Assembly (NCBI GenBank): GCA_031292555.1
Contig: JARLGV010000030.1
Coordinates: 1-64,000 of the forward strand
DNA: 64,000 bases
Reading direction: 5' to 3'
From: Fimbriimonas sp.
GTDB lineage: Bacteria; Armatimonadota; Fimbriimonadia; Fimbriimonadales; Fimbriimonadaceae
Both the position numbers and the translations under genes were made by a program. The notes under the pieces are model-generated. The model was not told the origin of the DNA. It saw nothing but the letters and a program-made list of their open reading frames with translations, and did not search any database. Numbering within the stretch: position 1 is the first letter of the stretch; each line of letters begins with the position of its first letter. This document shows, piece after piece, positions 1-64,000 of this stretch.

Positions 1-680
1 AGCATCCAAGCTACGGCAACGAATCCGGTGAGCCAGTAGAGGGCCTTTTCTTCGAGCAGGGGGCGAAGGCGGTCGAAGTGACGCTGGATCAGGACGCCGA
101 GGACGAATTCCCATAGGAACGGTGCTACGGTGAACCCGACCAGCTTGTTGAGCGGGTGCAGCTGTAGCCCGATCGAGGCAAGGGAGAGCACGACCAACAA
201 CGCGTCGATCGATCGGAGCTTGCGGCCGATCAGGTAGATCGCTGGTAGGACAGCGTAAAACTCTAGCTCGACGGGGATCGTCCAGAGGCTGCCATTCGGC
301 GTCCCCACGCCATACGTGCGGAAAACTCCCGGCGTCCATGGCTGTCCGATCGTAAGTTGACCGACGATCCAAAGCACCGGCGGCTTGATCGAGGCCAAGA
401 CCGCCATCAGCATGATCGAGACGAGCAGGCAGACCCACATCGCCGGAAAGATCCTAAGGGCTCGCCTCAGTGCGTAGTGCTTCAGATCGGGCGATCGCTC
501 CCAACTCGCCGAGATCAGGAACCCTGAGATCACGAAGAAGATCGGGACGCCGGGGAAGAAACCGACCAACTGATTCAGCCACGGCGCCATCGGCATATGG
601 AGATGCGTACTCACGTGATATGCCATCACCTGAACCGCCGCCAGCAGCCGAATCAGGTTGAAGTTGTTGCGGCGATCCAC
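1..680 (-). CDS. Acyltransferase family 3 membrane protein (3' end cut by window)
   Basis: Reading leftward from a GTG at 680, the product begins MDRRNNFNLIRLLAAVQVMA and continues with hydrophobic segments and the FFPGVPIFFVISGFLIS block. This is the N-terminal half of the acyltransferase-3 (OafA/YrhL, Pfam Acyl_transf_3) family. These integral inner-membrane enzymes O-acetylate or succinylate cell-surface sugars. The early His in AYH corresponds to the conserved His of TM1. An in-frame TAA lies five codons upstream of the GTG with no other start in between, so the start is well fixed. The gene runs off the left edge after about 226 codons of an expected 350-400. The substrate cannot be told. 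A second member of the family lies at 19778-20959. Confidence 0.85.
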   Translation of the reverse strand, partial: MDRRNNFNLIRLLAAVQVMAYHVSTHLHMPMAPWLNQLVGFFPGVPIFFVISGFLISASWERSPDLKHYALRRALRIFPAMWVCLLVSIMLMAVLASIKPPVLWIVGQLTIGQPWTPGVFRTYGVGTPNGSLWTIPVELEFYAVLPAIYLIGRKLRSIDALLVVLSLASIGLQLHPLNKLVGFTVAPFLWEFVLGVLIQRHFDRLRPLLEEKALYWLTGFVAVAWM

Positions 681-1055
681 GGTTTGGACAGTTTAGCCGT
701 TAGCCATGTTGGGCTCCCAAGGTAGCGGCACTATTCGTTTCGCACCTCCTGGTTGGGAGGCGACCGGTAGCGCCGAAGGCGCGGATCCATAGCAGCTTTG
801 GGCAAAGCCCAGGGGAACGGGGGCGATCAATCCCCGCCGGGCCAAAGGGCCGCGCCATTCAGGAGTTTAGGCCGATTGCGGGGCGATATCGTTGAGTGTC
901 GATGTCGCAGGAAACGGCCGAGACCTTCGGAAAGACCCCATAGACGCTCTAGAACGATATCGTTCGGTCGAGCTCTACACGACCTCGGGTAGCGGCACGG
1001 AACCGCAACCCGAGGCCATGGTACGCAATCCCTCCAGGATTGGGCTGGTCGGTCA
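681..1055. other. Non-coding spacer with short palindromes
   Basis: No convincing gene. The stretch holds several short inverted repeats, for example GAACGATATCGTTC near 951-964, and GC-rich motifs resembling parts of the hairpin repeat that follows. Short open frames here lack ribosome sites and recognisable protein composition. It is best read as a continuation of the repeat-rich spacer between the acyltransferase and the group II intron. Confidence 0.5.
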
Positions 1056-1314
1056 CCCCAGTCCCATGGTAGCCCTTTGGGCAACCATGGGCTAGCGTAC
1101 AGAATCCCTACGGGATAGCCGGAGCCGGCTTTCGCCCTCGGCCTCTTGTCGTCGCTACCCTAGTCGGTCGCCCCAGTCCCATGGTAGCCCTTTGGGCAAC
1201 CATGGGCTAGCGTACAGAATCCCTACGGGATAGCCGGAGCGGGCTTTCGACCTCGGCCTCTTGTCGTCGCTACCCTAGCCCCAGTCCCGTGGTAGCCCTT
1301 TGGGCAACCATGGG
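1056..1314. repeat. Tandem hairpin repeat, three copies, period about 108-115 bp
   Basis: The unit starts CCCCAGTCCCATGGTAGCCC and contains an imperfect palindrome: CCATGGT and ACCATGG arms flanking a CCC-TTT-GGG core. Copies begin at 1056, 1171 and 1279. The linker between copies is also conserved and holds a second small palindrome (AATCCCTACGGGATA) and a CCTCGGCCTCTTGTCGTCGC block. The third copy has one change (CCCGTGG) and is interrupted at 1314/1315 by the group II intron. The organisation resembles REP/BIME-type extragenic palindromes, but no function can be assigned from the sequence alone. Confidence 0.8.
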
Positions 1315-1379
1315 ATCGGGTAGGCGGGTCGCCCCGCCCCCCACACCACCCTGCATGCGGGTCCGCACAGGGCGGTTCA
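1315..1379 (-). ncRNA. Group II intron domains V and VI
   Basis: Domain V (1379-1344) folds as ACCGCCCTG pairing with CAGGGTGGT (one G-U), a bulge, and a TGCG/CGCA stem with GACC loop. This gives the 34-nt catalytic hairpin with a CGC rather than AGC triad. Domain VI (about 1343-1315) pairs GGGCGGG with CCCGCC and leaves a bulged A seven nucleotides from the 3' terminal GAT, the expected branch-point position. Both fit a splicing-competent intron core. Confidence 0.85.
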
Positions 1380-2744
1380 CAAGGATGCGAGCCGGCGTTT
1401 GTGGTCCAGTAGCGAGGTTAACCCAGCCTTGGTGATTTGTGAGTTATTGATGCAGCGTTCGACGCATCGGTGACCGGCCGCGCGCCAGGCGCTTCGGGTC
1501 CACATGGTCTTGCGTGCCTGCTCCTCAGGGATTCCGGCGCGGATCAGGTGTGTATACCGCCGGTAAGGCGTTTTCCACTGAACCCAAAGCCATTGCCGTA
1601 CCCGACGACGAACCCACCAATCCAGTTTTTCAAGCTGTTCCTTGCCAGTCGCAACGCGTGCGTAGTAGCCCGCCCAGCCCGTCATGTAACGGTTGAGGTC
1701 GTCGATGAAATTCCTCGACGGAATGCGACGCACCCGAGAGCTTCGTTTTCGAATCTCGTCCTTGAAACGCTTTAGCGATTTGTCCGAGATCGTTATGAAA
1801 GCTCCTTTGGCGTATCGACAGATCGTGAATCCCAGAAACTTGCGCTCCGACACTTGGGCGGATGCGCTTTTCAAGCGGTTCACCTTTAGCCGAAGCTTCA
1901 CCTCCAAAAAGTTGGTTGCCGTTTCCAGAACACGGGCCGCCGCACGTTGGGAGCCGACGTAGATGTTGCAGTCGTCCGCGTACCGCACAAAGTGCAGGCC
2001 GCGCCGCTCCAATTCCTTGTCGAAGTCATCCAAGAGAGCATTGGCCAATAGGGGAGATAACGGTCCGCCCTGCGGCGTCCCCTCCTCCGTATCCATAACC
2101 ACTCCGTTGAGCATGACCCCCGAATTTAGAAACCGACGGATCAGCTTCAGCACACGCTTGTCTGAAATCCGCAGCGCCAATCGGGACATGAGAACGTCAT
2201 GGTTCACCCGGTCGAAGAATCGTTCCAGATCCAGGTCCACCACCCAGTCCAACCCGGACGCCACATACTCTCTAGCCTTCTTCACCGCATCATGAGCGGA
2301 TCGGTTTGGCCGGAAGCCATAGCTCGAATCGGAAAACAAGGCTTCGTACCTCGGTTCCAAAACAATGAGCAGCATCTGCTGCACAACCCGGTCCACCACC
2401 GTCGGGACGCCGAGATCGCGCTCGCCGCCGCCAGGTTTTGGGATCGTCACACGTCTCACCGGTCTCGGGATGTAATCCCCGCAGACCAGAACACGACAAA
2501 CCTTCTCGCCGTGAGAGCGCCAGAAGGCGTCCAAATCGCGAACGGTCATCCCGTCCACCCCAGGAGAACCTCCGTTTGCCTTCACGCGCGAGATCGCTTC
2601 GGACACCACATCCGGCCTTACGGCGACGGTCATGAGGTCCTCCTCGGCAGACCCTCCAACTTTGTGAACCTCCGCCGACATCGCCGGATCTTCGAACAGG
2701 TTGCCCTGAGCGAACGGATCTAGGCGGTTTCGAGAGCGACTCAC
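1377..2744 (-). CDS. ltrA: Group II intron reverse transcriptase/maturase
   Basis: A 455-residue protein combining reverse transcriptase and maturase functions for splicing and target-primed mobility of the intron. Visible RT blocks are KANGGSPGVDGMTV (RT0/1), SYGFRPNRSAHDAV, VVDLDLERFFDRVNHD, GTPQGGPLSPLLAN (about residue 224) and the catalytic YADD (about 255-258). The X/maturase region (FIDDLNRYMTGWAGYY) follows. The protein ends shortly after it, with no Cys-rich HNH endonuclease domain. I chose the GTG at 2744 because AAGGAG lies about 11 nt upstream; ATG at 2681 is an alternative. The TGA stop is the first part of domain V. No frameshift is seen, so the element may be active. Confidence 0.92.
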   Translation of the reverse strand: MSRSRNRLDPFAQGNLFEDPAMSAEVHKVGGSAEEDLMTVAVRPDVVSEAISRVKANGGSPGVDGMTVRDLDAFWRSHGEKVCRVLVCGDYIPRPVRRVTIPKPGGGERDLGVPTVVDRVVQQMLLIVLEPRYEALFSDSSYGFRPNRSAHDAVKKAREYVASGLDWVVDLDLERFFDRVNHDVLMSRLALRISDKRVLKLIRRFLNSGVMLNGVVMDTEEGTPQGGPLSPLLANALLDDFDKELERRGLHFVRYADDCNIYVGSQRAAARVLETATNFLEVKLRLKVNRLKSASAQVSERKFLGFTICRYAKGAFITISDKSLKRFKDEIRKRSSRVRRIPSRNFIDDLNRYMTGWAGYYARVATGKEQLEKLDWWVRRRVRQWLWVQWKTPYRRYTHLIRAGIPEEQARKTMWTRSAWRAAGHRCVERCINNSQITKAGLTSLLDHKRRLASL

Positions 2745-3094
2745 CTGGGGATCTTCTCCTTGTGTTCGGCCCTTCCTCCAACTGTGCGAAGTACTATGGC
2801 CTCTGCTGACTTCCCAGGCAAGCCTGGGATCTCCAGGAATAAGCGGGCGTGCTTTCGATGCGCAAACGCTGGATCTACACAAAGCCGGGTGTTCGGAAAA
2901 GAGATTTCAGCGTAATAGGGCGCCTCATCTTCCGCCATGTGCCTCATATCCAGTTTCTGTTCGTCGTCTCGCATCTGTGACTCTGGCTTCCTTCAGACCA
3001 TCCCTTGCGGGAAAGCCCTTGCCTTTGCTACCGGCCCCTTTTCCAAGGCCGTAGGGGACTTGCACCCCCGAGCAACGCCGCGTGTCCTGCGTAC

Positions 3095-3363
3095 CTAATT
3101 GGACTTCCGACTTCGTCGGCGGTTTGCGGAAGCCCCCTCGCCCCGGCCCTCTCCCCCGTCGCTTCGCTGGGGGCGAGGGAGCCCTTCGGCGACCCGCAGG
3201 TGCCAATTCTATTCTGCACCCTATCCGCCTGCCCCGTGTCCCGTGAGATTGTCCCGTGGCCCCATGGGTTCCTCTCGCTGCCACGGAGGCAGCGGCTACG
3301 GGGGCTTCCGCTGTTTCGGTTCTGTCCCCTCCCCGGCCTGTCCCGTGTCCCTTTTCCCGTGAC
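3095..3363. other. Non-coding GC-rich spacer with inverted and direct repeats
   Basis: No gene seen. The spacer carries a long imperfect inverted repeat around 3137-3182 (CTCGCCCC...GGGGGCGAGGGAG) and a series of TCCCGTG/CCCGTG direct repeats between about 3230 and 3361. It separates the intron from the stop codon of the ArsR-B12 regulator. It may hold that gene's terminator, but no hairpin followed by a T-run is visible. Confidence 0.5.
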
Positions 3364-4296
3364 CTACCGGGGCAGTTTGCCCTTTTTCTCGATGACGGGG
3401 GCGATCTCTTCGGCGAAGGTGACGATGTCCGTACAAATGAAGTCGGCTCCCGCGGCCATGAACTCCTGACGATGCCGCCCGGCGCAACAGCCTCCCACTC
3501 CGATGGCGAAGCAATTCTCCTTGCACCTCGTTTCGCCTAGCGAACGAATGAGGCTTAGGCCGCTTTCCAATCCGTCTTCCGCCTTGCAGCTTAGGAGGAC
3601 CATGTTTGGCCGGTGCTGAGCGACTTGGCTTAGGAAGCAAGACTGGGGAACGTTGGCGCCAAGGAAAAGGGTCTTCCATCCGCGAACTCGTAGGTAGTCG
3701 GAGACCATCCGAAGGCCAATGGTGTGCCAGGAATTCGGACCGCAGCCAAGTACGGCAACCTTGTCAGTCTGTTTGGAAGTAGCGAAAACCTGAACGATCC
3801 GCGCCATCATTCGCTCGGTGATCGCGCTTGCCATGTGCTCCTGGGCGGCGTCGATTGTCTGCTCGCCGTACCAGGCGCCCACATTGCGCATAACGGGCAC
3901 GATCAACTTCTGATAGATGTCGACGATGGAGGCGTTCGCAGCGAAGAGCTTGTCAAGGGTTTCGGAGCACGTGGTTTCATCGCCCTGCACTGCGGCGTTG
4001 CCATAGAGAACGACCGCTTCCTCGAATGAGATGTCCGTTGACTTGATTCGTCGTGCCAGAGCCGCCGCGATAACGGTTTCGACTTCTGGGTTCGCGATGG
4101 AGTAATAGACCTCGCGCCCGTTCTTGGTGGCTCTAAGAATGCCCTTGCCTCGCATTCGCGCCAAGTGGCTGGAGACGTTCGGCTGCTTCATTGCCGTGGC
4201 AGCCACGATCTCGCTGACGTTCCGAGGGCCATGCAGCAGCTCCGCCAAAATCTGGCGTCGCGATGTTTCCGCTAGCTCCTCGTAGACGTGTATCAT
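3364..4296 (-). CDS. ArsR-type HTH regulator fused to a cobalamin-binding (CarH-like) domain
   Basis: 310 residues. Residues 1-75 form an ArsR-family winged helix (ILAELLHGPRNVSEIVAA, QPNVSSHLARMRGKGIL, wing around KNGREVYYS). Residues 85-170 look like the helical B12-binding cap, with W142 and E153-H154 (CarH has W-x9-EH; here the spacing is one longer). Residues 178-300 are a Rossmann-like B12-binding domain with H191-T-I-G, the lower-ligand HxxG of CarH/MetH-like proteins. CarH and LitR use a MerR-type DNA-binding head, so the ArsR head is unusual. By analogy it would respond to adenosylcobalamin and possibly light; this is inference. It is divergently transcribed from an acyl-CoA dehydrogenase across 115 bp, the likeliest target. 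Start ATG has AGGAA just upstream. Confidence 0.85.
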   Translation of the reverse strand: MIHVYEELAETSRRQILAELLHGPRNVSEIVAATAMKQPNVSSHLARMRGKGILRATKNGREVYYSIANPEVETVIAAALARRIKSTDISFEEAVVLYGNAAVQGDETTCSETLDKLFAANASIVDIYQKLIVPVMRNVGAWYGEQTIDAAQEHMASAITERMMARIVQVFATSKQTDKVAVLGCGPNSWHTIGLRMVSDYLRVRGWKTLFLGANVPQSCFLSQVAQHRPNMVLLSCKAEDGLESGLSLIRSLGETRCKENCFAIGVGGCCAGRHRQEFMAAGADFICTDIVTFAEEIAPVIEKKGKLPR

Positions 4297-4411
4297 TGGC
4301 GGTTCCTAGAAGTAATACGTTGCATCGATAGAATTCGTCTGAGAGTCGCCAAGTAAACTCACTCCCCTGGTAACGAGGCCAGCAATTCTCAACGTAAGAG
4401 AGGTCGCATTC
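4297..4411. promoter_or_regulatory. Divergent promoter region with TACGTTG/CAACGTA inverted repeat
   Basis: The 115-bp gap between the divergent ArsR-B12 gene and the acyl-CoA dehydrogenase must hold both promoters. The heptamer TACGTTG at 4316-4322 recurs as its exact inverse CAACGTA at 4390-4396, each within about 20 bp of one start codon. They could be operator half-sites for the neighbouring regulator. With only one pair and wide spacing this is a suggestion. Confidence 0.35.
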
Positions 4412-5530
4412 ATGTTCATAGATGTTCACCCCGAAGAGGTCGCCTTCCTCAATCGAGTGAAGGATTTCGTGTCCCAAGAAGTCCTTCCCCATACCCGCGA
4501 ATGGGAACGCAACGCCGCATTCCCCGACGAAATATGGCCCAGGTTGGGCGAATTGGGACTCCTTGGACTCACCCTTTCGAAGAATAAAGGGGGCAGTGGT
4601 TCGTCCTGCCACCTGTACTGCCATGCCATCAAAGAAGTCGCTAAGGGCGATCCCGCGTTGGCCATGAACTTGTCGGCGATCAATGCGCTTTGCGTCGCAC
4701 ACTTCGAGCATTTCTCGAGCGACGAGCAGCGGGAAAGGTACGCCCAAGGAGTCGTCAGCGGCCAGATCAAGATGGCCTGGGCTCTCACCGAGCCGGATGC
4801 CGGATCGGATGCCCGGCGAGTGAAGACGGTTGCCACGCCGATCGAAGGGAAGGCCGGGTTCTATCACCTCAACGGGCAGAAGATGTTCATCACCAACGGC
4901 GGAAAGGCGGACCTTATCGTCGTGGTCGCCCGAACTTCCGAAAAGGAACTGTCTGCTTTTCTAATGGAAACAGACCAGCCCGGCTTCCAGATTGAAAAGC
5001 GGATCACGACCGTTGGGGTCAGCGCGTCCAACACCGTGCAATTCTCCCTGAAAGACGCGATTGGCTGGCATACTCCTTGCACGTTTGAGGAAGCGATCGG
5101 CCTGCTCTATCGCGGGCGGCTTGGCATCGCCGGAATGGCCGTCGGCATCGCCGAAAAGGCGTTTGAACTGACTTGCGACTATTCAAAGCAGCGAGAACAG
5201 TTCAATCGGCGGTTGGCCGATATGCAATCGGTTCAGAACATGATCGCCGACAGCGCGATGGAAATCGAGGCTTCGAACCTCCTCTTGGACAACGGGGCCC
5301 GCCGGTTCGATCTCGGGCTACCGATCATCAAAGAGTCCTCTTTTGCCAAGCTCTACGCAAGTGAAACGGCCAATCGAGTAACGAATCGGGCGATTCAAAT
5401 CCACGGAGGGCGTGGAATGACGCAGGAATTCCTCGTAGAGAAGCTTTGGCGCGATGCAAAGCTTACCGAGATCGGCGAGGGCTGCTCCGAAATCCAGCGG
5501 ATGGTGATCGCGAAACAAGTGCTACGATAA
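4412..5530 (+). CDS. Acyl-CoA dehydrogenase
   Basis: 372 residues, normal length for the FAD-dependent acyl-CoA dehydrogenase family (alpha,beta-desaturation of acyl-CoA, electrons to ETF). Seen are the N-terminal helical domain, the signature WALTEPDAGSDA, the FAD/substrate segment NGQKMFITNGG, the C-terminal QREQFNRRLADMQSVQNMIA and IQIHGGRGM. The EIGEGCSEIQR segment carries the Glu equivalent to the catalytic base of medium-chain enzymes. Chain-length preference cannot be read. It stands alone apart from the divergent ArsR-B12 regulator; no ETF, thiolase or hydratase genes adjoin. The ATG at 4412 gives the canonical N-terminus (MFIDVHPEEVAFLNRVKDFV). Confidence 0.93.
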   Translation: MFIDVHPEEVAFLNRVKDFVSQEVLPHTREWERNAAFPDEIWPRLGELGLLGLTLSKNKGGSGSSCHLYCHAIKEVAKGDPALAMNLSAINALCVAHFEHFSSDEQRERYAQGVVSGQIKMAWALTEPDAGSDARRVKTVATPIEGKAGFYHLNGQKMFITNGGKADLIVVVARTSEKELSAFLMETDQPGFQIEKRITTVGVSASNTVQFSLKDAIGWHTPCTFEEAIGLLYRGRLGIAGMAVGIAEKAFELTCDYSKQREQFNRRLADMQSVQNMIADSAMEIEASNLLLDNGARRFDLGLPIIKESSFAKLYASETANRVTNRAIQIHGGRGMTQEFLVEKLWRDAKLTEIGEGCSEIQRMVIAKQVLR

Positions 5531-5571
5531 TCGGCGCCGCTCGGCGCGTCTACATTGATTGAGGTGACTTC

Positions 5572-6579
5572 TTGACCGTTCTTCCTTCGTTAATCGCACT
5601 TCTGAGCATCGTCAGTCCCCAGGCGGCCGATGCCCCTGTCTCCCTTGGTCGCGTGTTCGCTAAGTACGAGAAGTTGGCTTACGAAGTTCGGTCGAGCCTA
5701 AGCGCCCAGTCCCGAATGCGGGGGCTCGAAACCTGGATTCCTGAAGACTTCGACATGAACTACGATTTCACAACGTTTGTCGAAGATATGAAGGCGGACG
5801 GAATCGCCGTGTTGCACTACCAGCGCCCGGTGGTGCACCAGATCATTGGCGAGACATTCAATTCTCCTCCCAAGGAAAGCGACGAGAAGTTGAACCTGAA
5901 CGTACGCCTCACAGTCTCGCCAATCAACGAGATCCTTGAGGCTAAGGATCTGAACGAAAAGCCTTCGAAGGCGCCGAAGAAGCCGGACGGCGACTTTCTA
6001 CGGAACTTCGGTCAGCCCAGGCAGGAGTCGCTGGCCGGTGTCCTGACCCAGTTCATCTCCGAAGTCTTCAGATTGTCGCTGTTTGCCGGTTCGTTCGATT
6101 CTGCGCTGGATTTTGCTCCAAAGACGCCTTTCACACCGGTCAAGGTCGGAGAGACTTGGAAAAGGACAGTCGGCTACTCCCCCCAGAAACTGCAAGGGAA
6201 AGGGAACAAGCAGGCGGTTCAACGCTTGGATTACACCTACACTTACAAGGGAACTGTCGAAAACAACGGCAAGCAGTTTTATCGCGTTGAGGCTGCGCTG
6301 GATCTCAAGACGGATCTCGCCGACTTCGTGAACCAACTCGTCGAAATGAAACCGGACGACACCGGTCTCAAGAAGGTCCCCCTCACCATGAAGTCGAAGA
6401 TCCTCTTCGACCTAGACATGAAGACTCACCACACGGTCCTCGCTCAGGCAACCACCGAATCCGGATTCGCCATCTTTGTGACTCAATACCCTGACGACGC
6501 GGTTCAGGAAGAGAAGATCAAGGCGCACACAACTATGCGTCTCGTCGGCGACCGTGTCATTCCACCGACCAAGAAATAG
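5572..6579 (+). CDS. Hypothetical secreted protein, 335 aa
   Basis: Not recognised. It begins with TTG preceded by GAGGTG, giving a short hydrophobic leader (LPSLIALLSIVSPQAADA) that looks like a signal peptide. The mature part is hydrophilic, lysine- and threonine-rich, with alternating beta-type segments (FYRVEAALDLKTDL, KSKILFDLDMKTHHTVLAQA). This recalls periplasmic proteins built of antiparallel sheets, in the style of DUF6263-like or lipoprotein-carrier folds, but no motif proves that. It follows the acyl-CoA dehydrogenase by 41 nt in the same direction and may be co-transcribed. It converges on rsfS. Confidence 0.7.
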   Translation: MTVLPSLIALLSIVSPQAADAPVSLGRVFAKYEKLAYEVRSSLSAQSRMRGLETWIPEDFDMNYDFTTFVEDMKADGIAVLHYQRPVVHQIIGETFNSPPKESDEKLNLNVRLTVSPINEILEAKDLNEKPSKAPKKPDGDFLRNFGQPRQESLAGVLTQFISEVFRLSLFAGSFDSALDFAPKTPFTPVKVGETWKRTVGYSPQKLQGKGNKQAVQRLDYTYTYKGTVENNGKQFYRVEAALDLKTDLADFVNQLVEMKPDDTGLKKVPLTMKSKILFDLDMKTHHTVLAQATTESGFAIFVTQYPDDAVQEEKIKAHTTMRLVGDRVIPPTKK

Positions 6580-6598
6580 AAGCACGGACCCCGGCCGG

Positions 6599-6943
6599 CT
6601 ATCGAGTCAGATTCGGGTCGTTGGCGGCGTTTTTCCAGAGGGTTTCTAGATCGTAGAACTGGCGTTGCTCCTCTTTCATCACGTGGAAGATGACGTCGCC
6701 ATAGTCTTGGAGGACCCAACCGCTGCGTTCGCCTTCGATCCGAAGCGGCTTGACTTTGACGAGGGCGAGCTTTTCTGCGACTCTTTCAGCGATCGAATCG
6801 ATATGACGGTCGCTCGTGCCGCTGCACACGATGAAGTACTCAGCGACCGATGTCTTTTGACGGACATCGAGCGTTTCGATCTGCTCGGCCTTCATATCGT
6901 CGGCGGCTTCGGTGATTTTGGAGACTTTTTCTTCTGCTGTCAT
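6599..6943 (-). CDS. rsfS: Ribosomal silencing factor RsfS
   Basis: 114 residues of the RsfS/YbeB/Iojap family, which binds ribosomal protein L14 (uL14) and blocks subunit joining when nutrients are scarce. The family blocks are clear: IETLDVRQKTSVAEYFIVCS, GTSDRHIDSIAE and the C-terminal GWVLQDYGDVIFHVMKEEQR followed by YDLETLW. It is the last gene of the obgE-nadD-rsfS operon; its ATG overlaps the nadD stop by four bases, implying translational coupling. Confidence 0.96.
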   Translation of the reverse strand: MTAEEKVSKITEAADDMKAEQIETLDVRQKTSVAEYFIVCSGTSDRHIDSIAERVAEKLALVKVKPLRIEGERSGWVLQDYGDVIFHVMKEEQRQFYDLETLWKNAANDPNLTR

Positions 6944-7533
6944 GCGTTCTGGTAAAGCCTGTTGGCTTGGATATATTGTAGGACTTCGGCGCTCATCCAG
7001 GGGCTGACGTTTTGCCCGCGGTGCATCCGATCGCGAATGTCGGTCGAGGAGATTTCCATTGGTGGCATCTCCAAAATGTCGACCTTACCTCTGAACTCCT
7101 CAGGCAAACGGGCGAGCACGTCGTGCACGATATGGGGAGGTCGGACCGCCACGGCAATGCGGCAGAGCTTCATGAGCCGGCTTGGACTCTTCCAGCCCCC
7201 AATACCGCGAAGCGCGTCGACACCCATCAGAAACCAATATTCCGCCGGCCGAACCATCTGCAGTTCGGCCAAAGTGTCCACCGCATAGCTGGGTCCGCCA
7301 CGAGTGATTTCCATATCGCTGTAACTCATGCCTGGCTGAGTCTGGATTAGTCGATCGATCATGCCCAGACGATGCTTTGCCGGTGCTTGGATCTTTCCTG
7401 ACTTCATCGGGTTCCGATTTGCTGGGAGAAAGATCACTTCATCCAGTTGAAGTTCACGCATCGCAAACTGGGCAAGGGATAGATGCCCGTTATGGGGTGG
7501 ATCAAAAGTGCCGCCAAGAATTCCTATCTTCAT
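6940..7533 (-). CDS. nadD: Nicotinate-nucleotide adenylyltransferase
   Basis: 197 residues. It transfers AMP from ATP to nicotinate mononucleotide in NAD synthesis, in the cytoplasm. The nucleotidyltransferase motif GGTFDPPHNGHL is at the N-terminus and the ISSTDIRDRM motif (ISSTxIR family signature) lies near the C-terminus. Length is normal. It overlaps obgE upstream and rsfS downstream by four bases each, giving a tightly coupled operon found in the same order in many bacteria. Confidence 0.96.
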   Translation of the reverse strand: MKIGILGGTFDPPHNGHLSLAQFAMRELQLDEVIFLPANRNPMKSGKIQAPAKHRLGMIDRLIQTQPGMSYSDMEITRGGPSYAVDTLAELQMVRPAEYWFLMGVDALRGIGGWKSPSRLMKLCRIAVAVRPPHIVHDVLARLPEEFRGKVDILEMPPMEISSTDIRDRMHRGQNVSPWMSAEVLQYIQANRLYQNA

Positions 7534-8795
7534 TGTTCGTCCGTAAAAGCGAATGAGACCTCGCCGATGCTGACGTTATCGCCTTCGCGGGCTCCATGGC
7601 TGCGGAGCTTTTCGATCACGCCGATCCGCTCAAGCCTTCGGTGAAGGTACCTGACCGCCTCGTCGTTCTCTAGGTCGGTCATCGCCACAAGTCGTTCAAT
7701 CCTACGTCCGGTCACCCTGAAGCCGTCCTCGCTCGATTCGACGTCGAAGGCGAGGTCGAAGGTCGACTTGAGAGCAGGCAGCAGCATCGGAGCATCGTCT
7801 GCCGGCTTAGTGGACGCGAGCGTCTCGGCAATTTCGCGAAGTAGTTCGGGAAGGCCTTGGCCGGTGAATCCAGAGATCGGGAACATCGGCTTGCCGATCG
7901 CCTCAAATCTCTCCCGCAGCGCATTGAATTCTCCAGAGGGAATGACGTCGACCTTGTTCAGAGCGATGATCCGCGGCCGGGCCCATACTTCCTCGGAATA
8001 GAGACGGATCTCGTCTTCGATCGTCAAGTAGTTCGCCACCGGATCCGAATCGTCGGGTGGATGACAGTCGACGACGTGAACCAACACTCGGTTCCGCTCG
8101 ACATGCTTCAGGAACTGGTGACCAAGTCCCACACCAAAGCTCGCTCCATGAATGAGCCCAGGCATATCCGCTACGACAAATGTGTCATCCATGTAGCGGA
8201 CGACACCAAGGTTGGGAATGATCGTTGTGAAAGCGTAGTCGGCGATCTTTGGCTTTGCCGCACTGATACGGGAGATCAAGGTGCTCTTGCCTGCGTTGGG
8301 AAGGCCGATCAGGCCAACATCGGCAAGCAGTTTCAACTCCAGTTTGGCGATGATCCTTTCGCCGGGAGCCCCCTTCTGAGCGAAGTTCGGAGCCTGCCGG
8401 ACGCTGCTCGTGTAGTGAGAGTTGCCAAAGCCGCCCTTTCCGCCCTGACACAGGACGTAGCGCATGCCGTTAGTGGCCATGTCGACGACTACTTCATCGG
8501 TAGCTGTGTTCGTCACGACCGTACCAACCGGAACTTTGACCTCGATGTTCTTTGCATCGCGTCCTCGTTTGTTGCCAACGCCGTGGCCGCCGTCCTCTGC
8601 TTCGAGGTGCTGCTGCAACTTGAGATCGTAGAGCGTGCGCCGGTTCCGGTCCGCAACAAGGATCAGGTCTCCGCCTCGACCGCCATCCGCTCCGTTTGGG
8701 CCGCCGCGAGGAACATGCTTCTCTCGGTGAAAGCTAACCGCCCCGGATCCACCGCGGCCAGAGCTAAACGTTACAACCGCTTCGTCCAGGAACAT
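7530..8795 (-). CDS. obgE: Obg family GTPase (ribosome assembly)
   Basis: 421 residues from the ATG at 8795, which gives the universal MFLDEAVVTFSSGRGGSGA start; a TTG 69 bases further upstream is open but unlikely. The order is an Obg glycine-rich domain (about 1-158, PRGGPNGADGGRGGD), a GTPase domain with G1 GLPNAGKST, G3 DMPGLI and G4 NKVD, then a C-terminal OCT domain (about 345-420, FRVTGRRIERLVAMTDLEND). Obg acts in late 50S assembly and stress signalling through ppGpp; a RelA/SpoT gene lies at 23047-25269. First gene of the obgE-nadD-rsfS operon. Confidence 0.96.
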   Translation of the reverse strand: MFLDEAVVTFSSGRGGSGAVSFHREKHVPRGGPNGADGGRGGDLILVADRNRRTLYDLKLQQHLEAEDGGHGVGNKRGRDAKNIEVKVPVGTVVTNTATDEVVVDMATNGMRYVLCQGGKGGFGNSHYTSSVRQAPNFAQKGAPGERIIAKLELKLLADVGLIGLPNAGKSTLISRISAAKPKIADYAFTTIIPNLGVVRYMDDTFVVADMPGLIHGASFGVGLGHQFLKHVERNRVLVHVVDCHPPDDSDPVANYLTIEDEIRLYSEEVWARPRIIALNKVDVIPSGEFNALRERFEAIGKPMFPISGFTGQGLPELLREIAETLASTKPADDAPMLLPALKSTFDLAFDVESSEDGFRVTGRRIERLVAMTDLENDEAVRYLHRRLERIGVIEKLRSHGAREGDNVSIGEVSFAFTDEQ

Positions 8796-8894
8796 AGACA
8801 ACAGTTTACCTTCTCTCGTATATTCGAGAAGGAAACGAGCTTGACGATGGCCGGCGAACGGCAATGAGCCAGGCTCAAGTTAGCAGGAAAGTAA

Positions 8895-11408
8895 GTGGCG
8901 ACAATCGACGCAGAAGGATCGAATCGAATGGCGATGGAGCCCATTCTTCGTTTGGAGGAGTGGTTCCGATCACGCGGCTGGGCGCCTTTCGAGTTTCAAA
9001 AGGAGGTTTGGCAGGCGTACCTGAATGGGGAAAGCGGCCTGATACACTCCGCAACAGGAACGGGCAAGACTCTGGGAGCCTGGTTGGGTCCTCTCGCCGA
9101 GTGGATGCGTGAGAACCCTGACGAGAACTCAGGCGATCATGCGAAAAAGCGGGCCGACGCTCCCGGTCTCCGCGTCCTCTGGATAACGCCGCTGCGTGCA
9201 CTCGCCGCCGATACCGAGCTTTCCCTCAAACTCCCTCTCGAGGCGCTGGGCATCTACTGGACTGTCGAAATACGCACTGGGGATACGAGCCAATCGCTTC
9301 GCAAAAGGCAGGCCGAGCAATTACCGACTGCACTCATAACCACGCCGGAAAGCCTCATTTTGATGCTTATGCGCAAGGATTCGGACGAATTGCTCCGGGA
9401 TTTGCGTTGCATTGTCGTTGATGAGTGGCATGAACTACTATCAACAAAGCGAGGTGTTCAAACCGAGCTGGCGCTGGCAAGAGTCCGGCGGATCAAGCCG
9501 GGTGTGAAGACGTGGGGTGTCTCGGCAACACTCGGGAACCTCGAGGGCGCAACCGAATCGCTGCTTGGGGCGGGGGTTCGAGGAACGACCGTGCTCGGTC
9601 ATATGGCTAAGGAAATCGTCATCGATTCGGTACTGCCCAAGAACATCACTCGGTTTCCATGGTCCGGACACTTCGGAACATCGATGATCCCCGCGGTCGT
9701 GGAAGCAATCGACGGCAGCGGAACCTGCCTCATTTTCACGAATACGCGATCCCAAACGGAGATCTGGCATCAACAGATCCTGGCAAGGCGTCCCGAGTGG
9801 CGGGATCAAGTCGGTATTCACCACGGATCGCTCGACCGGGAGACCCGCGACAAGGTTGAGAACGACATCAAAACAGGGAAGTTGCGGGCGGTTGTCTGCA
9901 CCTCCAGTCTCGACTTGGGCGTCGACTTCTCACCGGTTGACCGAGTGCTCCAGGTAGGCAGCCCCAAAGGTGTCGCGAGACTTCTACAACGGGCCGGGCG
10001 CAGCGGCCACCGTCCAGGCGTACCAAGCCGGGTCACCTGCGTTCCCACCCACGCGTTTGAACTTGTGGATATCGCTTCGGCCCGCGAAGCTGCCCTCGAC
10101 GGCCGCATTGAAAGGCGCGAAAACCTATCCAAACCACTCGATGTCCTGTCCCAACACCTCGTGAGCATCGCAGTCGGGCCAGGCTTCCGGCCGCAAGAAC
10201 TTCTCGAAGAGGTACGCACTACCGTCGCGTACCAAGACCTCACCGATGAGGAGTGGGAGTGGGTGCTCGATTTCGTAGTTCGGGGAGGCGAGACCCTCCG
10301 GGCTTACCCCGCATTCCGCCGGGTTGTAATGGGGGTGGACGGCGTGTACCGGGTTGAAGATCGGGACATCGCTCAGCGCCATCGCCTCACGGTTGGGACC
10401 ATCATGAGCGACATGGCGATGTCGGTGCAGCTCGTGCACGGCGCCCGACTGGGGACGGTGGAGGAGTCCTTTCTGTCGAGACTCAGCCCGGGTGACCGCT
10501 TTATGTTTGCCGGACGGATCGTCGAATTCGTTCAGATCCGAGATATGACCGCCTGGGTTCGAAAGGCTACGAACCGGAGCGGCGTGGTACCTCGTTGGGC
10601 AGGCGGGCGGGTTCCGCTTACTACCGAACTGTCTCATGCGATTCGCCAGGAACTCGAACACGTCAAGTACGGTGACCTGCGTTCCCCCGAAATGCACTCG
10701 CTTGAGCCCATTCTCGTCTTGCAGGCCAAATGGTCGGCGATACCGGCTGAGGATGAATTGCTCATCGAGCGGGTCGAAACCTCGGAAGGACACCATCTCT
10801 TTTTCTATCCGTTTGAGGGACGTCTGGTTCACGAGGGACTTGCCGCCCTGTTTGCCTACCGGATCTCCCAACGTCAGCGCATCACATTCAGCATCGCTTG
10901 CAACGACTACGGCCTTGAACTGCTTGCGCCCAAGCAGGCTTGGCTTGAGGACGCAATCGAAGATGGACTGTTTAGCGACCAGAATTTGGCGTCCGATATA
11001 GTTGAGAGCTTGAACGCCAGCGAGATGGCAAAGCGGCAGTTTCGGGAAGTCGCCCGGATTGCAGGCCTCGTATTCCAGGGCTATCCGTGGATGACGAAGT
11101 CGGCCAAACAGGTTCAGGCAACAAGCGGCCTGTTCTTCGACGTTTTCGCACGCTACGACCCCAAGAACATGTTATTGCAGCAAGCAGAGAGGGAAGTGCT
11201 CGAGCGACAATTGGAGCAAAGTCGGATGGGCGTGGCGTTGCGCCGCCTGCAGCAGGCCAAGTTACTGATCACCGAGCCGCCCAAGCCCACGCCGATGGCC
11301 TTCCCAATTCTGGTCGACCGCCTGAGAGGCACGATTACAAGCGAGCACATCAACGATCGGATCGAGAAGATGAGTCTTCGGTTGGAAAAGGAGGCCGACC
11401 TAACATAA
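8895..11408 (+). CDS. Ligase-associated DEXH-box helicase (Lhr-like)
   Basis: About 830 residues. Motif I SATGTGKT, Ia TPLRALA, motif II DEWH (the Lhr-type form of DExH), motif III SATLGN, and motifs V/VI in SSLDLGVDFSPVDRVLQVGSP and RLLQRAGRSGHRPG are all present. The C-terminal region matches the winged-helix/Lhr core of the bacterial DNA-damage-response subfamily encoded beside PdeM. That family is a 3'-5' ATP-dependent DNA or RNA:DNA helicase. The GTG at 8895 gives the longest frame, but ATG at 8928 with AGAAGGA upstream gives the usual family N-terminus. The PdeM gene follows after six bases. The exonuclease and ATP-dependent ligase found in full clusters are absent here. Confidence 0.92.
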   Translation: MATIDAEGSNRMAMEPILRLEEWFRSRGWAPFEFQKEVWQAYLNGESGLIHSATGTGKTLGAWLGPLAEWMRENPDENSGDHAKKRADAPGLRVLWITPLRALAADTELSLKLPLEALGIYWTVEIRTGDTSQSLRKRQAEQLPTALITTPESLILMLMRKDSDELLRDLRCIVVDEWHELLSTKRGVQTELALARVRRIKPGVKTWGVSATLGNLEGATESLLGAGVRGTTVLGHMAKEIVIDSVLPKNITRFPWSGHFGTSMIPAVVEAIDGSGTCLIFTNTRSQTEIWHQQILARRPEWRDQVGIHHGSLDRETRDKVENDIKTGKLRAVVCTSSLDLGVDFSPVDRVLQVGSPKGVARLLQRAGRSGHRPGVPSRVTCVPTHAFELVDIASAREAALDGRIERRENLSKPLDVLSQHLVSIAVGPGFRPQELLEEVRTTVAYQDLTDEEWEWVLDFVVRGGETLRAYPAFRRVVMGVDGVYRVEDRDIAQRHRLTVGTIMSDMAMSVQLVHGARLGTVEESFLSRLSPGDRFMFAGRIVEFVQIRDMTAWVRKATNRSGVVPRWAGGRVPLTTELSHAIRQELEHVKYGDLRSPEMHSLEPILVLQAKWSAIPAEDELLIERVETSEGHHLFFYPFEGRLVHEGLAALFAYRISQRQRITFSIACNDYGLELLAPKQAWLEDAIEDGLFSDQNLASDIVESLNASEMAKRQFREVARIAGLVFQGYPWMTKSAKQVQATSGLFFDVFARYDPKNMLLQQAEREVLERQLEQSRMGVALRRLQQAKLLITEPPKPTPMAFPILVDRLRGTITSEHINDRIEKMSLRLEKEADLT

Positions 11409-11414
11409 TAGTCC

Positions 11415-12089
11415 GTGCCCGAATCTATCGAGGTCCTCATCGCCGGCGAACGTATGTTCGCACTAGGCGAGAAGGCGTTGCTTTGGCCCGAACGATCGAC
11501 GCTATTCGTCGCGGACGTTCATCTAGGTAAGGACTCGGCAATGATCGCGTCCTCGATCCCGGTGCCGCTAGGCGCCACCACCGAATCCTTGTGTCGCTTG
11601 AGCAGATTGATCGAGCAGACCGGGGTGAGTTCACTTGTCTTGCTGGGAGACCTGTGGCACGCGAAGGCGGGCCGATCCGATCAAGTCTACGGCGAGTTCG
11701 TCGTATGGACTCGAATGCACGCGGGAGTCAAAATGACTCTGGTCGAAGGCAACCACGATATCAAAGCTGGTCCCCTTACGGCTGAAACAAGAATCGAAGA
11801 GGTTTCGGAACCCTTTCGGATGTCGCCTTTTGTGCTCTGTCATGTCCCGCAGGTCAGTGACGACGGCTACGTTCTTGCGGGGCACATTCACCCTGGCGTG
11901 GTTCTCGAAGGGTTCGGGCGCCAATCGATCAAATTGCCTTGTTTCTGGTTCGGCAATCGGATGTGCGTCTTGCCTGCATTCGGCGAGTTCACCGGTTGCG
12001 CGAGAGTCGCTCCGGTGGAAGGCGACCGAGTTTTGGTTGTCGCCAACGGCCAGGTACTGCCCGTGCAAACCGTCGTCGCCGAGCCGTAA
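11415..12089 (+). CDS. pdeM: Ligase-associated endonuclease PdeM (metallophosphoesterase)
   Basis: 224 residues from GTG at 11415. The dimetal phosphoesterase motifs are in order: DVHLGK, GDLWH, GNHD and GHIHPG, which together supply the metal ligands. Family members encoded next to the Lhr-like helicase are called ligase-associated DNA-damage-response endonucleases and cut nucleic-acid phosphodiesters. Six bases separate it from the helicase, so the two are almost certainly co-expressed and act together on damaged DNA. The exact substrate is unknown. Confidence 0.92.
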   Translation: MPESIEVLIAGERMFALGEKALLWPERSTLFVADVHLGKDSAMIASSIPVPLGATTESLCRLSRLIEQTGVSSLVLLGDLWHAKAGRSDQVYGEFVVWTRMHAGVKMTLVEGNHDIKAGPLTAETRIEEVSEPFRMSPFVLCHVPQVSDDGYVLAGHIHPGVVLEGFGRQSIKLPCFWFGNRMCVLPAFGEFTGCARVAPVEGDRVLVVANGQVLPVQTVVAEP

Positions 12090-12192
12090 CTGGCGCCGTG
12101 CAGCAGGATTTTGGAAGCGGTTTTGCCAAACCTACATGAATTGCCCTGCCAAGGGTTCATTTCCAACGACAGGCAGGTAACGTTCGATTGAG

Positions 12193-12948
12193 ATGGCTAT
12201 ACCGATTGCATTACAGCTTTACTCGGTGCGCGACGACTGCGCACACGACTTTTTCGGCACGATCGCCAAGGTTTCGGCGATGGGGTACGCCGGCGTCGAA
12301 TTCGCAGGCTACCATGGCGCCGAAGCCAAGGATATCCGGAAGGTTCTAGACGACCACGGACTGAAGGTCGCCGGCACCCACGCCGGCTTCGACACGCTTC
12401 AAGATGACCGGCTCGAGCCGACGATCGAGTTTCACAAGGTGTTGGGCTGCACGAACCTGGTGGTTCCGTGGCTCCCCGAAGCGACACGAGCTACTCCGGA
12501 TGCCTGCAAGGCGACGGCCGACAAGCTCAATGTTGTCGCGGAGAAACTGAAAGCACACGGGATGCGGACCGGCTTCCATTGCCATCAAGGGGACATGTCG
12601 GCCCTGGATGGCGGCAAGAGCGCATGGGACCTGTTGGGTGAATGCACTGTTCCCGAGTTCATCATGCAGTACGACACTGCCAACGGCATGTCGGGTGGCG
12701 CGGATCCAGTACAGCCTATTCTCGATTGGCCTGGACGAGGGATCACCGTCCATCTGAAGGAGTGGTCAGGCGTCCATGGGGCCAAAGTGATCGGCGAAGG
12801 CAATATTCCGTGGGCCAAGGTGTTTGAAGCGTGCGAAACGGTTGCCGGTACTCAGTGGTACATCGTCGAGCATGAGTCCTATGAAGGCATGACCCCTCTC
12901 GAAGCAGTCGATGCCTGCCTCAAGAACCTCCGTGGAATGGGCAAATAG
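12193..12948 (+). CDS. Sugar phosphate isomerase/epimerase (TIM barrel)
   Basis: 251 residues of the xylose-isomerase-like TIM-barrel superfamily (COG1082). Features are ALQLYSVRDD at strand 1, MGYAGVEFAGYHG at strand 2, FHCHQGDM with metal-type His residues, MQYDTANGMSGG, TVHLKEW and YIVEHESYEG with the C-terminal Glu. A divalent metal at the barrel mouth is expected. Members isomerise or epimerise free sugars, inositols or hydroxypyruvate; the substrate is not readable here. It stands 103 bases after pdeM and has no sugar-pathway neighbours. Confidence 0.88.
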   Translation: MAIPIALQLYSVRDDCAHDFFGTIAKVSAMGYAGVEFAGYHGAEAKDIRKVLDDHGLKVAGTHAGFDTLQDDRLEPTIEFHKVLGCTNLVVPWLPEATRATPDACKATADKLNVVAEKLKAHGMRTGFHCHQGDMSALDGGKSAWDLLGECTVPEFIMQYDTANGMSGGADPVQPILDWPGRGITVHLKEWSGVHGAKVIGEGNIPWAKVFEACETVAGTQWYIVEHESYEGMTPLEAVDACLKNLRGMGK

Positions 12949-12960
12949 CCTCCCTCAATA

Positions 12961-12997
12961 ACAAAAAACCGGCTCACGCTTTGTGCGCGAGCCGGTT
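12961..12997 (-). terminator. Rho-independent terminator of the 80-aa gene
   Basis: Arms AACCGGCTC (12967-12975) and GAGCCGGTT (12989-12997) form a 9-bp stem. On the minus strand the hairpin is followed by TTTTTTGT, the U-tract of an intrinsic terminator for the minus-strand gene ending at 13015. It may also slow plus-strand transcripts from the sugar isomerase. Confidence 0.85.
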
Positions 12998-13014
12998 GAG
13001 ACGATAAGGGCAGA

Positions 13015-13257
13015 TCAATGACGCGGTTCGAGAACCCGCTCCATTCCGGTGGTTGCCAGAATATCGAGCCTTATCAACGCGTCGTGGCTATCCACATCGG
13101 TCGCCACATCGTGCACACCGTATAGCTTTCCGTTGATAACTATTCTCTGTCCGCGATTGGGCAGGGCGTCGAGCTTCCCTTTAAACAGAAGCGTCCCCGT
13201 TCGATCGAAATAGTAGGCATCGAAATTATCCTTAAACAGGGTATTTTGTGGTTCCAT
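13015..13257 (-). CDS. Small hypothetical protein, 80 aa
   Basis: Not recognised. The 80-residue product is acidic at the front and has a beta-rich core (RTGTLLFKG, LPNRGQRIVINGKLYGVHDV, ALIRLDIL). The pattern LF...P..G..V..-G.LY.+..V also appears in the 89-aa protein at 14000-14269, so the two may be distant relatives. The gene is followed by a clear terminator, which supports its being real. It is transcribed away from the pilin gene. Confidence 0.65.
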   Translation of the reverse strand: MEPQNTLFKDNFDAYYFDRTGTLLFKGKLDALPNRGQRIVINGKLYGVHDVATDVDSHDALIRLDILATTGMERVLEPRH

Positions 13258-13466
13258 CCTCGTTCCTTCGGCGCGAGATGCGTAAAAACACGTCCCATCG
13301 GCGCGACGTTTGTCACTAAACTATAGCAGGCATTCTGATGAAATCTTGCCTCTACGCTCGATTTACGTCGGGGGGACTTGGGAGGATTCGGGATCAGGCA
13401 CTGACAGGATTTGTGTAACCCGAAACCTGGTATTGCCCCCTCCTCGTGGCACACTGGGGAATACAA

Positions 13467-13859
13467 ATGATGATGACTATCTACCGCTCCCGATTTTACA
13501 GGATGGCCTTCACGCTGATTGAGCTGCTTGTCGTTGTTCTGATTTTAGGGGTACTCACCGCGATCGCCTTGCCGTCATATTTGAGTTCCGTCCAGACGTC
13601 CCGCAGAGGCGCGGCTAATACCAACGCTCGCGCCTTGGCATCAGCCGTTGAGGCAAAGGCGATTCAATTGGGCTCATACGACACGACGCTCGCAGACTAT
13701 GCCACGGACTTGGGCGGTTCGATTCCCAACAATCCGTGCACTGGAACAACCACAGGCTATTCGATCACGACGACGGCAAGTTCGGCAAGCGTTCTGGCTT
13801 CGACCGGCACCAATTGCGGCGCTTGGACGCCGATTACGTTTGCGCTGCTAACGCCTTAG
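13467..13859 (+). CDS. Type IV pilin-like protein
   Basis: 130 residues from ATG at 13467. The class III leader MMMTIYRSRFYRMA precedes [20 protein letters not shown], the classic N-terminal methylation/transmembrane helix with Glu5. The cleavage position would have Ala, not Gly, at -1. The body is short and Thr/Ser-rich with two cysteines (NNPCTG, TNCGAW) near the C-terminus, as in the pilin D-region loop. The minor start ATG just before AFTLIE is also possible. It lies 22 kb from the secretion cluster and stands alone, so it may be a pilus subunit or an orphan pseudopilin. Confidence 0.85.
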   Translation: MMMTIYRSRFYRMAFTLIELLVVVLILGVLTAIALPSYLSSVQTSRRGAANTNARALASAVEAKAIQLGSYDTTLADYATDLGGSIPNNPCTGTTTGYSITTTASSASVLASTGTNCGAWTPITFALLTP

Positions 13860-13999
13860 CATCGAACTTATCGATTCCCACAAATAGGAGGCTGAGCAAA
13901 ACAGAGAGCGAGTTTGAACTTCCATTTGTTTGTCTCGCGTGTCGAAACACGGGCAAGTCCTCATCGTCATATAGTTCATGAACAAGAAGGGAGTCGCAG

Positions 14000-14269
14000 A
14001 TGCCTGATCTACTAAAGTTCCCCATGTCCGCTCAGTTCATGGATGGGGAAACAACCAAGATTTTGTTCGAGCACTGGGTGGGATCGTATCCTTACCCTGG
14101 AACCAAGGTCGAAAGCGGTGGAGTGCTATACCGAATCGACCGTGTCGGAATGTCGTCCACCTATAACCGGATGGTCGTGGTCATGTTGCCAGACAAGGGC
14201 ACTCCTCAGATCGACGAGGATGTTTTGGAGAAAGCAATGATTAAGATTCTCCAAAGTTCAGTTGTCTAG
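14000..14269 (+). CDS. Small hypothetical protein, 89 aa
   Basis: Not recognised. 89 residues starting MPDLLKFPMSAQFMDGET, with a beta-rich centre (KILFEH, YPYPGTKVESGGVLYRIDRV, NRMVVVML) and a helical tail (DEDVLEKAMIKILQSS). GAAGGGAGTCG lies just upstream of the ATG. The central pattern resembles that of the 80-aa protein at 13015-13257. An intrinsic terminator follows at 14307, consistent with a single-gene unit. Confidence 0.65.
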   Translation: MPDLLKFPMSAQFMDGETTKILFEHWVGSYPYPGTKVESGGVLYRIDRVGMSSTYNRMVVVMLPDKGTPQIDEDVLEKAMIKILQSSVV

Positions 14270-14306
14270 ACCGCCTTCCATGCTTTGGTCGGCGGAGGAA
14301 GGACAA

Positions 14307-14349
14307 AGCGGGGCATGCGCAAGCGATGAGGCGCGGCCCCGCTCTTTTG
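14307..14349 (+). terminator. Rho-independent terminator after the 89-aa gene
   Basis: AGCGGGGC (14307-14314) pairs with GCCCCGCT (14336-14343), and the hairpin is followed by CTTTTGT. It sits 38 bases after the stop of the 89-aa gene. Confidence 0.8.
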
Positions 14350-14446
14350 TGCGCGAGCCTTGGGGCATTCTTAGTCCTATGATAAGATTCTGGAGGAATT
14401 TAACCGGGTAAGTCCCAAATAGCCTCAACAGGTGTAGACTCAAATC

Positions 14447-14665
14447 GTGGAGAAAGCGTTTACCTTCAACGAACTTCAGAGGCCTGAAGACTGGAGTTCG
14501 GTAAGGAGCATCTACGGGGACACCGTTGTCTTCAGCCCAGACCTGTACGACGTTTGGAAGGGAGCCCATTTCATGGGCATGGCCCTGACCGAGTCGAACG
14601 ATGACGCCACCGGAGCCACGCCGCCCCGTTGGGTCGTGAGACGATTCGATTTTTCTGAAGCCTGA
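14447..14665 (+). CDS. Small hypothetical protein, 72 aa
   Basis: A 72-residue open frame from GTG at 14447 with no recognised family. Composition is protein-like (MEKAFTFNELQRPEDWSSVR, WVVRRFDFSEA), with several Trp and acidic residues. The ribosome site is weak. It lies between a terminator and a 300-bp gap, so the evidence is only coding composition and position. Confidence 0.45.
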   Translation: MEKAFTFNELQRPEDWSSVRSIYGDTVVFSPDLYDVWKGAHFMGMALTESNDDATGATPPRWVVRRFDFSEA

Positions 14666-14967
14666 GGCTGCTTACGATAGGTTCGATGATCCGGCATCCC
14701 TAATGTACGATGGTCGGAGCGAGTGAGAATGTGCCTTGCTTCATCAGTCTTCCATGCCAGCGGGAGACGAAGAAGTCGAGACGACTGGCACGCCGGATTG
14801 CGGCTCTCAACTCGTCCGAAATAGGCCGAATGCCGAAACAGAGCAGAACGTGGGCCAAGCTAACAGTAAGCTCTGCCTTTTCAATAGTAAGAATGCGGTA
14901 AGAATGGGCACTGGGCCGATCGCCCTGACTTGTACGCCAAGAGGGAAGGGGGCTATTCTAGATAACC
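14666..14967 (+). other. Gene-free spacer upstream of the propeller protein
   Basis: About 300 bases with no convincing gene, RNA or terminator. Small open frames exist but lack ribosome sites. The end of the region carries AGAGGGAAGGGGG upstream of the ATG at 14968, which probably includes the ribosome site, and must hold the promoter of the propeller gene. Confidence 0.4.
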
Positions 14968-17223
14968 ATGCTTGCCCATCGAGTGTCCTTGGCGAAGGCT
15001 GTTTTCCTGTTGATTGCGGGGGCACTCACGAGCCTCTCCCTGGGACAGGTGGTTTCCTCCGTAACGGTCACGCCTACATCCGTTGTTGGCGGGTTTACCG
15101 CGACCGGAACGGTGAAACTGACCAAGGCGGCGCCGAGTGGTGGCATTCTGGTCCCGCTTTCATCAAGCGCCTCCTACGTGAGCTTGCCGCTAACTGCTTC
15201 GATAGTGGCCGGAGCAAAATCTGGGACATTCACGGTGACGACTTCGCCGGTCACCGCAACGAAGTCGGCGACGATCAAGGCTACGATTGGAGGAGTCAGC
15301 AAGAGTGCTTCGATCTCCGTGAAAGCGGCATCCCTTCAGTCGGTTGCGATGCTTCCGCCGACAATCTCGAGCGGAGACAGTTCCATTGGGTCGGTGAGTC
15401 TAAGCGGCGGAGCGCCCAGCGGGGGCCTCGTCGTTTTGCTGAAGTCCTCGAGCCCGAAGGCAAAGCTCCCAGCATCGGTTACGGTTCCAGCCGGCTTTGC
15501 CTCGGCTAGTTTCGTCGTGAGTACACAGTCGATCCTTCAGAAGTCGACCGCGGTCGTCACCGCCAAACTTGGTTCGGCTGCCAAGACGGTTACCCTTACG
15601 ATCGATCCAGCGGTAATCGGTGATCTATTCCTATCGCCTGGCGCCGTTCTGGGCGGTAATGTGTCGACTGCGACGGTCAGCTTGAACGGTATGGCGCCAC
15701 AGGGTGGATTCGCCGTTTCGCTCTCTACCAGTAACACCGCTATTACCAACGTGCCGAAAATGGTCGTGATTCCGGCTGGATCGAACTCAGCAAGCGTCAC
15801 TGTCACCACGTCCTCGGTTGTCGGCGACTCGTCGGCCGTTATTGCTGCATCGGGCGCGGGAGGAGGAGCCTCTGCGAGTCTCTCCATCCTGGGCGCATCC
15901 ATCACCGCGATTAGCACGACACCGTCAAGCATTGTCGGCGGCGGAACCGCGAGGGGAACGTTGACTCTTTCCACGCCCGCGCCGGTAGGAGGAAGCGTCG
16001 TCAGCTTGACGAGCAGTTCCTCCAATGCTCGGGTGCCGAATTCGGTAACGGTCGCTGCCGGGTTTTTGTCCGGCACATTTCCCATCACGACGGTTGCTGT
16101 TCCCGCAAATACGTCCACGACGATTACGGCGATGATTGGGAATCATTCACTGGCAATCAGCCTCGCGATCACGAAATCAGTCGTTCTCGCCGATTCGGGG
16201 TGGCCAAAGTTTCACGGCAACGCCCAAAACACAGGACAGGCAACCGGCTCAGGAGCATTGGGCAACAAGAAGTGGAGCGTCAATACGGCCTGGGTTATCG
16301 GATCCTCGTCTCCCGCACTCGCTGCGGACGGGACGGTCTATTGCGGCTCCTGGGACTCGAACGTCTATGCCATCTCCTCGAGTGGTATTGTCCAATGGAC
16401 CTATCCCACCGGCAACCCGATCTTCTGCGATCCGACGGTTGGGGCGGATGGCACGATCTACATAAGTTCGACCGACAACTTCCTCTATGCGCTCAATCCG
16501 AACGGAACGCTAAAGTGGAAGTTCGAGTCGGGTGGGTTTGGGAACTCGGCCCCTGCGATCGCGCCCGATGGAACTATCTATGTCGGATCGTACGACAACA
16601 ACCTATACGCTTTGAACCCCGACGGAAGCCAGAAATGGACCTATAACATCGGAAACGCGAGCGATTCGGGCCCGGCAATCGGCGCGGACGGCACCATTTA
16701 CGTCGGTTCCGATGACGATGTTCTCTATGCGATCAGCCCCTATGGCCACCTGAATTGGGCGTTTGTGACGGGCAATGTGATTACTGCCTCGCCTGCAATC
16801 GGCCCGGACGGCACAATCTACATCACTTCGCAGGATCATTACCTCTATGCCCTCGATTCCGGAGGCAACATCAAGTGGGTGTACGGCACGGGGGATCAGA
16901 TTTGGTCGTCGCCCGCCGTGGGCTCCGATGGAACGGTCTTCTTTGGGTCCCGCGACGGTTACCTTTATGCGGTCAAGCCAAACGGAAGTCTCAAATGGAA
17001 GTTCGCGACCGGCGCGGAGATCCGCAATGCAAGCCCTTCGCTTGGGGGAGACGGCGTGATCTACATCGGCTCGCGCGACAATTTCCTGTACGCAGTCAAC
17101 TCGGATGGCAGCTTGAAGTGGAAGTTCGCGACCGGGAGTTGGATCGACTCGAGTCCCGCGATCGGGAAGGATGGCACGGTCTACATCGGCTCGAACGATC
17201 ACCAGATATACGCGATCCATTAG
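14968..17223 (+). CDS. Secreted protein: four Ig-like repeats plus eight-bladed PQQ-type beta-propeller
   Basis: 751 residues. Residues 1-25 form a signal peptide (KAVFLLIAGALTSLSLGQ). Residues about 26-410 consist of four repeats of about 95 residues with the pattern TPTSVVGG..A.GT..L...AP.GG..V.L.SS, a bacterial Ig-like fold; each ends in a T-rich strand. Residues about 415-751 consist of eight repeats of about 40 residues of the form GTIYVGS-DNxLYALNPxGxLKWxF, the PQQ/WD-like propeller, entered through GWPKFHGNAQNTGQ. It has no enzyme residues for a quinoprotein dehydrogenase, so a binding or surface-scaffold role is more likely. No sorting tail is seen. Confidence 0.88.
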   Translation: MLAHRVSLAKAVFLLIAGALTSLSLGQVVSSVTVTPTSVVGGFTATGTVKLTKAAPSGGILVPLSSSASYVSLPLTASIVAGAKSGTFTVTTSPVTATKSATIKATIGGVSKSASISVKAASLQSVAMLPPTISSGDSSIGSVSLSGGAPSGGLVVLLKSSSPKAKLPASVTVPAGFASASFVVSTQSILQKSTAVVTAKLGSAAKTVTLTIDPAVIGDLFLSPGAVLGGNVSTATVSLNGMAPQGGFAVSLSTSNTAITNVPKMVVIPAGSNSASVTVTTSSVVGDSSAVIAASGAGGGASASLSILGASITAISTTPSSIVGGGTARGTLTLSTPAPVGGSVVSLTSSSSNARVPNSVTVAAGFLSGTFPITTVAVPANTSTTITAMIGNHSLAISLAITKSVVLADSGWPKFHGNAQNTGQATGSGALGNKKWSVNTAWVIGSSSPALAADGTVYCGSWDSNVYAISSSGIVQWTYPTGNPIFCDPTVGADGTIYISSTDNFLYALNPNGTLKWKFESGGFGNSAPAIAPDGTIYVGSYDNNLYALNPDGSQKWTYNIGNASDSGPAIGADGTIYVGSDDDVLYAISPYGHLNWAFVTGNVITASPAIGPDGTIYITSQDHYLYALDSGGNIKWVYGTGDQIWSSPAVGSDGTVFFGSRDGYLYAVKPNGSLKWKFATGAEIRNASPSLGGDGVIYIGSRDNFLYAVNSDGSLKWKFATGSWIDSSPAIGKDGTVYIGSNDHQIYAIH

Positions 17224-17294
17224 CCCTCAGAATGACAGTCTGGGTCCTTCATCCGGGCGGGCGGATTCTTTGGTGAGTCGGCTCGCCAACAAGT

Positions 17295-17486
17295 TCAGTT
17301 TTTCCACACGAGAAAGGCGCCACTGAGCAGGATGATCGCGCCATAGCCGATCGCCATACCGCAGGGAACCGTCAACTGGTCCAGACCGAACACCTTGAGG
17401 AGACAGCCCGACAACAGGCCAGCCTCGATCATGGCGGGGCCGACAACGATGACTTTGGAACGATTGCTAAGCCGTTGGAACATCAT
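17295..17486 (-). CDS. Small membrane protein
   Basis: Not recognised. From ATG at 17486 the 63-residue product has a positively charged start (MMFQRLSNRSK) and two hydrophobic helices (VIVVGPAMIEAGLLSGCLL and MAIGYGAIILLSGAFLVW), predicting an inner-membrane hairpin. The frame is open further to 17555, but that part overlaps the upstream gene heavily. It overlaps the end of the 96-aa gene by about 20 bases, suggesting a two-gene unit. Confidence 0.6.
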   Translation of the reverse strand: MMFQRLSNRSKVIVVGPAMIEAGLLSGCLLKVFGLDQLTVPCGMAIGYGAIILLSGAFLVWKN

Positions 17487-17757
17487 TTTGGCATTCGCCA
17501 CGAGGTATGACTTCAGAAGAAGGGTTCTTCGCGGAAGCAGGAAGGTCTCGCTCAAGTTTGTCCAACAGCTTGGCGGAGTCTGCCAGCAGGCCTTGACAGG
17601 TCTCGATTCGATTCCGCATTTCAGTACGGTTGATGCTTCCCGGCGAGAGCGTGACGACCTCGGCGAATTTCAGGAGTTCGGACGCTTCCGTTCGAAGTTT
17701 GACCGCCCAGTCCTTCAAGTAATAATCGAAATCCACCTTCACGTTTTGCGTCTCCAT
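17467..17757 (-). CDS. Hypothetical helical protein, 96 aa
   Basis: Not recognised. A 96-residue soluble protein starting METQNVKVDFDYYLKDWAVK, rich in Leu, Glu and Lys with heptad-like spacing (LRTEASELLKFAEVV, MRNRIETCQGLLADSAKLLD), so probably helical or coiled coil. It is followed with overlap by a small two-helix membrane protein on the same strand; the pair may work together at the membrane. No motif gives a function. Confidence 0.6.
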   Translation of the reverse strand: METQNVKVDFDYYLKDWAVKLRTEASELLKFAEVVTLSPGSINRTEMRNRIETCQGLLADSAKLLDKLERDLPASAKNPSSEVIPRGECQNDVPTA

Positions 17758-18022
17758 GGGCCAGGTGGCCGCAAGTTCTATTATGGAGTCGGTGAGCGGC
17801 AGGGAAGGCCTAGCTGCTCGCTATCAGTTCGTAGACAGCCAGCCTCTCAATCGTCACATACCGGTCATCGATCAGGCGGTCCAATTTGGCTCGCCCAATG
17901 TCAGTGCAAGGTTGGGCGGCATAATCGCTCCACGCACTCTCACATCGTCCAGATTCTAGCGAGAGATAGTTTAAGGTATTAACTTGCAAATAGATAAGAG
18001 TGGGGAATCGGTGAGGCTTCAG

Positions 18023-18253
18023 TTACGACGGCTCTTTTGGAAAGCTAAGCATCAACTGTGCGTCGCACAGGGAGGCGAATTCCGGGCAGCACGCAACCAG
18101 TTCGATCCGTTTTTCCTTGTCCCTCGGCGACAGCTCCGCTTTCACGAACTGAACGTGGCCTCCGGTTGGGCATTTGAGATCGGAGCATATCTTCTGCACG
18201 TAACGGTTATAGGCCTGCATTTCCCCATCGTCGCCCGAGTTGTGTGTTGCCAT
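18023..18253 (-). CDS. Small hypothetical protein, 76 aa
   Basis: Not recognised. It starts at ATG 18253 with a good GGAGG ribosome site eight bases upstream, which supports translation. The sequence has five cysteines, including ICSDLKCPTGGH and ACCPEFASLC, a spacing that could bind a metal or form disulfides, though it fits no named zinc-ribbon. A helical N-terminal part (MQAYNRYVQKICSDL) precedes a beta-like KRIELVAC segment. Confidence 0.65.
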   Translation of the reverse strand: MATHNSGDDGEMQAYNRYVQKICSDLKCPTGGHVQFVKAELSPRDKEKRIELVACCPEFASLCDAQLMLSFPKEPS

Positions 18254-18608
18254 TCCGTTTCCTCCGATCTATTTCGCAGCCCCATGCTACCTATCCCTAG
18301 AAAATAAAGCGCGGATGATCGTTGCGACGTTTTTGTTCCTGCCCAGCCTCTAGTATCGCTAGCGACTGTCAGACTCGGAGCCGGCAGTTCGCCTTGCCTC
18401 CAACCCTTCCGGGAACGACTCCGGGAAGTCCTCATCAGCAACCGACGTCCCACCCGATTTCATCTCTCATCACCGCAGTGCGGCCCCCTCCGGAGTCAAG
18501 GGAAGCGGTGAACGAAACTAGACGACTTCATAATAATGATTATCAGAAAGATATTCGATCCGGTTTTGATGCTGGGGTGGGGTCATAGATGAACCTGGGA
18601 CGGGTGCC
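18254..18608. other. Gene-free spacer between 76-aa gene and GH16 gene
   Basis: About 355 bases between the start of the 76-aa gene and the stop of the GH16 gene. I see no gene, tRNA or clear terminator. The left part must contain the promoter of the 76-aa gene. The stretch near 18530-18560 is AT-rich (CATAATAATGATTATCAG). Confidence 0.4.
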
Positions 18609-19373
18609 CTATTTCCGCTGGTAGACGCGCACGTAGTCGATGAGATATTGCTGCGGGAAAGATCTGTCGTCGATCCCGTTTCGGCCGGCCCAGGCGCCTC
18701 CGACAGCAAGGTTGATCAACAAGTACATCGGACTGTCGAACGTCCAGTGTGCTGGACCCTGATATGGAAACGTGAAGAACTTCTTGTCGTCTACGGAAAA
18801 CTCGAGGCTCCTCGGCGTCCAATCCAATGCGTAGACGTGAAATCCCTCGGTCGGGTCCGACACGTCTAGGGTCTTCCCATTGCTCACGTGTCCGGTCCCA
18901 TCGACGCCAATCTGGTGAACCGTGCTGTAAATCCTCTGCGGCTCGTAGGCGATGTGCTCCATGACGTCAATCTCGCCGCACCGGGGCCAACCTACGATTG
19001 ATCGGTCCACGCCCATCATCCAGATCGCCGGCCAACTTCCCATTCCTCCCGGCAGTTTGGCTCTGACCTCGAGGCGGCCGTACTGAAACTGGAACTTACC
19101 ATCTGTTATCAGGCTCGCCGAGGTGTACTTCGAGCCCTTGAAGTCTTCCTTCCGTGCCTCGATCACGAGGTTGCCATTCTCGACCCGGGCATTCTCCAGC
19201 CGGTTTGAAGTGTAGTATTGGGGCTCCTTGTTGCGTATGAGGCCAACTTCATAACTCCACTTCTTTGGATCGGGGTGGCCCCGGTAGTTGAATTCATCCG
19301 ACCAGACCAGCTTCAGTGGTTGATCGCTTATTGCAATATAGTGCATACATACGGCAAGGCAAGTCGCCAGCAT
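18609..19373 (-). CDS. Glycoside hydrolase family 16 (laminarinase/beta-glucanase-like)
   Basis: 254 residues. A short hydrophobic start (MLATCLAVCMHYIAISD) suggests export. The GH16 jelly-roll blocks are complete: LVWSDEFNY, YTSASLITDGKFQFQYGRLE, GSWPAIWMMG, the catalytic GEIDVMEH (E134 nucleophile, D136, E139 acid/base), STVH, FHVYALDWTP and LLINLAVGGAWAG, then YLIDYVRVYQ at the C-terminus. The EIDVMEH form with the inserted Met is typical of beta-1,3 and beta-1,3-1,4-glucanases. It has no carbohydrate-binding module. A palindromic operator candidate lies 63-80 bases upstream. Confidence 0.94.
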   Translation of the reverse strand: MLATCLAVCMHYIAISDQPLKLVWSDEFNYRGHPDPKKWSYEVGLIRNKEPQYYTSNRLENARVENGNLVIEARKEDFKGSKYTSASLITDGKFQFQYGRLEVRAKLPGGMGSWPAIWMMGVDRSIVGWPRCGEIDVMEHIAYEPQRIYSTVHQIGVDGTGHVSNGKTLDVSDPTEGFHVYALDWTPRSLEFSVDDKKFFTFPYQGPAHWTFDSPMYLLINLAVGGAWAGRNGIDDRSFPQQYLIDYVRVYQRK

Positions 19374-19435
19374 GTATCCATTGTGTCAGGTTGCCGACTA
19401 TCCCGACTCATTTCATGGAACTGAGGTATCCAGTT

Positions 19436-19453
19436 GTGGAACCACGGTTCCAC
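19436..19453. promoter_or_regulatory. Candidate operator palindrome upstream of GH16 gene
   Basis: GTGGAACC-AC-GGTTCCAC: two perfect 8-bp inverted arms with a 2-bp centre, 63 bases upstream of the GH16 start and next to the AT-rich CACGATATATATTG. Length and symmetry fit a LacI-type or similar sugar-responsive repressor site. No such regulator lies in the window. Confidence 0.5.
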
Positions 19454-19509
19454 GATATATATTGCCGTCGAAAAGGGATCAAAAACCGACTGCCGTGACG
19501 GTCTGGGTC

Positions 19510-19716
19510 CTAAGCGTAGTGCTCGACGGGGTGGAGCTCAAACTCGGGGGCTCGGTGCTCAAGTTCGTTAAGGGCATCGTCGCACCGCCCAATGAGCCGA
19601 TGAGAGCGGAAGCTTGGGCGCCGGGTCCAGAACACGAAGGCAGCCACCGCTCCGCCGATAAAGGCGATGGTGGCGATCGACTTCACAACTGAGAGGGTAG
19701 ATTCACTCTTCTTCAT
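19510..19716 (-). CDS. Small membrane-anchored protein, 68 aa
   Basis: Not recognised. From ATG at 19716: a lysine-rich start (MKKSESTLSVVKS), one hydrophobic helix (IATIAFIGGAVAAFVFW), an Arg-rich stop-transfer (TRRPSFRSHR), then an amphipathic helix (LIGRCDDALNELEHR). This is a typical single-pass small membrane protein. The frame is open further upstream to 19941, but that part overlaps the divergent acyltransferase gene, so the internal ATG is preferred. Confidence 0.55.
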   Translation of the reverse strand: MKKSESTLSVVKSIATIAFIGGAVAAFVFWTRRPSFRSHRLIGRCDDALNELEHRAPEFELHPVEHYA

Positions 19717-19777
19717 ATGACCAGCAACTATTACAGACGACGATATCGTCGGCAAGGTTTTCAAATCTTGATAAAGT

Positions 19778-20959
19778 TTGGATGCAAATAGGACCATTCC
19801 ATCGAGCATTCTTAAGAGCGTGAGCGACGGCGTAATTGACGAGGCATCTGCCGCCGCCCCCGCCAAGCAGCGGGACGCCCTCTTTGACGTAGCGAAAGGT
19901 ATCGGAATCCTGCTGGTACTTGGACACCATTCGTTCAGCAATTCGGCCCGGCTCTACACCACGCCATTCACTCCCGCTTGGTGGGTGCTAAGCATGGCGA
20001 ACCGGGTTCTGAGCTTCTCGGTGCCGGTCTTTCTCCTAATCAGCGCGATCCTATCCGCACGTAGCCTGATTAAGAACCCCGCGGTGGGCCTGTTCTACAA
20101 ACGCCGGTTCCCGGGGCTTCTGTGGCCGTACTTGATGTGGACTTTGATCTACTGGGTCGGGCGCATGATTCAAGACCCGGCCGCCCGCAAATCGGCGACC
20201 ACGAGGTTACTGGGGCACACTATTCACGGCCCGGCTATGCTGCTGCACTTCCGCGAACGCCTGAACGAGATCCTCTGGGGGAAGGCGTTCTTCCACATGT
20301 ACTTCCTTGTTGTCCTGATCGGTCTGCTTCTGCTCTTGCCGTTGGCCGTGAAGTACGTTCGCTGGCGAAAGCCGGGATTCTGGGAGGCCGTCCTTACCGC
20401 TTTCGTCGTGCAAGCATTGATCATGATAGTGCAGCACAAGACTGCGTGGGTGAAGTATCCGGGCAGCAATGTGCTCTGGTACATGGGCTCGTTACTACCC
20501 GGAGCATGGATCGGAGTCAATTGGGATCTCTTCCGCGAGAAGTTTGGCGGCCTTACAAGGCCGTTGCTTGCGATCATTCTCGTCATGGGCACATCGTTCC
20601 TCGGTCAGGAAGTACTGCAGATGTTGGGGACCGAGGCCGATAACTATCTGTACAACGGTTCGCTTACCGTTTACGCAAGCTGCCTATCGGTCGCTATGCT
20701 CATCCTGGCTATGAAGCTCACTCCGATCGGGCGGTGGCGGAAACTACTCGAACCCCTCGGGAAGAACTCGCTTCAGATCTACTTGATGCATCCTGGGATC
20801 ATGCAGGTGCTAGAGCGTCCCCGGGTGGCCAGCCTGCTGAATGAGACCTATCTGGGCCCTTTACTGTCCCCAGCGTTGATGCTTGGGATCACGTTCGGGC
20901 TGATTTGGCTGATGCGCGTTGCAAAAGTGGAAAGGTTCGTATTCGGCCGCACCTTCTAG
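19778..20959 (+). CDS. Acyltransferase family 3 membrane protein
   Basis: 393 residues with about ten hydrophobic segments. The family start RDALFDVAKGIGILLVLGHH carries the conserved TM1 His pair (GHH), followed by VFLLISAILSARSLIK and FYKRRFPGLLWPYLMW (the R/KR loop). The C-terminal LEPLGKNSLQIYLMHP block is the Acyl_transf_3/Fucose4NAc-transferase signature. Likely role: O-acylation of an exported polysaccharide or lipid; substrate unknown. The TTG start at 19778 is the longest; GTG at 19820 is an equally plausible start because the conserved region begins after it. It has no polysaccharide-synthesis neighbours. Confidence 0.88.
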   Translation: MDANRTIPSSILKSVSDGVIDEASAAAPAKQRDALFDVAKGIGILLVLGHHSFSNSARLYTTPFTPAWWVLSMANRVLSFSVPVFLLISAILSARSLIKNPAVGLFYKRRFPGLLWPYLMWTLIYWVGRMIQDPAARKSATTRLLGHTIHGPAMLLHFRERLNEILWGKAFFHMYFLVVLIGLLLLLPLAVKYVRWRKPGFWEAVLTAFVVQALIMIVQHKTAWVKYPGSNVLWYMGSLLPGAWIGVNWDLFREKFGGLTRPLLAIILVMGTSFLGQEVLQMLGTEADNYLYNGSLTVYASCLSVAMLILAMKLTPIGRWRKLLEPLGKNSLQIYLMHPGIMQVLERPRVASLLNETYLGPLLSPALMLGITFGLIWLMRVAKVERFVFGRTF

Positions 20960-20974
20960 GTAGCCCCGCTTGGC

Positions 20975-21001
20975 GGCTGCAAACCGACAACCCTTGCAGC
21001 C
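20975..21001. other. Hairpin between acyltransferase and ffh
   Basis: GGCTGCAA (20975-20982) and TTGCAGCC (20994-21001) are perfect inverted arms with an 11-base loop. No T-run follows, so it is not a standard intrinsic terminator; it could be a weak terminator, an operator or a 5' hairpin of the ffh transcript. Confidence 0.35.
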
Positions 21002-21042
21002 AGTGCTCCGTAACGGTATGACGAGGTACCTTACAGATTCCG

Positions 21043-22371
21043 ATGCTTGATTCTCTTACCCGCCGGCTTGCCGGCATTCTGTCCGGCCTTCGGGGCAAGG
21101 CGCGGTTGACGGAAGACGACGTAAACGAGATGCTGCGCGAGGTTCGCGTGGCACTCCTCGAAGCAGACGTCAATTTCGCGGTCGCCAAGAGCTTTATTGC
21201 GAAGGTCAAGGAGAAGGCGGTTGGGGAAGACATCTACGGCAGCCTGACCGCCGATCAGACGATTATCAAGGTCGTTCGGGACGAGTTGACCGAGATTCTC
21301 GGCACTTCCCCACCGCGTTTCAACTACAGCCCTTCCCCGCCCACCGTCATACTCATGTGCGGCCTTCAGGGTTCGGGAAAGACGACGACTACCGCAAAGC
21401 TCGCCAAGTGGCTCACTGCCCAAGGAAAGAAACCGATGCTTGCGGCTTGCGACGTCCAACGGCCCGCCGCAGTCAAGCAACTCGAGGTGTTGGGTGAGTC
21501 GGTTGACGTTCCCGTTTTCGCCAAGCTCGACGGCAGTTCGCCGGTGCAGATTGCGAAAGAGGCATACGCCCGGTGCAAGCACCTCCTTCTGGACGTCCTG
21601 ATCATCGATACTGCCGGACGCCTTCAGATCGACGAGTCCTTGATGAAGGAGCTTCATCAGATTCACGAATCGACGCACCCGAGCGAGGTATTCCTCGTAC
21701 TCGATTCCACTACCGGTCAGGAAGCGGTTCACGTGGCGGAGGCTTTTCACAAGCAGGTTCCGCTCACCGGCGTAATCTTCACCAAGCTCGATGGCGACAC
21801 GCGTGGCGGTGCGGTTCTCAGTGTTCGGGCGTCAACCGGCGTGCCGGTCCGGTTCATCGGACTTGGTGAGCAAGTCGATGCCCTCGACACCTTCTATCCT
21901 GACCGGATGGCCCAACGAATCATCGGAATGGGCGACATCATGGGCATTATCGAGAAGGCCGAGATGGCCATCGATCAGGATGAGGCCGAAGACATCCAGA
22001 ACAAGATGGCCCGGGGCAACCTGGACTTCAACGACATGCTCCAGACCTTTCGGATGATGAAGAAGATGGGTCCGATGAAGAATCTGCTTAAAATGGTCCC
22101 CGGATTGTCGGCGGCGGTCCCTGAAGAGGCTCTCGATGCAATAAACGAGAAGGATACAGGCCGAATTGAAGCAATCATCCTGAGCATGACTCCAAAAGAG
22201 CGGTCAAATCCGGATATAATCAACGGTTCGCGAAGAAAGCGTATCGCTGCGGGCGCCGGGACTACCGTCGAAGAGGTCAATAACCTTTTGAAGCAGTTCT
22301 ACGGTAGCCGCCGAGGCATGAAGCAGATGATGCAGATGCAGAAGAGGATGAGCAAGCGCGGGCGTCGATAG
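21043..22371 (+). CDS. ffh: Signal recognition particle protein Ffh
   Basis: 442 residues. Domain order is N (four-helix bundle, LTRRLAGILSGLRGKARLTE), G (GTPase: GLQGSGKTTTTAKLA, DVQRPAAVKQL, DTAGRLQIDE, TKLDGDTRGG, GLGEQVDALD) and the Met-rich M domain (about 300-442, MKQMMQMQKRMSKRGRR). It binds 4.5S RNA and targets ribosome-nascent chains to FtsY and SecYEG. First gene of an ffh-rpsP-khpA operon (19-base and 1-base junctions), an order conserved widely across bacteria. Confidence 0.97.
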   Translation: MLDSLTRRLAGILSGLRGKARLTEDDVNEMLREVRVALLEADVNFAVAKSFIAKVKEKAVGEDIYGSLTADQTIIKVVRDELTEILGTSPPRFNYSPSPPTVILMCGLQGSGKTTTTAKLAKWLTAQGKKPMLAACDVQRPAAVKQLEVLGESVDVPVFAKLDGSSPVQIAKEAYARCKHLLLDVLIIDTAGRLQIDESLMKELHQIHESTHPSEVFLVLDSTTGQEAVHVAEAFHKQVPLTGVIFTKLDGDTRGGAVLSVRASTGVPVRFIGLGEQVDALDTFYPDRMAQRIIGMGDIMGIIEKAEMAIDQDEAEDIQNKMARGNLDFNDMLQTFRMMKKMGPMKNLLKMVPGLSAAVPEEALDAINEKDTGRIEAIILSMTPKERSNPDIINGSRRKRIAAGAGTTVEEVNNLLKQFYGSRRGMKQMMQMQKRMSKRGRR

Positions 22372-22389
22372 GAAGGAATTTAAGAGTTT

Positions 22390-22737
22390 ATGGTAAAGAT
22401 CCGTCTAAGGAGAATCGGCACGAAAGGCCGACCGTTCTACCGTGTGGTAGTTGCCGAGAGTGCCGCAGGCCGTAACGGAAATTTCGTCGAGAACCTGGGC
22501 ATTTACGACCCGGTTGCCCAGCCAAAGAAGATTGAAATCAACGAAGAGCGGGCAATGCACTGGCTTTTGCTGGGTGCTCAGCCTTCGGAGACCACCGCAT
22601 ACTTGCTCAACAAGCTCGGTATCCTGCCCAAGTTCTTGGAGCAGCGCCCCAACCAGAAGAAGAATTACTCCTTCCTCGACAAGCGGACGGCGGCAATTTC
22701 GGTAACCTCCACAACGAGTACCGCTGAGACTGTCTAA
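22390..22737 (+). CDS. rpsP: 30S ribosomal protein S16
   Basis: 115 residues. The N-terminal MVKIRLRRIGTKGRPFYRVV and FVENLGIYDP are diagnostic of bS16, a small-subunit assembly protein. About 30 residues follow the conserved core; they are Ser/Thr-rich (SVTSTTSTAETV), a tail longer than in E. coli S16. AGGAAGG precedes the ATG. The stop codon overlaps the khpA start by one base (TAATG). Confidence 0.97.
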   Translation: MVKIRLRRIGTKGRPFYRVVVAESAAGRNGNFVENLGIYDPVAQPKKIEINEERAMHWLLLGAQPSETTAYLLNKLGILPKFLEQRPNQKKNYSFLDKRTAAISVTSTTSTAETV

Positions 22738-22976
22738 TGAGCTATCGACCGTTTGTAGAAACCCTCGTCAAGTCCGTCGTTGAGAATCCGGACGCCATCG
22801 AGATCGATGAAGAGCACGAAATGGGAACCCGGACATTTTACGTTCGCGTGTCACCCGACGATGTAGGCAAAATCATCGGCAAGAGCGGCCGGGTGGTGAG
22901 CGCCATTCGCTGCGTGGTCAGTGCGGTGGCTGCGAAATCGCGCGAGAAAGCGTTCGTCAAGATCGTTACCGATTGA
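22737..22976 (+). CDS. khpA: KH-domain RNA-binding protein KhpA
   Basis: 79 residues, a single KH domain. The core VRVSPDDVGKIIGKSGRVVSAIRCVV holds the GxxG loop (GKSG). KhpA (YlqC) proteins bind RNA, often with KhpB, and affect cell elongation and small RNA function. Coupled to rpsP by a TAATG overlap and followed by an intrinsic terminator, so it closes the operon. Confidence 0.95.
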   Translation: MSYRPFVETLVKSVVENPDAIEIDEEHEMGTRTFYVRVSPDDVGKIIGKSGRVVSAIRCVVSAVAAKSREKAFVKIVTD

Positions 22977-22995
22977 CCTCCTTGGAGATCGTTTG

Positions 22996-23033
22996 AAGCG
23001 GCGGCGGGTACCCATATCCGACGCCGCTTTTCT
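22996..23033 (+). terminator. Rho-independent terminator of ffh-rpsP-khpA
   Basis: AAGCGGCG (22996-23003) pairs with CGCCGCTT (23022-23029) and is followed by TTCT. It lies 19 bases after the khpA stop and before the convergent relA/spoT stop at 23047. Confidence 0.8.
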
Positions 23034-23046
23034 GTCAACCGGCGGG

Positions 23047-25269
23047 CTACTTGGTGATCCTTCCGAACATGCGGAGGATCGAGATAACGTCGCTGAAGTT
23101 GGAGATCTTCGTCATCAAGTGACTCAGGTGCTCTGTGTCTTTGACGTCCACGGTTACGTCGATCTCGGCAGTGTGGTTTTGGATCGTTTTGACCTTCAAC
23201 GCGGAGACGTTCGTCTTCGATTCGCCCAAGATCGTAGAGATATCCATCAGCAAGCCCGTCCGGTTGACAGACATAATCTTGAGTCCAACCGCATAAACGT
23301 TTCCATCCGGCGGCCAGGTGTAGGGAATCAGTCGCTCGGGCTCCGCGGTCGCGTAAGCAAGGGCGTTCGGACAAACCTTCCGGTGGATCATGATCCCACG
23401 GCCGCGGGTGACATAACCTACGACCTCGTCTCCAGGAATCGCGCTGCAGCACTTGGCGCGGTTGACCATCACATTGTCGATGCCGCTCGTGACAAGGGTG
23501 AGTTTGCCCTCTTTCGTCTTCGTGACCTCGATCCGGTCGGCAGTGTGGGTTTCCACAACCGTTCCCCGCAGCTTGTTGACGATCGTTCGGACCGAAAGCT
23601 GCCCGAGTCCAATCTTCGCCAAGACGTCGGTGGCGTTTTCCGCTGAGTCCATCGTGTCCGCGATCTTCTGAAGGTGGTCCTCCCCCATGAAGTGCTTCGG
23701 ATCCAGGCCGAAGTAACGGAACTCCTTTTCCAAGGCCTCGCGACCGCGCTGCGCGTCTTCGAACTTCGTGAGCTTCCGGAAGTAACCGCGGAGCTTGCTC
23801 CGGGTATGAGCGGACTTAACAAATTCAAGCCAGTCCATGCTTGGCGTCGCATTCGACCGGTTGATCAATTCGATCACGTCGCCGTTGTTCAGCTTTGTGC
23901 TTAACGGCGCCATGTGACCGTTGATCCGTGCGCCGACCAAGGTCATTCCCAACTGCGTGTGGACACGGAACGCGAAGTCGACCGGAGTCGAGTCCTTCGG
24001 GAGATCGATGACGTCCCCTTTCGGCGTAAATACGAACGTCTGCTCCGAAAAGAGGTCGGTGGAAACAGTACGCAGGAAATCGCTTGAGAGCCGCTGGTCG
24101 GAGTTCCAATCGAATAGCTGCTCCCGCAAGACGCCCAGCCGCCTCGTCTCGTCCAACGCCATCTTCCCCTCTTTGTAGGTCCAATGCGCGGCCACCCCGA
24201 ATTCGGCGATCTCGTGCATTGCTACCGTGCGAATCTGGATCTCGATCGGAGAGCCGCTTCCGCCGATCACCTTTGTATGCAGCGATTGGTAACCGTTCGG
24301 CTTAGGTTTGGCAATATAGTCGTAAAAGAGGGACGGGATCGGCATGTACGTTTCGTGGACGATCCCGAGGGCCACATAGCAGTCGGTAACCGTTTCCACG
24401 ATGATTCGAAGCGCCAGCAAGTCATAGATCTGTTCGAAACCCACGTTCTGCTTGACCATCTTGTTGAAGATTGAATAGAGATGCTTGGGTCTGCCGCGGA
24501 TGTCGACCATCTTCGCACCTCTTTCTTCGAATTTCGTCTTGATCGCCAGGATAGCCTCGTCCAGCTCCCGGCTCCGCTGAGGGTGGGTGGTCGCAACGCG
24601 TTCGCTGATGTCTTTGAACTCGACGGGATGCAGGACCTGGAACGCAAGGTCCTCAAGCTGCCATTTCATTTGCCAGATTCCGAGCCGGGCGGCAAGCGGG
24701 GCATAGATGTCGAGCGTCTCGTTGGCGATTCTCGTTTGCTTGGGCGGCGGGAGCGAACCCAGCGTCTGCATATTGTGCAGGCGGTCGGCCAGTTTGATGA
24801 CCATGACCCGAAAGTCCTTCGCCATCGCAAGGAGCATCTTCCGAAGGGTCTCGGCGGTGCGGGTGTTCTCCGCGATCACCTGCTGGCGGCGGGTCATCTC
24901 CCCCTGAGGGGCCGAACGAAGTTTGGTGACACCCTCCACCATCGCCAGGACGTCCTCGCCAAACTCCTTCGAGATCGTCTCTGGCTTGACATCGGGACAG
25001 TCTTCGAGTACATCGTGCAAGAGGGCGGCGATGATGGTATCGTCGTCCATCCGCATGTCGACGACTATGCGCGCAACCGCAAGGGGATGATGGATATAGG
25101 CTTCACCCGATTGCCGATACTGCCCGGCATGCCACTGCTCGGCCCGAAAGAAGGCATACCGTATTCGCCGGACGTTGGCGTCGTCACGCTGAGCTCGTAG
25201 GATCTGCAGCATGGCGTGCAGATCCTCCGGCTCTTCCCAATCGTGACTGATGTCGTACGCCGCTGTCAT
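23047..25269 (-). CDS. relA: Bifunctional (p)ppGpp synthetase/hydrolase
   Basis: 740 residues of the long RelA/SpoT (Rel) type. The N-terminal HD hydrolase carries the metal pair H85-D86 in LLHDVLED and H60-H61 in YIHHPLAVA. The synthetase domain shows YDLLALRIIV, KPKPNGYQSLHT and EIQIRT. A TGS domain (TPKGDVIDLPKDSTPVDFAF), a zinc-finger-like region (AKCCSAIPGDEVVGYVTRGRG) and a C-terminal ACT domain (LLMDISTILGESKTNVSAL) follow. Both catalytic halves look intact, so it should both make and degrade (p)ppGpp. It is a single gene with its own promoter region (25270-25385). Confidence 0.96.
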   Translation of the reverse strand: MTAAYDISHDWEEPEDLHAMLQILRAQRDDANVRRIRYAFFRAEQWHAGQYRQSGEAYIHHPLAVARIVVDMRMDDDTIIAALLHDVLEDCPDVKPETISKEFGEDVLAMVEGVTKLRSAPQGEMTRRQQVIAENTRTAETLRKMLLAMAKDFRVMVIKLADRLHNMQTLGSLPPPKQTRIANETLDIYAPLAARLGIWQMKWQLEDLAFQVLHPVEFKDISERVATTHPQRSRELDEAILAIKTKFEERGAKMVDIRGRPKHLYSIFNKMVKQNVGFEQIYDLLALRIIVETVTDCYVALGIVHETYMPIPSLFYDYIAKPKPNGYQSLHTKVIGGSGSPIEIQIRTVAMHEIAEFGVAAHWTYKEGKMALDETRRLGVLREQLFDWNSDQRLSSDFLRTVSTDLFSEQTFVFTPKGDVIDLPKDSTPVDFAFRVHTQLGMTLVGARINGHMAPLSTKLNNGDVIELINRSNATPSMDWLEFVKSAHTRSKLRGYFRKLTKFEDAQRGREALEKEFRYFGLDPKHFMGEDHLQKIADTMDSAENATDVLAKIGLGQLSVRTIVNKLRGTVVETHTADRIEVTKTKEGKLTLVTSGIDNVMVNRAKCCSAIPGDEVVGYVTRGRGIMIHRKVCPNALAYATAEPERLIPYTWPPDGNVYAVGLKIMSVNRTGLLMDISTILGESKTNVSALKVKTIQNHTAEIDVTVDVKDTEHLSHLMTKISNFSDVISILRMFGRITK

Positions 25270-25385
25270 ATTTCGAGGCTCACGTGAGCGAGTAAGTGAA
25301 TAGTCGCCTTAACAAATAGAATACGTCGCAATCGCCAAGACCGAAGTTGGCGGCCGCTATATTGTCAAAAGTTCCAATACCGGGC

Positions 25386-26126
25386 CTACAGCGTCGTTGA
25401 CGAACCCTGTTTCCTCAATATTTCCCGCACCTCAACTGCCTGTTCGGGCGTGTCCACCGCAAGCTCGCTTCCCTGTCCGAGTGACATCTTGATCTTCACT
25501 CCATGCTCGAGAAACCTCAACTGCTCCAGACTTTCCGTCGTTTCCAAGGGCGATTGAGGCCACTCCGAAAACGCCCGGACGACTTCGCGTCCGTATGCAT
25601 AGATGCCGACATGCTTCTTAGCTTCGATCCCGGTCGCATTTCGTTGGAACGGGAGTCCGAAGCGACTGAAATAGAGGGCATAGCCGTTCAGATCGGTGAC
25701 AACTTTGACGACAGCCGGGTTGTGCAGTTCGCCATCTGGACAGGGACTGTATACGCTCGCCATTTCCGTCGAGGGGTCGTCGAGAATGGGCTTCGCACAG
25801 GCGGCGATCGTCTCTGGGCGAATAAGGGGTTCGTCACCTTGAAGGTTGACGTAGAAGTCCGCTTCGACCGTGTGCGACACTTCCGCAATCCGGTCCGTGC
25901 CGGTGGGATGCGCGGGGCTGGTTAGGATTGCCTCCGCTCCAAACTGCCGGCAGGCCTCAACTATCTCTGCATCGGGAGTTGCGACGACGATTCGATCGGT
26001 GATTCCCGCCTTCATGGCGGCCTCCACAACCCATTGAAGCATCGGCTTACCGAGAAGGTCGCAAAGGGGCTTACCCGGAAACCGGGTGCTGCCCATCCGG
26101 GCAGGAATGACGATGCAGCAGCGCAT
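25386..26126 (-). CDS. kdsB: 3-deoxy-manno-octulosonate cytidylyltransferase
   Basis: 246 residues. It activates KDO as CMP-KDO for LPS inner-core synthesis in the cytoplasm. The signature IPARMGSTRFPGKPLCDLLG (CTP binding), the GTDRIAEV motif, VNLQGDEPLI and LEQLRFLEHG are present. Its presence argues for a diderm with KDO-containing LPS. No kdsA, kdsD, waaA or lpx genes are nearby. The two secreted paralogues upstream end 35 bases before its start, so it may share their transcript. Confidence 0.95.
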   Translation of the reverse strand: MRCCIVIPARMGSTRFPGKPLCDLLGKPMLQWVVEAAMKAGITDRIVVATPDAEIVEACRQFGAEAILTSPAHPTGTDRIAEVSHTVEADFYVNLQGDEPLIRPETIAACAKPILDDPSTEMASVYSPCPDGELHNPAVVKVVTDLNGYALYFSRFGLPFQRNATGIEAKKHVGIYAYGREVVRAFSEWPQSPLETTESLEQLRFLEHGVKIKMSLGQGSELAVDTPEQAVEVREILRKQGSSTTL

Positions 26127-26160
26127 CTAGCAAACGTACCCGGTCAGCAATGCGTCTAGC

Positions 26161-27525
26161 TCAGGGGTTCGCGATCCACTTTGCGTGCCCGTCGCTGAAT
26201 ACGACGGCTCGCCCACCGGGTCCGTCGATGTATCCCAAGATTGTTTCCGCTGGACTCTCGATCGAACTGGCGTTTCCACCTCCGAACGTGTAGTTGAATC
26301 CGTCGAAGAGGTTTGGGTCCTTCGAATACTGAGTAAGGCCCGCCTGCCAGTTGCCCTTGTTCGATGGAAAGTTGTCGTTGTTGTCGTTGCAACTCATAAG
26401 GATGGCAAGGCCCACTTGCTTTGCCTGCCCGAGAAGCTTAGTGCGCAAGGCGGCATATCTTGCCTTACGATAGGCGTCGAGGGGAACTTTCGTGAGACGC
26501 CTCACCATCGCGTTCTCTTGACTCACGTAAGCCACCGCGCCTTCCTTTGGAGCCATTTCGCCTCGATTGCCGTCTGTCGTCACCACTCCGAACGCCGCTT
26601 CATCCAGAGGGTGCGTGGCCTTTAAGATAACGACAGGGGCGTTTACTCCTACCTTGTCAATGGCTGCTTTCGCGGTCATCGAGTCCACGAATATGGTCGG
26701 TGGTGGCGGCGCTTGGTTGCGGAATTCGGCCGGCTCATCAACAGCATGGACGGTATCGGAGCTGCGATCGACTGCAAACCATGACTGCTTCGGAGCTTGA
26801 CTGGGCTTTCCCCTCACCGTGGTCATCAAATATGGCTGGCCCGCCTGCGACCAAAACATGACGGCGTTGCTTGACGGCGCCGTGATCGGTTGAGAAAGTA
26901 CGCCTTCAATCCCAAAAAACCGTATCGTCGGCGGCAGCGCCAAGTATTGGCCGGCGGCATTTCGTTTCGGAAGCTTGTGGACGATCAGGGCAGTGACCGG
27001 TTTGGTTGGCGAATAGCTCAGTTGGCAGTACTCGTCCGGGGCCAAGGCGGCAATGCGTTTCACGTCTCCCGAGTTAGAAATCAGGAACACCGTGGTGGTG
27101 GGCTCGGCGCCCTCGACCGACATCGCGGCCTCCACAACGAGCGATGAGGAACCCGCGACCCAATTCACGTCAGCCAGAGTGCCCTGCGTCGGCTTTAGCG
27201 CGAACACCATCGTGGGTTTGCGCGTCTTCGTCCCCCACGTGTAGATCTGCTGTTGAACGTCTTCGAGCATCGAAGCCGAAGGCTTGCCTGATGTGTTGAG
27301 GGCAAATTCCTCTTCATGGGGAATATATGTGCGAAGCACTGCCAAACGTTCCCCGTCCTGGGACCAAACCAACCGCTCTACATGGGCCCCGCAGACGAAC
27401 TCAGGGGTCATCAGAAAATAGGCGTCTTGGGTGGAAGCAACGAAGTCCTTTTGCGGATCAGATTGCGCGAACGCGACACTTAGGGCGGCCGCTGCCACGG
27501 CCATTGGGATCAATCGCTTGTTCAT
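26161..27525 (-). CDS. Secreted protein with PD40-like region and pilin-type C-terminus
   Basis: 454 residues. A signal peptide (MNKRLIPMAVAAAALSVAFA) precedes a beta-rich region with PD40/TolB-like motifs (VERLVWSQDGERLAVLRTYI, ADVNWVAGSSSLVVEA). The C-terminal 110 residues (QVGLAILMSCNDNNDNFPSN, GNWQAGLTQYSKDPNLFDGFN, AVVFSDGHAKWIANP) match the C-terminal part of prepilin-type proteins with the DG-x-W ending, yet no FTLIEL leader exists. It is a paralogue of the protein at 27584-29071, 58 bases upstream in the same operon. No catalytic residues are evident; a surface or periplasmic binding role is a guess. Confidence 0.75.
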   Translation of the reverse strand: MNKRLIPMAVAAAALSVAFAQSDPQKDFVASTQDAYFLMTPEFVCGAHVERLVWSQDGERLAVLRTYIPHEEEFALNTSGKPSASMLEDVQQQIYTWGTKTRKPTMVFALKPTQGTLADVNWVAGSSSLVVEAAMSVEGAEPTTTVFLISNSGDVKRIAALAPDEYCQLSYSPTKPVTALIVHKLPKRNAAGQYLALPPTIRFFGIEGVLSQPITAPSSNAVMFWSQAGQPYLMTTVRGKPSQAPKQSWFAVDRSSDTVHAVDEPAEFRNQAPPPPTIFVDSMTAKAAIDKVGVNAPVVILKATHPLDEAAFGVVTTDGNRGEMAPKEGAVAYVSQENAMVRRLTKVPLDAYRKARYAALRTKLLGQAKQVGLAILMSCNDNNDNFPSNKGNWQAGLTQYSKDPNLFDGFNYTFGGGNASSIESPAETILGYIDGPGGRAVVFSDGHAKWIANP

Positions 27526-27583
27526 ATTGTTGTCTCGCGGACCGCAACGCCGGTGGCGGAGTCTCAGACCTCATTCACTATCA

Positions 27584-29071
27584 TTATGGATTTGGAATCC
27601 AACGAACATGGCCGTCCGCATAGGCAACCGCTCGGCCACCAGGCCCCTCGATGTAGCCCATGATCGTGTTTGCCGGATCGGCGATATTCCCCATATTTCC
27701 GCCGCCGAACGTGTAGTTGAAGCCATCCGTCAAACTGGTGTCCCTCAGATAGGGCTCCAATTGGCTCTGCCAATTCCCCTGGTTGCTCAGGCCGTTATCG
27801 TCATAGTCGCCGGCGTACATGATCAGCCCCAAGGCAACTTGCTTTGCCTGGTTGATCAGTTTGGTACGGATCGCCGCCAGCCGTGCATTTTTGTACGCTT
27901 CAAGTGGAACCTTAACCATCTCTCGAACCATCACAGAGCCCTGAGTCTCGTACGAAACCGCGTTTAGCTTCGGCGAAAGTGTTCCATCTGAGCCATCTGT
28001 AGAGACAATCGCCGGTTCGGCATCCTTGGCTTCAAACGCTTCGAGGATCACCGTCGGCGCATTGACGCCGACCTTCTTCACGGACATCTTCGGGCGTAGG
28101 CTTTCAGCGACGATTTCGGGACTCAGTTCTTCATGCCTTACCTCTGCCGAGTCCGGCGGTGTCGTCGAAGACTCGAACTTCCTGGTAGACCGGTTGTACA
28201 TGTACCAGAGTCGTTTGGATCGCTTGGTGACTGGATCGCGCGTGAATCCAAGGGCATAGATCTGGCCGTTCTTGCTCCAGAATAGGCTGTCGTTCGCACC
28301 AGGCATACTCACTGACGGCCCGAGTCCGCCGGTTGAGTTTACAAATCGGATCGTGCCGATGTCCTCGGCAGAACTTCGGACCGGCGATGGCGTATCTGCG
28401 ATCTGTGCCTCGGACCTTTGGTTCTGAAGCGGATACTCGATATACGCCGCCTCGGGGCGGTACGGTGAAACCGAGACTTCGTAGCGGACCAATTGAGATA
28501 TCGGGGCAAGGGGAACGACTGTTCCGTTCGTTTGAATGCGGAACAAAGATGTACGCTGCCGGTTCGGATCGTTTGGCGTCACTAACGTGGCGACCACGAG
28601 TAACTGAGAGGAACCGGTCAGCCACTGCATCTCGTTGATCGAGCCCTGGGATTCCTTGACGGCAAAAACCGTCGTCGTCTTGTGTGTCACCGCGCTCCAT
28701 ACGACGATTTGATCGAGGGATTCCGGAAGAGACCGGACGTCATCGTGCTGGAGGAGGATGTCCTTAACCAAATCTGGCCCGATCTGCATTTCTTTGCGCA
28801 TAACCGCCAAATGCTCGCCGTCGACGGACCAATCCATCTGCATCACCTTCGGACCGCATACGAATGTGGCAGGGAAAATGAGGTAAGCGACCTTGTCGGT
28901 GGCTACGAAATCCCGTTGAGGATCCATCTGCCCTATGCCCATATCGGAAACGGGCGGCGGGCCGGAAACCGCCACGGCGCTTGCTGGAGGTGGTGGCCCT
29001 TGCGACCAGGCTAAGCACGCCAAGGCTGGCAAGCCAAATGCAACGAGGCAGCGAACGTTTCTCACAATCAA
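27584..29071 (-). CDS. Secreted protein, paralogue of the downstream gene
   Basis: 495 residues, same architecture as its neighbour: signal peptide (VAFGLPALACLAWSQG), the shared RDFVATDKVAYLIFPATFVC block, PD40-like strands (VMQMDWSVDGEHLAVMRKEM, INEMQWLTGSSQLLVVATLV) and the pilin-type C-terminus (QVALGLIMYAGDYDDNGLSN, AVAYADGHVRWIPNP). The AGDYDDN segment is close to the LNDYDDT of the prepilin protein at 62362-63300. The start is TTG at 29071 or GTG at 29065. The tandem arrangement and clear divergence indicate an old local duplication. Function unknown. Confidence 0.75.
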   Translation of the reverse strand: MIVRNVRCLVAFGLPALACLAWSQGPPPPASAVAVSGPPPVSDMGIGQMDPQRDFVATDKVAYLIFPATFVCGPKVMQMDWSVDGEHLAVMRKEMQIGPDLVKDILLQHDDVRSLPESLDQIVVWSAVTHKTTTVFAVKESQGSINEMQWLTGSSQLLVVATLVTPNDPNRQRTSLFRIQTNGTVVPLAPISQLVRYEVSVSPYRPEAAYIEYPLQNQRSEAQIADTPSPVRSSAEDIGTIRFVNSTGGLGPSVSMPGANDSLFWSKNGQIYALGFTRDPVTKRSKRLWYMYNRSTRKFESSTTPPDSAEVRHEELSPEIVAESLRPKMSVKKVGVNAPTVILEAFEAKDAEPAIVSTDGSDGTLSPKLNAVSYETQGSVMVREMVKVPLEAYKNARLAAIRTKLINQAKQVALGLIMYAGDYDDNGLSNQGNWQSQLEPYLRDTSLTDGFNYTFGGGNMGNIADPANTIMGYIEGPGGRAVAYADGHVRWIPNP

Positions 29072-29101
29072 TAGACCACCTGAACCCGACGGTTCATTCG
29101 A

Positions 29102-29572
29102 TCAATTTGGCGAATCGGCAATCCAGAGTGTCTCGTACTCCTCCGGATCGGATGCCAAACCCAACGAGATCGGCTCCTCGAAGATCTCCGTCCACCGTTC
29201 TTCCAACTCTGACTCATCACGGAGAATTCGATCGAAGCTCTCGTTGTAGAATGGGCTGAATCGTTCGCCGGACTTCTTGAGAATGAGCTTTCCTGCCTTT
29301 GTCTTGGCCCGCTCCACGATCTGTGACAACTCGTAAGGCAACCCGTTGGCGTCCTCGCAGACTCTGAAAACCAGATCGGTCTTTTCGGGCAAAACGCTCA
29401 CGATCAAGAGCTGCCAGCGCTTGCCGTCCGGTTTTAGAAGTTCGCGGAGAAGGAGCGACCTTTCCCAGACTTCCAAATGGCGCCTCGAACGAAATGTTAC
29501 GTAATACGTTACGTCGCTTGCCCGCCAATGCGGCAGCCTACCCCTCCAGATGCTGAAGTTCTTGAACGGCAT
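29102..29572 (-). CDS. RAYT/IS200-fold protein lacking catalytic residues
   Basis: 156 residues with AAGGG eight bases before the ATG. The REP-associated tyrosine transposase framework is recognisable: IWRGRLPHWRASDVTYYVTF at the front, then a partner strand, and ESFDRILRDESELEERWTEI near the end. However, the family PNHVH motif reads PEKTD (VLPEKTDLVF), so both HUH histidines are gone. The helix that should carry the nucleophilic Tyr (SYTARR-like) reads AKTKAGK. It cannot be an active Y1 transposase and has no terminal repeats, so it is probably an exapted DNA- or RNA-binding protein. The reading frame is intact. Confidence 0.7.
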   Translation of the reverse strand: MPFKNFSIWRGRLPHWRASDVTYYVTFRSRRHLEVWERSLLLRELLKPDGKRWQLLIVSVLPEKTDLVFRVCEDANGLPYELSQIVERAKTKAGKLILKKSGERFSPFYNESFDRILRDESELEERWTEIFEEPISLGLASDPEEYETLWIADSPN

Positions 29573-29624
29573 GGTCGCGACCCTTGATCAATCCTGAATT
29601 CTGTCACACCCGCTGCAGCGTGAG

Positions 29625-29966
29625 CTAGGAAATGGCAGCGTCGCCCCGCTCTCCGGTCCGAATTCGAATAGCATCGACAATCTCGCTTACGAAGATCTTG
29701 CCATCCCCAATTTCTCCGGTCTGAGATGCCCGAAGGATCGCGTCGATCCCCTCTTCAAGGTCATCGTCCTTTACGATTACTTCGACGTGCATTTTCGGAA
29801 GGAGATTGACCGCATAGGTGCTGCCTCGATATTTGTCGGTCCGGCCCAATTGCCTGCCATACCCTCTCACCTGACCGCAGCTTAGTCCGACGATGCCGGC
29901 ATTCTCCAGCGCTTGCTTGACTTCTTCCAGCTTGTTGACTCGAATATACGCTTCGATACGTTTCAT
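29625..29966 (-). CDS. PII family signal-transduction protein
   Basis: 113 residues from ATG at 29966; a longer frame to 30074 lacks PII homology. The PII fold is complete: MKRIEAYIRVNKLEEVKQAL, the T-loop GYGRQLGRTDKYRGSTYAVN with the Tyr equivalent to the uridylylated Y51, the B-loop GEIGDGKIFVSEIVDAIRIR and the C-loop RTGERG. PII proteins sense ATP/ADP and 2-oxoglutarate and control nitrogen assimilation. No amtB, glnA or glnD is adjacent, so its partner cannot be named. It is divergent from a PhoR-like kinase over 99 bases. Confidence 0.93.
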   Translation of the reverse strand: MKRIEAYIRVNKLEEVKQALENAGIVGLSCGQVRGYGRQLGRTDKYRGSTYAVNLLPKMHVEVIVKDDDLEEGIDAILRASQTGEIGDGKIFVSEIVDAIRIRTGERGDAAIS

Positions 29967-30065
29967 GCGCACCATTGCGCCGGTTCGACCGACACATGTT
30001 AAGCCTACCTGTGGCAGTCGTCTCGCCGCGCACCGAACGGAGCGATAGTCCGTCTCTATCGATGG

Positions 30066-31334
30066 GTGTCTCATCGGCTCGGGCTTTGGGCGGTACGGGT
30101 TTGCTACGTCGGGGCGGCGGTATTGGCCGTCCTTGCGGTCGCGTCTTTTTCTAGACTCCTCATCCTGCAGCCTGGTTGGGGTCTCTTATTCGCCGGAGCG
30201 CTGTTGGGCATTGCCGGCACCCGGGCCAAGTCGGCAATCGACGCTTCCACTGAGGCGGCAGCCGAACGGCTATCCAAAGTAGAGATGCTCAAGGCCCAAC
30301 TCGAAGAGCAGCGCAATGCGGTCGATGATATGGCAGACGGACTTGAGATCGCGATCTTCATCTGCGATGCCAAGGGGACGATTCACTACGCCAACAAACG
30401 CGCGATCGAGCTGTTTCGGTTTGATCGGCCGGTGGGACGGACGGTGCTGGCCGTCACTCTGAGCAACGACCTCGAACAACTCGTCGTTTCGGCAGGTAGA
30501 AGCCGATCTGCACAGAATGCCGAAATTAGCTTCACCTATCCAAACGAGAAGGTGGGTCTGGCGAAGACCTGGCCAACCGTCGAGGGAGGAGATCGCGTTT
30601 TCCTGTCGATCTACGAAATCACCGACCTAAAACGACTTGAGCGGATCCGCCAGGACTTCGTGTCGAACGTATCACACGAGTTACGCACTCCCTTGACGAT
30701 TATCCGTTCTATGGCGGAGACCCTGCTTGACGACTTGGCCGACCCAAGTGATCGGTCAGGAAACTACCTGTCCAAGATTATTGCGGAGGTCGATCGATTG
30801 ACCTTGATATCGCAGGATCTCCTAATCTTGAGCGCCGCGGAATCCAACCCCGTTCGAAAGCAGATCTGCGATATTGGCGAGGTCTATCGAAGCACCGTGT
30901 CGCAGTTGGAAGCAAAGGCACATGAGAAAGGCCTGGACATATCGTTCGATGGCCCCGTCACCTGTTTGATCGAGGCGAATGCGTCGCAGATGACCCAAGT
31001 TGCCCTGAACCTCGTCGACAATGCCCTGAAATACACGACACACGGAAGGATTTCCGTTACGGTTCGCCGCGACGATTCTCAGGTCAGGATAGATGTAGCC
31101 GACACTGGCATAGGTATTCCAAGCGACCAAGTCAATCGCATCTTCGAACGGTTCTATCGAGTCGACCGGGCGAGGAGCCGTTCGACTGGTGGTACTGGCC
31201 TGGGCTTGAGCATCGTGAAGCACATCACCGAAGCCCACGGGGGGGCTGTAACCGTAGAAAGCGCTCTGAATCACGGTTCGACATTCACGGTCCAGTTGCC
31301 GATTGGCAACCTCACTCTGCCCTTAGTGGAATAA
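30066..31334 (+). CDS. PhoR-like sensor histidine kinase
   Basis: 422 residues from GTG. Two N-terminal transmembrane helices (VRVCYVGAAVLAVLAVASF and LLFAGALLGIAGT) are joined by a very short periplasmic loop, so a periplasmic sensor domain is absent. A short coiled coil and a PAS domain (DGLEIAIFICDAKGTIHYAN) follow, then HisKA with the phospho-acceptor FVSNVSHELRTPLTIIRS and an HATPase domain with N box LNLVDNALKYT, G1 DTGIGIP, F box RIFERFYR and G2 GGTGLGLSIVK. The layout is that of PhoR, but no response regulator is adjacent. Its 3' end overlaps the convergent hydrolase gene by 23 bases. Confidence 0.92.
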   Translation: MSHRLGLWAVRVCYVGAAVLAVLAVASFSRLLILQPGWGLLFAGALLGIAGTRAKSAIDASTEAAAERLSKVEMLKAQLEEQRNAVDDMADGLEIAIFICDAKGTIHYANKRAIELFRFDRPVGRTVLAVTLSNDLEQLVVSAGRSRSAQNAEISFTYPNEKVGLAKTWPTVEGGDRVFLSIYEITDLKRLERIRQDFVSNVSHELRTPLTIIRSMAETLLDDLADPSDRSGNYLSKIIAEVDRLTLISQDLLILSAAESNPVRKQICDIGEVYRSTVSQLEAKAHEKGLDISFDGPVTCLIEANASQMTQVALNLVDNALKYTTHGRISVTVRRDDSQVRIDVADTGIGIPSDQVNRIFERFYRVDRARSRSTGGTGLGLSIVKHITEAHGGAVTVESALNHGSTFTVQLPIGNLTLPLVE

Positions 31335-32787
31335 CTCGCGGCTCGCTCTCGTTGCCAATTCGATCAACCGAGGTGACTGAGATTGCGGTCGGTTCAGTTC
31401 CAGGGTCCAAGCCGAGAACAATCCGATCTCGTGATGTGACTCTAGGCATCAGCCATCGATCCGTCTTGACGCGAAGCGTGAAGAACCTGACCGTGTGCTT
31501 ATCTCCTGGCTTCATCGAAACAACCCACTTTCCATCGTTGTTCTTGGCAACCTCCACACTGGGAAGCGAGGGCATTCCCGATCCGAGCCAGGGCGATGCC
31601 GGCACCAGTGCCCTCTCCGCGTACAATCCTTTGGTAAGGGATCCGACGATATCCTGCTTGTTGTCCAAGAATGCCTTCATGCTGAAGTGAACTACGCCGG
31701 TGCTTCCCGGGCGCGATCGGGTTAGCTCGATCTCGTCCAGTATCTCTTGAAGACTCCATGTCTTACCCTCGTCCCCGCCGACTCGGCTCGTGTACAGGCC
31801 AGGCCATATGTGGCGCTTCTTTGTGTTCTGGCTGATCCACCAATCGAGCAGTACCGGAAAACTCTGCGCCTTTTGGGCAATTGGCCAATAGAGCTGAGGC
31901 GAGAAGTAGTCGCACCATCCCTCATTCAGCCACTTTTTGCAATCGGCATAGAGTTCGGCGTACTGATCGATTCCGGCCTTGATCGAATCGGGAATGCCGG
32001 GCCGATAGATTCCAAATGGGCTGATTCCGAACTTGACCCACGGCTTTTCGGCTTTGATCGTGGTGTACAGGCTGTGAACGAATCGATCAACGTTATCCCT
32101 GCGCCAGTCGGCTCGATCCAGCTTTCCGCCGTGATCTTTGTAGCGATTGTAGCTGGGGTCATCTGGGAAGTCCTTTCCGCCCTCCGGATAGGGATAGAAA
32201 TAGTCGTCGATATGGACTCCGTCGATGTCATAACGATGCACCACGTCTCGAATCACGTCCAACGTGTGGCGCTGAACAAATGGTTCGCCAGGGTCCATCC
32301 AAAGGTACTTTCCATATTTCCTGACGACTTCCGGGTGCGTTCTGGAAATATGGCGGTCTGCCATCGGACCCTTCTGAATCGGGTGCCCCGCACGATAGGG
32401 ATTGAACCAACAGTGAAGCTCCAACCCCCTCGCGTGCGCCTCATCTACGGCAAAGGCCAACGGATCGAATGGGGGCATCGGGCCCTTCCCCTGAAGCCCG
32501 GTTAGGTATTCCGACCAAGGCTCCAGTTTCGACGGATACATTGCGTCGGCCGAGGGGCGGACTTGAAACACTATCGCATTCAGCCGCAGTTGAACCGCCG
32601 TATCAAGAATGCGGAGCATCTCGGTTCGCTGTTGGTCAGGCGTAAGGGTCTGCTTGCTGGGCCAGTCGATATTGGCGACAGTTGCCACCCATGCCGCCCG
32701 GAACTCCCGAGGCATCGCAGGCGGAATCAAGTCAACTTGCGGCGGTGTCCAAAGCATCGCGGGTAGAAGGCACAAGAGCGGGAGCAT
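31312..32787 (-). CDS. GHL10/DUF187 family glycoside hydrolase-like protein
   Basis: 491 residues with a short signal peptide (MLPLLCLLPAMLW). The COG1649 (YddW/DigH) TIM-barrel blocks are clear: EFRAAWVATVANIDWPS, LNAIVFQVRPSADA, LELHCWFNPYRAG, YDIDGVHIDDYFYPYP and KFGISPFGIYRPG. The E. coli relative DigH cleaves denuded peptidoglycan glycans. The DDYFYP segment supplies acidic residues near the active site. The C-terminal ~110 residues form a beta domain (FFTLRVKTDRWLMPRVTSRD), probably Fn3-like. Substrate inferred as cell-wall glycan only. Confidence 0.88.
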   Translation of the reverse strand: MLPLLCLLPAMLWTPPQVDLIPPAMPREFRAAWVATVANIDWPSKQTLTPDQQRTEMLRILDTAVQLRLNAIVFQVRPSADAMYPSKLEPWSEYLTGLQGKGPMPPFDPLAFAVDEAHARGLELHCWFNPYRAGHPIQKGPMADRHISRTHPEVVRKYGKYLWMDPGEPFVQRHTLDVIRDVVHRYDIDGVHIDDYFYPYPEGGKDFPDDPSYNRYKDHGGKLDRADWRRDNVDRFVHSLYTTIKAEKPWVKFGISPFGIYRPGIPDSIKAGIDQYAELYADCKKWLNEGWCDYFSPQLYWPIAQKAQSFPVLLDWWISQNTKKRHIWPGLYTSRVGGDEGKTWSLQEILDEIELTRSRPGSTGVVHFSMKAFLDNKQDIVGSLTKGLYAERALVPASPWLGSGMPSLPSVEVAKNNDGKWVVSMKPGDKHTVRFFTLRVKTDRWLMPRVTSRDRIVLGLDPGTEPTAISVTSVDRIGNESEPRVIPLRAE

Positions 32788-32917
32788 CGGTATATGATAA
32801 CAGGCCCCAAAAAACGGCCGCCTGACGCCTTAGTCGATCTTCGCGACGGTGGCCCATGCGTTCACCCGGGTCCGCCCAGCCAAACCAGCTATTCGTTCTT
32901 GTCGTAAAGGTGGTAGG

Positions 32918-33457
32918 ATGCTGCCCGTGACCCAGAAGCATGTATTTGACATTGGCCGTTTCGAGGCCAATCTGGCCGGTGTCATGCTGCCGATGGGATT
33001 GCGCCTCGAGAAAGTGATCCTCTCAGGCGGCAACCTTAAGGTCGTCGGCAACCCGTTTTCCGCCGAGCTTGACGAACCTGGCCGACTCGAAGTCAACGTC
33101 TCGGAGGCCGATCTCGCGGATTTCCTCAACCGAATGTCGCCAGCAGGCCTCAAGAACGTCAGTGTCGAGGCCAAGAACGGCCTCTTGCATATACGCGCGA
33201 CCAAAACAGTATTAATCGAGGTCAAGGCGAATGTGACTTGTTCCCTGCGCATCGTCGAAGGAACGAAGCTCTTTGTCGACATTCAGACCGTTGACGTCAT
33301 GGGAGTTGGCACCAAGCAGTTGATGCAGACTCAAATCGACAAGATAAACCCAGTGATCGACACGCTCGACTTTCCGGTCCCTTCCCGGTTGGAAGAGGTT
33401 GAGATTGTCAATGGAATGATAAGAGTCCGGGGACGCGTTTCGCCTCCTGCGTCTTAG
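32918..33457 (+). CDS. DUF2993/LmeA-like lipid-binding protein
   Basis: 179 residues from the ATG at 32918, preceded by AAAGGTGG; an upstream in-frame ATG lacks a ribosome site. The alternating beta pattern LEVNVSEADLADFLNRM, LLHIRATKTVLIEVKANVTC, LFVDIQTVDVMGVGT and DKINPVIDTLDFPVPSRLEE fits DUF2993, the tubular lipid-binding fold of mycobacterial LmeA. No obvious signal peptide or lipobox is seen, so it may be cytoplasmic or peripheral. The family assignment rests on pattern, not exact motifs. Confidence 0.7.
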   Translation: MLPVTQKHVFDIGRFEANLAGVMLPMGLRLEKVILSGGNLKVVGNPFSAELDEPGRLEVNVSEADLADFLNRMSPAGLKNVSVEAKNGLLHIRATKTVLIEVKANVTCSLRIVEGTKLFVDIQTVDVMGVGTKQLMQTQIDKINPVIDTLDFPVPSRLEEVEIVNGMIRVRGRVSPPAS

Positions 33458-33494
33458 CCGGTTCTGCCGTGGTAGAATTTTCAGGCCCCGACGT

Positions 33495-33579
33495 GCCGCC
33501 GTGGCGAAATTGGTAGACGCGCCAGATTTAGGTTCTGGTGCTGAGAGGCGTCTCGGTTCGAGTCCGAGCGGCGGCACCA
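33495..33579 (+). tRNA. tRNA-Leu (anticodon UAG)
   Basis: An 85-nt cloverleaf. The acceptor stem GCCGCCG pairs with CGGCGGC (33569-33575), followed by discriminator A and an encoded CCA. The D-loop holds AATTGGTAGA. The anticodon arm is CCAGA-TTTAGGT-TCTGG with anticodon TAG. A long class II variable arm (GTGCTGAGAGGCGTC) and the T-arm CTCGG-TTCGAGT-CCGAG complete it. It reads CUA codons. Confidence 0.98.
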
Positions 33580-33582
33580 AAC

Positions 33583-34068
33583 TCAGTTCCTAGTCTCGTT
33601 CGTCGATCGCATCGGCACGATACTGATCGATCCATCCACTTCGAGCACTGCTAAACGTGCCTGAGTGGGAACAACGAGCCCGTGCGACCGGAGCGCAGCC
33701 TCCAATTCCTCTTGCGAGACCCGTTCCCGACGCATCCGGTCCTCGAGGATGTGCCCATCGGAAACTATGATCGTTGGCGTCCCGAACATAAGGTGTTGAG
33801 CCTTGGGAGCCCTAAGGACTAGGCGCGAGACCAGCCATCCCACAAAAAGCAAGGTGGAGGCGCAAACGATGCCGACCGCCAGGTCACCCTTGCCGGTCGT
33901 CATAGCGTTCTGGACCGCATTGGCGACCGCCATCACCGTCACTAGGTCGTATAGGTTGAATTGCGCCACCTGACGCTTACCAAGAAGGCGATAAAGAAGG
34001 AAGAGGTACACGACGACGACGAAAGTCTTCCCCGCGAAGACCGAAAGCTCGAACCAAACCCCGTTCAC
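33583..34068 (-). CDS. DUF421 (YetF-type) membrane protein
   Basis: 161 residues. The N-terminal half has three hydrophobic helices containing the YetF motif RLLGKRQVAQFNLYDLVTVM and AVQNAMTTG. The C-terminal cytoplasmic half holds PTIIVSDGHILEDRMRRERV, the ELEAALRSHG helix and the RLAVLEVDGSISIVP ending. Bacillus YetF relatives occur in spore and stress contexts; molecular function is unknown. It overlaps the next DUF421 gene by four bases and ends three bases after the tRNA. Three paralogues sit in this 1.5-kb block. Confidence 0.9.
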   Translation of the reverse strand: MNGVWFELSVFAGKTFVVVVYLFLLYRLLGKRQVAQFNLYDLVTVMAVANAVQNAMTTGKGDLAVGIVCASTLLFVGWLVSRLVLRAPKAQHLMFGTPTIIVSDGHILEDRMRRERVSQEELEAALRSHGLVVPTQARLAVLEVDGSISIVPMRSTNETRN

Positions 34069-34604
34069 GGCAGCCTCAGCGCCTTAAAGTGCCTTTTCGT
34101 TCTGAGAGTTTCGGTGTCCATCGGCACAACGCTGATGGAACCGTCGACTTCCAGCACGCACATCCGCGCCTGGTCGAACCGCGTCAGTCCATGTTCACGA
34201 AGTGCGGTCATCAATTGATCCCGGGTGATTCCCTCGCGCCGCATTCTTGCCTCCACCGGTATGCCGTCGTGGAGAATTAGCATAGGTTGGCCCACCATCG
34301 CTCTTTCAACGCGCTTGGATCGTCTGAGAAGGACGTTGAACAGGCGGTTCACGACAAGAAGGGTCGTAGCCGAGATGAGCCCTCCGATCAACGAGTTATC
34401 GTTGTTCATCATGGCGTTCTGCACGGAGTTGCCAAGAACGACGATCAACACCAAGTCAAAGATATTCATCTGACCCAGTTCCCGCTTGCCCAGAAGCCGC
34501 AACCCCGCAATCAGGAAGAGGTAGATGGCGAACGTCTTTGCCGCTATAATCAGCGAGCCGCTGAGATTCGGGTGGTCGAAAACTTGACGGGTCCATTCGG
34601 CCAT
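34065..34604 (-). CDS. DUF421 (YetF-type) membrane protein
   Basis: 179 residues, second of three paralogues and the upstream gene of a coupled minus-strand pair. Membrane helices are followed by LRLLGKRELGQMNIFDLVLI and NSVQNAMMNNDNSLIGGLIS, then the cytoplasmic domain QPMLILHDGIPVEARMRREG, QLMTALREHG and RMCVLEVDGSISVVPMDTE. The N-terminal extension (MAEWTRQVFDHPNLSGS) is longer than in its neighbours. The 41-base gap to the divergent third paralogue is the probable shared promoter. Confidence 0.9.
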   Translation of the reverse strand: MAEWTRQVFDHPNLSGSLIIAAKTFAIYLFLIAGLRLLGKRELGQMNIFDLVLIVVLGNSVQNAMMNNDNSLIGGLISATTLLVVNRLFNVLLRRSKRVERAMVGQPMLILHDGIPVEARMRREGITRDQLMTALREHGLTRFDQARMCVLEVDGSISVVPMDTETLRTKRHFKALRLP

Positions 34605-34645
34605 ATTGGTTTCTCGCTGTGCCCATTTAGGGCGTATTTCTAACG

Positions 34646-35116
34646 ATGAACGTCCAGATCCAATCGATGCTGATCGTTGCCGGTAATACGGTGTGCATCT
34701 ACCTGTTTTTGGTGGTCGCCATGCGCATTCTCGGACGACGGCAACTCGAGCAGTTGACCGCCCTGGATCTTCTTATAGTGATCTTACTCGGCAGCGCCGT
34801 CGAGACGGCAATGGTACACGGCAGCACCCTCCTCCGGGCCGGGTTCGTGTCTGCGACCACTCTCTTTATCGCGAACCGGTTGGTCACGCTCATCATCACC
34901 AGGTCCAAACGAGTGCAGAGGCTCTGCGGATCCGGTCCAATACTGCTCGTCCACAACGGAGCGTTTGTGGAGGAACACTTGAAACGGATCGGACTCACCG
35001 AGGAAGATGTCCTGCAAGCTTTGCGTGCGCGTGAACACGACTCTCTCACCGACGTTCGGTTCGCGGTGCTAGAACCAGACGGTGAGATCAATGTCGTGGG
35101 GATTCGAGGCGTCTAG
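34646..35116 (+). CDS. DUF421 (YetF-type) membrane protein
   Basis: 156 residues, third paralogue, divergent from the other two. The motif reads MRILGRRQLEQLTALDLLIV with GSAVETAMVHGSTLL; the cytoplasmic half has GPILLVHNGAFVEEHLKRIG, VLQALRARE and RFAVLEPDGEINVVGIRG. It is more diverged in the membrane motif (VETAM instead of VQNAM) than the other two, which suggests specialisation rather than recent copying. The family probably forms oligomers; that is inference. Confidence 0.9.
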   Translation: MNVQIQSMLIVAGNTVCIYLFLVVAMRILGRRQLEQLTALDLLIVILLGSAVETAMVHGSTLLRAGFVSATTLFIANRLVTLIITRSKRVQRLCGSGPILLVHNGAFVEEHLKRIGLTEEDVLQALRAREHDSLTDVRFAVLEPDGEINVVGIRGV

Positions 35117-36109
35117 GCATGTAACGCCCGGCGGCGTCGACGCGCCAGTTGGAACCGCGACCGCCGAGAGTGATTGCCCCATATCCGCGGCTCGTAAATC
35201 GGATATCGGCACTTGATGGAATTACGGCTCGACAAGCACTTTTCCGTTCGAGTCGCCACGTGCGCATTTCTCCCGTTTAGCAAGCGAGCTTGGCAAACCA
35301 ATCCCGCGCAAACCGGCAGGAAGGTCAAAATGATAAGGCAACGTTTTTGGCTTCGATTCATATCTGAAATAGAGAGAAGGAGATTTAACTAGCGACACTA
35401 AACGTTTACCGAAGACACTCTCCCGTTGCCAGTAAGCGAGGATAAACGCAGATTTGAGTCTGCGGCTCAGCGTCCAAGGCAGCTTTTGGCGCGTACGCTC
35501 TGTTTAATAGGGTCAATTTCCATTAAGCCGCAACTCACAGCTATCTCAAGAATGCCCCGAGGCAACAAGCGATTCGGCAAGACAAGTAACAGGTTAACTC
35601 GAAATTGTTAACAGCTAGTGGGGATTCTTGGTAGTGTTACCGCAATTCTCGCCAAGTGATTTGCTGCGTAAGTCGCCCTCGGCAATTGGGGAACAAACGA
35701 CGGCAAACAATTCGTTAGGCTTCGCTTGCCAAAGCGGCTCTTTCTTCCTCTTGCAGACTCCCGACCAAGCAAGGCAAACTTCCCTGCCTAGAATGCAGGT
35801 CGAGTGAGGGTGGCTTAGGTTCAATTGAAGTAAGAGAACTCTCACCCAATCCTCATCTCATTTTTAAGTTCAACCCTCAAAATCCCTGGGTGTAGGAAGC
35901 AAGAAAGGAATTCATCGGCGATGCTCCGGAATGTTTCCAAATAGGAGGCGGGTAACAGGAATAATAATGAACCAAGTGGGTGCTCTGAGCCGTATATCTT
36001 CAGAGACTCCTGCGAATCGAAGAAGCCAGAGAAGCATATCTATGCCCCCGACTCTCAAGGTCAATCAAGAGATAAGTTCGGCTCTCGCTGTTCCTTTCCC
36101 GAAAATCGC
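35117..36109 (+). other. 993-bp gene-free region upstream of the secretion operon
   Basis: No recognisable gene on either strand; composition is less GC-rich than the flanks. Visible elements are several GGCAAAC motifs (near 35291, 35702, 35773), a GTTAAC pair (35593 and 35607), an orphan AAGGAG at about 35387 with no start codon downstream, and a possible 55-residue leader frame from ATG 35967 (AGGA eight bases before it) that overlaps the gspE start. Such length before an 11-gene operon suggests a long 5' leader or complex promoter. I could not fold it into a known riboswitch class. Confidence 0.4.
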
Positions 36110-37702
36110 ATGCCAGTCAACGCACCTCAAATGAACATGTCACCGGTCATTCTCAATTCAGCCGCGCGCATGGTGGACGGATTCGAATACGTCGACCTTT
36201 CCGAGGCAAAACCCGATCCAGCGGCAATGGAGTTCGCTCCGGGCGAGTTCGCCATGAAGTACAACGTGCTTCCGCTGGTACTTGATGGGGAAACGCTGGT
36301 TGTCGCCATGAGTGCGCCGGAAGCGCTTCAGGCCGTCGACGACTTGGGAATCCTCATTAATCGGCCGGTGCGCGCCGTCCTTGCCGACAAGGCGTTGATC
36401 GAAGAGCGCATCAAGGACTTCTTCCTCGAGCGAATTCTCGCCAACATGGTGCCCGACGACAGTGCGGTCGCCGACCTAGATGACACGACGGACTTGGCCG
36501 ACCTCACCAAGATGGCGGGAGATACTGCCGTCGTCCAGATGGTCAATGCCATCTTCGCCCAAGCGGTGCGCGACGGCGCAAGCGACATTCACATTGAACC
36601 GTATGAGCGAGATGTCAAGATTCGCTGTCGTGTAGACGGCATGTTGAGCGACTTGATGAGGCCGCCCAAGCGGATGCATGCCGCTCTCATTTCACGCATC
36701 AAGATTCTGGGCGAGATGAACATCGCCGAGCGGCGACTTCCCCAAGACGGCCGCATCCGATTGACAATCGCGAACCGTCAAATCGACGTTCGCGTCTCGA
36801 TCGTCCCTACCGTCTACGGCGAGCGCGCCGTCATGCGTATCTTGGACAAGGGCACTGCGATGCTCGGACTAACCGAGCTCGGCATGCAGGCGGACGTCCT
36901 TGAGAAGTTCCGTAAGCTGATTTCCCTTCCTCATGGCATCATTCTCGCGACGGGACCTACCGGTTCGGGTAAGTCGACCTCCCTCTATGCATCCTTGCAG
37001 GAGATCTGGTCCCCGACGACAAACATCCTAACGATTGAGGATCCCGTCGAATATCAGGTGCCGGGAATCAGTCAGATTCAGGTTCGCGCCAATATCGGAT
37101 TGAGCTTTGCCAACGGACTGCGGTCCATCGTCCGGCAGGACCCTGACGTCATCATGGTCGGCGAAATTCGAGACCATGAAACGGCTGAGATCGCCATCCA
37201 CGCCGCCCTTACCGGTCACCTCGTCTTCTCCACGCTCCACACAAACGACGCGGCTGGCGCTGTCACCCGATTGCTCGACTTGGGTGTCGAACCGTATCTG
37301 GTCGCCTCGTCGCTCATTGGCTGTATCGCCCAGCGCTTGGTTCGCCGCGTGTGCTCAAACTGCGCCGTTCCAGACACGCCCTCTCAAGAGGTTCTACGCG
37401 CCATCGGCATTACCGAATACGAGATCTCTCAGCGTGGAGGAGCTACATTCATGCGCGGCAAAGGTTGCGATAAGTGCCAGAACACGGGCTACAAGGGTCG
37501 GCAAGGCCTTTACGAATTGCTGGTCATCGACGAACCGATACGCCGAATGACAGTAGAACGAGCCTCGGCAGGCGTCATGAAGGCTCACGCAATCCAGGCA
37601 CAGAGCATGCGAACCTTGCTCGGCGACGGGCGGAATATGGTGATCGCCGGTCGAACGACTCCGGAAGAAGTGTTGCGCGTGTCGCAGCGAGAGGATTTCT
37701 AG
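36110..37702 (+). CDS. gspE: Type II secretion/type IV pilus assembly ATPase
   Basis: 530 residues. Residues about 20-125 form an N-terminal MshEN/T2SSE-N-like domain (KYNVLPLVLDGETLVVAMSA), without a clear c-di-GMP-binding repeat. The ATPase core has Walker A GPTGSGKST, the Asp box TIEDPVEYQV, Walker B DPDVIMVGEIRD and the His box LTGHLVFSTLHTND. A C-terminal zinc-binding tetracysteine (CSNC...CDKC) is typical of GspE/PilB, not PilT. It powers pseudopilus assembly from the cytoplasmic side. First gene of the operon that runs to 48352. Confidence 0.94.
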   Translation: MPVNAPQMNMSPVILNSAARMVDGFEYVDLSEAKPDPAAMEFAPGEFAMKYNVLPLVLDGETLVVAMSAPEALQAVDDLGILINRPVRAVLADKALIEERIKDFFLERILANMVPDDSAVADLDDTTDLADLTKMAGDTAVVQMVNAIFAQAVRDGASDIHIEPYERDVKIRCRVDGMLSDLMRPPKRMHAALISRIKILGEMNIAERRLPQDGRIRLTIANRQIDVRVSIVPTVYGERAVMRILDKGTAMLGLTELGMQADVLEKFRKLISLPHGIILATGPTGSGKSTSLYASLQEIWSPTTNILTIEDPVEYQVPGISQIQVRANIGLSFANGLRSIVRQDPDVIMVGEIRDHETAEIAIHAALTGHLVFSTLHTNDAAGAVTRLLDLGVEPYLVASSLIGCIAQRLVRRVCSNCAVPDTPSQEVLRAIGITEYEISQRGGATFMRGKGCDKCQNTGYKGRQGLYELLVIDEPIRRMTVERASAGVMKAHAIQAQSMRTLLGDGRNMVIAGRTTPEEVLRVSQREDF

Positions 37703-37720
37703 CCGAGGAGGCAGAGTAAC

Positions 37721-38938
37721 GTGACGACATACGCCTACACAGCTCTCGACCCTGCGGGTAAGAAACGCTCCGGTTTCATTGACGCCGCCACCAAGGATTC
37801 TGCGATCGCTACGATCGCAGCCGAAGGACGCTTTGTTGTGGAGATCCGCGAACACGCGGTGCAGCAAAGCACGGGAGCCCACGACGTCGGCAAGCGTCGA
37901 GGCAAGGCGAGCCGAGGAGACTTGGCTCTTTTCAGCCGCCGGCTTGCCGATCTCGCACTTGCGGGCTTGCCTCTCGACCGAGTGCTTCAAGTCGTCGCCG
38001 AACAATCGGAAAGCCAAATGCTCGCCGATGTCGCGGAAAAGGCACTGGAAGAGGTAAGAGGAGGAAAGCCGGTCAGCGAAGCGCTCGCCATGCACCCCAA
38101 GCTCTTCCCCCAGGTCTTTTGCCAGACGCTGCGAGCGGGCGAGGCGAGCGGCCAGTTTGGCGAGGTAGCTCAACGGTTGGCCGACTTTCAGGAACGCGAA
38201 GTTACGCGCCGAAGCCAGATTGTTTCTGCGTTGATCTACCCTGCAATCTTGGCGACCACCGCGGTTGGCGTCGTAGTCTTCCTACTTACATTCGTCGTTC
38301 CGAAACTGTCGGGTGTTTTTCACGATCTTGGGAACGATCTTCCCGGCTCCACGAAGCTCTTGCTCGCCAGCACGGACTTCATTCAGAAGCAGTACGTGGG
38401 GATCATCGTTGCCATCGTTGCCGTCATCGCCGGCTACCGGGTGTGGGCCGCCACCGAGCAGGGAGCCCTTCAGCGCGATACGATGTTCCTGAAGGCGCCG
38501 ATTATCGGGCCCGTTGTTTCAAAGGCGACCGTTTCGCGATTTGCGCGCGTTCTTGGAACGCTTCTGTATGGTGGCGTGCCGATCCTTGAGGCGTTGCACC
38601 TGTCAGGTCTTGCGGCCGGCAATCGGCTTTTCCGCCAGAGTGCCGACATGGTGACCCATGATGTTCGCGAGGGAAGGCCGATCGCCGAAGCCATGCGAGA
38701 CGCCGGCGCGTTTCCTCCCGTTCTGACTCACATGGTCGCGATCGGTGAAGAAACCGGCGATCTCCCGAAGATGCTGGGAAGGGTGTCGGATAGCCTCGAC
38801 TTCGAGGTCGACAACGGTATGAGACGTCTAACCGCAATGGTTGAACCGATCATCGTATTAGCTATGGGAACCTTCGTTGGTTTTGTCGTTTTGTCAGTTT
38901 TGCTGCCAATCTTCCAAGCTGAGAACTTGGTGAAGTAG
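37721..38938 (+). CDS. gspF: Type II secretion inner-membrane platform protein
   Basis: 405 residues from GTG with GAGGAGG ribosome site. The N-terminal YAYTALDPAGKKRSGFIDA is the GspF/PilC start. Two GspF domains follow, each ending in membrane helices (YPAILATTAVGVVVFLLTFV near the middle, IIVLAMGTFVGFVVLSVLLP at the end), with LADLALAGLPLDRVLQVVAE and GTLLYGGVPILEALHLSG as domain starts. It couples the GspE motor to pseudopilin addition. It lies 18 bases after gspE. Confidence 0.94.
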   Translation: MTTYAYTALDPAGKKRSGFIDAATKDSAIATIAAEGRFVVEIREHAVQQSTGAHDVGKRRGKASRGDLALFSRRLADLALAGLPLDRVLQVVAEQSESQMLADVAEKALEEVRGGKPVSEALAMHPKLFPQVFCQTLRAGEASGQFGEVAQRLADFQEREVTRRSQIVSALIYPAILATTAVGVVVFLLTFVVPKLSGVFHDLGNDLPGSTKLLLASTDFIQKQYVGIIVAIVAVIAGYRVWAATEQGALQRDTMFLKAPIIGPVVSKATVSRFARVLGTLLYGGVPILEALHLSGLAAGNRLFRQSADMVTHDVREGRPIAEAMRDAGAFPPVLTHMVAIGEETGDLPKMLGRVSDSLDFEVDNGMRRLTAMVEPIIVLAMGTFVGFVVLSVLLPIFQAENLVK

Positions 38939-39022
38939 CTGAGCAATTGAGTGAATTGGGTGTGACGGTAAGAGTTGCCACTAACAAGAGCGATCTATGT
39001 CGGAGAACCCCACTGGAGGAAT

Positions 39023-39445
39023 ATGAACAGGAAAATTAGAGCGTTTACGTTGATCGAGTTAATGGTCGTCATTTTGATTCTGGCCATTCTCGCTGCGTTG
39101 ATCGTGCCGAACGTGTTGGGAAGAACCGGACAAGCGAAGGTCTCGAAAGCCACCGCCGATCTCGCCACTCTGTCCAACGCGATCGACCAGTTCCGACTCG
39201 ACTGCGATCGTTATCCGACGACGCAGGAGGGATTGGACGCCTTGCTCAACGCGCCGAGCGGCGCCACCGGTTGGAGGGGCCCATACCTGAAGCAGGCGAT
39301 CCCGAACGACCCTTGGGGCGCCCCTTATCAGTATTCGTGCCCCGGCCCTGGAGGCGGTGGGTACCAAGTCGAGTCGTATGGCGGGGACGGACAGCCGGGA
39401 GGCACGGGTGATAACGCTGACCTTGTCAACGGTTCCGAAACCTAA
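39023..39445 (+). CDS. gspG: Type II secretion major pseudopilin
   Basis: 140 residues from ATG at 39023 (GGAGGA upstream). The leader MNRKIRA and helix FTLIELMVVILILAILAALI are followed by the GspG body: RTGQAKVSKATADLATLSNA, DRYPTTQEGLDALL and NDPWGAPYQYSCPGPGGGGY, which includes the family PW.DPWG motif and the Ca-binding loop region (SYGGDGQPGG). The residue at -1 of the cleavage site is Ala instead of Gly. It forms the pseudopilus shaft. Its end overlaps gspH. Confidence 0.94.
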   Translation: MNRKIRAFTLIELMVVILILAILAALIVPNVLGRTGQAKVSKATADLATLSNAIDQFRLDCDRYPTTQEGLDALLNAPSGATGWRGPYLKQAIPNDPWGAPYQYSCPGPGGGGYQVESYGGDGQPGGTGDNADLVNGSET

Positions 39446-40076
39446 GACTCGGGGCTTCACGCTCATCGAGATGATGGTGGTCATCGTCGTGGTCGCGCTT
39501 CTGGCGATCGTGGTGGCCCCTTACCTCGTCTCGATGCGCGACGGCCAAGAGAAGCGGGCGTTCTACACGAGTGTCGCCGACCTTGCCGGGCAGGGCCGGG
39601 AAATGGCAATCACCAACGACGCCACCATGTACCTCCAAGTCGATTCGAGTTCAAACGCAGTGGTGCTGAAGCAGGAAGTGAATACTACGACCTACCAGAA
39701 TACGACCGATAACACCGCGACCGGTAGCGATACCATCGTGGTGAACGGTCACACCCAAAGCACGCGCACGAATACGAACGTCGGAACCGCTTCGGGGGAC
39801 CGGAGTCAAGACAAAATCGTCAAGACCTGTCCCCTGAGTTCCGGCATCCGCTTCGGAAACTTTGAGCTTGCCGGATCGTCATCCGACGCGGGCAGTTTTA
39901 GCCTGCACTTCTACCCTGACGGAACATCCGACGGCGGTGGAATGGAATTGGTCGAAGGTCGAGGCACCAAGTCGATCGTGATTTCCGCGCGAGGAGCAGT
40001 CAAGATGCAGGACGGCACGCTGCCCGACTCGTCGACCCAACAATGGCAAGCAGGGGACTATGTACACCGTGCCTAA
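39408..40076 (+). CDS. gspH: Minor pseudopilin GspH
   Basis: 222 residues if it starts at GTG 39408; TTG at 39423 is also possible. The leader ends KPKTRG and the helix is FTLIEMMVVIVVVALLAIVV, with the normal Gly at -1. The body has LAGQGREMAITNDATMYLQV, the typical GspH strand, a Thr/Asn-rich insert (about 100-150) and SFSLHFYPDGTSDGGGMEL with SIVISARGAVKM at the end (GspH/FimT pattern). It caps the gspG pseudopilus with I, J and K. It overlaps gspG by 38 bases and gspI by 17. Confidence 0.88.
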   Translation: MITLTLSTVPKPKTRGFTLIEMMVVIVVVALLAIVVAPYLVSMRDGQEKRAFYTSVADLAGQGREMAITNDATMYLQVDSSSNAVVLKQEVNTTTYQNTTDNTATGSDTIVVNGHTQSTRTNTNVGTASGDRSQDKIVKTCPLSSGIRFGNFELAGSSSDAGSFSLHFYPDGTSDGGGMELVEGRGTKSIVISARGAVKMQDGTLPDSSTQQWQAGDYVHRA

Positions 40077-40497
40077 GGCGAACCGAACTCGCTTCGGCTT
40101 CACTCTCATTGAGGCGATCGCATCGATCGGCTTACTGACGGTTGGAATCGTGGCAGTCCTCGGTGCGTTGGGTTCGGTCAGCCGAACCGAATCGCGGGCT
40201 CGGCAGATCTCGGTCATGACTTCCCTTGCCCAGCACAAATACGACGAGTTGGTGGCTACAACGCTCAACCTGAACTCGTCTCAGTCCGGAGATTTCCGCG
40301 ATCAGAACAACACAGACTACACGTGGAGTGCCAGTGTCGATCAGACCGGCGTAACAAACCTCGTTTGCGTGACGGTGACGGTCAACCCCACTGCGGACTC
40401 CAGTAACTCAGCTCCTATCGGCCGGGTAAGCGGGCTGCTATATCAGCCCCCGACGACCTCGACAACTACATCGGGCACCACGACGGGAGGCGGATAG
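40060..40497 (+). CDS. gspI: Minor pseudopilin GspI
   Basis: 145 residues. The leader KANRTRFG and helix FTLIEAIASIGLLTVGIVAV have Gly at -1 and Glu5. The body (ARQISVMTSLAQHKYDELVA, DYTWSASVDQTGVTNLVCVT) fits the short GspI fold. The C-terminus is a low-complexity PTTSTTTSGTTTGGG tail that is not usual for GspI. It overlaps gspH and sits four bases before gspJ. Confidence 0.85.
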   Translation: MYTVPKANRTRFGFTLIEAIASIGLLTVGIVAVLGALGSVSRTESRARQISVMTSLAQHKYDELVATTLNLNSSQSGDFRDQNNTDYTWSASVDQTGVTNLVCVTVTVNPTADSSNSAPIGRVSGLLYQPPTTSTTTSGTTTGGG

Positions 40498-40501
40498 TAT
40501 C

Positions 40502-41326
40502 ATGCGACACGCCCGTGCGTTCACCCTTCTTGAGCTTCTGGTCAGCGTCGGAATCATGGCGGCGATCACGGTTGGATGCGTGGAAGCTCTTTCGGTTTCG
40601 CTTGGATTCAATGAGCACTTGAGATCGGGACGAACTACTGAACAAAACAGGATGCTGTTTGAGGATCGTATGACCGATCTGATCCAGCACATCTATATCG
40701 ACCCCGTCAATGCCACGAGCGCGACCACTTTCTTCGTTGGGCAGACGGGAATGGGGATGCCGCTAGGTCAAACCGTTCAACCGGGCGAAACCATTAGCGC
40801 CACGCCGACTCCAACCGGAACGACAACCGGTGGACAAGTTGCGTCACCGGTATCAAGCGGCTCCTCGGGAGGAGATGCAGACACGCTGATGTTTACGGCG
40901 ATCGGACGCAAGCCGTCCGCTTCCGCCCTCGCGTCGACCGATGACTTCGAAACGAATAATCAGAATTTCGGCCCCCAAGGCGGAGTCTCCGAATTCAGTG
41001 TGAGTTTGACGCCTGTCGGCGACCCCCAGGGCCAAACGGGACTGATTCTGAGGCGCCAAACGCCGGCCGATCAGGACGCGACTCAAGGTGGGTACGAGTC
41101 CATGCTCGAACCGGACGTCACTCATATCTCCTACGAGTTCTTTGACGGCACCAACTGGGATTCAACGTGGGACACATTCCAGCAGACTGGCACGCGCCGT
41201 CTGCCGAACGCTGTCCGAGTCACCTACGGGTTGACCGGCGAAGCGAACGATCGCGTGTTCATCGTCGGGATTCCGTTATCCGATGTAACTCCGGCCAATC
41301 CGGCGACCCAAACGGGAGGCAGCTAA
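40502..41326 (+). CDS. gspJ: Minor pseudopilin GspJ
   Basis: 274 residues. The leader MRHARA and helix FTLLELLVSVGIMAAITVGC have Ala at -1. The body follows the GspJ plan (long helix, then LMFTAIGRK, SLTPVGDPQGQTGLILRRQT, MLEPDVTHISYEFFDGTNWD, RLPNAVRVTYGLTG), with a Thr/Gly-rich insert at about 95-125. It is longer than E. coli GspJ because of that insert. The stop overlaps the gspK start by one base (TAATG). Confidence 0.87.
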   Translation: MRHARAFTLLELLVSVGIMAAITVGCVEALSVSLGFNEHLRSGRTTEQNRMLFEDRMTDLIQHIYIDPVNATSATTFFVGQTGMGMPLGQTVQPGETISATPTPTGTTTGGQVASPVSSGSSGGDADTLMFTAIGRKPSASALASTDDFETNNQNFGPQGGVSEFSVSLTPVGDPQGQTGLILRRQTPADQDATQGGYESMLEPDVTHISYEFFDGTNWDSTWDTFQQTGTRRLPNAVRVTYGLTGEANDRVFIVGIPLSDVTPANPATQTGGS

Positions 41327-42621
41327 TGCATAAAGAAAGAGGAACATCCTTTGTGTTCGTGCTGGCAAGCCTTGCCGCGATTATGGGTGTCTTGGCGGCC
41401 GTCGCTTCAACTTCGCGGCTCGACGTGAAAGCGACATCAAACAGGGTCGAACTGATCAAGGCACGCATGGCTTGCTTCAGTGCGATTCAGCGATATTTGT
41501 GCACGGTCGCTTCAGACTATTCTGGCACTCCCACGACGACGACGTCGACGTCAGGTTCAACGACTGCCCAGCAGACCGGCGCCACGACCCTTCAGGACGA
41601 CTGGGCTCAGTTGGGCTCGAACGGCGACGAGAGGGTCGTTGTCGGAGACTCGTGGTTCCGCATGCAGGTCGTCGACGCTTCGTCGTTCCTCAACTCGTCG
41701 ACGCTCACGACCGCCTGGCTGAACAATCTGCCGCTTTCGCAGCAGCAAATCGACGCATACAGTGACTACACTTCGGCGGGCGAGACGCCTTTACCGGATG
41801 GCGGAAAAGATCAGTACTACAACGCGCTTCAGGTTCCCTATAACGCCAAGCTTGCGCCGCTTGACACCCTAGACGAACTCTTAAACGTTCGCTACTTTAC
41901 TGCTCAGTCCATATATTTACCTCAAACGAACGTGGTTTCGACCGTTTCGTTTGTGGCAGGTGCGAGCGGTCAGCAGCCGGCACTGAGCGATCTTCTGACC
42001 ACCTATTCCTATTCACCCAACGTTCGACCAGGAACTCTGGGGCAGCAGCAAGCTCGAATCAATGTAAATACGGCGACTCAGGCTCAGCTGCGGACGCTTG
42101 GGCTCTCCACCCAAACCCAAACTCGTCTCTTGGCTAATCGAGCCTGGGCGAATCTGGGAGCGATCCTTCGCACGATCGTAAACGTGCAGGATCAACGAGT
42201 CATTTTGGACAACTTAACGACTACTACCGCGACTCGCACGGCTGGTTTGATCAATCTGAATACGGCATCACAGAATGTACTATCGACCGTTCCGAACTTA
42301 ACGCCGGACATGGTTCAGGCGATCATTCAGCAGCAACAGACCGGTCTCACCAGCCTTTCTGGCGTCCTGAGCATTTCAGGCTTCACCGGAAATGTTCTCG
42401 CATCAACCATCCAGTACTTCACTGTCCAATCCTCGACCTTCATCGTTCGAGTGGTCGGATATAGCGGTTCGACATCTGTCGCCATGGAAGCGACCGTCGA
42501 CATCACGAACAACACTCCCAAGCTCGTCCGCATTGCGGATGTGCCTTACACGGACGTGATCGGGAGATGGAACTGGAACCAAAACACATCCACTGAAACG
42601 GTACTCAAGGAGGCTTCGTGA
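41326..42621 (+). CDS. gspK: Pseudopilus tip protein GspK
   Basis: 431 residues from ATG at 41326. The start MHKERGTSFVFVLASLAAIM lacks the FTLIE consensus and the Glu5, as expected for GspK. Two helix-hairpin-helix-like repeats, INVNTATQAQLRTLGLSTQT and INLNTASQNVLSTVPNLTPD, are the best diagnostic of the family's alpha domain. The rest is beta-rich and ends in the periplasmic FIVRVVGYSGSTSVAMEATV strand. GspK caps the I-J-K tip complex. A GTGA overlap leads into gspL. Confidence 0.9.
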   Translation: MHKERGTSFVFVLASLAAIMGVLAAVASTSRLDVKATSNRVELIKARMACFSAIQRYLCTVASDYSGTPTTTTSTSGSTTAQQTGATTLQDDWAQLGSNGDERVVVGDSWFRMQVVDASSFLNSSTLTTAWLNNLPLSQQQIDAYSDYTSAGETPLPDGGKDQYYNALQVPYNAKLAPLDTLDELLNVRYFTAQSIYLPQTNVVSTVSFVAGASGQQPALSDLLTTYSYSPNVRPGTLGQQQARINVNTATQAQLRTLGLSTQTQTRLLANRAWANLGAILRTIVNVQDQRVILDNLTTTTATRTAGLINLNTASQNVLSTVPNLTPDMVQAIIQQQQTGLTSLSGVLSISGFTGNVLASTIQYFTVQSSTFIVRVVGYSGSTSVAMEATVDITNNTPKLVRIADVPYTDVIGRWNWNQNTSTETVLKEAS

Positions 42622-43895
42622 GCAAGGGCAACCCCAGGACGGCAAACCTAGTCATAGAGTGGTCGCCCAAAGGCATTACTGCCTTCGACGGCGTGACCCG
42701 GACGACCAAACAGTTCGATTCTGTACAGGCTGCGGCTAGCAATCTAGGCGCAAAGCCGGTAATCGTAGCGGTTTCGAGACGCGTGGTGTTCATTCGGACA
42801 ACCCGTGTTCCCGACGCTGCGCTTGCCGACGTCCGGCTTGTTTTGAGCATGCGGCTCGGCGATCTGTTTCCTCTTCCCTCCACCGATCTCGCCTACGACT
42901 TCGTCCTAACCGACAACGTCGATTCCGATGGACGGCTGGCGGTGGTCGCCGCCATGTCTGCTCCCGATCTCCGGCGTCTCCATGAGGAGTGCCGAGCAGC
43001 CGGTTTCAAGGTCACCCAGGTGATTCCGGTCGCCTTTGGGTCGGTCCTCGTTGCAGAGACACTTGGCAGAACGTCCGGCGCCGTAGTTAACCATGACGAC
43101 GATGGAATTGGGATCGATATCGTGGAAGGAAGGCATCTGCGGTACAGCCGCGTTACTTCCAACATAGCCAGCCCTGCTGCCGAGGTTGGACGCACATATA
43201 CTGTCGCTGGTCTACCTTGCGGTGACATGATTGGCGCGGGTGGCTTCAACTTCCCGGATGTCGACATCGTCTCGAAGGACACGAGTCTGGAAGCATTCCT
43301 GACATCCAGCCACGAGATGCCCCACGTCAATCTGGAATTGCCAGAATTGGTTGCCCTGCGTGCCAAGCGTGCCCGAGATGGCAGGCAGCGACTCGCGATT
43401 CTCTTGTTTGTCGCCGCCCTTGCAATGTGTGGCGTAGGATACAGTTCGTATAGTTCGAAGACGGCCCTTGTCGAGAAGGACAACCAGAAGAACCAGGCCG
43501 ATCTCAAGAAGGGCAGCACGATTCAGAAGGCGGACGAAACCAAGGCCGCCAGCCTAGCGGACGCACAGGCCACTCTCGATCTTGCATTCAAGTACGGGCA
43601 AAGGTATTCCGATGTGGCTACTGTCGTGGCAAACGACGTGCCGTCCGGAGTTTGGCTCGGCGGGTTCAGCGTCGAACGCGGAAAGAGATTGGTGCTCAGG
43701 GGCGTGGCATTCAGCAATTCCCAGGTTCACGACTACGTTATAAAGCTCTCATCTGAGCCCCGATTGCGGAGCGTCCGGTTAGAGTTTGCTAACGACGGAG
43801 CCATCGACATGAAGCCCGTAGTACAGTTCAGCATATCTGCATTTCCAGTCGGAAATGTCCCGCTTGTGGACCCGAACAAGGTGAAGAGAAAGTGA
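42618..43895 (+). CDS. gspL: GspL/PilM-PilN-like assembly protein
   Basis: 425 residues from GTG. Residues 1-250 are a cytoplasmic actin-like ATPase fold (VIEWSPKGITAFDGVT, VRLVLSMRLGDLFPLP, AVVAAMSAPDLRRLHEECRA, GIGIDIVEGRHLRYSR), one transmembrane helix (LAILLFVAALAMCGVGYSS) follows, then a periplasmic PilN-type ferredoxin-like domain (SGVWLGGFSVERGKRLVLRG, VHDYVIKLSSEPRLRSVRLE). This single-chain layout is that of GspL, which links GspE to the periplasmic GspM; it also equals a PilM-PilN fusion. Coupled to gspK and gspM by GTGA overlaps. Confidence 0.85.
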   Translation: MSKGNPRTANLVIEWSPKGITAFDGVTRTTKQFDSVQAAASNLGAKPVIVAVSRRVVFIRTTRVPDAALADVRLVLSMRLGDLFPLPSTDLAYDFVLTDNVDSDGRLAVVAAMSAPDLRRLHEECRAAGFKVTQVIPVAFGSVLVAETLGRTSGAVVNHDDDGIGIDIVEGRHLRYSRVTSNIASPAAEVGRTYTVAGLPCGDMIGAGGFNFPDVDIVSKDTSLEAFLTSSHEMPHVNLELPELVALRAKRARDGRQRLAILLFVAALAMCGVGYSSYSSKTALVEKDNQKNQADLKKGSTIQKADETKAASLADAQATLDLAFKYGQRYSDVATVVANDVPSGVWLGGFSVERGKRLVLRGVAFSNSQVHDYVIKLSSEPRLRSVRLEFANDGAIDMKPVVQFSISAFPVGNVPLVDPNKVKRK

Positions 43896-44476
43896 TCAAC
43901 TTTAAGGACCGAGATGAAAGACCGACCAGTGTGGTCATGGTCGCTTCGCTGGTCGTCATGGCCGGAGCGGCAGCTTTCATCGCATTTGCACCGAAGCCGA
44001 GTCCAGTTCTTTCGCCGAGTCAATTACGGTCACAACTCACCAAGACGAAGATCGCGATCAAGACGGCTGAAAAGACAATCGGCACTGCTAAGGTAGTGAT
44101 CGAAAAGGAGACGTGGCCCGGTACGGCCGAAGAGGTCTTGCCGCTCGCTCTTCAGAAGGTTGCTTCGATCGCGAAGGATCATCACCTCAAGATCATTGGT
44201 TTCCACCCCCAGAACGTCATCCTGTCGCCAAACATCTCACAGGTGCCGTTAGTGGTGAACGTAGACGGTTCGTTCACGAGCGTCGTTGAATTCGAGAGAG
44301 CCCTCGAGGCGCCAGGCACCAACTTGACCGTAAACCTGATGCAATTGGCGACCGCCGATCAGGAATCGAACAAAGTCACGGCCAGCATCGGAATCGTCGC
44401 CTTCCAACCCGTCGTGAACGACACCGCAACGAAGCCGGGAGATAAGCCGGCGGCAGGAGCGAACAAGAATGCCTAA
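43892..44476 (+). CDS. GspM/PilO-like assembly protein
   Basis: 194 residues from GTG. A short cytoplasmic start (MINFKDRDERPTS), one transmembrane helix (VVMVASLVVMAGAAAFIAFA), a coiled-coil linker (LRSQLTKTKIAIKTAEKTIG) and a PilO-like periplasmic domain (LPLALQKVASIAKDHHLKII, VPLVVNVDGSFTSVVEFERA). It would pair with the periplasmic part of the gspL product. The tail is Lys/Ala-rich (GDKPAAGANKNA). Identity between GspM and PilO is arbitrary at this level. Confidence 0.8.
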   Translation: MINFKDRDERPTSVVMVASLVVMAGAAAFIAFAPKPSPVLSPSQLRSQLTKTKIAIKTAEKTIGTAKVVIEKETWPGTAEEVLPLALQKVASIAKDHHLKIIGFHPQNVILSPNISQVPLVVNVDGSFTSVVEFERALEAPGTNLTVNLMQLATADQESNKVTASIGIVAFQPVVNDTATKPGDKPAAGANKNA

Positions 44477-45173
44477 GATCTTTGGAAGAGAAGTTCACCC
44501 CATCGTTCTTCTCGGAGTGACCATCGTCGGGGTGTACCTCGTCGCCGGCGCAATGCAAGCTCCCGAAGCAACCGTCGCGCGTACCAAGCCCAAAACCCAA
44601 GACAAGAAGACGACGGCGGACATGGACTACACGAAGTCCGACTACACCGCGCAGTTTGCGTCGATGACCGGTACCGCGCCAAAGGACGCCTTCAAGCCGC
44701 TTGTCAGCAAGGCTACTTCGGCTGGGAACTTACAGAATCCGAGCATCGATAATTTCACCTATAGCGGGATGGCGCTGCTGAACGGTGAGCCGAATGGACT
44801 GTTGGAGAACGGGACAACCGGAGAGGGCGACTTCGTCAAGCCGGGGCAGCACTGGCATCAGCAGTGGCTTGTGATGTCGGTGACACCCGAGCAAATCGAT
44901 TTACGAAACGACATCGGCGACGATACGATTCTCAAAGTTGGCGCCGCATCAGCAGCAAAAGACAACGCCGCCTCCGCGGTAGCAACGACGAATGGCGCGA
45001 ACGCTCCGTTCAACCCGGCGATGATCGGTCAGATCGGGTCCGGTGACCTCAGCGTCCAAGCGGATACTGGGAACCCAATGCCACAACAGACCGGGGGCCG
45101 GCGGCGAAACCGAGGTGGGCGTGGAGCGCGCGGTGGCGGTCAGCAAGGAGGAACGAACAACAGTGGAAATTAA
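44469..45173 (+). CDS. GspC/PilP-like linker protein
   Basis: 234 residues. One N-terminal membrane helix (HPIVLLGVTIVGVYLVAGAM) is followed by a Lys/Thr-rich linker and a small beta domain, FTYSGMALLNGEPNGLLENG and WLVMSVTPEQIDLRNDIGD. That is the homology-region pattern of GspC/PilP, which connects the inner-membrane platform to the secretin. The C-terminus is an unusual Gly/Arg-rich tail (TGGRRRNRGGRGARGGGQQG) that overlaps the secretin start. No PDZ domain is present. It overlaps its upstream neighbour by eight bases. Confidence 0.7.
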   Translation: MPKIFGREVHPIVLLGVTIVGVYLVAGAMQAPEATVARTKPKTQDKKTTADMDYTKSDYTAQFASMTGTAPKDAFKPLVSKATSAGNLQNPSIDNFTYSGMALLNGEPNGLLENGTTGEGDFVKPGQHWHQQWLVMSVTPEQIDLRNDIGDDTILKVGAASAAKDNAASAVATTNGANAPFNPAMIGQIGSGDLSVQADTGNPMPQQTGGRRRNRGGRGARGGGQQGGTNNSGN

Positions 45174-47667
45174 GAAATCATGGATGTGCATGGCAATGAT
45201 GCTGCCTGGCCTTGCTTTTGGCCAGTTCTTTACGGGCGGCGGCGTCGATACACCGAATTCCATTCGACCCTGGATGGACTTCAAACTCAACCCTAAGACG
45301 AAGGTCAAGCTCGACTTCCGCGATGCCGGCATCGACAACATCATTTCGCTTTACGAGAAGGAATCGGGGATTACGATCGTAAAGGACCCGACCTTGACCG
45401 GGAAGATCACGGTTACGAGCGCCAAGCCCGTCAGCTTGAGTGACGCGTTCGCCATCCTCAAGGCCAATTTGGACCTCAAGGGATTCGAGATCACTAAGGA
45501 CGGCAGTTTCCTCGTTATCAAGAACCGTAACGGCGGTGGAGGCGGAGGAAATAACAGGGGTGGAATGGGAAACATCGACCCGTCGATGATGGGTAACAAC
45601 AGCGATCCCCTGTCCAACGTCGATCTTAAGGTCTATCCGATTACCTACGCCAATGCTGCCGCTCTGGCCAAGGTAGTCAACGACGTCTATGCCGGAACAA
45701 GCCTAAATCCGTTTGGCGGAGGAGGCAATCCGTTTGGTGGCGGTGGTGGCGGCGGCCGATTTGGCGGTGGAGGCCCTGGTGGCTTTGGCGGTGGCGGCGG
45801 CCGATTTGGTGGCGGTGGCGGTTTTGGCGGCGGAATGGGAAATCAGTTTCGGAACATGTTCGCAGGCGCGAGTCAAGGACAAGTCGTCAAAGCTTCGTCC
45901 GACGACTACACGAACTCAGTGATCATCAGCGCGACGTCCAAAGACCAAGTTCAGGTCGGCGGGTTGATCAAGGAACTTGATAAGAATGCCGAAGAGCCGC
46001 TCAAGCCGCATGTGTACCAATTGAAGTACGCGTCGGTGAACGACGTCCAATCGGTCGTTTTGAACGTTCTGCAAACCAATGCTCCCCGTGGCCGGTATGG
46101 CACGGGCCCGACGAGCCTGCAGTCGACGTTCCAGCGAGCTATTCAGGTGGGCACCGGCCAGGCCGCTTCGGGACCGGTAGTCTCCGACTTACGCACAAAC
46201 TCGTTGATCGTCACGACCACCCCTGCCAACCAGGAGATTGTAAACAAGCTCGTTACTCAGCTTGACCAGCCGGTTGTCTTCGAGAGCACGACGATGGTCA
46301 TCCCACTTGAGAATGCCCGAGCGGACAGCATGGCGAACATCTTCCTCCAAGCGTTCGGCCAGCGCCAGGGCTCGTCGAATGGCGCGGCTAACCGAAACAC
46401 CTTTACGGCGGCCAATACTAGTGCTAACCAAAACGTGAATACGCGCACAACCGGGTCAACCGGCGGCGGTGCAGGCGGTCGCCCCGGGGGCGACATTGGG
46501 CCAAGTGATTCGTCGTTGGCTCAGAACGCCCTTCCGATCAACCTTCAGGATCCCAATGCATCGAGCGGTGACCTCCTAACTTCAGTTGGCGTGACCCAGG
46601 GCTTCGGTGGCGGCTTTGGCGGTGGAAGAGGCGGCGGCGGTTTCGGCGGCGGCGGTCAGTCCAATGCGACTCAGTCCACCGTTACTCAGGTGCGCGACCC
46701 AAGCGGCCAAATCATCAACCAGAGGGACCTAACTGGTTCCGTCACCGTGATTCCGAACATGGACACCAACTCGCTGATCGTGGTTACGACTCCCGAAAAT
46801 AAGGAAATCGTCCAGCGAATCATCAAGGAGATGGACAAGGTTCCGCAGCAGGTGATGATTCAGACGATCATCGTCGAAGCGACCCTAACCAAGGCTGACC
46901 AGTTCGGAGTAGAAATGGCCTATCTGACCAAGCAGAACAGTGCCACTAACAAAGTGGGAACCACGTTTGGCCTGGCCGGCGCCAATCCGGCCCTGCAAGG
47001 ATTCACCTACACGCTGAGCGGAAGCGATCTTACCGGCTTCTTCAATATGCTTCAGACGAATACCAAGTTCCAGGTGCTATCGACTCCCCGGATCTTCACG
47101 TCCAACAACACTCAGGCCCAGATCAACATCAGCCAGAGCATTCCGTACATCGTAAGTACGATCTTGAATACGAACGGAACGAACAGTTTCAACTATGCGT
47201 TCCAAGACGTCGGTATCGTTCTGACGGTAACCCCGCGTATTACGAGCAACGGCTATGTGAACATGGACGTCACCCAGACGGCCAACGACCTGCAAGGATA
47301 CACGTCGTTCAATGCGCCGATCGTGAACCAACGTGCCGCCGACACAACCGTGTCGGTCAAGGACGGCGAGACGATCGTCCTGGGCGGCATCATGCAGAAC
47401 CAGGTCAGTTCCACGGTCAACAAGATTCCGTTGCTGGGCGACATTCCGCTTCTCGGCAATCTGTTCACCTCGAGGAACAAGACCCTAACCAAGACGGAAC
47501 TACTCGTGTTCCTAACGCCCACTGTGATTCGAGATCCGGCCGAAGCCAAGAAACTGCTTGAGCAGACGCAAAAGCAGATGGGGACCGAGACTCGAACCGA
47601 CATGAACGATTTACAACCAAAGAGTGGCGGATCCGTTCCGCCGCCAGCAAAGAAGGGAGGCAAGTAG
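45163..47667 (+). CDS. gspD: Type II/IV secretin with Gly-rich insertions
   Basis: 834 residues from GTG at 45163, preceded by AAGGAGGA. A signal peptide (SWMCMAMMLPGLAFGQ) is followed by an N0-like domain (VKLDFRDAGIDNIISLYEKE), three N-domain repeats (VYPITYANAAALAKVVNDVY, VYQLKYASVNDVQSVVLNVL, VIPLENARADSMANIFLQAF) and the secretin core (QVMIQTIIVEATLTKADQFG, LSTPRIFTSNNTQAQINISQ, VGIVLTVTPRITSNGYVNMD, VLGGIMQNQVSSTVNKIPLL, LLGNLFTSR). Two long Gly/Phe-rich inserts, one of about 50 residues after the first N-repeat and one of about 25 before the core, are not usual. It forms the outer-membrane pore. Confidence 0.93.
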   Translation: MEIKKSWMCMAMMLPGLAFGQFFTGGGVDTPNSIRPWMDFKLNPKTKVKLDFRDAGIDNIISLYEKESGITIVKDPTLTGKITVTSAKPVSLSDAFAILKANLDLKGFEITKDGSFLVIKNRNGGGGGGNNRGGMGNIDPSMMGNNSDPLSNVDLKVYPITYANAAALAKVVNDVYAGTSLNPFGGGGNPFGGGGGGGRFGGGGPGGFGGGGGRFGGGGGFGGGMGNQFRNMFAGASQGQVVKASSDDYTNSVIISATSKDQVQVGGLIKELDKNAEEPLKPHVYQLKYASVNDVQSVVLNVLQTNAPRGRYGTGPTSLQSTFQRAIQVGTGQAASGPVVSDLRTNSLIVTTTPANQEIVNKLVTQLDQPVVFESTTMVIPLENARADSMANIFLQAFGQRQGSSNGAANRNTFTAANTSANQNVNTRTTGSTGGGAGGRPGGDIGPSDSSLAQNALPINLQDPNASSGDLLTSVGVTQGFGGGFGGGRGGGGFGGGGQSNATQSTVTQVRDPSGQIINQRDLTGSVTVIPNMDTNSLIVVTTPENKEIVQRIIKEMDKVPQQVMIQTIIVEATLTKADQFGVEMAYLTKQNSATNKVGTTFGLAGANPALQGFTYTLSGSDLTGFFNMLQTNTKFQVLSTPRIFTSNNTQAQINISQSIPYIVSTILNTNGTNSFNYAFQDVGIVLTVTPRITSNGYVNMDVTQTANDLQGYTSFNAPIVNQRAADTTVSVKDGETIVLGGIMQNQVSSTVNKIPLLGDIPLLGNLFTSRNKTLTKTELLVFLTPTVIRDPAEAKKLLEQTQKQMGTETRTDMNDLQPKSGGSVPPPAKKGGK

Positions 47668-47671
47668 AGAT

Positions 47672-48352
47672 ATGTTTCTAAAGAAGCTAGTCATTATCGT
47701 AGCCGTTGCCGCAATTGTAGGCAGCGCGATGGCACAAGGCGGCGGTGGCCGTGGCCAAGGCATGCGAGGCAACCCAAATAGCCTCAGCGGACTACTCAAC
47801 CGAGCCGATGTTCAGAAAGACCTCGGCATTACGGATGAGCAGAAGACCAAGTTGACCGACATTCGAACCGCGTCCCGTCAAAAGATGCAGGATGCCCGGA
47901 CGGCCGCCGGTGACGACCGCGCCGCTATGCAGGCCGCCATGCAGAAGGTCGGCGAGGAAGTCGGCAAAGAGCAGATGGCGGTCCTCACCGCCGACCAGGC
48001 AAAGCGACTGAAGGAGATTTTCGTTCAGGTTCGCGGTAGCCAGGCAATTCTCAATACGGAAATCCAGAGCGATCTCGGCTTATCGGACGACCAGAAGGCC
48101 AAGATCAAGGACCTTCAGGAGCGACAGACCAAGGCCAATCAAGAGATCCAGCAGAAGGTTCGCGATCAGTCGATCGACCAGGCCGAGGCCCGAACCGAGC
48201 GAGAGAAGAACAACAAGGTTTTGGCCGACGAGATCGACAAGATTCTCACTGACGCTCAGAAGTCCAAGCTCAAGGACATGGGCGGCAAGCCTTTCACCGC
48301 TGATCCGGCCCCAGCCGGTCGCGGAGGCGGCGGTGGCGGCGGCGGATTCTAG
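47672..48352 (+). CDS. Periplasmic Spy/CpxP-like helical protein
   Basis: 226 residues from ATG at 47672 with GGGAGG upstream. A signal peptide (FLKKLVIIVAVAAIVGSAMA) leads into two copies of a helical LGITDEQKTKLTDIR / LGLSDDQKAKIKDLQ motif, the LTxxQ pattern of Spy and CpxP chaperones, then a charged helix (SIDQAEARTEREKNNKVL). The ends are Gly-rich (QGGGGRGQGMRGN and GRGGGGGGGGF). Last gene of the secretion operon, before a strong terminator; it may assist folding of the secretin or secreted proteins, which is inference. Confidence 0.8.
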   Translation: MFLKKLVIIVAVAAIVGSAMAQGGGGRGQGMRGNPNSLSGLLNRADVQKDLGITDEQKTKLTDIRTASRQKMQDARTAAGDDRAAMQAAMQKVGEEVGKEQMAVLTADQAKRLKEIFVQVRGSQAILNTEIQSDLGLSDDQKAKIKDLQERQTKANQEIQQKVRDQSIDQAEARTEREKNNKVLADEIDKILTDAQKSKLKDMGGKPFTADPAPAGRGGGGGGGGF

Positions 48353-48400
48353 CCAAACCTACACTTAACGGCAAGGCGGCCACGCCTGAACATCGTCAAT

Positions 48401-48436
48401 AAAGCAGCCCTTGGATTACATCCAAGGGCTGCTTTT
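48401..48436 (+). terminator. Strong rho-independent terminator of the secretion operon
   Basis: AAAGCAGCCCTTGGA (48401-48415) pairs perfectly with TCCAAGGGCTGCTTT (48421-48435), giving a 15-bp stem with a 5-base loop, followed by TCCGTTTTT. It separates the operon from the GH20 gene, whose frame is open through the hairpin but whose real start lies downstream. Confidence 0.92.
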
Positions 48437-48473
48437 CCGTTTTTGCGGCGTGGGCCATACTGGGAACGTTGCT

Positions 48474-50984
48474 ATGAGTCTCACAACCCTCTCGCTACTT
48501 CTCTTCCTCTCCCATAGTGGAGCGACAACTGCGTCGCAAGCAGACTTCAAGATCATCCCGACTCCGGTTCGGATATTGAGAGGCACGGGAGCCTTTCGCT
48601 TCGCCGGGCCACTCGCCGTCAGCGTATCTACCGGCGACACGGATGATCGATTCTCCGCCATGGAGTTAGGGCGAGAGACAATCGACGACCTGGATATTGC
48701 CCTCAAGGTAGTAGGCGCTGGCAGAACGGCGGCGATCAGGATCGAACATTCGTCGACGCCAATCGACTCGCACGACAACGGGCAAGGCTACCGGCTGACC
48801 GTTACGAGTAAGGGCATTACGATCCTGTCCTCAAGTTCGGCCGGAACCTACTACGCCGTACAGACCCTCAAGCAGCTCATTCGGGCCAACAGAGTCGGAG
48901 GGCATTCCATTCCCGCATGTGAGATCGTCGACTGGCCGGCAATGAAGTACCGCGGTTGGCAACACGATATTAGTCGCGGTCCGATACCGACCATGGACTA
49001 CCTCAAGCGCGAGGTACGACAGCTTTCAGAGTTCAAGCTGAATATGTTTACGCTGTACACGGAGCATGTTTTCCGGCTAGCCAAGCACCCTACTATCGCA
49101 CCTTCAGACGGTATCACCGCGAGTCAGATGAAGGAACTGAGCAGCTATGGCCATAGATATCACGTCGAAGTCGTCGGAAACTTCCAGTCCTTTGGGCACT
49201 TTGCCAACATCCTCAAGGTGCCTGGCTACGCCGAACTTGGCGAGAACGGCGGCGTTTTGAGCCCAGCAAAGGAAAAGAGCTACGAGTTCCTTTCTGACGT
49301 CTACTCCGAGATCGCGCCTGCCTACGATAGCCCGTTGTTCGTCATCAACTGCGACGAGGTCTCCGGGTTGGGTGACGGTCCTAGCAAGGAGCTTGTGAAG
49401 GAGATCGGAGTTGCCGGCGTGTATGCCCGCCACATCAATCGAATCGCCTCCTTACTTAAGAAGTACGGAAAGACACCCATGATGTGGGGGGATATCGCGC
49501 TGAACTACCCCGCGATCGTGCCCCAACTCCCGAAGGACCTCATCGTTCTTCCCTGGGCCTATGATGGTCGTGAAAGCTTCGACAATCAGATCTTGCCGTT
49601 CACCAAATACGGCCTCCGCTTCATGGTTTCTCCCGGCGTTTCATGCTGGAGCCAGATTTGGCCAGACACCCAAAACGCCACCGTCAACATCTCCAACTTC
49701 ATCCGAGACGGCGCCCGTCTTGGGGCAATCGGAGTCCTCAACACTTCGTGGGACGACGATGGCCAGAACCTGTCGAACGACAACTGGTACGAATTCACAT
49801 GGGGCGCAGAATGCTCGTGGAACCCTGTGAAGATGGAGCCTGGCCACAAACCCGATGACGTTCGCGTTGCGCGAGCCCGCGCCTTCGACGCGGCGTTCTC
49901 TGCCGTGTTCTACGGCTTGCCTGGGTCCGGCCTGGCAGACGCCTTCAACCGGCTTAGTGCCTTGAGAACGAACCCGATCTCGGGTGGGATGGGTAACGGC
50001 GCTCTGTGGCGCGACCCGGTGACTACGGCAGCAAATGTCGGAGGATTCGATGCACTAAATAGCTTCTCCACCGACGTGCGGTCCCTCGAAGGCGTCTTCT
50101 CTCGTTCGCAGGCGAAAGCTCTGCGCAACGCCGACACCCTCCGCTATACCGTCTTTGCCTCGAAGGAAGCCGAATATCTCGTTGACAGCCTTGTGGCCAT
50201 TGACAAGCTCAAAGACGGTGACCCCGCTCCCGCCGAACGGCTCTGTGACGAAGCTTCTGCACTAAAACGGGAGTTCGGCGTCCTTTGGCTGCATGAAAAC
50301 CGGAATTGGTGGCTTGACCGAAACCTAAAGAAGTTCGACGATCTTATCGATCGCCTCAAGGCAATTTCCCACCGCGTGCTGATCGACACCACTTCTCATG
50401 ACGAGGCAGGCGCCCCCGTTGAGATCCATGCGCTTCGTCCGGGAGCAAAGACCTACTACACAGTGGACGGTACCGACCCCAGCGCCTCATCCACGCCATA
50501 CACCGGACCCGTCGTCCTTCAAAAGTCGACGACTGTCAAAGCCTTTGGAATCTGGTCCGATGGAACCTCATCTCCGATCGAATCCAAGAAGTTCTACCTT
50601 CCAGTATTCCCGTGCAAGTTCGTGACGAATCTGAGGCCGTCGGACGATAACTCGTATGCCAAGGCATTCGACGGCTCTCCTAACACCTTTTTTTGGTCAG
50701 ACGGTGAGGTTGTTAAGGGCGACTACTTCGAAGTCCTGTTGACCCAGCCGAGGGAGATCACTGGCATTCATGTGATAACCGGGCATCGCGCCCACCCCCA
50801 AGACTTCCTTCAACACGGAATTCTGGAGATATCGGCCGACGGAGCATCATTCACCAAAGTCGCTGAATTCCGTGATGGCATCGCCGATGCCGATCTGTCT
50901 CACCAGATGGTCAAAGCGATCCGGTTGAAAGTCACGGACAATCAGCCGAACTGGCTAATTGTCCGCGAGATCGAACTGAAGTAA
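48474..50984 (+). CDS. Glycoside hydrolase family 20 (beta-N-acetylhexosaminidase-like)
   Basis: 836 residues from ATG at 48474; earlier starts fall inside the terminator. A signal peptide (LTTLSLLLFLSHSGATTA) leads to the GH20b alpha/beta domain (IIPTPVRILRG, GYRLTVTSKGITILSSSSAG with YYAVQTLKQL), then the GH20 barrel (MKYRGWQHDISRGPIP, LNMFTLYTEHVF, catalytic pair D294-E295 in NCDEVSGLG, MMWGDIAL). A chitobiase C-terminal-like domain (GAKTYYTVDGTDPSASSTPY) and a discoidin-like beta domain (DNSYAKAFDGSPNTFFWSDG) finish it. It should release terminal GlcNAc/GalNAc outside the cytoplasm. It converges on the symporter gene with an eight-base gap. Confidence 0.92.
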   Translation: MSLTTLSLLLFLSHSGATTASQADFKIIPTPVRILRGTGAFRFAGPLAVSVSTGDTDDRFSAMELGRETIDDLDIALKVVGAGRTAAIRIEHSSTPIDSHDNGQGYRLTVTSKGITILSSSSAGTYYAVQTLKQLIRANRVGGHSIPACEIVDWPAMKYRGWQHDISRGPIPTMDYLKREVRQLSEFKLNMFTLYTEHVFRLAKHPTIAPSDGITASQMKELSSYGHRYHVEVVGNFQSFGHFANILKVPGYAELGENGGVLSPAKEKSYEFLSDVYSEIAPAYDSPLFVINCDEVSGLGDGPSKELVKEIGVAGVYARHINRIASLLKKYGKTPMMWGDIALNYPAIVPQLPKDLIVLPWAYDGRESFDNQILPFTKYGLRFMVSPGVSCWSQIWPDTQNATVNISNFIRDGARLGAIGVLNTSWDDDGQNLSNDNWYEFTWGAECSWNPVKMEPGHKPDDVRVARARAFDAAFSAVFYGLPGSGLADAFNRLSALRTNPISGGMGNGALWRDPVTTAANVGGFDALNSFSTDVRSLEGVFSRSQAKALRNADTLRYTVFASKEAEYLVDSLVAIDKLKDGDPAPAERLCDEASALKREFGVLWLHENRNWWLDRNLKKFDDLIDRLKAISHRVLIDTTSHDEAGAPVEIHALRPGAKTYYTVDGTDPSASSTPYTGPVVLQKSTTVKAFGIWSDGTSSPIESKKFYLPVFPCKFVTNLRPSDDNSYAKAFDGSPNTFFWSDGEVVKGDYFEVLLTQPREITGIHVITGHRAHPQDFLQHGILEISADGASFTKVAEFRDGIADADLSHQMVKAIRLKVTDNQPNWLIVREIELK

Positions 50985-50992
50985 CGGACCTC

Positions 50993-52840
50993 CTAGACGG
51001 CCGCCTCATCGGCGGCCTCCGTCTGTCCGACGATGTTCCAGCCCCTCTGCTGAAGGTGACGATAGATCGTCACCGCCGCCGCCGTGCCAATCCCCAAGAA
51101 GACACAACCGATTGGGTAGTCGCCGAAGATGATCTTGCCCATTCCAAATAGGAACATGTAGATCATTACGCAGCCGAGGAACCAGTCGAGGAGATTCGGC
51201 AGGCCGTCCTGCACTGGAACCACGTCGGTCGCCTTCTTCGCGATAGGTCCCCAAAGGGCGGCATTCGGCCGAACGCGCCGGTAGAACGACAGTAGCACCT
51301 TTTCGTCCTCCGGTGCGGTCGCCATCGTCACAACCAACCACACTACTGTCGATACCCCGACGGTGATCAGCATCGTATAGGCGAACTGCAGAGCGTCGTC
51401 ATCCTTGGACATTGGGAACAGGCTTACGAAGACCCAGTACTTCAGGACAATCGAAACAACCAACGACGCGATCATTGCGGAGATCTCGCTCCAAGCATTG
51501 ATCCGCCACCAGAACCACCGCAAAATGAAGACTGCACCCGTTCCCGCGCCAATGGAAAGGAGGAACTCCCAAGCATGACTGATGCTGTCCATGTAGCGAG
51601 TCACGACGCACGACAGCAGCATAAGGCCGAGGGTCACAATCTGAGAGGTGCGGATATAGTGCTCGTCGGAGGCGTTGCGCTTGAGGAATCGGCGATAGAC
51701 GTCGCTGACTAGATACGATGCACCCCAGTTCAGCTGGGTTGCGATCGTCGACATATATGCGGCTGCAAACGCGGCGACCATGAGTCCTCCGAGTGCATGG
51801 GGGAAGACCTTGGGGTCCACAACCGTCATGACGAATCCGGACTCTTTGTCCTTTAGATTCGGATACAGGACGACCGAGGCCAACGCCGTGAGAATCCACG
51901 GCCAGGGTCGAATCGCATAGTGCGCGATCGAGAACCACAGGGTTGCGAGGAGTGAGTTTTTCTCGTCCTTGGCAGAGAACATGCGCTGGGCGATGTAACC
52001 ACCTCCGCCGGGTTCTGCACCTGGATACCAAGAGGCCCACCACTGGACTCCTAGGTACACGCAAAAGGCCATGACGGGCATCCATGCGGACCCGATTTGC
52101 GGAACGAATGACAGAATGGACCCATGCCCCTTCGTGGCATCGATGGCCAGCAACTTGTCCTTCATCTCGCCCATGCCGCCCGCAGCATTAACCGCGTAGT
52201 AGGCCAAGACAATCACCATGCCCATCTTCAGGAAGAACTGGAACATGTCCGTGACCATGACTCCCCAAAGGCCGGACAAGGCGGAGATCGATGCGGTCAG
52301 CAACATGATCACAAACACGACGACGAGCGCGGCAACCTTGGGATCGGTAATCCCCAGAGCAGGAACACTCAGACCTGGAAAGACCACGGTCAGGATCTTG
52401 ACCATTGCCAGGTTCACCCATCCCATAACAATGAGGTTCACCGGCAATCCCAGATAAATGGCGCGAAATCCTCGAAGAAACGCAGCCGGCTTTCCGCTGT
52501 ACCTTAGCTCCGCCAATTCGACTTCGGTGGTCACGCCTGACCTGCGCCATAGCCGCGCGAAGAAGAACACGGTCAGCATGGCGCTGAAGAGCATGTTCCA
52601 CCACAGCCAGTTCCCGGCGATGCCCTTGCTCGCGACAAGTCCGGTAACTGCAAGCGGTGTGTCGGCAGCGAAAGTCGTCGCCACCATGCTCGTGCCGGCT
52701 AGCCACCAGCCGACATTCCGACCGCCAACAAAGAACTCGTTCGTCGACTTTGTCGCCCGTTTTCGGTAGTAGAGGCCAACGCCCAAATTGAAGGCGAAAT
52801 AGGCAAAAATGACGAGCCAATCGAAAGCGTTAAGTTTCAC
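50993..52840 (-). CDS. Sodium:solute symporter (SSS family)
   Basis: 615 residues from GTG at 52840. About 13 membrane helices; the start FDWLVIFAYFAFNLGVGLYY and the signature FFVGGRNVGWWLAGTSMVAT are typical of SSS proteins; helix 5 to 9 motifs include MLLTASISALSGLWGVMVTD and MSTIATQLNWGASYLVSDVY, the Na+ site region. It lies 78 bases downstream of the GH89 gene on the same strand and faces a GH20 gene, so import of N-acetylglucosamine or a related sugar is a reasonable guess. The last codons form a GGCCGCC/GGCGGCC hairpin. Confidence 0.92.
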   Translation of the reverse strand: MKLNAFDWLVIFAYFAFNLGVGLYYRKRATKSTNEFFVGGRNVGWWLAGTSMVATTFAADTPLAVTGLVASKGIAGNWLWWNMLFSAMLTVFFFARLWRRSGVTTEVELAELRYSGKPAAFLRGFRAIYLGLPVNLIVMGWVNLAMVKILTVVFPGLSVPALGITDPKVAALVVVFVIMLLTASISALSGLWGVMVTDMFQFFLKMGMVIVLAYYAVNAAGGMGEMKDKLLAIDATKGHGSILSFVPQIGSAWMPVMAFCVYLGVQWWASWYPGAEPGGGGYIAQRMFSAKDEKNSLLATLWFSIAHYAIRPWPWILTALASVVLYPNLKDKESGFVMTVVDPKVFPHALGGLMVAAFAAAYMSTIATQLNWGASYLVSDVYRRFLKRNASDEHYIRTSQIVTLGLMLLSCVVTRYMDSISHAWEFLLSIGAGTGAVFILRWFWWRINAWSEISAMIASLVVSIVLKYWVFVSLFPMSKDDDALQFAYTMLITVGVSTVVWLVVTMATAPEDEKVLLSFYRRVRPNAALWGPIAKKATDVVPVQDGLPNLLDWFLGCVMIYMFLFGMGKIIFGDYPIGCVFLGIGTAAAVTIYRHLQQRGWNIVGQTEAADEAAV

Positions 52841-52918
52841 GGGTGACCTTATTCACGCTTGACCGGCACGGCAACCGCCGCGCCTCGGCAAGCCCGTCCG
52901 ACATCTTACACTATCCTT

Positions 52919-55510
52919 CTAGGTACCGCCCGCCTTAGCACGGAACACCTTCACCTCGTAGAGGTGTACGCCCACGTTCGCGCTGTTGAAAAGCATGTTC
53001 ACGCGTACATATCGGGCCAGAACCGGCTCAAACGCATGCGTTGTGCCTCGGGGCGATGCCGGAGTTGTGTTCTTGGTCATATCCACGACGGTTGCCCAGT
53101 GTTCGCCGTCCTCCGACGCCTGGACGGTGTACTGGTAGTAGCGCCCGCCGTCGTGATAGGGATAAATCTGCACGCGATCGATGCGTTCTGATTTCTCGAG
53201 ATCGATCTGGATCCACTGCGGATAGGGTGATGCCGACCAATACTCTCCGCTCGTCCGTCCGTCTACCGCAGCCTGAGGGAGATGACCTCCTTCAACCCCG
53301 GCAGACGAGGTCACTGGCTTCCCTACCGCAATGCCGGGATCCGATGCCGCAAAAGTCGGCAAGGGATACTTGGCAAGGAGTTGCCGCGCAAGAGCGACGC
53401 CACTTTCCTTCGTCTCGTCTGCAGAAAGGCCAATCTGCTGGGTCCATTCAGCCTCCCACTCAGCGATCGACTGGTCCCAGGCTCCGGCATCGAATGGCTT
53501 TGATTCGCTCTCGACCAGAACGCGCAGCATCCGAATCCAACGCTGCTTGTAGAAGCTCGAAACAAGGCCGCTCCATTCCTTCCAAGCGTAGTCATGGAGA
53601 ATCGGACCGCCCCAGATCGTAACCTGCAATTTGGCGTTCCTCTCCATAAGGTCCTGTTCCGCCTTGTTTCGGCCCCACCGCCGTGCATTGTCGACCCAAG
53701 TCGAAAGCCGGTACTCGGGCATCGTTCCCAGCAACGCATCGAGATCGTCGAGGGTTTTGAAGTAGCGAGCCGTCTGCAGGGTGAACCCAGCCGGTTGATT
53801 CGCGTCTCGATCGATAAGTGCCTGCATCCAGTATGCCGCCGCAATCTCCTCCAAGTACCGCTTCATCAGGTCCACGATGTCTTGCTCGTAGAGATGATTC
53901 GAACCGATATCCTTGGAGGCGCTCAGAAGCAATCCGATCGCCTTGCCGATTTCACCGGCAGCCGCGCTAGGTTCGCCACCAAAATCGACTCGCGGCCGAG
54001 TCATGAAGCGGCAGTCTTCAGGTGGATAACTTCCGTCGTAAACCCGTTTGAGCAGGATCTTCCAGGCTTCTTCCACCGCAGGGGGACAGGTTCCGTACCG
54101 AGCCTCTGCATACTGACGCAGCCACGTCTCCATATCCGGCGCTTCGGTTCGCCACATCATGTCGGTCGCCAGTTCGTACACGACAGGATTCTGCTCGATA
54201 CCTTCCGGTGTAATACCCATGCCGCTCATCTGCCCATGGTCGGGATCGGACAGCGCCTTCATCGGACGTCGAGCGAACTCGGCGAGGTCGCCGAAGAGGG
54301 TGGTCGTCTCCCCGAAGTTGTGCAGCGTGCAGTAGATCCACTGCTTCTTGCGCACCGCCGGCTGCGCGCGCCATACCTCCATGGAATCGCAAGCAAGGTC
54401 AATGATGATCATTCGATCGTCGGGCACCGCCTTAAGGAATGCATCGGTCTCCTTCTCGCCCCAAAAACCACGGTCGTTATAGAACAGCCAGCCCTGCATA
54501 ACCCAACTTCCCTTCGGATCTCCGGCGAGGATGGCCTTGTAGACTGCGTCGCCAGTCGCCTGCAGATCCTCGTATTTAGTGGCCGGGCCCAAACGCGGCG
54601 TCATCTCGTTGTAAACGTCGGCAAGGTACAGATGACTCGTGCCGAACGCCTTCACGTAGTCCTTGACAAATTCGCGCCCGATCTCCAGGTAGAGCGGGTC
54701 CCTCGGGTTGAGAAGCAGTGTTGACTCAAACCCTGCCCAAGCGCTGGATTCCGCGATCTGCGCCGTAGGATGGCTCTTTCTGAACGCTGGAGGCACGAAT
54801 CCCGAGAATGCCGGAGTCACTGGCGTCATTCCCAGTGCCCTCTCGCGAATGAGGATCTGCTTCTGAAGAGCGGCTTGCCCATCGATCCAGCTTTGAGGCA
54901 GCGGCCCGCCATGGCTGTTGATATTCCCCATCCGGTGCCAAGGCAAAAACGCCGGACCCGCAAAATAGGTTCGGATCTCCAAATCACTCAAGCCGTATTT
55001 GCGCCAGACCTTCTCCCAGATCGCCTCCTGGCCGTTCATTGCCAGCGGCATGTTTATCCCGTGGAGAGCCATCCAGTCGATCTCCTGTTCCCAGCGCTTC
55101 CAGTCCCACCAAACAGTGGAGTAGCCGAACGTGCAGACGTTGAAGTAGTGGCGATACCGGTTTGGGCAAACCACCCTCGTCTTGGGCATGCCAGGAAGGG
55201 CGCGAGGCAAGTCCACATGCATGCGGCCCCAAGTGACTTGGCACTTACAGACGTTTCTGATGTAGTCGTAGGCCCCCCTGCAGATCGCAACCGAATTCGA
55301 CCCGGCAACGGTCACTTTTCCCCCGCTTGCCTCAACTTCGTAGGTGTCAAGACCGTTCGTCAGCGGTAAATCTGACAATTTGAACTTCGCTGCCGAGGAG
55401 CCCACCGTGCGTTTCAAAACGCCTTGAGCTGCATCAGTCGACGGCGACCCAAGGGCTACTCCTACCAGGGCTGAAAGTGAAAATGCTAAGACGAGGACAC
55501 GATGGTACAC
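52919..55510 (-). CDS. Alpha-N-acetylglucosaminidase (GH89, NAGLU-like)
   Basis: 863 residues from GTG at 55510, giving a signal peptide (HRVLVLAFSLSALVGVALG); a longer frame to 55603 would overlap the PAP2 gene. The NAGLU domains appear in order: an N-terminal domain (GRMHVDLPRALPGMP), a TIM barrel (YSTVWWDWKRWEQEIDWMAL, LPWHRMGNINSHGGPLP, catalytic LYLADVYNEMTP, WIYCTLHNFGETTTLFGDL) and an all-helical C-terminal domain. A discoidin/F5-8 C domain (PQWIQIDLEKSERIDRVQIY) ends it, absent from human NAGLU. It removes alpha-linked GlcNAc outside the cytoplasm. Co-directional with the PAP2 and symporter genes. Confidence 0.93.
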   Translation of the reverse strand: MYHRVLVLAFSLSALVGVALGSPSTDAAQGVLKRTVGSSAAKFKLSDLPLTNGLDTYEVEASGGKVTVAGSNSVAICRGAYDYIRNVCKCQVTWGRMHVDLPRALPGMPKTRVVCPNRYRHYFNVCTFGYSTVWWDWKRWEQEIDWMALHGINMPLAMNGQEAIWEKVWRKYGLSDLEIRTYFAGPAFLPWHRMGNINSHGGPLPQSWIDGQAALQKQILIRERALGMTPVTPAFSGFVPPAFRKSHPTAQIAESSAWAGFESTLLLNPRDPLYLEIGREFVKDYVKAFGTSHLYLADVYNEMTPRLGPATKYEDLQATGDAVYKAILAGDPKGSWVMQGWLFYNDRGFWGEKETDAFLKAVPDDRMIIIDLACDSMEVWRAQPAVRKKQWIYCTLHNFGETTTLFGDLAEFARRPMKALSDPDHGQMSGMGITPEGIEQNPVVYELATDMMWRTEAPDMETWLRQYAEARYGTCPPAVEEAWKILLKRVYDGSYPPEDCRFMTRPRVDFGGEPSAAAGEIGKAIGLLLSASKDIGSNHLYEQDIVDLMKRYLEEIAAAYWMQALIDRDANQPAGFTLQTARYFKTLDDLDALLGTMPEYRLSTWVDNARRWGRNKAEQDLMERNAKLQVTIWGGPILHDYAWKEWSGLVSSFYKQRWIRMLRVLVESESKPFDAGAWDQSIAEWEAEWTQQIGLSADETKESGVALARQLLAKYPLPTFAASDPGIAVGKPVTSSAGVEGGHLPQAAVDGRTSGEYWSASPYPQWIQIDLEKSERIDRVQIYPYHDGGRYYQYTVQASEDGEHWATVVDMTKNTTPASPRGTTHAFEPVLARYVRVNMLFNSANVGVHLYEVKVFRAKAGGT

Positions 55511-55586
55511 ACAAGAAGTATGCGAGAATTCGGCTGCGGCCGACCGGCTGGACGTGCTCCATGTGCCCACCCAACGGAACAAGCTA

Positions 55587-56141
55587 TCAGTCAGCGGTCT
55601 CAACGACCCGAACTTTGACTTTGGGAAGCACGATGTAGAGCAAACAACCGCTCCCTATCCCGAGGCAGGCGCCGGCAAGAACATCGGTCGGCCAGTGGAC
55701 TCCTCGATAGATTCGGCTGAAGCCGACGAGAATCGCCCACAGAAAGGAGCTGACAGCAATCCAACGGAAACGCGAGTTCCATGCCATCAGCGTCAACATC
55801 GTCGCAAACCCAAATGATGTGGTCGTATGGCCGCTGGGGAAACTGCCCAAGAGATGAGGCTCCTGCCGGATGGCGAACGCCAAATTGCTCGGGCGGTCCC
55901 TTGGTATGAGCTGCTTGATGACGTCAGCTAGCAAAACGCCCGAGACGAACACAGTGATCAAAAGGGGGAGCACGTAGTGCTTCGTGCGCTTGCCGAACAG
56001 AAAGAGGAAGGGCGCGAGAGTTGGGAAGAGCCCCAGGCCAGAATAGCTCAGAACCATAAAGACAGGGTCCAGCCAATGGCTGGACCAACCAATGTTGATC
56101 GAGCGGAATTCGCTCAAATCCCACTGATAAAGCCAGTCCAT
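55587..56141 (-). CDS. PAP2-superfamily membrane phosphatase
   Basis: 184 residues with about five membrane helices. The three PAP2 motifs are complete: KQLIPRDRP (motif 1, KxxxxxxRP), PSGHTT (motif 2) and SRIYRGVHWPTDVLAG (motif 3, SRxxxxxHxxxD), so the His-based phosphatase site is intact. Members dephosphorylate undecaprenyl pyrophosphate or phosphatidic acid on the periplasmic side. It precedes the GH89 gene by 76 bases on the same strand; the functional link may be incidental. Confidence 0.93.
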   Translation of the reverse strand: MDWLYQWDLSEFRSINIGWSSHWLDPVFMVLSYSGLGLFPTLAPFLFLFGKRTKHYVLPLLITVFVSGVLLADVIKQLIPRDRPSNLAFAIRQEPHLLGSFPSGHTTTSFGFATMLTLMAWNSRFRWIAVSSFLWAILVGFSRIYRGVHWPTDVLAGACLGIGSGCLLYIVLPKVKVRVVETAD

Positions 56142-56165
56142 CCACTAATCGTACCGGTCGATAGC

Positions 56166-57611
56166 TTATTTTTTCTTTACAGTTACGACGATGACTATCC
56201 GGCGCATCACTACGGGCTTGGCGGTCGATCCTTGCAGCACAGGCCTAACCGGCGCCGTGTTGAGCTTCAATTGCATACCTGCATGAATGGAGGACTTTTC
56301 ATTCACAACCGGACTGACCGTGGCATTCACACTAGTACCGCTGTTTATTCGGCGTTGAACTTTGAAATCAGATGCGTCTTGACGAGGCGCGTTTCCTGCA
56401 AGTTTCTTTTGAGAGAATCCGCCGGCTGCTTCCCTTGCGAACCTGTTTGAAGGTCCTGCGGACGCCGCTCCAAACTGACCTCCGCCTATCGAGCGGCCCC
56501 CGGGGGCTGCTCCGGCGGCGCCTCCACCAAGGCCACCGGCAAAGCCACCGCCACCTCCTCGCTGACCGTCAACACGACCACTTTTGCCGCCGCCTGCCCC
56601 ACCGATGCCTCCCGCAATAGTGCCCGCTGCGGTGGACGCTTCGGTCGGTCCGCCATCGATGGGTTTCCCTACAGAAAGTCCCACGTCCGCGAGATCTCTA
56701 GCTACCGGCTCTCGAAACGGAAGTCTCTTCAGTTGGTCGATCGTATGGCTAACTTCCCCTTCCGGGACGTCCACAACGAACGTGTGCCCTTCCTTGTCTG
56801 AAAGTCGGTCACTCGCGGCGACAGCGCCTTGTGATTTGAATCGACTAAGGACGCCACGGACGGCTTGCTCGCCCCTATCGATCGATTCAAATGCCAGCAC
56901 CACCGTCTCGACCTCAGGGGGATTCGACGGGGTTAGTGGCAGACTCGTGACGCGATCTCGCAAATTCGACCCACTAACGTTCGGCGCATAGGAATGGTTG
57001 GCACGCTTCGCCATCTCGGTGCGAAAGCTACGACCTAGTGGCGATTTCTCGTGTCTCATGGCCACCCATTTCTGTTGGCCCCTTGAAGCCTTCGCTCTTG
57101 GTTTGGAATCTGTATCAGGATGCTCGGCGTCACTTTTTGCCGACGAGCCAGAACTCAGGGCAACATTTGGAGCCACTGGTTGGGGTCCCGCCAATGCGGG
57201 AGCCTTTGTAGAGTCAGACCTGTCCATCGAAATGCGGTCTTCCTTCATGGCGACTGCCGGAGCCGACGCCGTCGCCGACGTGGCGTCCGCCGATGAGGCT
57301 TTCGATCTGACAATGGGATGAACAGAAACCAGGAGAACCGCACAAGCCACTGCCGCCAAGCCTCCTGTCCAAAGCACTGGATTTGTGCGCCATGACGGCG
57401 CATGTTTCGCTGAATGCAGTGCCAGAAGCGTTGCCTCCAGGCCAACCGATTCGGGTTGGGTTACCTGACCCAGTGCGGCCGTCACCGACATAATCTCCTG
57501 CAACTCTCGTCGGAGAACAGGATCCGATTGAAGGGCGTTGCGGATCTCTTCAGATCGCGTCGGCGAAAGCTCCCCGTCCAGGTAGGCCTTCAAGTCATCG
57601 CACAGACTCAC
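56166..57611 (-). CDS. Membrane anti-sigma factor with Gly-rich periplasmic region
   Basis: 481 residues. Residues 1-70 form an anti-sigma N-terminal helix bundle (CDDLKAYLDGELSPTRSEEI) without the HxxxCxxC zinc motif. One membrane helix (GGLAAVACAVLLVSVHPIV) spans about 84-102. The periplasmic part holds a small alpha/beta domain (VETVVLAFESIDRGEQAVRG, HTFVVDVPEGEVSHTIDQLK), a Gly/Ala-rich stretch of about 70 residues, and a beta-like tail ending KPVVMRRIVIVVTVKKK. Its ATG overlaps the sigma-factor stop by four bases, so it is almost surely the cognate regulator. The signal is unknown. Confidence 0.82.
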   Translation of the reverse strand: MSLCDDLKAYLDGELSPTRSEEIRNALQSDPVLRRELQEIMSVTAALGQVTQPESVGLEATLLALHSAKHAPSWRTNPVLWTGGLAAVACAVLLVSVHPIVRSKASSADATSATASAPAVAMKEDRISMDRSDSTKAPALAGPQPVAPNVALSSGSSAKSDAEHPDTDSKPRAKASRGQQKWVAMRHEKSPLGRSFRTEMAKRANHSYAPNVSGSNLRDRVTSLPLTPSNPPEVETVVLAFESIDRGEQAVRGVLSRFKSQGAVAASDRLSDKEGHTFVVDVPEGEVSHTIDQLKRLPFREPVARDLADVGLSVGKPIDGGPTEASTAAGTIAGGIGGAGGGKSGRVDGQRGGGGGFAGGLGGGAAGAAPGGRSIGGGQFGAASAGPSNRFAREAAGGFSQKKLAGNAPRQDASDFKVQRRINSGTSVNATVSPVVNEKSSIHAGMQLKLNTAPVRPVLQGSTAKPVVMRRIVIVVTVKKK

Positions 57612-58114
57612 CTTGCCGCCTCCTCTGTACTGAAAAGGGCCCGCCTCATCTGCTGAAACGCATGATGAAGGCGTGACTTCACGGTTCCTACCGGAACCTG
57701 GAGGATGGCCGCCGCTTCCTCATACGTTAGCCCTTCGATCTCATGGAGCAAGACGACCTCCCGGTGCTCCGCGGACAGCTTCGACAGAGCCTGATTCAAG
57801 GCGTGGCGGTCCACGATATCGGACTCCCCTTGAACGTTTGCCACAATCTCCAGATCGACGACCAACGGCAACGGCTCGGCTACCGATCGGCGTCTCTCCC
57901 TTCGACATTCGTTGTGGGCGATACCAAACAGCCATGTCGTCAAGCTCGATTCGCCTCGAAACTTATGTAGAACCCGTTGGGCGGTCAAAAACGTCTCCTG
58001 AGATACGTCCGCAGCCCGGTCGGGCCCGACTCGACGCGCACAAAAACGAAACACCGCATCATAGTGCTGCCGCGCAATTGTTGCCATGTCGAGTTCGGAG
58101 GATCGTCTGATCAT
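57608..58114 (-). CDS. ECF-type RNA polymerase sigma factor
   Basis: 168 residues. Region 2 is visible in HYDAVFRFCARRVGPDRAAD and DVSQETFLTAQRVLHKFRGE, with LTTWLFGIAHNECRRERRR, and region 4 in LSKLSAEHREVVLLHEIEGL and YEEAAAILQVPVGTVKSRLH. This is the minimal sigma-70 family (ECF) layout. It directs RNA polymerase to a small regulon and is coupled by ATGA to the anti-sigma gene. No autoregulatory promoter motif could be identified in the 99 bases before the divergent VanX-GrpB gene. Confidence 0.94.
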   Translation of the reverse strand: MIRRSSELDMATIARQHYDAVFRFCARRVGPDRAADVSQETFLTAQRVLHKFRGESSLTTWLFGIAHNECRRERRRSVAEPLPLVVDLEIVANVQGESDIVDRHALNQALSKLSAEHREVVLLHEIEGLTYEEAAAILQVPVGTVKSRLHHAFQQMRRALFSTEEAAR

Positions 58115-58213
58115 TGACCGAACCGTCTACGCTCGCATCTCCTGTCTTTAGGTGTTGCCATTGACGGTGAATGTTCAATCAATCATAGCGGAGATTGTCA
58201 AACGTTCCAGTGA

Positions 58214-59443
58214 ATGTATTCTAGTCGAATGCTCATCCGGCCGCCGCGAACCAAGTTCGAGTTGTTTGCCATCTCCGACGTTCCAGCCAGTCCAGAGCCA
58301 TTTCGCCTGCTCAACCGAATTCCGATTCACGAATGTGGGGAACCCTTGGTCGACCTGCGAGAGACAAATCCCGAGTTGTCTTTCGGCGTTTACTGTCTGC
58401 CTTACGTGCGAAGGAGTGTCGCCGAGGCACTGAAATGCGCCACCGCACACGTCCCTCCTCATCTGGATCTTTGGATCTTCACCGCGTTGCGAACACTGGA
58501 ACAACAGGCGGAGATGTACTGGGGAAACTATCGGCGGGCGAAGGAGCAGCACCCCAACTGGCCGGAATCCGTACTTCGCAAGATGACGAATCGCTTCTTT
58601 GCCCCACCGGATGCCAAGGCTCCGCCCGGACACTGCACGGGAGCAGCGGTCGACGTCGGCCTGCTAGATGCCCAGACCGGCGAAAGCATCGACGTTCGGA
58701 GCCCCCATAACGGATGGGATGGAGCGCCTACTGCCGTGAAAGGATTGAGCGACGTAGCGTCCGAGAACCGGCGCTTGCTCTGCTTCATCATGTATTCGAC
58801 CGGCCTATCAAACTGCCGCGACGAGTTTTGGCACTGGTCGTTCGGCGATTCCGCGTGGGCGGTTCGTACTGGCGCTGCCGATGCTTGCTACGGATCGATC
58901 GAGCCTCCACCCGGATTCACGAGGGTGACTGGACCTAAGATCATCCAAGGCGATGGGTCAATATCTGCCTTGGGCGACCTTGATGCGCTCCGCGAACGAC
59001 TGTCCACGTATATGGGAGAATCGATTCTCGGTATCGAGCATGTAGGAAGCTCGGGCATTCCCGGCATGAGCTGTGATCCAATCCTCGATATCGCGATGAA
59101 GCTCCGACCAGGAGGAGTCCAGCGTCTGATCGAGCTTGGCTACGAAGTGCCAAACCACGCAGAAGACCTCAAATTGGGCTTATTTCGACCGCCAAACGAC
59201 CAAACACCGAAGGGAGGCGAGGAACGCAAATGGCCCGCCCATCAGATCTTTGCCCTTGAGGACGGCGCCGAATACGATCGATTCGTGCGATTCAGACAGA
59301 TTCTGGTCAATGACCCGGCGGCCCGAGCAAAATACTCTTCCATGAAGAACGCGTTGGCGCTCCGCCATCCCTGGGATCGAATTCGATACCGAAGAGAAAA
59401 GACGCCAATCATCTGCGACCTCCTGGAGCGGAGCGTCCGGTAG
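58214..59443 (+). CDS. Fusion of VanX-type D,D-dipeptidase and GrpB domains
   Basis: 409 residues. Residues about 40-220 match the M15D D-Ala-D-Ala dipeptidase family: R93 in TALRTLEQQ (VanX R71 position), zinc ligands H140 and D147 in GHCTGAAVD, and E204 plus zinc ligand H207 in DEFWHWSF (ExxH). Residues about 265-405 match GrpB/UPF0157 nucleotidyltransferase-like proteins: IEHVGSSGIPGMSCDPILDI and FALEDGAEYDRFVRFRQILV, LRHPWDRIRYR. All key peptidase residues are present. The combination in one chain is unusual. No signal peptide, so it would act in the cytoplasm. Start ATG 58214; ATG 58229 is an alternative. Confidence 0.82.
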   Translation: MYSSRMLIRPPRTKFELFAISDVPASPEPFRLLNRIPIHECGEPLVDLRETNPELSFGVYCLPYVRRSVAEALKCATAHVPPHLDLWIFTALRTLEQQAEMYWGNYRRAKEQHPNWPESVLRKMTNRFFAPPDAKAPPGHCTGAAVDVGLLDAQTGESIDVRSPHNGWDGAPTAVKGLSDVASENRRLLCFIMYSTGLSNCRDEFWHWSFGDSAWAVRTGAADACYGSIEPPPGFTRVTGPKIIQGDGSISALGDLDALRERLSTYMGESILGIEHVGSSGIPGMSCDPILDIAMKLRPGGVQRLIELGYEVPNHAEDLKLGLFRPPNDQTPKGGEERKWPAHQIFALEDGAEYDRFVRFRQILVNDPAARAKYSSMKNALALRHPWDRIRYRREKTPIICDLLERSVR

Positions 59444-59470
59444 ACCCTTGGTTCGGTAACCTGTCTAGCG

Positions 59471-59776
59471 ATGATTCAAAGCACGGACTGGCTGACGCGC
59501 GGCGGCACCTATGTCGTGCTTGGCGTCGTGCTGGTAGTCAGTGCGACATTCTTCTACTTCATCGGCTATCGCGTCGGCGTTCGATCGCAGCATCCGAACG
59601 ATGGCTGTCTGTACGGAATCTGCAACATTATCCTCGCGTTCCTCGGCGGCGGTGTCGGCTTCCTCCTTCTCATTCACAATTATCCGTATTTCATCTTGAG
59701 TTCCTCGCTCGGAGCAGTGCTCGTGCCCGCATTAGGAACTCTCTTTGCGGTCGCCAAGTCGCAGCCTCGACGCTAA
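59471..59776 (+). CDS. Small multi-pass membrane protein, 101 aa
   Basis: Not recognised. 101 residues with three hydrophobic helices (GTYVVLGVVLVVSATFFYFI, GICNIILAFLGGGVGFLLLI, YFILSSSLGAVLVPALGTLF) and a short charged end (AVAKSQPRR). It lies 27 bases after the VanX-GrpB gene and 42 before leuB, so it may be co-transcribed with either. No functional motif is seen. Confidence 0.7.
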   Translation: MIQSTDWLTRGGTYVVLGVVLVVSATFFYFIGYRVGVRSQHPNDGCLYGICNIILAFLGGGVGFLLLIHNYPYFILSSSLGAVLVPALGTLFAVAKSQPRR

Positions 59777-59818
59777 GGACACTGCGCATTCGTCGTCAAC
59801 CGGGCATAATCTCTGACG

Positions 59819-60886
59819 ATGACGCGGAAGATAGCAGTACTTGCTGGAGACGGAATCGGCCCGGAGGTCGTTGGCGAAGCCATCAAGGTTCTCAATCGAA
59901 TTGATACCTCGTTCGAGTTCGAACACGCCCTTGTTGGAGGGGCTGCCTATGACGACGGAGGGCATCCGCTGCCCCAGTCCACCTTGGACCTTTGCCGAAA
60001 GGCAGATGCCGTGCTGTTGGGAGCCGTAGGCGGACCCAAATACGATAAAATCCAGCCGCCCGAATTACGTCCCGAAGTGGGTGCACTGCTGCCACTTCGT
60101 TCCGAATTGAACCTGTATGCGAACGTGCGTCCCGCCAAGACAATCGACGCTCTGAGCAGTTCAAGTCCGCTGCGCGAAGGGCGCGGCAAGATGGACTTGG
60201 TCGTGATGCGCGAACTGACCGGAGGCATTTACTTCGCGAAGCCGAGAGAAAGACGCGACGGAGGGGATACCGCCGTCGACACCTGCATCTACCGGCGCCA
60301 TGAGGTTGTCCGCATCGCCGAGCGTGCCTTCGAGATTGCCAGGCAACGACGAAACGAGATCGTCAGCGTCGACAAGGCGAACGTGCTCGAGACTTCCCGA
60401 TTGTGGCGCGAAGTCGTCACCGAGATGGCGGGCCAGAACCAAGATGTGAAGGTCTCGCACATGCTGGTCGACAACTGTGCGATGCAGTTGGTCCGAGACC
60501 CTTCGCAGTTCGACGTGATCCTAACTGAGAACATGTTCGGCGATATCCTGTCAGACGAAGCATCGATGATCACCGGATCGTTGGGACTCCTTCCATCAGC
60601 CTCGCTCAGCGATCCAAAGGACGGACAGGTTTTCGGCCTCTATGAGCCGGTTCACGGTTCGGCTCCCGATATCGCGGGCCAGGGCAAGGCGAATCCGATC
60701 GCCACAATTCTCAGCACCGCGATGATGCTTCGCTACTCGTTCAAGGACAACGAGGGGGCGCTACGAATCGAGCGTGCTGTCGAACAGGTTCTGAACGAGG
60801 GCCTCCGGACCGCCGACATCATGTCCGATGGCTGCCGGCCGGCGTCCACGATCGAAATGGGCGATGCGATAGCTGACTGTCTCTAG
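59819..60886 (+). CDS. leuB: 3-isopropylmalate dehydrogenase
   Basis: 355 residues, normal length. The blocks KIAVLAGDGIGPEVVGEAIK, DAVLLGAVGGPKYDK, the substrate arginines in LPLRSELNLYANVRPAK and VMRELTGGIYF, VDKANVLETSRLWR, TENMFGDILSDEAS and EPVHGSAPDIAGQGKANPIA are diagnostic. It oxidises and decarboxylates 3-isopropylmalate to 2-oxoisocaproate with NAD+ in leucine synthesis (cytoplasm). leuA, leuC and leuD are not nearby. Confidence 0.96.
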   Translation: MTRKIAVLAGDGIGPEVVGEAIKVLNRIDTSFEFEHALVGGAAYDDGGHPLPQSTLDLCRKADAVLLGAVGGPKYDKIQPPELRPEVGALLPLRSELNLYANVRPAKTIDALSSSSPLREGRGKMDLVVMRELTGGIYFAKPRERRDGGDTAVDTCIYRRHEVVRIAERAFEIARQRRNEIVSVDKANVLETSRLWREVVTEMAGQNQDVKVSHMLVDNCAMQLVRDPSQFDVILTENMFGDILSDEASMITGSLGLLPSASLSDPKDGQVFGLYEPVHGSAPDIAGQGKANPIATILSTAMMLRYSFKDNEGALRIERAVEQVLNEGLRTADIMSDGCRPASTIEMGDAIADCL

Positions 60887-60931
60887 AATGTAGAACCACT
60901 TCTCCGAATCCACGGTTTCAAGGGCTATTCC

Positions 60932-62221
60932 ATGACCCAGAGCGCAAACCGTCCCACAGTTGGTAACGGCGATTTGCACGCAAATCCGTCGGTCTACGTC
61001 TATGTGGCTGCCCTCTCGTTCCTCTTCATGTCACCGGGGAACTTGGTCAGCACACCTCTCCAATTCGTATACAAGGATCAACTTCACCTCAATCCGGCAC
61101 AGACCGCGATCTTCAAGTTGATAATCAACGCCCCAGGATTCGTGGCGTTCCTGTTTGGAATCTGTAGGGACCGGTTCAACCCCCTACGCATGGGTGACCG
61201 GGGGTTCATTCTTGTCTTTGGCTCGCTAAGCGGGCTTGTCTTCATTGGGATCGCGCAAGTTCCCTTGACCGTCGTTGCGCTCGCGATCGGTTTGATCCTC
61301 TGGGGCGTTGCGATTGGACTCGTCGGGGCAGCCTACCAAGCGATCATGCGCAACGTCGCCGAAGCGCGGATGATGTCCGGCCGTATGAGCACGGTGTACA
61401 ATCTGCTCTCGTCCGGCATACCCATGTTGGCGCTCTATGGCGGCGGGTGGCTCACATCGCTCCTGCCTTGGCACAGCCTGCTGATTCTGATTGGCTGCGC
61501 TTACCTGTGTTTGGGGCTTATCGCCCTGTGGAATCCTCCTGGTGTCTTTTTGGGCGCCTCGCACGCCGAATCTCGCTCACTTTCGCAAATGTCCCAGGAC
61601 CTTAAGCTTCTTCTACGTCACCGAGGATTCTGGATTTCGGTGACGATCTGGGGATTGTGGTCCTTCTCTCCGTCGGGGCCCACGCCACTCATGTTCTATT
61701 TGACTGACACCCTCAGGATGAGTCCCGTCCAATACTCCACGTTCAACGCAATCTTCAACGGCGCCGCCCTGCCCACAATTCTACTGTTCGGTTTCCTCTG
61801 CAAGCGGATCAGCCTGTGGAAGTTGCTGATCGTGTCGACGCTAATCGGAATACCGCAGTGGATGGGCGTGATGTTCATCGGAAGCCCGACGCAATCCTAC
61901 GTCGTAGCCGCCGTTATGGGGCTGGTCGGAGGATTGGCAAGCACCGCCTATTACGGTCTGCTGTTCCGTGCGTGCCCTCGTGAATTGGCAGGAACGGGCA
62001 TGTTGATCGCAAGCAGCCTTGCGCTGATTGTCATCGAGGTCGGAAACGTTATGGGAGGGTTCATCTTCCAACGATGGGGCTTCGTGGGCTGCGCGTTAGT
62101 GACCACATTCGCCTACCTCTTCCTTCTTCCCCTCTGCTTCCTTTTGCCACGCAACCTCGTTCAGCCGCAGGACGACGAGTACGTGCCATCCGCAGTCGAG
62201 CTTGTGGCCTCCCAGGACTAG
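60932..62221 (+). CDS. MFS transporter
   Basis: 429 residues with about 12 membrane helices (VYVYVAALSFLFMSPGNLVS, IINAPGFVAFLFGICRDRFN, LTVVALAIGLILWGVAIGLV, ... LVTTFAYLFLLPLCFLLP). The loop RDRFNPLRMGDRGF between helices 2 and 3 is an MFS loop 2-3 motif of the BT1/folate-biopterin-like or related type. Substrate unknown. It follows leuB by 45 bases; a metabolic link to leucine is not supported. It ends before the terminator that belongs to the convergent gene. Confidence 0.88.
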   Translation: MTQSANRPTVGNGDLHANPSVYVYVAALSFLFMSPGNLVSTPLQFVYKDQLHLNPAQTAIFKLIINAPGFVAFLFGICRDRFNPLRMGDRGFILVFGSLSGLVFIGIAQVPLTVVALAIGLILWGVAIGLVGAAYQAIMRNVAEARMMSGRMSTVYNLLSSGIPMLALYGGGWLTSLLPWHSLLILIGCAYLCLGLIALWNPPGVFLGASHAESRSLSQMSQDLKLLLRHRGFWISVTIWGLWSFSPSGPTPLMFYLTDTLRMSPVQYSTFNAIFNGAALPTILLFGFLCKRISLWKLLIVSTLIGIPQWMGVMFIGSPTQSYVVAAVMGLVGGLASTAYYGLLFRACPRELAGTGMLIASSLALIVIEVGNVMGGFIFQRWGFVGCALVTTFAYLFLLPLCFLLPRNLVQPQDDEYVPSAVELVASQD

Positions 62222-62304
62222 ACCTGGCGACTCGGGAAAGACAGTGGCTTGGCATTGACTTCAAGAAAGGCCCGCAAAGTTCCAATTGCTCCGCGCCCAC
62301 CAAA

Positions 62305-62335
62305 ACGAAAATGCCCCGCCGCAAGCGGCGAGGCA
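62305..62335 (-). terminator. Rho-independent terminator of the prepilin-type gene
   Basis: On the minus strand ATGCC-T-CGCCGC pairs with GCGGCG-G-GGCAT (62311-62335, one mismatch) and is followed by TTTTCGTTTTGG. It sits 26 bases after the stop of the gene at 62362. Confidence 0.8.
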
Positions 62336-62361
62336 TCGTAGCTGAGATACTGACGTTGCGT

Positions 62362-63300
<939 letters not shown>

Positions 63301-63390
63301 GCTTTATCGAGACTCCTGCGGGACATACGAAGCGGAGCTGGATGAATTCCTTCGGTATTCTGCAAGCACCCTCTCTGTCCTTACCGTCTG

Positions 63391-63426
63391 TTAACTCAAC
63401 CTTAACTGCAATTTAACCGTGTTAAG
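63391..63426 (-). promoter_or_regulatory. Pho-box-like direct repeat upstream of the prepilin-type gene
   Basis: TTAAC occurs at 63391, 63402 and 63413, exactly 11 bp apart, with a fourth degenerate copy TTAAG at 63422. Direct repeats with 11-bp period are the arrangement of PhoB/PhoP boxes; the Bacillus PhoP half-site is TTAACA. The array ends about 91 bases upstream of the ATG at 63300. Binding by a PhoB-type regulator is inference. Confidence 0.5.
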
Positions 63427-63466
63427 AACGCCATCAAACTCATAGTGTTGAAGGGCTGAAACAACA

Positions 63467-63496
63467 AAAAGCGCCCGACTGATGCCGGGCGCTTTT
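63467..63496 (-). terminator. Rho-independent terminator of clpC
   Basis: AAAAGCGCCCG (63467-63477) pairs with CGGGCGCTTTT (63486-63496). On the minus strand the hairpin is followed by TTTTTGTTG, and it begins 21 bases after the clpC stop. The symmetrical A/T flanks could make it work in both directions. Confidence 0.92.
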
Positions 63497-63517
63497 GTAA
63501 TTGTGGACAGGTCGAAG

Positions 63518-64000
63518 TTAGGTGGACGCTAGCTCCTTCTCGTGCTCTTCTCCAGGTTCTGCGTTTTGCCGCCGAAAGATGATAGTGCCATCCACGAGAT
63601 CCGCCATAACGAGATCGCCGTGCTGGAAGCGTCCAAGAAGCAGTTCCTCACTAAGGGGATCTTCGATGAAGCGCTGAACGGCGCGCCTGAGTGGCCTCGC
63701 ACCAAGGTTGGCATCATAGCCCTGCTCGACAAGCATCGTTTTCACCGCATCGCTCAATTGGATCGTAATGCCCATCGAAGCGGCCTGTTGATTTACCCGC
63801 TTGAGATAGAGGTCCGCGATTTCGAGGATCTCTTCCCTCTTCAAGTGGTGGAACACGATGACTTCGTCCACACGATTGAGGAACTCGGGGCGAAACAGCT
63901 TGCGCATCTCGTCGACCATCTTGTTCTTCATCGTCTCGTACGTCTTCGGGTCATTCAGGTCCATCTTGATATCGCGGAGGCCAAGAGGCTTGTCCTGCTC
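63518..64000 (-). CDS. clpC: ATP-dependent Clp protease ATP-binding subunit ClpC (5' part outside window)
   Basis: The last ~160 residues of a Clp/Hsp100 ATPase, open to the right edge. Visible are the end of the second AAA+ module (KLFRPEFLNRVDEVIVFHHL) and the D2-small domain (EEILEIADLYLKRVNQQAAS, YDANLGARPLRRAVQRFIED, LSEELLLGRFQHGDLVMADL). This matches ClpC/ClpA class I unfoldases that feed ClpP. The short charged tail (EPGEEHEKELAST) is as in ClpC. Family membership is secure; ClpC over ClpA is judged by the C-terminal style. Confidence 0.9.
   Translation of the reverse strand, partial: EQDKPLGLRDIKMDLNDPKTYETMKNKMVDEMRKLFRPEFLNRVDEVIVFHHLKREEILEIADLYLKRVNQQAASMGITIQLSDAVKTMLVEQGYDANLGARPLRRAVQRFIEDPLSEELLLGRFQHGDLVMADLVDGTIIFRRQNAEPGEEHEKELAST

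Follow-up and report, generated by a model that had tools for sequence, protein, structure and literature searches.

The window, i.e. the whole 64,000-nucleotide stretch of Fimbriimonas sp. DNA analysed here, encodes on its reverse strand a 310-aa regulator that is divergent from a gene for an acyl-CoA dehydrogenase (ACAD). The features concerned are the following:

3364-4296, reverse strand: ArsR-B12 regulator, 310 aa, ATG start (HTH_5, B12-binding_2 and B12-binding; AlphaFold pLDDT 91.7)
4135-4263, reverse strand: ArsR-type winged helix, HTH_5 match at residues 12-54 (Pfam)
3799-3999, reverse strand: four-helix-bundle cap, B12-binding_2, residues 100-166, with G140, W142, Y143, G144 and E153-H154 (Pfam, alignments)
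3433-3756, reverse strand: Rossmann-type cobalamin domain, B12-binding, residues 181-288, with H191, G194, G213ANVP217 and G268G269 (Pfam)
4297-4411, no strand: divergent intergenic region between regulator and ACAD
4310-4333, no strand: degenerate counterpart of the family operator, AAGTAATACGTTGCATCGATAGAA, scores of 1.9 and 0.7-3.7 in two scorings (relatives reach 12-23)
4350-4359, forward strand: putative -10-like element of the ACAD promoter, CAAGTAAACT, recognised by eye
4412-5530, forward strand: ACAD, conserved divergent neighbour (Pfam, synteny)
5572-6579, forward strand: uncharacterised 335-aa protein after ACAD, without a Pfam family, syntenic in most Fimbriimonadaceae

Directly downstream of the regulator lies a group II intron (1315-3014, reverse strand; matches to RF02001, RF01998 and RF00029) with a reverse transcriptase/maturase ORF (1377-2882), at the place where relatives often have a FadB-type gene.

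An earlier note on this DNA had described the regulator as an ArsR-style winged-helix head fused to a cobalamin module with an HxxG motif, and the profile search that it proposed bore this out. HTH_5 (ArsR; residues 12-54, E = 9e-10), B12-binding_2 (residues 100-166, E = 2e-13) and B12-binding (residues 181-288, E = 3e-14) were all matched above the curated Pfam cut-offs, and the head also passed the NCBIfam cut-off of HTH_metalloreg / NF033788, i.e. an ArsR winged helix-turn-helix (wHTH). Neither Pfam nor NCBIfam gave a match to a MerR-type N-terminal HTH in the regulator, and the CarH model of NCBIfam matched it weakly, exclusively over sensor residues 123-273. The regulator has no biliverdin-binding domain and no further Pfam match, the protein ending after the B12 domain.

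The AlphaFold model, built with 27 family sequences (pLDDT 91.7), recovered the B12-type fold. Structural neighbours of the sensor (residues 85-310) were found with Foldseek and scored with VIA-align: the highest Z-scores were obtained with photocobilins (26.4) and CtMerR (24.9), followed by MetH (22.6), a methylamine corrinoid protein (21.5) and CarH (20.6). In the ranking by profile, CtMerR (1e-29) and photocobilins (2e-26 and 5e-20) came ahead of the corrinoid protein MttC (1e-17) and CarH (4e-9). By profile and in the predicted structure, the sensor is thus closest to photoreceptors that use adenosylcobalamin (AdoCbl), and the comparison with CarH suggested in the earlier note puts photocobilins and CtMerR nearer than CarH itself. 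Both a cobalamin domain and its pocket were found, the best matches of the model over residues 85-310 being AdoCbl photoreceptor structures.

Residues E153-H154, H191, G194, G213, P217 and G268-G269 of this pocket are each kept in 51-53 of the 53 homologues, E153, H154, H191, G213 and P217 in 51-52 of them, and H191 is the predicted lower cobalt ligand. A W-x10-EH cap had been read from the sequence; its EH pair (E153-H154) stands, but the Trp register was one residue off. In CarH and CtMerR, nine residues separate the Trp from EH (W-x9-EH), and this Trp aligns with Y143 in profile alignments free of gaps, W142 being the residue that precedes this equivalent of CarH W131. The conserved Trp of photocobilins also falls on Y143 in profile alignments, so that the family motif is [Y/W]-x9-EH, with Y in 36, W in 12 and F in 2 of the 53 homologues. 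The position of CarH H132 is occupied by G144 in the window protein and is variable across the family, without a conserved counterpart. Among the four motifs of the published light signature (GxxW, EH, GxxH and GxxxP; PMC11796333), the window protein has two, EH and GxxxP, with GxxY and NxxH in place of GxxW and GxxH; all four are present in 8 of the 53 homologues.

The survey of related genomes recommended in the earlier note showed the ArsR-B12 fusion to be a conserved family of Armatimonadota. A full-length relative was present in 24 of the 61 near-relative genomes searched, all in one family. Across the phylum, 63 of 291 genomes gave a match in an alignment search, mostly over the full length, in the same family and several others. 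In a scan of genome contigs, which reaches close relatives only, matches were confined to Armatimonadota, and among plasmids no relative of full length turned up. In a maximum-likelihood tree built from the B12 modules, whose detail is limited by a short trimmed alignment and two divergent rows (L093, L094), CarH sequences are united in a single clade (98.4/100), and almost all ArsR-B12 modules cluster with photocobilins (98.7/97), separate from CarH. Because the B12 module sits outside the MerR-CarH clade and beside photocobilins, the simplest reading is that the ArsR-B12 fusion arose independently of MerR-CarH, and the tree thereby supports the independent evolution that had been suspected. 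The same genome also encodes, separately, its own canonical MerR-type CarH homologue (L002; G000:C27, L116). This gene adjoins LacI, cytochrome b and cytochrome bd-like genes, and no carotenoid gene was found among its six scanned neighbours.

As far as characterised proteins are concerned, the earlier note is right that known B12/light regulators of this kind have a MerR head: to our knowledge, it is by such a head that the characterised B12 light or vitamin switches contact DNA. CarH / LitR class I proteins share with the regulator a one-component layout (DNA-binding head, B12-binding_2, B12-binding) and the conserved E-H and lower-ligand His, whereas they differ from it by the MerR head in place of ArsR, by W131 and H132 in place of Y143 and G144, and by B12 modules in separate clades. 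CtMerR (Chloracidobacterium; PDB 8JBS/8JBT), the best profile match of the sensor, is likewise without an equivalent of H132 but has a MerR-type head and keeps a Trp at the W131 position. Photocobilins (SasPcob, AbDPcob; PDB 8J2W/8J2X/8J2Y), which are the best structural match and the tree neighbours of the B12 module, differ in carrying a biliverdin-binding globin-like domain and in lacking a wHTH head. ArsR/SmtB repressors (PagR, BigR, CmtR and others) resemble the regulator in their wHTH head and in a palindromic operator overlapping the promoter, but have metal or thiol ligands in the head instead of a cobalamin-module sensor.

The divergent ACAD gene had been put forward as a candidate target. 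As a conserved neighbour it stands, since it was found in 33 of 42 Fimbriimonadaceae loci (in one, at 1 kb with an intervening gene), most of which also have the 335-aa protein next to ACAD. Downstream, 16 of the ACAD-linked loci have a 3-hydroxyacyl-CoA dehydrogenase/hydratase fusion and 8 have ETF genes; these counts (33/42, 16 and 8) were made by reading the locus listing. Elsewhere in the phylum, other families conserve the regulator beside different neighbours and without ACAD. As a target, ACAD is less well supported, the operator evidence pointing to the promoter of the regulator and to a gene for an ECF sigma factor. On the ACAD side of the intergenic region, relatives show -10-like elements similar to that of the window (GTAAAAT, GTAGAAT, GTACAAT) at about the same promoter position, and no operator conserved there beyond this element was found.

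Many relatives have a 24-bp palindrome, ATATATCA-n8-TGATATAT, upstream of the regulator. A de novo search for palindromic motifs in 28 regulator-ACAD intergenic regions returned ATAtATCActgnncagTGATaTAT with a log-likelihood of 107, against 44-51 for five dinucleotide-shuffled control sets. Sixteen of the 28 regions score at least 12, mostly at 15-18 bp from the regulator start, and the position of the operator tracks this start and not that of ACAD. At locus L047 the operator is ATACATCAGCATTGACTGATGTAT, with the perfect inverted repeat ATACATCAGcattgaCTGATGTAT. The mismatch-free consensus occurs four times in about 9 Mb (genomes G015, G018 and G001), three times at the regulator locus. Upstream of the regulator, operators are found in further families of the phylum as well (scores of 20.3 at L084 and 18.5 at L087). 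The site of the window (4310-4333) lies as far from the start of the regulator as the strong sites in relatives do. Because it is degenerate, autoregulation may have been lost in this species. At position 43, in the recognition helix, the window lineage has Ser/Thr where Asn is found elsewhere; this difference was weighed as a cause of the weak operator beside the regulator and discarded, since those genomes retain a strong consensus site at the sigma gene.

Two genome-wide operator matches from different genera both lie upstream of the same ECF sigma-factor gene. The upstream regions of its orthologs were scored with a matrix learned from regulator-ACAD sites only, without sigma-factor sequences. 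In a first set, which includes both genomes where the sigma gene was first noticed, scores were 14.4-23.8 in all 23 regulator-positive genomes and at most 3.2 in the four negatives. In a held-out set, 10 of 11 regulator-positive genomes score at least 13.6 and one 9.9, the nine negatives reaching at most 9.8. With a threshold of 12, the sigma-gene operator is therefore present in 33 of 34 regulator-positive and 0 of 13 regulator-negative genomes (Fisher test, P = 1e-10 overall and 1e-4 held-out, values that overstate independence as the genomes are kin). Two matches to a 44%-identical paralog (in G036, positive, and G035, negative), neither of which has the site, were left out of these counts. 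Even within one genus, G163 has the regulator and the site and G033 has neither. In the genome of the window, the site is ATAGATCAATGGAGACTGATATAA (L183:1361-1384, equal to G000:C100:25725-25748). Its right half continues into an extended -10 element, TGATATAAT, which operators of other genomes likewise abut. An exact scan for WTATCA-n8-TGATAW in seven genomes gave eight matches, six of them at the sigma gene. The predicted operator and both putative targets (the regulator's own promoter and the ECF sigma gene) are thus well supported by comparative genomics. The remaining genome-wide matches concern unrelated genes without a cross-genome pattern and were not retained as targets. In two genera, the gene after that for the ECF sigma factor encodes a small YjfB-motility-like protein (L163:3656-3856 and L168:2103-2315; the Pfam match was tested for the L163 copy only).

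We propose that the regulator is an AdoCbl-responsive one-component repressor of its own gene and of one ECF sigma-factor gene, a reading to which we give a probability of about 0.6. The ArsR-type wHTH, presumably as a dimer or higher oligomer, would bind the 24-bp palindrome ATATATCA-n8-TGATATAT at these two promoters, overlapping the extended -10 TGATATAAT at the sigma gene. The C-terminal module would hold AdoCbl between the helical cap (G140, Y143, E153-H154) and the Rossmann domain, whose H191 would be the lower cobalt ligand. Binding of AdoCbl is very probable, and the genome has methylmalonyl-CoA mutase genes and a cobalamin riboswitch. Occupancy of the operator would be set by the AdoCbl state, the AdoCbl form most likely repressing in the dark; repression is favoured with good confidence over activation because the operators overlap -10 regions. 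Green or blue light would then remove the adenosyl group and free the operator, and the sigma factor would be made, in parallel to LitR of Streptomyces, which works via the ECF sigma factor LitS encoded by litS (PMC12705666).

Light as the natural trigger has, in our estimate, barely better than even chances. CarH is a dark repressor as an AdoCbl tetramer and is released in the light, and the H132A variant of Thermus CarH mostly remains tetrameric in the light (PMC10442372), so that light release without a His at this position would need another route. Light is still possible without H132, because CtMerR, SasPcob and AbDPcob are light-responsive though they have no upper His (PMC10979010, PMC11796333). 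The Tyr at the adenosyl-stacking position could stand in for the Trp that 12 of 53 relatives have. The complete picture, i.e. an independently assembled Armatimonadota family of ArsR-headed B12 photoreceptors that would use light to switch an ECF sigma regulon, in convergence with LitR-LitS and with a Tyr-lined adenosyl pocket without bis-His ligation, is tentative and falls slightly short of an even chance.

The main rival to light is vitamin or redox sensing, in which the same regulator would act on the same targets in response to the availability, alkylation or redox state of AdoCbl. The replacement of Trp by Tyr above the adenosyl face, the absence of H132 and the use of AdoCbl in host metabolism are all consistent with such a signal, as is a distant relative (L088, genome G108) in which the ArsR-B12 gene and one for a class II (B12-dependent) ribonucleotide reductase are divergently arranged. 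However, the nearest modules are those of proven photoreceptors that also have no H132 (Arg in CtMerR, Gln in SasPcob and Tyr in AbDPcob, according to PMC11796333), the full light signature published there occurs in 8 of 53 homologues, and B12 genes were not found beside the operator. We consider a signal other than light rather unlikely. Control of the divergent ACAD and of the surrounding beta-oxidation genes as the main job of the regulator is possible, though unlikely, and less supported than the earlier note proposed. The conserved divergent arrangement, the 3-hydroxyacyl-CoA dehydrogenase fusion and the ETF genes argue for it, but the operator follows the regulator start instead of the ACAD start, the site in the window is degenerate although its genome has a strong one at the sigma gene, and other families keep the regulator without ACAD.

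Although the head exceeds the NCBIfam metalloregulator cut-off, an ordinary metal-sensing ArsR protein carrying a vestigial B12 domain is highly improbable, the B12 pocket residues being near-invariant in the family. Residues 1-85 contain no Cys and His at positions 3, 22 and 44 only; the head thus lacks metal sites built on Cys, as classical ArsR/SmtB proteins have them, which makes a classical metal sensor unlikely. Metal-binding Cys/His sites are absent from many ArsR proteins, and their absence excludes only a classical metal sensor.

For the AdoCbl-responsive repressor preferred here, what is new is the predicted palindromic operator of an ArsR-B12 regulator together with its predicted ECF sigma-gene target. 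No report of such a regulator was found among the open-access papers covered. Published mining has described B12 photosensory domains with 'HTH' outputs, ArsR not being named in the accessible part of that work (PMC11796333). ArsR-B12 members may sit unnamed in its network, because eight homologues carry the signature given there. If the proposal is true, an ArsR head on the same sensor would show the B12 photosensor to be a portable module, a B12-controlled regulon in a little-studied phylum would become directly testable, and green-light optogenetics would be offered a second scaffold.

In one relative (genome G012; L053:7938-8894, reverse strand), EH is replaced by YR and the lower-ligand His by Cys. 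This regulator is a probable B12-free variant, and its genome keeps the sigma-gene operator (score 18.1) despite these losses. Another head swap was observed in genome G046 (L115:6716-7627), where B12-binding_2 and B12-binding are followed by a C-terminal Cro/CI-type HTH.
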